DNA of 20,778 nucleotides from a virus: positions 1 to 20,778 of IMG/VR virus record IMGVR_UViG_3300047510_000724; one strand, given 5' to 3'. This document shows, one piece after another, positions 1-20,778 of this stretch. Position 1 is the stretch's first letter. Each line of letters opens with the position of its first letter. The position numbers and the translations under genes were made by a program. A model generated the notes under the pieces. That model worked only from the letters and a program-made list of their open reading frames with translations, was not told where the DNA came from and made no database searches.

Positions 1-1084
1 TGATAACACCAGTAGAATTGTCATAACTTACATTAGACCAGTTAGAGTTGTCGCTAATTGCTAAACGAGCACGAGTATCAGTATAGTACAAGTTTGTACT
101 ACCTTCACTGATTGCATCTGTATCTGGTGTTACAAATGTAAACGCACCTGTACCACTAACATAAGATAAAATATTACTGTTATCTGTTGTTAAGCTAATA
201 GCACCTGCGGCTCTACCATTTGTAAAATACAAATTAGTGCTACCTTCAGTAATATCATCTGTGTCCAATACAACATCACCAGTTTGGGTGTTAACACTCC
301 AAACCGCGGCTTGTGTGCTGATTGTACCAGTTGCTGGATCATAATCAATGTTAGCACCGTTGTTTACAGAGTTACGAGCACGAGCTGTTGTAAAGTACAA
401 GTTTGTTGCACCTTCAACAATCTTGTCAGTGTTGGGTGTTGTAAATGTAAACGTACCGGTAGATGTGCCATAACCAAGAATTTGGTTATCGTCAGATGTT
501 AAACTGATAGCATTACGTACACGAGTATCTGTATAGTACAAGTTTGTTGTACCTTCTAAGATACCATCGCTTAGTGGATGATTGTATGACAATACACCAG
601 TGGCATTATCATAATCTAGTACAGAAGTGTTGTCACTTTGTAAAGTAAATGCACCACGAACGCGAGCGTCTGTGTAGTATAGATTTAATGAACCTTCTGG
701 AACATCATCTGTACTATAGATCATCTGTGAGTTGATTTCGCTGTCAACGTACTGCTTTGTTGCGGCATGCATCAAGCTTGATGGATCTGCATGAAGAGTC
801 AAGAATCCAGTCATTGTGTCGCCAGCTAAGGCAACTTTTGTTGCGATAGAATTGGCAACTGTGGTTGCAAAACTGTCGTCATTGTTAATCGCTGCCGCTA
901 GTTCAGATAGTGTATCTAAAACAGCAGGAGACGAGTTAATCAAATCGCTAACTGCGCCAGTAACGAAACTGGTAGAAGCGATTTGTGTAGTGTTGGCACC
1001 TTTACTAGCTGTTGGGCTAGTTGGGGTACCGCGCAAGTCGATGTCATTGATAATCGAACTTGACCTTGCTTTAATTAAAGGCAT
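1..1084 (-). CDS. Tail fibre / appendage-type structural protein with YYTD repeats (partial, C-terminus off window)
   Basis: The frame opens at an ATG at 1084-1082 after an AAGGGA ribosome site and stays open for 361 codons to the left edge, so the C-terminus is missing. Residues 1-120 are Ser/Thr/Ala-rich and include a stretch reading GDTMTGFLTLHADP, a type common in phage tail-fibre N-terminal regions. From residue 130 a motif of the form EG(S/T)TNLYYTD(A/T)RVR recurs five times (first Glu at residues 130, 177, 224, 280 and 327), separated by SYDNATGVLSY-like stretches. Such repeats are typical of beta-structured phage fibre or whisker proteins. It follows another fibre-like gene and a holin-like gene on the same strand, so a late, virion-exposed role is likely. 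The exact T4 counterpart cannot be assigned; the structural-protein call is firm, the specific organelle is inference. Confidence 0.75.
   Translation of the reverse strand, partial: MPLIKARSSSIINDIDLRGTPTSPTASKGANTTQIASTSFVTGAVSDLINSSPAVLDTLSELAAAINNDDSFATTVANSIATKVALAGDTMTGFLTLHADPSSLMHAATKQYVDSEINSQMIYSTDDVPEGSLNLYYTDARVRGAFTLQSDNTSVLDYDNATGVLSYNHPLSDGILEGTTNLYYTDTRVRNAISLTSDDNQILGYGTSTGTFTFTTPNTDKIVEGATNLYFTTARARNSVNNGANIDYDPATGTISTQAAVWSVNTQTGDVVLDTDDITEGSTNLYFTNGRAAGAISLTTDNSNILSYVSGTGAFTFVTPDTDAISEGSTNLYYTDTRARLAISDNSNWSNVSYDNSTGVI
65..697 (-). repeat. Five protein-level repeats of the YYTD/R motif in the fibre gene
   Basis: Five copies of EGxTNLYYTxxRxR are encoded. First-Glu positions give spacings of 47, 47, 56 and 47 residues. 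The DNA copies share a core such as tagtacaagtttgt on the plus strand but have diverged at third positions, so the repeat is old and kept by selection on the protein rather than being a recent tandem duplication. Confidence 0.8.
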
Positions 1085-1164
1085 TTTATTTTTTCCCTTG
1101 TTTAGACTTCTAGTGAAGCCTTATTGACATTTTAAGTATGGTGTCAGACCAACATAGAGAATAA

Positions 1165-2277
1165 TCAAATAACTAACAGCCAGAAGTTTCCCGTTATGTT
1201 AACGCTTCCGTTGCTAGCAGTGACAGTAATTTGATATCGACTAGGAGTGCTGTTATTAGGAGCAGTTCCTACAATATGTCCATTACTGATGGATAACCAT
1301 CCAATTGCGGATTCACCTGCATAAGCAGGATCAATTGTAATACTTGTAGCATTATTTACTCCAAGTGTAAAATTAATAGTGTCTCCGGGTGAAAAAGTTC
1401 CGATATAGGAATTTGAATTTGTCCAGTAAGGCTTAGACATGCCATAGTTTATTAGTTGTGGAAATACAAATTCATTTCCGCTAGTATCTACTAGTGTCAA
1501 GTCTTGTGGAGTATTCCAGAAGGCTCCATTGACCTGACTTGTCTCTACCATGAGTTGCATGGTATTGACTGTTGGGTAATCAATGCGTGTGATTTCTTGA
1601 TTACCGATTCTAGCACCAGTACCATATGTAATGTCTGTTGCTACAATAGAAATTGTTGTATAAGGACCAATAGTGCTATAGCTTACGCCAGTAACTCTAG
1701 GTCTTGCTCTGTCTGTTGAAGTAGTACTCTTTAAGATTTTAACTTGGATACGTGCACCGGCTTCCGGCGCTTCATCAAAGTTAACAATATGACCATCAAC
1801 TAATGTATAGCTGTAAAACGGTTCTTGTTGAATACCATCAACACTTACTACTAAATTTTGTACACTTCCAACACTTGTAATGATATCAAAATCAAATGCT
1901 GTACCTGTACCTGAAAACAATCTTGTTATAACAGTTAATGCTTGTGTCTGTGTTCTGAATTGTCCAAGGTTAGCATCATAAGAGATAACCTGGCCATCTG
2001 TTGGTGTAGCACTTTGTACATCAACTAACTTGTCTAAGGTAATGTTATTAAGTTCATTATCAACATATTCTTTAGACGTAAGTGTTTGCCAATTAGCACC
2101 ATCAAAATATTCTGTGGTTGTGTTGTTTGTTGCAAATCTAATATAGCCTCCGACATTAATTGACGGGCGGTCTGACGAGCCACCAGCAGGAAGTTTTAGG
2201 GCACCTGTACCTTCAATTGTAAGCACACCAGATTCTGGTGTAAGCGATTCCTGCGAGTGATTCGTGTTAATTGACAT
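1165..2277 (-). CDS. Tail fibre / appendage-like structural protein, 370 aa
   Basis: The ATG overlaps the stop codon of the upstream holin-like gene by one base (TAATG), which suggests translational coupling. Residues 10-75 hold a short beta-rich start ending in a DGANWQTL stretch, followed by a YVDNELNNITLDKLVDV segment and a PTDGQVISYD segment, phrases common in phage fibre proteins. Residues ~135-185 (SVDGIQQEPFYSYTLVDG and a following EAPEAGARIQV stretch) look like the small beta-domain that appends to many fibre proteins. The last ~80 residues resemble a bacterial Ig/cadherin-like fold (ends GTAPNNSTPSRYQITVTAS). No catalytic motif is seen. I infer a virion surface protein, possibly involved in host binding. 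It could equally be a neck or baseplate appendage; there is no recognisable T4 orthologue. Confidence 0.7.
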   Translation of the reverse strand: MSINTNHSQESLTPESGVLTIEGTGALKLPAGGSSDRPSINVGGYIRFATNNTTTEYFDGANWQTLTSKEYVDNELNNITLDKLVDVQSATPTDGQVISYDANLGQFRTQTQALTVITRLFSGTGTAFDFDIITSVGSVQNLVVSVDGIQQEPFYSYTLVDGHIVNFDEAPEAGARIQVKILKSTTSTDRARPRVTGVSYSTIGPYTTISIVATDITYGTGARIGNQEITRIDYPTVNTMQLMVETSQVNGAFWNTPQDLTLVDTSGNEFVFPQLINYGMSKPYWTNSNSYIGTFSPGDTINFTLGVNNATSITIDPAYAGESAIGWLSISNGHIVGTAPNNSTPSRYQITVTASNGSVNITGNFWLLVI

Positions 2278-2723
2278 TATGACTTACCAGCAATTTTCTC
2301 TTGGCTACGACCATAAGCCGCTAAACCTAGTACAGCACCCATAGCAATATGGTATAAACCTGCACCTTGTAATGTCAATGGACTCCATTGACTTGTAACC
2401 TGACCACCTTGTACTGCTTGTAATACACTCCACAATACTGGGAAGAGCACAAAGTCTGTGGCACATGTAATCATGTAAATGAATGCCATCATTGGGCGCC
2501 ACTTACTATTAATAAAATTGCCGAATCTATCGTCGGTTTCTAATGTGTTTGTAGCACCTTGAACTGCTACTTGTGCGGCTGCATCGGCTACAGCCTTGGT
2601 TTTGGCTGCTTCGTCGGCACTTGACCAACCTCCAGCAGCCACTCGAGCATCAATGTTTACTTGTGCTCGTGGACTTAATGCGTTGAATGCTCCGCTGTCG
2701 TCATAATCGTCTAATTTTGGCAT
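2277..2723 (-). CDS. Putative holin (WRP-type, GTA/3TM-holin-like)
   Basis: The protein has 148 residues and starts at an ATG preceded by a full AAGGAGG ribosome site (2736-2730). Residues 1-70 are hydrophilic and Ala/Asp-rich. A WRP motif at 75-77 opens a long hydrophobic segment (about 78-103), and a second hydrophobic stretch covers about 119-137 before a short basic tail (GRSQEKIAGKS). The WRP followed by membrane segments and a charged C-terminal RxxEK tail matches the holin family first described from gene transfer agents. Such proteins form inner-membrane lesions that release the endolysin and time lysis. No endolysin gene is visible next to it. A candidate late-promoter box sits just upstream. 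The membrane topology is clear; the holin role rests on family resemblance. Confidence 0.65.
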   Translation of the reverse strand: MPKLDDYDDSGAFNALSPRAQVNIDARVAAGGWSSADEAAKTKAVADAAAQVAVQGATNTLETDDRFGNFINSKWRPMMAFIYMITCATDFVLFPVLWSVLQAVQGGQVTSQWSPLTLQGAGLYHIAMGAVLGLAAYGRSQEKIAGKS

Positions 2724-2741
2724 ATTTGGCCTCCTTACGGT

Positions 2742-2749
2742 TATTTACC
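2742..2749 (-). promoter_or_regulatory. Candidate late promoter box GGTAAATA upstream of holin-like gene
   Basis: Read on the minus strand, GGTAAATA lies 18 nt before the holin-like ATG, in the gap after the Cys-rich gene. It shares TAAATA with the T4 late box TATAAATA. If transcription started at the T4 distance, the leader would begin almost on the ribosome site, so this copy is the less comfortable fit of the set. Confidence 0.4.
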
Positions 2750-2755
2750 AGAGGC

Positions 2756-3016
2756 TTAGTTTTTTGGTCCTGCTTCTTTGTTAAAGAATATCTTTTGAGC
2801 TTGATTAGCTATTTCAGCAAACATATCTGTACCTTCTGTAACCTTGCCCCATTTACCTTTCGGGCATTCAGTATCTGCTATCATAACTTTAAAATTAACC
2901 AAACATCCACATTCAGTGCATTGCCTAGTACTACGACGATAGTATTCGCATCCTTGGCAGATTTTTGCTCTATCCAATCTAACTTTCATATCTGTAAACA
3001 TACTATACTTACCCAT
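2756..3016 (-). CDS. Small Cys-rich putative zinc-binding protein, 86 aa
   Basis: I do not recognise a characterised function. Six cysteines are spread as C20-x2-C23, C33-x2-C36-x-C38 and C51 in a CPKGKWG context, a pattern expected of a small zinc ribbon and seen in uncharacterised proteins of aquatic T4-like phages. The C-terminal ~25 residues are hydrophilic. The gene lies directly after the capsid gene and before the holin. Its only good ribosome site (AGGAG, 3031-3027) lies in the loop and stem of the gp23 terminator hairpin, which supports the upstream ATG at 3016 over the in-frame ATG at 3001, which has no such site. Zinc binding is inferred from the Cys spacing only. Confidence 0.7.
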   Translation of the reverse strand: MGKYSMFTDMKVRLDRAKICQGCEYYRRSTRQCTECGCLVNFKVMIADTECPKGKWGKVTEGTDMFAEIANQAQKIFFNKEAGPKN

Positions 3017-3019
3017 TAG

Positions 3020-3043
3020 AAAAGGGCTCCTAAGAGCCCTTTT
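3020..3043 (-). terminator. Strong hairpin terminator after gp23
   Basis: A perfect 10-bp stem (AAAAGGGCTC paired with GAGCCCTTTT) with a 4-nt loop lies 26 nt after the gp23 stop. The A-tract, GC core and T-tract make it a factor-independent terminator that could work on either strand. On the minus strand it ends the capsid message and also overlaps the ribosome site of the next gene. Confidence 0.85.
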
Positions 3044-3069
3044 ATAGTTTCTACTAACCTTATTAAGGA

Positions 3070-4275
3070 TTAGATGAAGCTTAGGTTACCAGCGTCAATA
3101 GCGATTGTGTTAACGTAGTCGGCAGCGTTACCTAAAGAAGATGCGCTGTTGCTTAGTTCAACATAACCATAACGTGTCATGAAGCTGACAGTTGGTTCGA
3201 ATGTAGCTGGGTCAAGAATAACACCAGAACTCATCAATGGGATGTATGGGCAATAGAATGCTGGAGCATCCATTTCGTTAGCACCTTTGTAACCGATTAG
3301 GATCGGAGCCGCATCGCCTGCGTAGTGGTTAACGTATACACGAACTGAACTGTTCAATGTACCAACGAACTTGGTGTTTGTTGGAGCTTCGAATGTACCT
3401 TCTGTTGTACGAGCGAAAGCAGATGTTGTAGCAGATTGTAGAATTGTCAATGCTGTTGGAGAAACTACAATGTAGTTACCAGCACCACGACGTGTACGGC
3501 TAGCAATGTCGTTAGCGGCACGGTTTACTAATACTGCAAGAGCGGCGTGTTGGTCACCAACGAAGTTAGCTGTACCAGATACAGCGGCTTGGTCGTATGT
3601 ACCATATGCGCTACCAGCTAAGTTGATCAAAGAGCCAATAACTTCTTGGTCAATTTCAGCTGTGATTTCTTGTGCTAGAGCGGCCATGATTTCTGCTTCA
3701 ACGTCAACACCGTGGATGGCTTGTGCGTCTTGAGCAGCTTCAAATGTCCAACGAGCACTTAACTTACGGCTCTTAGCTTCAACAGTCTCTTTCAAGATCT
3801 GGATGTTCATCTTCTTACCACCAACGCCTTCAAGTGCGCTTGTTGCGGCGCCTGTACCAGCGGCAGAACCAGAATATTGTTGAGCGATCTTGAATGGGCT
3901 TAGGGCTTCATCGTTAGCACTTACTGCACCACCGATAACGTCACCTGCGGCGCCGCCTGTCTTCTCAGCCATAGCTTCTGCATAACGAACACGTAAAGTG
4001 TGGATCTGAGAAACTGGACCTTGCATTGGTTGAACACCAACTAATTCGTTAGCGATTGTTGTTGGCATAACGCGACGAATAACTGGTAGAATAACCTTGT
4101 TTAGAACAGCAACGTTACCACTAGCAGTTGCGCCAGTTGTAGCTGTTTCTGTCAAATACTTTTTAGTGTTCTCTAGAACAACTTCCATTGTGGTCTTACG
4201 TTGACCAGTTAGACCTTCTACTAAAGCTTCTTTAGTAGCAGACCAATTTTTAGCTTCAAATAGAGCTTGTGACAT
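3070..4275 (-). CDS. 23: Major capsid protein (T4 gp23-like)
   Basis: This 401-aa protein is the hexamer-forming shell subunit of T4-like heads. The N-terminal ~45 residues form a charged propeptide. The stretch from about residue 56 (AVLNKVILPVIRRVMPTTI) through NELVGVQPMQGPVSQIHTLR is the most recognisable gp23 signature, and the C-terminal half carries the expected AxxILIGYKG, YCPYIPL and VSFMTRYGYVEL segments. It is clearly shorter than T4 gp23 (521 aa), as in many environmental relatives. Prohead proteases of this group cut after (L/I)-x-E; LTE at residues 41-43 is the best candidate, leaving a mature chain of about 358 residues (inference). An AGGAGA ribosome site precedes the ATG. It is last in the 20-21-22-23 order typical of T4-like phages and is followed by a strong terminator. 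Confidence 0.96.
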   Translation of the reverse strand: MSQALFEAKNWSATKEALVEGLTGQRKTTMEVVLENTKKYLTETATTGATASGNVAVLNKVILPVIRRVMPTTIANELVGVQPMQGPVSQIHTLRVRYAEAMAEKTGGAAGDVIGGAVSANDEALSPFKIAQQYSGSAAGTGAATSALEGVGGKKMNIQILKETVEAKSRKLSARWTFEAAQDAQAIHGVDVEAEIMAALAQEITAEIDQEVIGSLINLAGSAYGTYDQAAVSGTANFVGDQHAALAVLVNRAANDIASRTRRGAGNYIVVSPTALTILQSATTSAFARTTEGTFEAPTNTKFVGTLNSSVRVYVNHYAGDAAPILIGYKGANEMDAPAFYCPYIPLMSSGVILDPATFEPTVSFMTRYGYVELSNSASSLGNAADYVNTIAIDAGNLSFI

Positions 4276-4296
4276 AATTGTCTCCTAATTTAATCT

Positions 4297-5403
4297 TTAA
4301 ATACCAGCGAGTTTACGTAGTTGACGAATAGTTTCGTCAGCTTCGGCTGGGGCGGCAACGATCTCAACTTGAGATTTGTTACCAGTAATCACAGTCTTCT
4401 GCGATTGTTGTCCTTCAACTAATTGTTTCTTCTCACGACGAACTTCTTCGTTTAGGACAGATGGCAAGAATTTCTGGAATTGATCTTTTAGCTTAGATGT
4501 ATCTGTGCTTTCAAGTAACTCTTCCATGATACCACGTTTGTCTTTTGACAACGGGGCACACAAATCTTGCATTACGCGAACTCGCTGTGCTTGATCTTCC
4601 GCAATGCGCTGACGACGAAGCGACTCGCTAATTTGTTGTTCTTTTTGTGTTAGTTTTGTATTAGCCTCTTTTAATTGACCTTGGATTTCAATAATTGATT
4701 TGTTAAGTTGGCTTACGGCTGTACCGTCTGCAAACTTAGATGCCATAAATTCTGCGGCAAAAGCTTCCATGATCTTGCGACCAAAGTTGTTTTCTTTTGC
4801 TTCACGAATATCTGTTTTAAGCTGAGTGATTTCTTTCTTGAAAGTTTCAGCAACAATAGTGTTAACTTTTTCGCTGGCTTTCTTAACAAATGCACTCTTG
4901 GCTTCTTCAATTGCTTTACGACCTTCAGCAACTAGTTTAACGCGAGCGTTTACTAGGCTCTTGTGATCTTCATGCAATTCGCTTAACTCACCTGTTAGTT
5001 TACGTAAAGCAAACTCTTCAAGTTGAGCAATAGCGGCTTTAGAAGCGGCGCGATCATTACGTAGTTCAGCAACTTCTTTTGACAGAGTTTCTAAAACTAG
5101 CTTTTGTAATAATGCTGTATCTTCTTTAATTTTAGCGGCATACTTTGTACGCTGTGCTAATGCGCTTTCACGCAATGATTTTAAGTCGGACGCACCTGCA
5201 GAGATTGTATCTTGCATTAGCTTATCCATAGCTTCAATTAGCTGACCTTTATCGTGTTCATAACGTGAAGCAAATTCTTCACGTAATTCTGCTGTGACTT
5301 CCTCACGGCTTTCAGACAAGTGTTTTTCCCAAGCGGCGTTGATATTCTCACGCACCTCTTCGGATAAAACAGCGCCGCCTAACATTTCTGTAAATTTACT
5401 CAT
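4297..5403 (-). CDS. 22: Prohead scaffold / core protein (T4 gp22-like)
   Basis: The protein has 368 residues and is almost entirely charged helix. It starts MSKFTEMLGGAVLSEEVREN, and from about residue 20 to 275 it has long Glu/Lys/Ala/Gln heptad-like stretches consistent with coiled coil. A more compact segment (about 275-335, including RVRVMQDLCAPLSKDKRGIM and EELLESTDTSKL) is a recognisable gp22 region. It forms the internal scaffold on which gp23 assembles and is destroyed by the gp21 protease during maturation; several L/I-x-E sites are present, for example LVE near residue 325-330. Its place between protease and capsid genes is exactly that of T4. The ATG is preceded by GAGGAAA. It is similar in size or a little longer than the T4 protein. 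Confidence 0.92.
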   Translation of the reverse strand: MSKFTEMLGGAVLSEEVRENINAAWEKHLSESREEVTAELREEFASRYEHDKGQLIEAMDKLMQDTISAGASDLKSLRESALAQRTKYAAKIKEDTALLQKLVLETLSKEVAELRNDRAASKAAIAQLEEFALRKLTGELSELHEDHKSLVNARVKLVAEGRKAIEEAKSAFVKKASEKVNTIVAETFKKEITQLKTDIREAKENNFGRKIMEAFAAEFMASKFADGTAVSQLNKSIIEIQGQLKEANTKLTQKEQQISESLRRQRIAEDQAQRVRVMQDLCAPLSKDKRGIMEELLESTDTSKLKDQFQKFLPSVLNEEVRREKKQLVEGQQSQKTVITGNKSQVEIVAAPAEADETIRQLRKLAGI

Positions 5404-5413
5404 TGTTTTTTCC

Positions 5414-6055
5414 TCAGACTTTCTTTAGATTCGATATGAATCTAGACACCTCAGACTCAAGGTGTTTTTGTGCGGACCTATCGTAGGTCGCCGCATAGGC
5501 CACATCCATTAGAGCGGCACGTCTACGACTTCCCATCACTCTTTCATAAATCGGTGTTGGGTAGGCTTCTGGAGCACTTGGTTGTGCTACAACGTCAACA
5601 GTTACAATTTCAAAATCCGACACGTTACCTGATTCAGTAACATTGCCGGATCCACGACTGCTAACACCTAATTTAACACCACTTTCAAGTAATGTTTTGA
5701 TAATGTTTCCCATTGGCGTAGGGATAAGCTTTAACTTACCATAACCATTTGGGCCATCCATCCACATCTCAGTAACCATATGACTTACTCGGTCAATGTT
5801 TACTTGTAGATCGTCTGGGTGGTCTGCTTCTCCTAGAACAGAGAAGCCACTATCTAATCGTTTACGAATGCTCTCTACAGCATTAGTGATTTCATTTACA
5901 GGGTATACACGTTGATTGTGATTACGTACACCTCCCTGGATGAAAACGCCTTTCATGTAGAGATCCTTACCGCCACTGGCTGTGTCTTTAGTTTCAAGAA
6001 CCATTTGTGCTTGATCAAAACTTAAATTTTCACGTAGTGGCTGTAGGTTCTGCAT
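5414..6055 (-). CDS. 21: Prohead core maturation protease (T4 gp21-like)
   Basis: The 213-aa serine protease cleaves scaffold, core and capsid proteins inside the prohead. Candidate catalytic residues are H79 in a GEADHPDD motif, S132/S133 in GVSSRGSG, and D154 in VTVDVVAQPSAP, which is the arrangement known for the T4 gp21/herpes-type prohead proteases. The N-terminal QNLQPLRENL and a RNHNQRVYP segment (about 44-52) are also typical. The ATG lies 3 nt after the stop of the acidic core-like gene, with GAGG as the ribosome site. It is followed 10 nt later by the scaffold gene. Length matches T4 gp21 (212 aa). The assignment is strong; the exact triad is by family analogy. Confidence 0.94.
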   Translation of the reverse strand: MQNLQPLRENLSFDQAQMVLETKDTASGGKDLYMKGVFIQGGVRNHNQRVYPVNEITNAVESIRKRLDSGFSVLGEADHPDDLQVNIDRVSHMVTEMWMDGPNGYGKLKLIPTPMGNIIKTLLESGVKLGVSSRGSGNVTESGNVSDFEIVTVDVVAQPSAPEAYPTPIYERVMGSRRRAALMDVAYAATYDRSAQKHLESEVSRFISNLKKV

Positions 6056-6058
6056 GGC

Positions 6059-6865
6059 TTAACCTCGAGGTAATACGTTTGAGCTAGAGCCGCCTTCGCG
6101 ACCTGGTGCTGTACCTGGTCTAGCAACTTTACTTACTGCTGGCTTTGTTGTGCCGCCCATGTCTTGTGACTTAGGAGCCTTAGCTGGTGTTGTACCACTA
6201 GCTGTGCCTTCACCGCTTGTGCTACCACCAAACTGTGTAGATGGACGGGCCATCATTGGGTTACGTTTAGCAACTGGGCTTGTTGTGTTTGTAGCACCTG
6301 TAACGCTGTTTGCGCCAGAACCAGCACCTGCTGGGCTACCTTCTGTGTTGGCATCTAAAGAAACTTTTTGTAGTTCTAAAGCTTCACCAATACGTGATTC
6401 TTCATCTTCTGGTGGCATTTCGCCCATTTCGGCGTCCATCTCACCTTCTTCGCCGGCGGCTTCAACTTCTTCACCACCAACCATTTCTTCAAATTCTGCT
6501 TTTAGTTTAGCTAATGCGGACTCAACATCCATCATAGCGTCAGCAACATCAGCGGCATCTGCATCAACTGGAGCGGCTTCTTCGCCACCCATTTCAGCGT
6601 CTAAGTCGCCTGTGGCTTCTTCTTCGTCGCCCATTTCTGGAGCAAACTCATCATCTTCACCTTCTTCTGTTAAATCAGCTTCAACTTCTTCAACAGCATT
6701 GGCGGCCATTTCGGCTTCGTCTTCGAAAGCGATATCGTCAGCCATAATGTCTTCATAGACTTGACGGCCAACACCAACATAGTAATCATGTAACAATGCG
6801 GCGGCTTTGCTTTCTTCTTTGTTAAGAAGATGGTCCAACGCTTGCTCTAGTACTGTTTTTGTCAT
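6059..6865 (-). CDS. Acidic prohead core-like protein (gp67/gp68 position)
   Basis: The protein has 268 residues. Residues 1-45 (starts MTKTVLEQALDHLLNKEESK) form a likely helical head region; residues ~45-165 are extremely acidic, mostly Glu/Asp/Ala/Gly/Met; residues ~180-268 are disordered, Gly/Ser/Thr/Pro-rich with scattered Lys/Arg. In T4 the space between portal and protease genes holds gp67 and gp68, small acidic internal core proteins that are cut by gp21, and an L-x-E site (LTE) occurs near residue 65 here. I infer a core/internal head protein; the sequence is too low in complexity to prove homology. The acid-then-basic layout is unusual compared with the short T4 proteins. The ribosome site is AAGGAG. 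A GCACGT hairpin lies in the leader. Confidence 0.6.
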   Translation of the reverse strand: MTKTVLEQALDHLLNKEESKAAALLHDYYVGVGRQVYEDIMADDIAFEDEAEMAANAVEEVEADLTEEGEDDEFAPEMGDEEEATGDLDAEMGGEEAAPVDADAADVADAMMDVESALAKLKAEFEEMVGGEEVEAAGEEGEMDAEMGEMPPEDEESRIGEALELQKVSLDANTEGSPAGAGSGANSVTGATNTTSPVAKRNPMMARPSTQFGGSTSGEGTASGTTPAKAPKSQDMGGTTKPAVSKVARPGTAPGREGGSSSNVLPRG

Positions 6866-6890
6866 TTATATTCTCCTTGCGCTAAGGGGC

Positions 6891-6906
6891 GCACGTATTA
6901 ACGTGC
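6891..6906 (-). promoter_or_regulatory. Hairpin in the leader of the acidic core gene
   Basis: GCACGT, a 4-nt ATTA loop and ACGTGC form a perfect 6-bp stem 26 nt upstream of the core-like gene. There is no adjoining U-run, so this is unlikely to be a terminator. It may be an RNA-processing or mRNA-stability element at the junction of two head genes; this is speculation from position. Confidence 0.35.
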
Positions 6907-6959
6907 TTTACCAATAACTACTTACAGAAGGCGTAGTCAAAAGAAGGAGAAATGGCAGA

Positions 6960-6974
6960 AAAAACGGAGTTTTT
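6960..6974 (-). terminator. Weak A/T hairpin after the 68-aa gene
   Basis: AAAAAC-GGA-GTTTTT can fold into a short stem with a 3-nt loop ending in a T-run on either strand, 23 nt after the stop of the 68-aa gene. The stem is nearly all A-T, so termination is probably partial. Confidence 0.35.
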
Positions 6975-6997
6975 CTTTAGATTGATAAGAAGATAAG

Positions 6998-7204
6998 TTA
7001 GGCCGCCGGGGGTCTAGCGTACATCTGTTTGACAAGTTTTAATCGCTGTTTAGATTCATATTCACGCAAATCCTTAAGCTTTCTTAATTTGTTTACGTGC
7101 TCTAGACTTAGACGTTTCCTACGTAGGTCACCAAAGAAGGCAACATCTGGGTCTACTTCTTCTTCGATTTCGTTTTGTAACAAAGTCAAGTCATTAAATC
7201 TCAT
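6998..7204 (-). CDS. Small conserved head-module protein, 68 aa, unknown function
   Basis: The 68-residue protein has an acidic N-terminal half (NEIEEEVDPDVAFFGDL) and a basic helical second half with the phrase RRKRLSLEHVNKLRKLKDLR. I recall small proteins of this form in the same place, between portal and protease, in environmental T4-like phages, but know no function; a gp67/gp68-type core role is possible. There is no good Shine-Dalgarno sequence. The ATG instead follows GGTAAATAATGTT, very like the GGTAAGTAATGAT in front of gp20. Basic residues could contact the portal, DNA or the acidic core protein (inference). Confidence 0.6.
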   Translation of the reverse strand: MRFNDLTLLQNEIEEEVDPDVAFFGDLRRKRLSLEHVNKLRKLKDLREYESKQRLKLVKQMYARPPAA

Positions 7205-7209
7205 AACAT

Positions 7210-7220
7210 TATTTACCGTT
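7210..7220 (-). promoter_or_regulatory. Candidate late promoter box AACGGTAAATA upstream of the 68-aa gene
   Basis: The minus-strand 11-mer AACGGTAAATA is identical to the copy upstream of the tape-measure gene. It ends 5 nt before the ATG of the 68-aa gene, so a start at the T4 spacing would give a nearly leaderless message for that gene and would mainly serve the core, protease, scaffold and capsid genes downstream. Confidence 0.45.
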
Positions 7221-7228
7221 ATTCAAGT

Positions 7229-8917
7229 TTATGCGGCTGGTGCGGCGCCACCTGGTGGTGCGGCGGCTCCTGGAGCGCCTACTTCTGGTGCTCCTTCAGC
7301 GCCTGCTTCGCCTTCAGCTGGACCTAAATCTAAACCACCGCTTAGATCCAAGTCAGCATCACTTGGTCCACTTAGACCAGTTGCGCTAAAGTCTGTCGAC
7401 TCTTCGTTACCCTGATCGTCTGCATCAGCATTTTCTTCTCGCCACTGGCGCTCATTTTCTAAGATTTCGTCATCAGTTAAGCCCAAGAACTTTTGTAGCT
7501 TAAATCTATGAGCAAGATATGGAATTTCAGCAAGTTGCGTGAATACTGCGGCTCGGGCATTATTGATCTCAATTTCACGATATCCGCTGAAATTCTGGGG
7601 CTCTAGCATGTCCAAATCAAAGCTAGAACTGTCAATATTAACGCCTCTATGCTTCATGAAAGTCTTGAATTCTTTATCAAGATATGGAGCAACTAGCCCT
7701 TGCAAACGTCTGCAATAGCGGTTAAAGCGGAATTCCTGAATAAGAGCGGTGCCCATGCGTCCGTCTGTAAATTGTACTGCTGTATCATCTGGACCTGTAG
7801 GCAAGTAGCTACTAGGAATACGCAAACCACGGAACAACTTATTGGTAAAGAACTTTAAGTCATCAATTTCACCCAAGTTTTGACCGCCTGGTAATACTTC
7901 AACTTTACTGCCACGACCGTCTGCTGTTTGAGCAAAGAAGAAATCTTCCATAATACTTAACGGGTTGTAACTAGCATCCATAACACTGGCGCCGCCACTG
8001 CGAGTTGGAATACGTCTTTGGTGAATTTCGTTTTTAACACGTTCAACGAATGCCATAGCTTGGTGACTTGGCAAGTTACCTGTATCAATATAGAATACAC
8101 GGCGTTCTGGCGCACGTTGTACACGATAGATAATAATAGCATCTTCAAGCATTTCTTTTTGCTTGTAAATTTTGAATACGCTATCTAAAATACTTTGACC
8201 AAATGGCCAAGCCGCATCTAAGCCTTCGTTTAAGCTGATGTGCAATACATGTTCACCATCAATGGCAATTTCACCGCTGTCTTGCGCTGATTTAGCATAT
8301 CCACTTGGAATCGAATATGGGCCAGCGGCTGCTGTTACGTTTGAGTTGGCCAGTGTGTTAACATTATCAATTGGATGAGTTGCAACTTTGGCACCTAAGT
8401 TAGCATGTACGTTTGTTAAAACATACTGTTCAATTGCACGACCTTCTGCTTCGTTAATTACAGCACGTTTTACATCTGTTGGATTAACATAATATAGTTC
8501 AAATGTTTCTGGATCACGTAAGAAGAAATGATCACCATACTTGATAGCATTACGGAATGTGCGGAAGATACGCTGATCCATCTTGTTAATAGCACACCAC
8601 TTTTTCAGTGTCTCTGTAACAATTTTGCTTTCGCTTTCAGTTGGATCTTCTTTCCATTTTACTATAAACGGAAGGTTGGTATCTTCGTCAGCTTGTGTAC
8701 AAAATTCAGCAATAGTATCTAATGCCGCATTGACTTCACTGTCCATGTCCATGTTGTCGTATTGAACATATCGTTCAACTCGGTTTGGTTGCCCAGTGTA
8801 GACGTCTTGTAACCAACTTGAAAACTTTGATGATAGGTTTGCGCCACCACCTTTTGGTCCACTGTTAGTTTGTTCGGCTTCTGCGTCCCAAATTTTAAAA
8901 TGTTTTCTCCAGCTCAT
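7229..8917 (-). CDS. 20: Portal vertex protein (T4 gp20-like)
   Basis: The 562-aa protein forms the dodecameric ring through which DNA enters and leaves the head, and it nucleates prohead assembly. Recognisable gp20 segments include RVERYVQYDNMDMDSEVN (about 44-61), LDTIAEFCTQADE, the FRNAIKYGDHFFLRDPETFE region (about 120-138), the VLHISLNEGLDAAWPFGQS stretch and the C-terminal LAHRFKLQKFLGLTDDEI. The last ~60 residues are a low-complexity Gly/Ala/Pro/Glu tail that is probably disordered. Length is close to T4 gp20 (524 aa). It begins with ATG after AAGGTAAGTAATGAT, where AAGG may act as a weak ribosome site. Unlike T4, where tail tube gp19 lies upstream, the upstream neighbour here is the tape-measure gene, 21 nt away. 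Confidence 0.95.
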   Translation of the reverse strand: MSWRKHFKIWDAEAEQTNSGPKGGGANLSSKFSSWLQDVYTGQPNRVERYVQYDNMDMDSEVNAALDTIAEFCTQADEDTNLPFIVKWKEDPTESESKIVTETLKKWCAINKMDQRIFRTFRNAIKYGDHFFLRDPETFELYYVNPTDVKRAVINEAEGRAIEQYVLTNVHANLGAKVATHPIDNVNTLANSNVTAAAGPYSIPSGYAKSAQDSGEIAIDGEHVLHISLNEGLDAAWPFGQSILDSVFKIYKQKEMLEDAIIIYRVQRAPERRVFYIDTGNLPSHQAMAFVERVKNEIHQRRIPTRSGGASVMDASYNPLSIMEDFFFAQTADGRGSKVEVLPGGQNLGEIDDLKFFTNKLFRGLRIPSSYLPTGPDDTAVQFTDGRMGTALIQEFRFNRYCRRLQGLVAPYLDKEFKTFMKHRGVNIDSSSFDLDMLEPQNFSGYREIEINNARAAVFTQLAEIPYLAHRFKLQKFLGLTDDEILENERQWREENADADDQGNEESTDFSATGLSGPSDADLDLSGGLDLGPAEGEAGAEGAPEVGAPGAAAPPGGAAPAA

Positions 8918-8938
8918 ATCATTACTTACCTTGTACTA

Positions 8939-11900
8939 TTAACCCAGTCTAACCGGTGCGTCAACGCCACCACTCTTTGTGTTTGATCTAATTGCAGACA
9001 AATCATTTCCAATTCCAGATAGATAGGACATAACCTGTTCAATAACTTCTGGAGTAACCATTGATGTATTTTCTGCACCATTTACACCATTGGCTCCACT
9101 GATGCTCGAAGCGCCGGCGCTTATATCGCTTAAATTAGGAAGTTTTATATCACCGGCTTGTGCAATTTGTGCAATGGCTGAACCAATATTTGTTAAGTTT
9201 TCAGCAGTAATTCGCATCTCATCACTTGAACCTGCTTTTGCAAACTCCAACATTTGATCTTTAAAATTGCCAAGTGCATCTGAGTCAACATTTACTATGT
9301 TATTTGAAATTGCCAACACACCTTCACCAAATGCTTTAATGCCTTCACCTACTTTGCTAATTGCATCAGCATAAGGGACAAATTTCATAATACTTTCTAA
9401 AGGACTCTTTGCACCAAACAAACTCATAATGCCTGTTATAACACTACCAGCTGTGCCAACAAGCATACCAGCAGTAAACAATATCATGCCGGCACCAATT
9501 GCGGCTAAGCCGGCACCAATGGCAATCAAGTTGCCACCGTCAATACTGCCAATGTTTACTATTGCCTCTGAAAACATTTGTGAAGCTTTGGCAGCAACCA
9601 TGGCACCTAATCCAAATACAGCAAGTGATGCACCTAATACAGCAATGGCACCGGCACCTGCTAATATAGGCACAATGAATGTACCAAGTAAAACTGCGGC
9701 ACCAGCAAGTACTCCAAGTGCTAATGTACCTTTAACTACACTTCCCCAATCAACTTCGTTAAAAGTTGCAAATCCTTTACCGGCTATCCACATAGAAGCG
9801 CCTAATGCGGCTATGGCAGCGGCACCAAGTAGAATACCAACTGAAAGTCCACCTAGTAATACTGCCGCGGTGCCTAATACTGTCAGTGCTAATGTACCTT
9901 TAACTACGCTACCCCAATCAACTTCATTGAAGCTTGCAAATCCTTTACCGGCTATCCACATAGAAGCGCCTAATGCGGCTATACCAAGAGCACCCATTAA
10001 TATACTTGCTGTCATTCCGCCCAAAAATTGTGCGGCTACACCTAATATTGTTATTGCGGCGGCGCCTTTAATTAAACTTTCCCACTTTACTTCGTTAAAC
10101 GTTTTAAATCCAATAGCAGATATTAACAATGATCCACCAAGTATAGCAATAGCAGCCGCACCTTTTAACATACTTGTGCTAGCTTCGCCTATACCACGTG
10201 CCATTATAATTAATCCACCTAAAGCAACTGTGCCTTTTAGCAAGCCTTCCCACTTCACATCATTGAATGTTTTAAAACCAACAGCGGCCAATGCTAGCGC
10301 ACCACCTAACAATGCTAGTGTTCCTGCGCCTTTGACAGTTTTACTTTCACCTAGCTTGCCTAGCATTTCGCCAAAGCCTTCCATGCCTTTACCGGCTGCG
10401 CCACTTAGCTTGTCCATTACACCGCCAGCGGCACTACTAGTAGCCCCGCCACCAGCTTTGCCAAGCATTCCGCCTAACTTGTCTATTCCCGGAATCTTAC
10501 CTAACAATCCTCCGGCTTTGCCTAAAGCACCGCCAATTACATCACCTAATCCGCTGATTAAACCTTTGCCGCCACCCATTAATGCACCAACACCGCCACC
10601 TAATGCTAACGCACCAAATGCGCCAGTTAAGCCAACAATGCCAGCCATTAAGCCTAGAATAACATTACGTAAGCTATTCAAGGCGCCAGTTAGCTGATCC
10701 ATTGCTTGGATATTGCCAGCTTCTGTTGTTGTGCCCATGCCTTTGGCTAATTCTTTCTTGGCAGTTTCATCGCCGGCAGCGGCTTTAGATTGTAACTCTA
10801 ATTTCTTTGCAAGTGTTGCGGCTGCTATACCTGTGTCAAATAATCCTTCTGTACCTTTTGCACCTAAGTCACCACGTTGACGTCCAATTTCTTCAAATGT
10901 ACTACGCTGACCCAACATGCCCTGTGCAAGATTTTCTGTTTTACCTAGGCCGCCTTCTTTGGATCTTGCTGATTCAGTTGCCGCGGCAACTGCTTGGAAG
11001 TTTGCCATAGCTTCAGGCGAAGCATAAGTTGAAGCGGCTCCTGTTTGACCCTTGGCCATCAACAAGGCCATTCTGTTTAAGTCTTCTTCGTTATTGCTTA
11101 CACCTGCGGCTTGTAAAGCTTGTTTAATATCTGCGGCGCCTGCTACACCTTGCAGTTCTGCGGCTTGTCCAGATGTACTCTTCTTAAAGTTTTCAATACT
11201 CTTTAAGATTTCTTTAGCACTTGTACCAAATGTGTTGCTTAGTGTACGTGCTGAATCCACTGTTTCTGAATACTGTTTAACAAGTTTCTGTTGAGCATCA
11301 ACTTCGTTTTTAGCTGTCAATGCAATTGTAGAACTTAGTGTGCCCATCAAGCTTGCTTGATCTTCTTGGCTCAACCCCATTGCCGCTGTTGATGCGGCCG
11401 CTTTGTTCATCTTCTTAACGTACTCAGGGCCCAATGCTTTTTGTAAACTACTATTAATTGAATATGAACCCAAGCGTAGACCACGTGCTAAATCACTTAA
11501 ATTTTCTGTGGCTTTCTGACTACTACTACCAAATGCTTTAAAGCCACCTTGGCTATCAGCAATAACTTTAATAAAGCTATCGCCTAAACCTGACATTAAC
11601 TTGGCCTGTTTAACTGATCCAACTTTAAATGCACCAAGGTCAGCAAATGCACCCATGTCTCTGGCACTTGCCGCAAAGTTTTCTAGTACACCTAGTGTGA
11701 AGCCAAAACCAGCAGCCATACCGCCAAGAGCTTTACCCATTAATGTGCTATTGCCATTTAAGCCACTGCTTAAATTGTTCATTGCGCTGGATAAGTTGCC
11801 TTCACCAGTGAGAATTCCTCTGCCAAAGTTCTTTAGTTGTCTGTTAACGCTGTTGTAGCTGTCATCAGATTTTTCTAAAGTTTCATTAACTTTCTTTTGT

Positions 11901-12163
11901 GATTTTTGCCATTCTTCTAATTCTTTTCGAGCGCTTTCGCTAATGCCACCTTGTCTCTTGGCTTGTTTTTCCAGTTCCCGCATTCGTCGGTCAAGCAATG
12001 ATTCTGCTGGACTTGCTTTTGGTTTATTATTCCCACCACTGGCATTGTTTGCTGGACGATTTGGCTGATTAACTCCGCCCGTTTGGCCACCTGCGCTTCT
12101 ACCAAGAGCACTGGTTAAGTCGTTGAGTTTGGCCATCAGCCGTTCTAGTTGTGCGTCATCCAT
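8939..12163 (-). CDS. Putative tail tape measure protein, 1074 aa
   Basis: This is the longest gene in the window. Residues 1-60 are low complexity (Gly/Asn/Pro); ~60-110 are charged and helical (a DRRMRELEKQAKRQ stretch); ~130-500 are Ala/Ser/Gly-rich helical; ~500-610 are very Gly-rich with hydrophobic patches. Residues 629-852 are four exact 56-residue repeats of a hydrophobic unit starting GF(K/A)xFN(D/E)V(K/D)W. After a further hydrophobic stretch to about 930, the C-terminus is hydrophilic. Long, helical, Gly/Ala-rich proteins with internal repeats and membrane-like segments next to tail chaperone genes are tape measures, which set tail length and enter the host membrane. Sequence similarity to T4 gp29 (590 aa) is not visible to me, so the call is by architecture and context. 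The gene is divergent from gp26, with a late-type box between them. Confidence 0.65.
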   Translation of the reverse strand: MDDAQLERLMAKLNDLTSALGRSAGGQTGGVNQPNRPANNASGGNNKPKASPAESLLDRRMRELEKQAKRQGGISESARKELEEWQKSQKKVNETLEKSDDSYNSVNRQLKNFGRGILTGEGNLSSAMNNLSSGLNGNSTLMGKALGGMAAGFGFTLGVLENFAASARDMGAFADLGAFKVGSVKQAKLMSGLGDSFIKVIADSQGGFKAFGSSSQKATENLSDLARGLRLGSYSINSSLQKALGPEYVKKMNKAAASTAAMGLSQEDQASLMGTLSSTIALTAKNEVDAQQKLVKQYSETVDSARTLSNTFGTSAKEILKSIENFKKSTSGQAAELQGVAGAADIKQALQAAGVSNNEEDLNRMALLMAKGQTGAASTYASPEAMANFQAVAAATESARSKEGGLGKTENLAQGMLGQRSTFEEIGRQRGDLGAKGTEGLFDTGIAAATLAKKLELQSKAAAGDETAKKELAKGMGTTTEAGNIQAMDQLTGALNSLRNVILGLMAGIVGLTGAFGALALGGGVGALMGGGKGLISGLGDVIGGALGKAGGLLGKIPGIDKLGGMLGKAGGGATSSAAGGVMDKLSGAAGKGMEGFGEMLGKLGESKTVKGAGTLALLGGALALAAVGFKTFNDVKWEGLLKGTVALGGLIIMARGIGEASTSMLKGAAAIAILGGSLLISAIGFKTFNEVKWESLIKGAAAITILGVAAQFLGGMTASILMGALGIAALGASMWIAGKGFASFNEVDWGSVVKGTLALTVLGTAAVLLGGLSVGILLGAAAIAALGASMWIAGKGFATFNEVDWGSVVKGTLALGVLAGAAVLLGTFIVPILAGAGAIAVLGASLAVFGLGAMVAAKASQMFSEAIVNIGSIDGGNLIAIGAGLAAIGAGMILFTAGMLVGTAGSVITGIMSLFGAKSPLESIMKFVPYADAISKVGEGIKAFGEGVLAISNNIVNVDSDALGNFKDQMLEFAKAGSSDEMRITAENLTNIGSAIAQIAQAGDIKLPNLSDISAGASSISGANGVNGAENTSMVTPEVIEQVMSYLSGIGNDLSAIRSNTKSGGVDAPVRLG
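9608..10279 (-). repeat. Four 56-residue tandem repeats in the tape-measure gene
   Basis: The units cover residues 629-684, 685-740, 741-796 and 797-852 with no gaps, each beginning GF-x-x-FN-(D/E)-V-(K/D)-W. Within them, DNA at 9718-9814 and 9886-9982 is almost identical over 97 bp, exactly 168 bp apart, which points to a recent duplication or to gene conversion between two of the units. Confidence 0.85.
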
Positions 12164-12219
12164 TATGGTAATACGGTCCTTTTGCCATTAAAATACCACA
12201 TAAGTAATGTTATGCAATA

Positions 12220-12229
12220 ATAGGCCTAT
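12220..12229. promoter_or_regulatory. Palindrome ATAGGCCTAT between divergent tape-measure and gp26 genes
   Basis: A perfect 10-bp palindrome lies in the 95-bp divergent gap, 6 bp from the late-type box. It could be a protein-binding site. A 10-bp palindrome can occur by chance, so this is only a note. Confidence 0.25.
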
Positions 12230-12234
12230 GAACC

Positions 12235-12245
12235 TATTTACCGTT
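12235..12245 (-). promoter_or_regulatory. Candidate late promoter box AACGGTAAATA upstream of tape-measure gene
   Basis: On the minus strand this 11-mer matches the copy at 7210-7220 exactly. It lies about 71 nt upstream of the tape-measure ATG, a comfortable distance for a T4-type late promoter with a short leader. It also falls just before gp26 on the other strand, where it would be in the wrong orientation to drive gp26. Confidence 0.55.
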
Positions 12246-12258
12246 AAGGATTAAGTAC

Positions 12259-13152
12259 ATGGATAATTCAAACCCACTAAAAAAGCCATTTAAGGCACCT
12301 GCGCCAAACCCCTTGGCCCAATATTACCGCAGACCTGGTACTCATATTGAGTTGCCATCTGGAGGCCGTTTTTATAAGAGTCCTCCTAAGATGTCAGATA
12401 CAAACGAACTGGCTGTTTACCCAATGACAGCCAAAGATGAACTTGCTCTTAAGAATCCAGACGGATTACTAAACGGTGAAGCACTAAAGCAAGTTTTAGC
12501 AAGTGTATGCCCTGATATTGTAAACGTAAGTGAAATTCCTGCTCCAGACATTGACGCTATCCTAGTAGCAATGCGTATGGCCAGCTATGGCGATGACATG
12601 GAACTTGATGTTAATCACAACTGCGAACAAGCAAATGGCAGAAGTCAACGCATTACAGTTGGCTTGGGTAGCATCCTTGGCACACTAAAATCTGTACCCG
12701 AAAGCATTGGCGATGTAACGCTAGCAAACGGTATTAGAGTTATGTTAAAGCCATATACTTTAGATGCACAAAGTAAATTACTTCGTATTCAGTTTGTTAC
12801 AATGCGTCAACTACAAGCCGCAGAAAATAACGAAAACATCACAGTTGATCAGAAAGCTGAAATTGCTAACAAAGGCTACAACGACTTAGTAACGCTAAGC
12901 CAAGATATCTTAGCACAAAGTATCCTGAGCGTAACACTACCAGATGGCAATGAAGTAACTAATCCAGCACACATCTTAGATTGGGTTAAGAACTTAGATC
13001 GTTCTACAAACGAACGACTAGACGCAGAACTAAAACGTTTTGGCGACTACGGCATTACTCGTAATGTGGAAGTTAAGTGCGAGCATTGTGGAGAAACATA
13101 TAAATCAGACATGTTGTTTGATCCAACAAGTTTTTTCGGCGTAGGCTCTTGA
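12259..13152 (+). CDS. 26: Baseplate hub assembly protein (T4 gp26-like)
   Basis: The 297-aa protein belongs to the T4 baseplate gp26 family. The conserved N-terminal block is clear: IELPSGGRFY (about 31-40) followed by ELAVYPMTAKDELALKNPDG and the LLNGEALKQVLASVCP segment. The centre is helical and the end holds C274-x2-C277 (VKCEHCGETY) before DPTSFF. In T4, gp26 is needed for hub assembly and gene 51 follows it, as here. A weak ribosome site (TTAAGGA) precedes the ATG. A perfect -1 slippery heptamer T-TTT-TTC (13131-13137) is read in frame at codons 292-293, five codons before the stop, and the -1 frame is open into the next gene, so an extended 372-aa product is possible. T4 gp26 is shorter (208 aa). 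Confidence 0.85.
   Translation: MDNSNPLKKPFKAPAPNPLAQYYRRPGTHIELPSGGRFYKSPPKMSDTNELAVYPMTAKDELALKNPDGLLNGEALKQVLASVCPDIVNVSEIPAPDIDAILVAMRMASYGDDMELDVNHNCEQANGRSQRITVGLGSILGTLKSVPESIGDVTLANGIRVMLKPYTLDAQSKLLRIQFVTMRQLQAAENNENITVDQKAEIANKGYNDLVTLSQDILAQSILSVTLPDGNEVTNPAHILDWVKNLDRSTNERLDAELKRFGDYGITRNVEVKCEHCGETYKSDMLFDPTSFFGVGS
13131..13137 (+). promoter_or_regulatory. Candidate -1 ribosomal frameshift heptamer T-TTT-TTC
   Basis: The heptamer fits X-XXY-YYZ in the reading frame of gp26. After a -1 slip the codons run TTT TTT CGG CGT AGG CTC TTG ATG with no stop, straight through the downstream gene to 13376. The equivalent site in lambda-like phages makes a tail chaperone fusion. I see no convincing downstream stem-loop, and FF is probably a conserved residue pair, so the site needs testing. 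Confidence 0.45.
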
Positions 13153-13376
13153 TGCTCGGTACCGACGGTAAAGGCATTAGACGCTTTATCGAAGGTATAG
13201 AAAACGAGGCAAGAGCCCTGGTAAAAGAAGTTACAACATTAGGTGTTTGGGGAGGCATAGATCCAGAAAGTGTCTGGTGGATGACGTTTCTCGAACGCGA
13301 AGTACTCAGCGAAGTCATCAAAGAACGTACAGAAGCAATGTATGGTAAAAAGGGATTCGCTCGTAGTCGTTTCTAG
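13152..13376 (+). CDS. Small gene 51-position protein, possible tail assembly chaperone partner, 74 aa
   Basis: It starts at an ATG that overlaps the gp26 stop by one base (TGATG); a TTG one codon earlier is in frame. The protein is helical and ends with the phrase DPESVWWMTFLEREVLSEVIKER before a basic tail. A W-rich, RE-containing helix of this kind is common in the second half of phage tail assembly chaperones. In T4 the gene in this place is 51 (249 aa, hub assembly), but I see no alignable similarity, so the symbol is left blank. The gene may be expressed by reinitiation at TGATG, by -1 frameshifting from gp26, or both. It is followed by an 8-bp hairpin. Confidence 0.75.
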   Translation: MLGTDGKGIRRFIEGIENEARALVKEVTTLGVWGGIDPESVWWMTFLEREVLSEVIKERTEAMYGKKGFARSRF

Positions 13377-13394
13377 TCATTTATCATATTCGGT

Positions 13395-13413
13395 AGAGCG
13401 AATACTTCGCTCT
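13395..13413 (+). terminator. Hairpin after the gp26 / 51-position genes
   Basis: AGAGCGAA, loop TAC and TTCGCTCT form a perfect 8-bp stem 18 nt after the stop. It is followed by TGAATTTC, a weak T-run, so it may terminate partially or protect the 3' end. The 9-mer TCGCTCTTG from its right arm recurs at 13431-13439. Confidence 0.5.
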
Positions 13414-13501
13414 TGAATTTCGCATCGCTATCGCTCTTGCTCATTCAGTTTATTTTTAGACTACAATTTTTTTTAGTTAACACGATAAAGTAGAGTAGAT
13501 A

Positions 13502-13569
13502 CAAGTGATTAACATTTTGATTACTTGACACTGATGATTCAGTCACACTTAGCCGTTTTACCGGCTAAG
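13502..13569. other. Three adjacent inverted repeats in the convergent gap
   Basis: Three small hairpins follow one another: CAAGTGAT/ATTACTTG (13502-13509 with 13520-13527, one G-U on plus-strand RNA), an imperfect TGAC-TGA stem at 13526-13545, and CTTAGCCG/CGGCTAAG (13548-13555 with 13562-13569) with a 6-nt TTTTAC loop. The last abuts the minus-strand terminator. No U-run follows on the plus strand, so these are not simple terminators; they may be 3'-end elements of the plus-strand message or part of the ncRNA region. Confidence 0.4.
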
Positions 13570-13571
13570 AT

Positions 13572-13596
13572 AAAAAACTTGACACCGAAGTCCAAG
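13572..13596 (-). terminator. UUCG-loop terminator on the minus strand
   Basis: On the minus strand CTTGGAC-TTCG-GTGTCAAG folds with a cUUCGg tetraloop and one bulge, and six T's follow directly. This is a classic factor-independent terminator. It lies 445 nt past the last protein stop codon (14042), which marks the stretch before it as deliberately transcribed RNA. Confidence 0.75.
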
Positions 13597-14010
13597 CCAC
13601 ATTTAACTAAAGCAACTCGTTAAAGTTAGGGCGGTCACGCTGTACCCTTTTACGCTCATCTTATATGACGCTACTGCAAGGCCCAGTTAAAATCGCTTTT
13701 GCAGTATGTAGGTTGTAATAGTTCACCAGAGCCTACTCATTTTAGCTTTACTATACTAATCCCAGTTCTTTTCAAGCAATCGAACTTCGTCCTGTGAAGG
13801 ATAGTGGGCGTTAGTCTCTGCTACTGCACAGAATTTCCTTCCCCAGCGCAACCCTAGTGCCTGGTTTTATGGGTGTCTAAGTATATCGGCGACACAAGCC
13901 TATCAGTAGTGATCTTGTCGTTGTGAGTTTGCTAATAGAGATGCAAAAATGCTGTGAGTTCTACGTTGCGTAGTGTATTAGCCAGGATGAGTATGTAATA
14001 GATATGTAGT
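13572..14010 (-). ncRNA. Candidate structured non-coding RNA ending in a factor-independent terminator
   Basis: This is most of a 665-bp gap (13377-14041) with no protein gene. Read on the minus strand, paired elements, given by plus coordinates, are: 13982-13986 with 13860-13864 closing a domain; 13976-13982 with 13931-13937 (7 bp) enclosing a 5-bp CAA-loop hairpin at 13961-13973 and a small hairpin at 13943-13952; a two-part hairpin at 13890-13920; 13836-13841 with 13796-13801; 13782-13786 with 13764-13768; 13732-13736 with 13708-13712; 13699-13706 with 13672-13679 (8 bp); and 13653-13670. It then ends in a terminator. The 5' end is uncertain; TATATAAC near 14010 is a weak promoter guess, and the RNA may instead be cut from the operon transcript. 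No tRNA, tmRNA or RNase P signature is visible. The class is unknown. Confidence 0.5.
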
Positions 14011-14041
14011 TATATAGGGAGCCAAGTGGGTTAAAACCCGA

Positions 14042-14470
14042 TTATAGTTTGTTTAGTATATGTGAGCCATGTACACGAACCTGTATGTGTCCGTTATAAT
14101 AATCCATTGTTTCAAGTACTTTTCTATCAAATTGTTCTTTAGCTTCTAGGTAAGAACAAGCAGATTTAGATCGGCAGTAGTGTAAAATTTCTCTAGAGAA
14201 GTTATCTTCACCTAATAATTCTACATCTTTGCTTAACTCGGGACTAGAACCAAAGTAGGTCAACCAGTCGCTGTCAATTTTACTGCGAATCTTCTTCTTT
14301 TTCTTAACACCGTTCTTTTGTTTGACAACTTTGTAGGTAGTCTTAGAGAACTTTGCTAATTTCTTACCAACATACTTCCGATTGTTGGTTTTGTTTGTAA
14401 TCAAATAAACAAAACCAACACAATCTTCAGGCAGTTCACTGACAATGGTACCTTGATAGTACCATGTCAT
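14042..14470 (-). CDS. GIY-YIG family nuclease, 142 aa
   Basis: The GIY-YIG core is seen as GFVYL at residues 19-23 and KYVGKK at 32-37, followed by a very basic linker (a KKKKKIRSK run near residue 75) and SDWLTYFGSSPEL, then REILHYCRSKSACSYLEAKEQF, which should hold the catalytic Glu. The family cuts DNA; in T4-like phages it includes intron-encoded and free-standing homing endonucleases (I-TevI, Seg proteins) as well as resident genes of unknown target. Only one domain is present, with no DNA-binding tail such as that of I-TevI. It starts 1 nt after the Hc1-like gene stop without a clear ribosome site, so it is probably translationally coupled. It is the last protein gene before the candidate ncRNA. 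Nuclease family is firm; homing is not shown. Confidence 0.75.
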   Translation of the reverse strand: MTWYYQGTIVSELPEDCVGFVYLITNKTNNRKYVGKKLAKFSKTTYKVVKQKNGVKKKKKIRSKIDSDWLTYFGSSPELSKDVELLGEDNFSREILHYCRSKSACSYLEAKEQFDRKVLETMDYYNGHIQVRVHGSHILNKL

Positions 14471-14471
14471 A

Positions 14472-14660
14472 TTATTTTGGAGTTGTCAAAGCTTCTTTTT
14501 CAGCAGTAATCTCTTTACGGCGCTCTTTGATAGCTTTGCTCATTTCTTGTAGTGCTTTGCGAGCACGAGCGGCAGCGGCCTTAACACCTTTACCGGCAAA
14601 CTTTTCGTTCTCGGCTTTGTAAATTTCAAACTGCTCTAGTAGTGTTTCGTGATTTGACAT
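14472..14660 (-). CDS. Small Hc1 (histone H1-like) family-type protein, 62 aa
   Basis: The 62-residue protein is one long basic helix pair with the phrase GKGVKAAAARARKALQEMSK (residues ~23-42) followed by AIKERRKEI. This N-K-A-A-x-R-x-R-K-x-L pattern is that of the Hc1-type histone H1-like proteins of some bacteria and of small proteins in aquatic T4-like phages. A DNA- or nucleoid-binding role is possible, but the helical, mixed-charge sequence could also be a protein adaptor. The ATG has a strong AAGGAGAC site and lies 9 nt after the gp46 stop. It is expressed from the gp55 operon, so early or middle in infection (inference). Confidence 0.6.
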   Translation of the reverse strand: MSNHETLLEQFEIYKAENEKFAGKGVKAAAARARKALQEMSKAIKERRKEITAEKEALTTPK

Positions 14661-14669
14661 AATGTCTCC

Positions 14670-16448
14670 TTAGTTTATTTCGTTTACTTGTGTATCTGTG
14701 TCAAGCATGGTAAATCCATTTTGCTTGACAACCATGAGTACGTTGTTGACTCGACTAGCCAATTCATCTCTATGCGAGATTAAAAAGATATTTCGGTTCA
14801 TCTCTCTACCCATAGCTTTCAAAACTGACATTGAATTCTCAATGCCCACACTATCCATTCCAGAATCTACTAACTCATCAATGAACATCAAGTTCATTGG
14901 CTCAGTAAAACTCTCATAGACATCTCTAAAACTCCAGCTTAGTGCTAAAATTAATCGATTCCTCTCACCTCGGCTCAAGTTATCAAAATCGAAACTTTGG
15001 CCTAGTTGACTAATGTCAACTTCCAAGTCACTTTTGAAAGTAACTTGATGCGGTAATTGTAACTTATCCAAGTAATAGCCTAATCTGTGATTCAAATACG
15101 CAAGATTCTGTTCAATAATGCGTTTTCGGACAAATGAGTCTTTACTTGTAAGCAGTTTAAGCAAGAAATCCTGGTGTTCGAGCAGTTTACTCACACGGTT
15201 GATTTCGTCCCAGCTAACCTCTGCAAGAGCAGTTTGCTTCATTGCTTCAATTTGCTCTTGATAAGGATCTTCTTCAACGGACCTTGCGTCAAGTTGCTTT
15301 TTAATGTTTTCTAAATTGTTCTTATGAGCCGCGGCATCTTCAACGTTTGCGTACTTTGTACGTGGGCGCTCGCCAAGCTCACCAATTGTTCTCACGGCCA
15401 TATCGGCATGAGCCAGAAATCCATGTTCTTCTTTGAGTGCGTTAACTGTAAGCTCAACAGCTTCACGTGAACTAGCACTCATTTTATCATGTTGCTCATC
15501 ATGCACATCCTGTCCGCAACTGGGGCAACGATGTTCAAGGATGTCGGCTAGACTTTTTTGAGCAATATTAAGAGCGTCTTGTAATTTCTTAACATTACTT
15601 TGTCGTGTGGCTAATTCTTTATTGGCTAACTTTAGGCGACTTTCATTTTCCTTGTAAGTTACTAAGGATCTGTGCGCTTCAAGTTCAGACTCAATATCTG
15701 TGCCTTCTAATTCAGCAATTGCCAAGTTGTATGATTTGATGTCATCAACTTTTTTAGTGGCCCAAACACGGCTTCTGCGTTCAAGATCGTCGATGCTAGT
15801 TTGTACACGGGCATTGCTTTCTTGTAAAGCCTTAATTCGAGCATCTTCATCTCGCACTTGTTCTTTGCTAGACTTAATTTGTTCACGGAGAATCTCAGCT
15901 TTTTCACTTAGCTGTGTAATGCCCAGCAGTTCCTCAATGATGTCACGTTGCTCACCACTCTTTAAACTCAAGAAAGGTTGTGTATAAGTGTTAAGTGCAA
16001 CAAGGTGCTTGAACATTTCAGCACTCATGCCAATGACACGTTCAATTGCTTCTTGTGTTACACGATTCTCACCAGCACCTTCGTCAGTGTTTGCTTCGTT
16101 CACTTCATGGTCGTCAACAAAGAAGCGAAGCAAGTTTGGCTTACGCCCACGTTCAATGGTATACTTGTTGCCATTCTTTTCAAACTCAACAGTGACCAAC
16201 ATGTTTTTAGCGTTAGTCTTATTGATTAAGTTTTCTTTGCGGATGTTGGTTAGTGCAGAGCCATAGATAGCGTAGCTTAACGCATTAACCATTGTGGTTT
16301 TGCCTACACCATTGCGAGCACCGTCGCCACCTAAGTCAAGGTTGTTACCAAGAACAAGTGTCATGCCGTACTGGTCCATGCGTAAACCTTGGGTAACATT
16401 ACCCACGCTCATAAAGTTCTTGATTGTAAGATTCTTAAATTTAATCAA
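14670..16448 (-). CDS. 46: Recombination endonuclease ATPase subunit (T4 gp46, Rad50/SbcC-like)
   Basis: The 592-aa protein is the SMC-like ATPase partner of the gp47 nuclease, which together resect DNA ends for recombination-dependent replication and host DNA breakdown. The P-loop is at 43-52 (GARNGVGKTT); a zinc hook CPSCGQ places C308 and C311 at the tip of a coiled coil (about 180-460); the ABC signature LSRGERN is at 491-497; and the Walker B motif MFIDE ends at D524-E525. The P-loop has Ala where the Rad50 consensus GxNGxGK(S/T) starts with Gly, after an insertion-like NNLDLGGDG. Its ATG overlaps the gp47 stop by 4 nt. Length is close to T4 gp46 (560 aa). Confidence 0.95.
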   Translation of the reverse strand: MIKFKNLTIKNFMSVGNVTQGLRMDQYGMTLVLGNNLDLGGDGARNGVGKTTMVNALSYAIYGSALTNIRKENLINKTNAKNMLVTVEFEKNGNKYTIERGRKPNLLRFFVDDHEVNEANTDEGAGENRVTQEAIERVIGMSAEMFKHLVALNTYTQPFLSLKSGEQRDIIEELLGITQLSEKAEILREQIKSSKEQVRDEDARIKALQESNARVQTSIDDLERRSRVWATKKVDDIKSYNLAIAELEGTDIESELEAHRSLVTYKENESRLKLANKELATRQSNVKKLQDALNIAQKSLADILEHRCPSCGQDVHDEQHDKMSASSREAVELTVNALKEEHGFLAHADMAVRTIGELGERPRTKYANVEDAAAHKNNLENIKKQLDARSVEEDPYQEQIEAMKQTALAEVSWDEINRVSKLLEHQDFLLKLLTSKDSFVRKRIIEQNLAYLNHRLGYYLDKLQLPHQVTFKSDLEVDISQLGQSFDFDNLSRGERNRLILALSWSFRDVYESFTEPMNLMFIDELVDSGMDSVGIENSMSVLKAMGREMNRNIFLISHRDELASRVNNVLMVVKQNGFTMLDTDTQVNEIN

Positions 16449-17467
16449 TGTGTAAGTCCTTGATAGATGTGTGTAAGGATCTGTTTGTCAATAACATCAG
16501 AGTCAATTGCTTGGATCTGATTAAGCACAATAGCATCTACAGATTCAAATTGAATCTCTCCGCCTGTCCATTCGGTTGCGTGTTCTTCTTTCTTGCCTGG
16601 GATAAGGCTAAGTTCGCGCATGTTGTATGCTTCTACCCATTGCTCTTTAACGTAGCTGGCTTCTTCATAGCTAATATCTACGTCAATTGTAACACGAGCA
16701 AATGTTTGGCTGTCAAACAGTTCTGCGTGACGGTCGATGGCTTGTGTCAATGTAAGTGTTCTAAACTTAGGAGCATCGGGCCAAGTTCTAAAATCTGGTT
16801 CTCCGCCATACTCTAAAAACATACAGCCACGTTCATCATCCCATGCATCAGCATAGTTGTGTGGGAAGCAATTTCCCATGTACACAATGTTGCCTCTGCG
16901 TTGACGCTTGTGAAAGTGTCCTGAGAAAACAAGTTCCTGGTTGGGAAAGTGTCCTGCGTTAAGTCCACCATGGTCTGGCATTTCTACCATGGCATTCATT
17001 TTAAAGTTAGGAAGCTCAAAGTGTCCAAAGACATAGCGACTCTTTAACTTTTTCATTTCTTCCCACTCATCTCCTACAAGCCAAGGCACAATAGTCATGT
17101 CGCCAATGGTTGTAATTTCATCAATGAGTGTTACGTTTGTTAGATATCCACCAAAAGGCAAACTGTTAATTTCACGCTTTTCCCTATAAGCTAAATCATG
17201 GTTACCCATAATAATGTACACTTGTTCAAAGTTCTCAGAAAGATACTTGATGTTTGAAGTAGTGTAGTTTAGTGTGCTTACATTGATGTTTGAACGGTTG
17301 TTATGCCAATCGCCAAGGAAGATAGCTGTTTCAGCACCTTCCTTTTTAGCTTCAGCAGTCATCCACTTGATAAAGTTTTCGCAATCGTCATTGTGGCTAC
17401 GGCTGTTATTGCGTAAGCCAAAATGGATATCTGTAAAGCATACGGCTTTATTAAAAGGTTTAGTCAT
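16445..17467 (-). CDS. 47: Recombination endonuclease nuclease subunit (T4 gp47, Mre11/SbcD-like)
   Basis: The 340-aa protein is a calcineurin-type metallophosphoesterase. Metal-binding motifs are D13-x-H15 (FTDIHFG), G52-D53-W-H55, G88-N89-H90-D91, the FGHFELPNF segment and SGHFHKRQ. It continues IVYMGNCFPHNYADAWDDERG, typical of T4-like gp47. With gp46 it forms the Mre11-Rad50-type end-processing nuclease. I place the start at the ATG at 17467; a TTG one codon upstream is possible but less likely. The ATG is 3 nt after the stop of the small coiled-coil gene, with only a weak ribosome site, so coupling is likely. The gene ends with an ATGA overlap into gp46. Length matches T4 gp47 (339 aa). 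Confidence 0.95.
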   Translation of the reverse strand: MTKPFNKAVCFTDIHFGLRNNSRSHNDDCENFIKWMTAEAKKEGAETAIFLGDWHNNRSNINVSTLNYTTSNIKYLSENFEQVYIIMGNHDLAYREKREINSLPFGGYLTNVTLIDEITTIGDMTIVPWLVGDEWEEMKKLKSRYVFGHFELPNFKMNAMVEMPDHGGLNAGHFPNQELVFSGHFHKRQRRGNIVYMGNCFPHNYADAWDDERGCMFLEYGGEPDFRTWPDAPKFRTLTLTQAIDRHAELFDSQTFARVTIDVDISYEEASYVKEQWVEAYNMRELSLIPGKKEEHATEWTGGEIQFESVDAIVLNQIQAIDSDVIDKQILTHIYQGLTH

Positions 17468-17470
17468 CAA

Positions 17471-17662
17471 TTATTGTAACATTTCTGCAAGTGTATGTCT
17501 ACATCTTTCGATTTCATCTTTGAGATGCAGTTTCTTCTTTTTTAGTTCCTGAATGGTTAAGCTATCTTTATAACTTTCTTCCATAGCTCGAATCTTACGA
17601 TCCAAGTTATCATGTGTGTCTTGTAAGTGACTGATATGATGTTTTAAACTATCGGCGTGCAT
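17471..17662 (-). CDS. Small coiled-coil protein resembling DUF465/SlyX, 63 aa
   Basis: I place the start at the ATG at 17662, directly after an AAGGAGG ribosome site (spacing 5), giving 63 residues. A longer frame extends to 17716 but has no ribosome site and overlaps the upstream gene. The protein is two amphipathic helices: DSLKHHISHLQDTHDNLDRKI and IQELKKKKLHLKDEIERC. The pattern L..H..LD..I, then LK..KL.LKDEI, is that of the bacterial DUF465 (YdcH) family, whose function is unknown. It sits between the MazG-like gene and gp47, in the early-type operon. No enzymatic role is expected. Confidence 0.7.
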   Translation of the reverse strand: MHADSLKHHISHLQDTHDNLDRKIRAMEESYKDSLTIQELKKKKLHLKDEIERCRHTLAEMLQ

Positions 17663-17672
17663 TTGAACCTCC

Positions 17673-18041
17673 TTACTTTTTAAGGAAGGGCTCCAAATTC
17701 GGAGGAGTCCATCCAATTGGTTTCAATACTTTTCCATCTTCGCGCTTACGAACCTTGCCAGTATCCCGATCAATCTTGGCAAAGTTAGTTTGCATTACTT
17801 CTTTCCAAGCGCCTTCACCATCAAACCCAGCTGAGTGAATTGCACCAATGGTAACAACTAGTATATCAACTAGTGCATCCAATTGTTCAGTTAAGTCGTT
17901 AGCTTCTACAGCCTCTTTTAACTCTTGATGTTCTTCTTCTATTAGCTTTAGATACATCTTATATTGTGAAATGGAGTATGCATCAACTTTTTGATCACAT
18001 GCTCGCATAAACTTTTCTTGATCGCGGAATGGATTAGTCAT
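17673..18041 (-). CDS. MazG-like nucleotide pyrophosphohydrolase
   Basis: Residues are numbered from the ATG at 18041 (122 aa; an ATG at 18062 is in frame, but the family usually begins near MTNPFRDQEKF). The all-alpha NTP pyrophosphatase pattern is present as E36/E37-x-x-E40 in LIEEEHQELKEA, and E52-x-x-D55-x-x-x-D59 in TEQLDALVDIL, the acidic residues that bind Mg2+. It continues GFDGEGAWKEVMQTN and FAKID. Related phage MazG-type enzymes hydrolyse (d)NTPs or (p)ppGpp-like nucleotides; the substrate here is unknown. The start overlaps the end of gp55 by 8 nt. Being in the gp55 operon, it probably acts early, on the host nucleotide pool (inference). Confidence 0.8.
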   Translation of the reverse strand: MTNPFRDQEKFMRACDQKVDAYSISQYKMYLKLIEEEHQELKEAVEANDLTEQLDALVDILVVTIGAIHSAGFDGEGAWKEVMQTNFAKIDRDTGKVRKREDGKVLKPIGWTPPNLEPFLKK

Positions 18042-18987
18042 TTGCTGGCTCGCTATCTTCAACTAAAATCTCTTCTAAGTTCTCCCCAATTACTTCTGCG
18101 TCTTTGAGAGCATTGAGTCTTTCTATTTCTGCAACGTGAGCTTGCTGATGTTCCATTTGGCGTGTCCAGCTTGGCATCTGACCTGACTCTTGTAACATGT
18201 CATCGCGAATATCACGTTGACGTTTTTCTACGTTTAGTACACGAGTGAAGGAGTTTGTAACTGCGGCAGTATAATAAGCGAATGGGTTCTGCGACTTGCC
18301 TTCATCAAACTGAAGTGCAATCTGCGTTAGCTGAATCAATGCTTGTCCACGCATTTCATCTACATAAGAGTAGCCACGCCAGTTGGAACGTAGGCTATAA
18401 CGCTCACATAGCTTTAAGAACATTGCGCCTAAGCGATTTGTAATCTGTCCATGATCCACATCAAATGATCCTTTGATTAAATCACCTTTCCAATGACTAC
18501 GTAGAACCTCTCGCCATGTTCCATCATCGTTTTGAACAAAGTGTTTGAATGGTGGAAAGTTTACCTTAGAGCGATGATCGGCTAGACTTTTTGGATTATT
18601 TTTACGACCCGGCTCTAGTGGGATATGGTCCCATGTCATTAGACGTACAACTAAATCTGTAACAGGGATTTTCTTTAAAGTAACTTCAAACTCGTCTGCT
18701 TTGGGCTTTGTACTTGCTTTACCGCCTGCGGCTTCCCATTCTGCAAGAGCTTTTTGGTGTGCTTGTTGTTGCAATCTTGCGCCACGAGCTTCTTTTGCTA
18801 GATTAATGGCACCTTCGGGGCAAGCTTTAGTTTTGCGGTTATGAAAGCTTTTTAAATCCGAAACAATGTAATCGTATTGTTGAAATTCTGGACTTTCATA
18901 CCAGCAGTATGTCATCTTACTGCGATGGATCTCGGCTAAGATATCTTTATTTTTAAGATATACGGTTTTTGTTTTTTCTTCAGTCAC
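18034..18987 (-). CDS. 55: Late sigma factor (T4 gp55-like), extended
   Basis: It starts at a GTG with AAGGAG 8 nt upstream. The C-terminal half carries the gp55 core: FLKLCERYSLRSNWRGYSYVD, then EMRGQALIQLTQIALQFDEG, SQNPFAYYTAAVTNSF and TRVLNVEKRQRDIRDDML, a sigma region 2-like block that binds host RNA polymerase and melts the late box. The N-terminus (residues 1-20) also resembles the T4 start (YLKNKDILAEI). At 317 aa it is much longer than T4 gp55 (185 aa), chiefly because of ~110 residues between positions 40 and 185 (WDHIPLEPGRKNNPKSLADHR and FPPFKHFVQNDDGTWR segments) that I do not recognise. The acidic, Leu-containing C-terminus (NLEEILVEDSEPAND) could serve as the sliding-clamp contact (inference). 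Confidence 0.9.
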   Translation of the reverse strand: MTEEKTKTVYLKNKDILAEIHRSKMTYCWYESPEFQQYDYIVSDLKSFHNRKTKACPEGAINLAKEARGARLQQQAHQKALAEWEAAGGKASTKPKADEFEVTLKKIPVTDLVVRLMTWDHIPLEPGRKNNPKSLADHRSKVNFPPFKHFVQNDDGTWREVLRSHWKGDLIKGSFDVDHGQITNRLGAMFLKLCERYSLRSNWRGYSYVDEMRGQALIQLTQIALQFDEGKSQNPFAYYTAAVTNSFTRVLNVEKRQRDIRDDMLQESGQMPSWTRQMEHQQAHVAEIERLNALKDAEVIGENLEEILVEDSEPAND

Positions 18988-19007
18988 GTAGTTAACTCCT
19001 TCCGTTT

Positions 19008-19036
19008 AGTATAGCATATTGTTTTACCATTGTCAA
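19008..19036 (-). promoter_or_regulatory. Sigma70-type extended -10 promoter of the gp55 operon
   Basis: On the minus strand TTGACA (19036-19031) is followed by a 17-bp spacer and TATACT (19013-19008), with TG placed for an extended -10. The -35 matches consensus and the -10 is one base off. Transcription should start near 19001, about 14 nt before the gp55 start codon, with the AAGGAG site inside the leader. This is the best host-polymerase promoter in the window. Confidence 0.8.
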
Positions 19037-19043
19037 CGGTAAA
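19023..19043. promoter_or_regulatory. Palindromic operator candidate covering the -35 box
   Basis: TTTACC-A-TTG-T-CAA-C-GGTAAA is a 21-bp palindrome with a single central base and one mismatched pair. The -35 element of the gp55 promoter lies inside it, so a dimeric repressor bound here would block RNA polymerase. A factor that also controls the divergent late operon is possible because the right half-site is CGGTAAA, like the late box. Confidence 0.5.
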
Positions 19044-19062
19044 GTGGGTACTTAATTGAATC

Positions 19063-19070
19063 GGTAAATA
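19063..19070 (+). promoter_or_regulatory. Candidate late promoter box GGTAAATA upstream of the nucleotidyltransferase gene
   Basis: GGTAAATA is preceded by TC and ends 17 nt before the ATG at 19088, with a GGAGA site between. It lies on the other side of the operator from the gp55 promoter, giving a divergent pair: host-sigma promoter to the left, late-type promoter to the right. Confidence 0.5.
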
Positions 19071-19087
19071 CACTTGGAGAATTATCA

Positions 19088-19738
19088 ATGAAGATCACTG
19101 ACCTTAAACCTCGAGTAGTTGCTGTATATGCAGGCCGCTTCCACCCGTTTCATCATGGACACGCTGGTGTGTTTCAAGAACTGGCCTCAAAGTTTGGCAT
19201 CAACAATACTTACGTCACTACGAGTAGCAAGGTAGAGCCAGAAAGCAGTCCTTTTACATTTCAGGAAAAGGAAATTATGATGCAAGCCGCAGGTGTACCA
19301 GCTGGCCATGTTGTTGAAGAAACAGTTCCGTACTCGCCTAGAAATCTTCCTGCAAAGTTGGGACTTGATCCAAGCAGAGATGTGCTTGTGTTTGGTGTAG
19401 GAAAAAAAGATATGGCGTCAGATCCTAGGTTTGCATTTACACCTCTTAAAGATGGAACACCAAGTTATTTTCAGCCATGGACAGGAAAAAGTCCAATGCC
19501 GTTTGATAGTAACAAAACACCCGATGGACAACGTGCAGGACATGGATACATTTATCCAGTGCCTGATATCCAATTTAAAATTGCAGGCAGTACCGTTAAC
19601 AGCGCCAGCGCCATTAGAAATTTATACCGTTCAGCAACTGACGCTGGACGATTGAGCATTTTACAAGAATTGTACCCAGATGCCAACGATAGTATTCTCA
19701 ACAGAATTAAAAAAATCTTCGATAAGAAGTTAGGATAA
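19088..19738 (+). CDS. Nucleotidyltransferase (NMN/cytidylyl-transferase-like), 216 aa
   Basis: The HxGH-type motif GRFHPFHHGH (residues 16-25) and the C-terminal SASAIR (about 173-178), which replaces the usual ISSTxxR, are the two nucleotide-binding signatures of this superfamily (NMN adenylyl-, pantetheine adenylyl-, CTP transferases). A KVEPESSPFTFQEKEIMM segment in the middle is characteristic of homologues from environmental T4-like phages. The substrate cannot be told; NMN adenylyltransferase (NAD synthesis) is one option, a glycerol- or choline-type CTP transferase another. The C-terminal ~25 residues are a charged helix. It opens the operon and is followed 4 nt later by a baseplate gene, so it is probably made late and might even be a virion or baseplate-associated enzyme (speculation). 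Confidence 0.75.
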   Translation: MKITDLKPRVVAVYAGRFHPFHHGHAGVFQELASKFGINNTYVTTSSKVEPESSPFTFQEKEIMMQAAGVPAGHVVEETVPYSPRNLPAKLGLDPSRDVLVFGVGKKDMASDPRFAFTPLKDGTPSYFQPWTGKSPMPFDSNKTPDGQRAGHGYIYPVPDIQFKIAGSTVNSASAIRNLYRSATDAGRLSILQELYPDANDSILNRIKKIFDKKLG

Positions 19739-19742
19739 CACA

Positions 19743-20363
19743 ATGGCAAATATATCAGATCCAGTGACAATAACATTTAAAGCATTTGAAAATATGACAG
19801 ATGCTAGTGGCCGTATGAATGCCAACAGCGATCCTAGGTCAACAACTAAAGGCACAAAAAATACTATAACATGGCCTAGTACTCCTAAGATTAGTCAAAC
19901 CATCGAAGTAAACTATAGTACCTGGGAATTACAACACACAAACTATCAGCCTAGTGCGTTTGGTAATAGAAGTACACCTACAGTTACAATAGCAGGGCAG
20001 TGGTTTAGTAGAGATGAAGAAGAAGCCAAGCGCACATTAAATGCAATTCACTTATTAAGAAGTGCAACAAGTATGTACTATGGTCGGAATGATCCTAAAA
20101 AAGGTACGCCTCCACCTATTGGCAGATTAAATGCTTTTGGATTGTACAACAACACTCCTGTAGTTGTAAAAACATTCCAGTATGATTTCCCCAATGACGT
20201 AGATTATATTTCAACAGACATGTTCAATGGTAAACAAGCCATCCCGGTCTTGTTTGAAATGAGTGTGTCGTTGATTATTCAGGTTAACATCATTGAAGCA
20301 GTCAAAGAATACACACTTGGCAAATTTGTTAGCGGTGATTTACTTGGAAGGGGCTATGTATGA
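19743..20363 (+). CDS. Baseplate tail-tube cap/initiator-like protein (gp48/gp54-like), 206 aa
   Basis: The N-terminal ~60 residues are Ser/Thr/Asn-rich. The recognisable part is the PTVTIAGQWFSRDEEEAKRT stretch (about 80-99) followed by LNAIHLLRSATSMYYG and GTPPPIGRLNAFG, then VVVKTFQYDFPNDVDYI and a beta-rich VLFEMSVSLIIQV end. I recall this order in the proteins annotated as gp48 (baseplate tail tube cap) in cyanophages and other aquatic T4-like phages. In T4, gp48 and gp54 seat the tail tube on the baseplate. At 206 aa it is shorter than T4 gp48 (364 aa) or gp54 (320 aa), so I do not choose between them. It overlaps the next gene by 4 nt. Confidence 0.6.
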   Translation: MANISDPVTITFKAFENMTDASGRMNANSDPRSTTKGTKNTITWPSTPKISQTIEVNYSTWELQHTNYQPSAFGNRSTPTVTIAGQWFSRDEEEAKRTLNAIHLLRSATSMYYGRNDPKKGTPPPIGRLNAFGLYNNTPVVVKTFQYDFPNDVDYISTDMFNGKQAIPVLFEMSVSLIIQVNIIEAVKEYTLGKFVSGDLLGRGYV

Positions 20364-20656
20364 TAACTGGTAATAATCAATATGCACAAACAGAAATTAC
20401 AGATTTCTATTTAGATCTTGCAAATTTTCCAACAGCAACTGAGTTACTAGATGGTAGAGCACCAGAATACATAACTGTGGAGCCAAGGCATGAACACAGA
20501 ATGGATCTGTTGAGCTATAACCTATACGGTAACAGCAAGTATTGGTGGGTAATTGCTTTGTTAAACAGAAACCAAATTCAAGATCCAATTAGAGATTTAA
20601 AATCAGGTATGCAAATTAGAGTTCTTTCGCCTGGCGATATCAAAAGGATAGTATAA
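20360..20656 (+). CDS. 53: Baseplate wedge protein (T4 gp53-like), 98 aa
   Basis: The ATG overlaps the upstream stop by 4 nt, with GGAAGGGG as the ribosome site. The diagnostic block is EHRMDLLSYNLYGNSKYWWV followed by IALLNRNQIQDPIRDLKSG and MQIRVLSPGDI, the gp53 / LysM-like wedge fold seen in many contractile tail baseplates. T4 gp53 has 196 aa; this one keeps only the fold-bearing part and lacks the T4 C-terminal half. It should join the inner wedge with gp6/gp7/gp25 (known for T4). It is followed by another gene after 1 nt. Confidence 0.85.
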   Translation: MITGNNQYAQTEITDFYLDLANFPTATELLDGRAPEYITVEPRHEHRMDLLSYNLYGNSKYWWVIALLNRNQIQDPIRDLKSGMQIRVLSPGDIKRIV

Positions 20657-20657
20657 C

Positions 20658-20778
20658 ATGGCTATGACCAAACCAGGACATCTGGATGACGTTGGAGTCC
20701 CAGATGTTGTTTATAACCCTTTATCAAATTATCGCAACGTAACTTATAACACTAGGTTAACAATGATGCCGCTTGCCG
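20658..20778 (+). CDS. Probable baseplate/structural protein, N-terminus only (runs off window)
   Basis: An ATG 1 nt after the gp53 stop, with AAAGGATAG as the ribosome site, opens a frame that stays open for 40 codons to the right edge. The start is MAMTKPGHLDDVGVPDVVYN, and the following NPLSNYRNVTYNTRLTMMP phrase resembles the beginning of large structural proteins encoded next to gp53 in environmental T4-like phages. No specific function can be assigned from this much sequence. Confidence 0.6.
   Translation, partial: MAMTKPGHLDDVGVPDVVYNPLSNYRNVTYNTRLTMMPLA

Follow-up and report, generated by a model that had tools for sequence, protein, structure and literature searches.

The window, that is, the whole 20,778-bp virus record analyzed here, contains what comparative sequence analysis indicates is a real, large, multi-pseudoknot phage RNA with the Polynucleobacter-1 motif (RF01718) as its core. 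The RNA gene is the last element of the gp55-gp47-gp46-GIY-YIG operon in T4-like phages that are relatives of jumbo phages, and the conserved RNA extends on the minus strand from ~13909 to 13515, about 400 nt or ~3 times the length of the Rfam model. While the core is already known as RF01718, the full-length architecture, the pseudoknots, the wide distribution in phages, and a twin heptamer near the 3′ end are new.

Genomic setting

The gene content of the window is T4-like and includes a gp23 capsid gene (PF07068), gp46 and gp47 of the SbcC/SbcD type, a T4 baseplate hub protein, and a late sigma factor resembling gp55. The nearest isolates are jumbo phages, e.g., PA5oct, MIJ3, and Phosso, at 48 to 52% identity for gp47 and 63 to 66% for the capsid. 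Between a minus-strand SegE-like GIY-YIG gene and a small convergent gene lies a gap (13377-14041) that the preliminary description of this DNA gave as 665 bp without a gene, and we likewise found no convincing gene between 13376 and 14042. The gene directly upstream of the RNA is as follows.

14042 to 14470, minus strand: SegE-like GIY-YIG endonuclease gene (PF19835, E 1.5e-32)

This gene sits in PHROG 447, which is labeled "NAD synthetase," a name carried by many phage records; the Pfam match shows instead that its predicted product is a GIY-YIG endonuclease. A small histone H1-like Hc1 protein (PF07432; 14472-14660, minus strand) is encoded between gp46 and the GIY-YIG gene and is kept in relatives. 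No tRNA or tmRNA genes were found in the window by ARAGORN, and a search of the minus strand for promoter-like sites gave none.

Relation to RF01718 and other RNA families

RF01718 matches positions 13755 to 13900 of the minus strand with 87.5 bits (E 9.5e-18; model positions 1 to 141 of 141; cmscan) against a curated cutoff of 37 bits, and is the sole Rfam family above cutoff in the gap. The whole model is thus matched by the middle 146 nt of the window RNA, and the suggestion that this might be an undescribed class is wrong for the core. GOLLD, ROOL, HEARO, and group I introns had been raised as candidates, and neither these nor any other Rfam family gave a further match in 13377-14041 at an E value of 1 or below. 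However, the RF01718 model accounts for only about one-third of the conserved RNA: it lacks the 5′ strand of pseudoknot PK1, pseudoknots PK3 and PK4, helices P8 to P14, and the heptamers, and its consensus line contains no pseudoknot. Polynucleobacter-1 was listed in a 2010 survey as a probable RNA, likely cis-regulatory, from Burkholderiales and freshwater or estuary samples (Weinberg et al. 2010, PMC2864571), whereas here it is mainly a phage RNA; we found no literature naming the family besides that description.

Like the window RNA, GOLLD and ROOL are large, ornate, multi-pseudoknot phage RNAs of unknown function, but the window RNA is shorter and has other gene neighbors, and GOLLD and ROOL often lie near tRNA genes. 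HEARO and group I introns resemble the window RNA in that an endonuclease gene adjoins the RNA; here, however, that neighbor is of the GIY-YIG type (PF19835) and there is no flanking exon, the RNA being preceded by a stop codon and facing a convergent gene. Neither a tRNA-like domain nor a tag peptide, as expected of a tmRNA, was detected (ARAGORN). Abundant noncoding transcripts have also been described in ICP1 and PLE (PMC7567579), a lytic phage and its satellite, much as the present RNA occurs in phages and an integrated element; those transcripts are known by RNA-seq and ours by structure, and no sequence relation is claimed.

Secondary structure, pseudoknots, and covariation

We drew a structure from the sequences and scored it on MAFFT alignments that were not fitted to it, using 26 window-like RNAs (group A) and 50 more distant ones (group B). 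The elements, all on the minus strand, are as follows.

13510 to 13928, minus strand: stretch used for the full-length alignment (A1; 26 window-like RNAs, 82% mean column identity, compensatory changes)
13925 to 13990, minus strand: optional 5′ domain with a three-way-junction-like stem (close relatives only; one double change)
13821 to 13909, minus strand: PK1, CUACUG (13909-13904) with CAGUAG (13826-13821) in the P4 loop
13873 to 13900, minus strand: PK2, an H-type pseudoknot, GGC/GCC (13900-13898, 13890-13888) interlocked with P2 (13895-13891, 13877-13873)
13844 to 13863, minus strand: P3 (pairing 96% in A and 87% in B, where six pairs show double changes)
13755 to 13815, minus strand: P7 (95 to 99% paired), enclosing hairpins P5 and P6 (P6 100% paired)
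13708 to 13736, minus strand: P8 hairpin, not covered by the Rfam model (pairing 100% in A and 63% in B, where the alignment is uncertain)
13673 to 13705, minus strand: hairpin P9 (double changes in five pairs in A and five in B)
13602 to 13691, minus strand: PK3, P9 loop UUUAACU (13691-13685) with AGUUAAA (13608-13602)
13629 to 13669, minus strand: PK4, GUCA/UGAC (13669-13666, 13637-13634) interlocked with P11 GGG/CCC (13647-13645, 13631-13629)
13614 to 13627, minus strand: P12, a small hairpin in its group A form (pairing 93.3%, without double changes)
13578 to 13596, minus strand: P13 hairpin, described earlier as a UUCG terminator (pairing 62.5% in A and 47.5% in B; the T-run lacks conservation)
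13577 to 13585, minus strand: heptamer copy 1, GUGUCAAGU (same sequence as copy 2; the identity of the two covaries throughout the family)
13548 to 13569, minus strand: P14 hairpin, flanked by the two heptamers (pairing 99.5% in A and 72.6% in B)
13523 to 13531, minus strand: heptamer copy 2, GUGUCAAGU (identical to copy 1; identity covariation across the family)

In group A, 96.2% of cells were paired and 25 of 83 pairs showed changes on both sides, with 162 double-change cells against 48 in shuffles; in group B, 87.5% of cells were paired and both-sided changes occurred in 50 of 76 pairs, with 420 double-change cells against 133. None of 500 shuffles did as well in either group. With the partners slid, pairing fell to 30 to 42% in A and 36 to 43% in B, a control that favors the structure since the latter derives in part from the scored sequences. 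Covariation was also assessed with a home-made R-scape-like test against a tree-based null, which returned 12 significant pairs in group B and 7 in group A, most of them Watson-Crick. By comparison, folding of the single sequence gave no thermodynamic signal (z = 0.07). Because thermodynamics alone is signal-free here, the count of complementary arms made on the single sequence in the preliminary description is no better than chance, and it is the covariation that provides proof.

The four pseudoknots, PK1 to PK4, are all absent from the Rfam model. The 5′ strand of PK1 lies just upstream of that model, and its partner is the loop of the Rfam hairpin P4; PK1 was paired in 100% of cells in group A (one double-change pair) and 82% in group B (three). 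P2 was 98 to 100% and PK2 91 to 95% paired across the two groups. PK3 was paired in 98.3% of cells in A, with three double-change pairs, and in 95.6% in B, with five, while PK4/P11 was 98 to 100% paired with double changes present. Support is weak for P13 and, in group B, for P8.

These alignments bear on several elements that had been read from the single sequence. The 8-bp stem with a 19-nt loop corresponds to P9 (13705-13699 with 13679-13673), in which five of the seven counted pairs change on both sides. The CCTGG/CCAGG closing arm is not supported; CCAGG at ~13865-13861 belongs to P3, where its partner is GC..CTGG at ~13852-13843; an A-U pair of P3 is replaced by U-A in 10 of the 26 sequences. 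The 7-bp stem enclosing two hairpins does exist (13976-13982 with 13931-13937), but in close relatives only, with one both-sided change among seven variants, and the whole 5′ domain is missing in other lineages. In one relative (L004), this optional domain carries an insertion of ~90 nt, 5′ of the core.

At the 3′ end, relatives' alignments place conservation well beyond the Rfam model: a GGUAC..ACCGCC pseudoknot is followed by a GUGUGAC box and the second heptamer at ~13523. The reading of the UUCG hairpin as the RNA's own terminator is not supported, given that it was not picked up in a terminator scan, most relatives lack its T-run, its stem is paired in 62.5% of group A cells, and strong conservation continues ~60 nt past it to about 13515. 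Overall, the proposal of a large, ornate noncoding RNA ending the gp55 operon receives strong support from covariation, but its boundaries have to be moved, the RNA reaching ~13515. Three relatives (L003, L004, and L015) share a near-identical core with the window but have a different 3′ domain and heptamer, an apparent exchange of the 3′ cassette by recombination.

Twin heptamer

Two copies of a heptamer, ~50 nt apart around the 3′ hairpin, are the same within an RNA and different between RNAs. In group B, 4 of the 12 significant pairs were noncomplementary, and these involve the two heptamers and their immediate flank. At three of these four pairs, the two letters were equal apart from a single exception, the counts being GG30/AA25 (columns 331 and 384), GG29/AA26 (335 and 388), and UU36/AA13/GG5 plus one AU (337 and 390); identity between copies at three positions was 87/88, 84/85, and 83/85. 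Mapped on the tree, changes on the same branch in both copies numbered 7, 8, and 12, against 0.3, 0.4, and 1.0 expected. Among 94 RNAs, the exact stretch common to both copies was mostly 7 nt (mean 7.2, compared with 5.4 when copies were swapped between RNAs) and had fixed differences at its borders, which read ACUC-V-G and AUCU-V-A in the majority of group B. Spacing is mostly 47 to 60 nt (range, 47 to 76), and an RNA helix and a GUG(UG)AC box precede both copies.

We found no consistent Watson-Crick partner of the heptamer within the RNA or nearby, and a search of six partial phage genomes for a second conserved heptamer or complement site returned only the RNA itself and one unconvincing pair. 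A conserved UUGUUU located past P7, which could form wobble pairs with some group B heptamers, was rejected as a partner because it does not track the heptamer in the GCAUAAU or changed-P7 lineages and is absent in group A. CsrA-type GGA sites were set aside, as the motif's first base is A or G; so was a T4 gene 60-like bypass, there being no reading frame and an identity that exceeds codon length, and so was target-site duplication, because the positions bordering the heptamer differ in a fixed way. For 7-nt repeats whose flanks carry fixed differences, gene conversion is an unlikely explanation. The simplest reading of these patterns would be a single partner that reads both copies.

Distribution

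A 26-base motif was found in 15 viral contigs, and looser motifs gave 44 and then at least 120 matches; the core motif occurs in more than 100 viral contigs. As loci were picked by this motif, CACTATCCTTNACAGGACG is invariant by construction. RF01718 matched above cutoff in 46 of 50 diverse records tested. In 132 of 150 loci, the distance from the end of a GIY-YIG homologue to the core motif downstream is at most 400 nt, and the start of the RNA often all but coincides with the stop codon of that homologue. The window and its relatives have a convergent downstream gene; at other loci it is on the same strand, as in some group B loci with a gene of >270 aa ~360 to 400 nt past the core motif, and the following genes vary between lineages. 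Several matches were discarded: L021 and L024 (enterobacterial prophage) are chance matches with no Rfam or R1 match, and L027 and L042 have almost that sequence; the L150 match lies inside an HNH-like coding gene; and L087 and L142 were excluded as weak.

We found no isolated phage carrying the RNA. The gp47/capsid relatives PA5oct, Phosso, RaK2, SE_PL, and Vibrio 2.275.O have a similar gene order but no credible model match, and whole-record searches of XacN1 and Atu_ph07 gave no match. ORF-poor gaps of ~0.75 to 1.1 kb without a model match occupy a similar gene-order position in PA5oct (L205 10388-11532), Phosso (L206 11477-12492), and SE_PL (L209 9701-10453). GACACUAUCCUUGUGACA in PA5oct may serve as a lead toward a very diverged homologue.

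Two copies lie outside the gp46/GIY-YIG locus. A one-genome-per-species scan yielded one match, in a Nitrospira MAG, within an insertion of ~9 to 10 kb (L168 13592 to L169 7607; G001:C2 about 59.6 to 68.6 kb) that appears to split a PilY1-like gene, the boundaries and the PilY1 name being our own reading of flanks without a Pfam match. The element encodes two integrase-like proteins (one just below the Pfam cutoff), an AAA ATPase, and a BstXI-like restriction-modification pair made up of a DNA methyltransferase and a restriction enzyme of the BstXI family, and its RNA has the 3′ part in common with the phage copies, including the hairpin and the GUGUG box. A diverged copy in phage contig L103 (3311-3494, plus strand; R1 E 2.8e-12) stands among unrelated genes; its neighbors read from their translations as GroEL-, ClpP-, and ThyA-like, with no gp46 or GIY-YIG there. 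Together, these copies speak against a function that depends on GIY-YIG or gp46 alone.

Possible functions

The best explanation, which we put at about even odds, is that this phage RNA with its several pseudoknots acts in trans and carries a bivalent recognition tag that evolves fast. The gap would then give rise to a structured RNA ~400 nt long. Its synthesis would probably be as the 3′ end of the gp55-gp47-gp46-GIY-YIG transcript, from which processing would release it, or alternatively from a phage-specific promoter inside the GIY-YIG gene. The compact four-pseudoknot scaffold would display the two heptamer copies near its 3′ end, flanking P14, and one trans partner, which could be a cognate RNA-binding protein of the phage or else a nucleic acid of complementary sequence, would bind both. 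Because a single partner would read both heptamers, the RNA might act as a bivalent binding platform or decoy during infection.

Since the minus strand showed no promoter-like site, the RNA may simply be a 3′ untranslated element of the gp46/GIY-YIG mRNA, whose pseudoknotted fold blocks 3′ exonucleases and stabilizes the operon transcript in cis. The start of the RNA within a few tens of nucleotides of the GIY-YIG stop codon in many loci and the conserved surrounding gene order also fit this explanation. However, the RNA occurs without GIY-YIG or gp46 in the Nitrospira element and L103, and a simple exonuclease block does not need ~400 nt, four pseudoknots, and a pair of heptamers changing in step; we therefore regard it as rather unlikely, although worth keeping in view.

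We find it improbable that copies of the RNA assemble with each other into a ring or cage in which the conserved loops and the heptamers make the contacts. There is precedent in GOLLD and ROOL, which form homo-oligomers (PMC12286853), and the present RNA is likewise large, phage borne, and rich in pseudoknots, with no obvious obligate protein partner gene. Yet the GOLLD and ROOL models do not match, and the heptamers fail to explain contacts between copies because they are identical rather than self-complementary and their complement is missing from the RNA. Similarly improbable is that the twin heptamer is a DNA feature, such as two sites at which a phage protein or a recombinase binds, and that it overlaps a structured RNA with which it has nothing to do. 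Fixed flanks around identical cores, at a spacing of mostly 47 to 60 nt, do resemble paired protein sites, but the flanks are nonpalindromic, the spacing ranges from 47 to 76 nt, no further conserved copies occur elsewhere in long phage records, and an RNA helix and the GUG(UG)AC box precede both copies. Cis regulation of a downstream gene, the leaning of the original survey, is highly doubtful despite the same-strand gene in some group B loci, since the only downstream gene in the window is convergent, leaving no gene to regulate in cis, the position upstream of a gene on which that leaning (not an Rfam criterion) depends is not found in the window or its relatives, and the following genes differ by lineage.

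Returning to the trans-acting reading, we can speculate further, with low confidence, that phages encode in this RNA a bivalent guide or decoy that owes its specificity to the fast-evolving twin heptamer, each phage type's heptamer fitting its own partner, so that the RNA would work as an immunity-group-like determinant of giant phages that integrated elements have borrowed. A barely studied motif from 2010 thus becomes the core of a large pseudoknotted phage RNA that is widespread in viral contigs and present also in an integrated mobile element, and with the full architecture known, its function can be put to the test. The covariation in identity of two heptamers with no internal partner is an unusual evolutionary signature, one that predicts a specific, findable trans partner.
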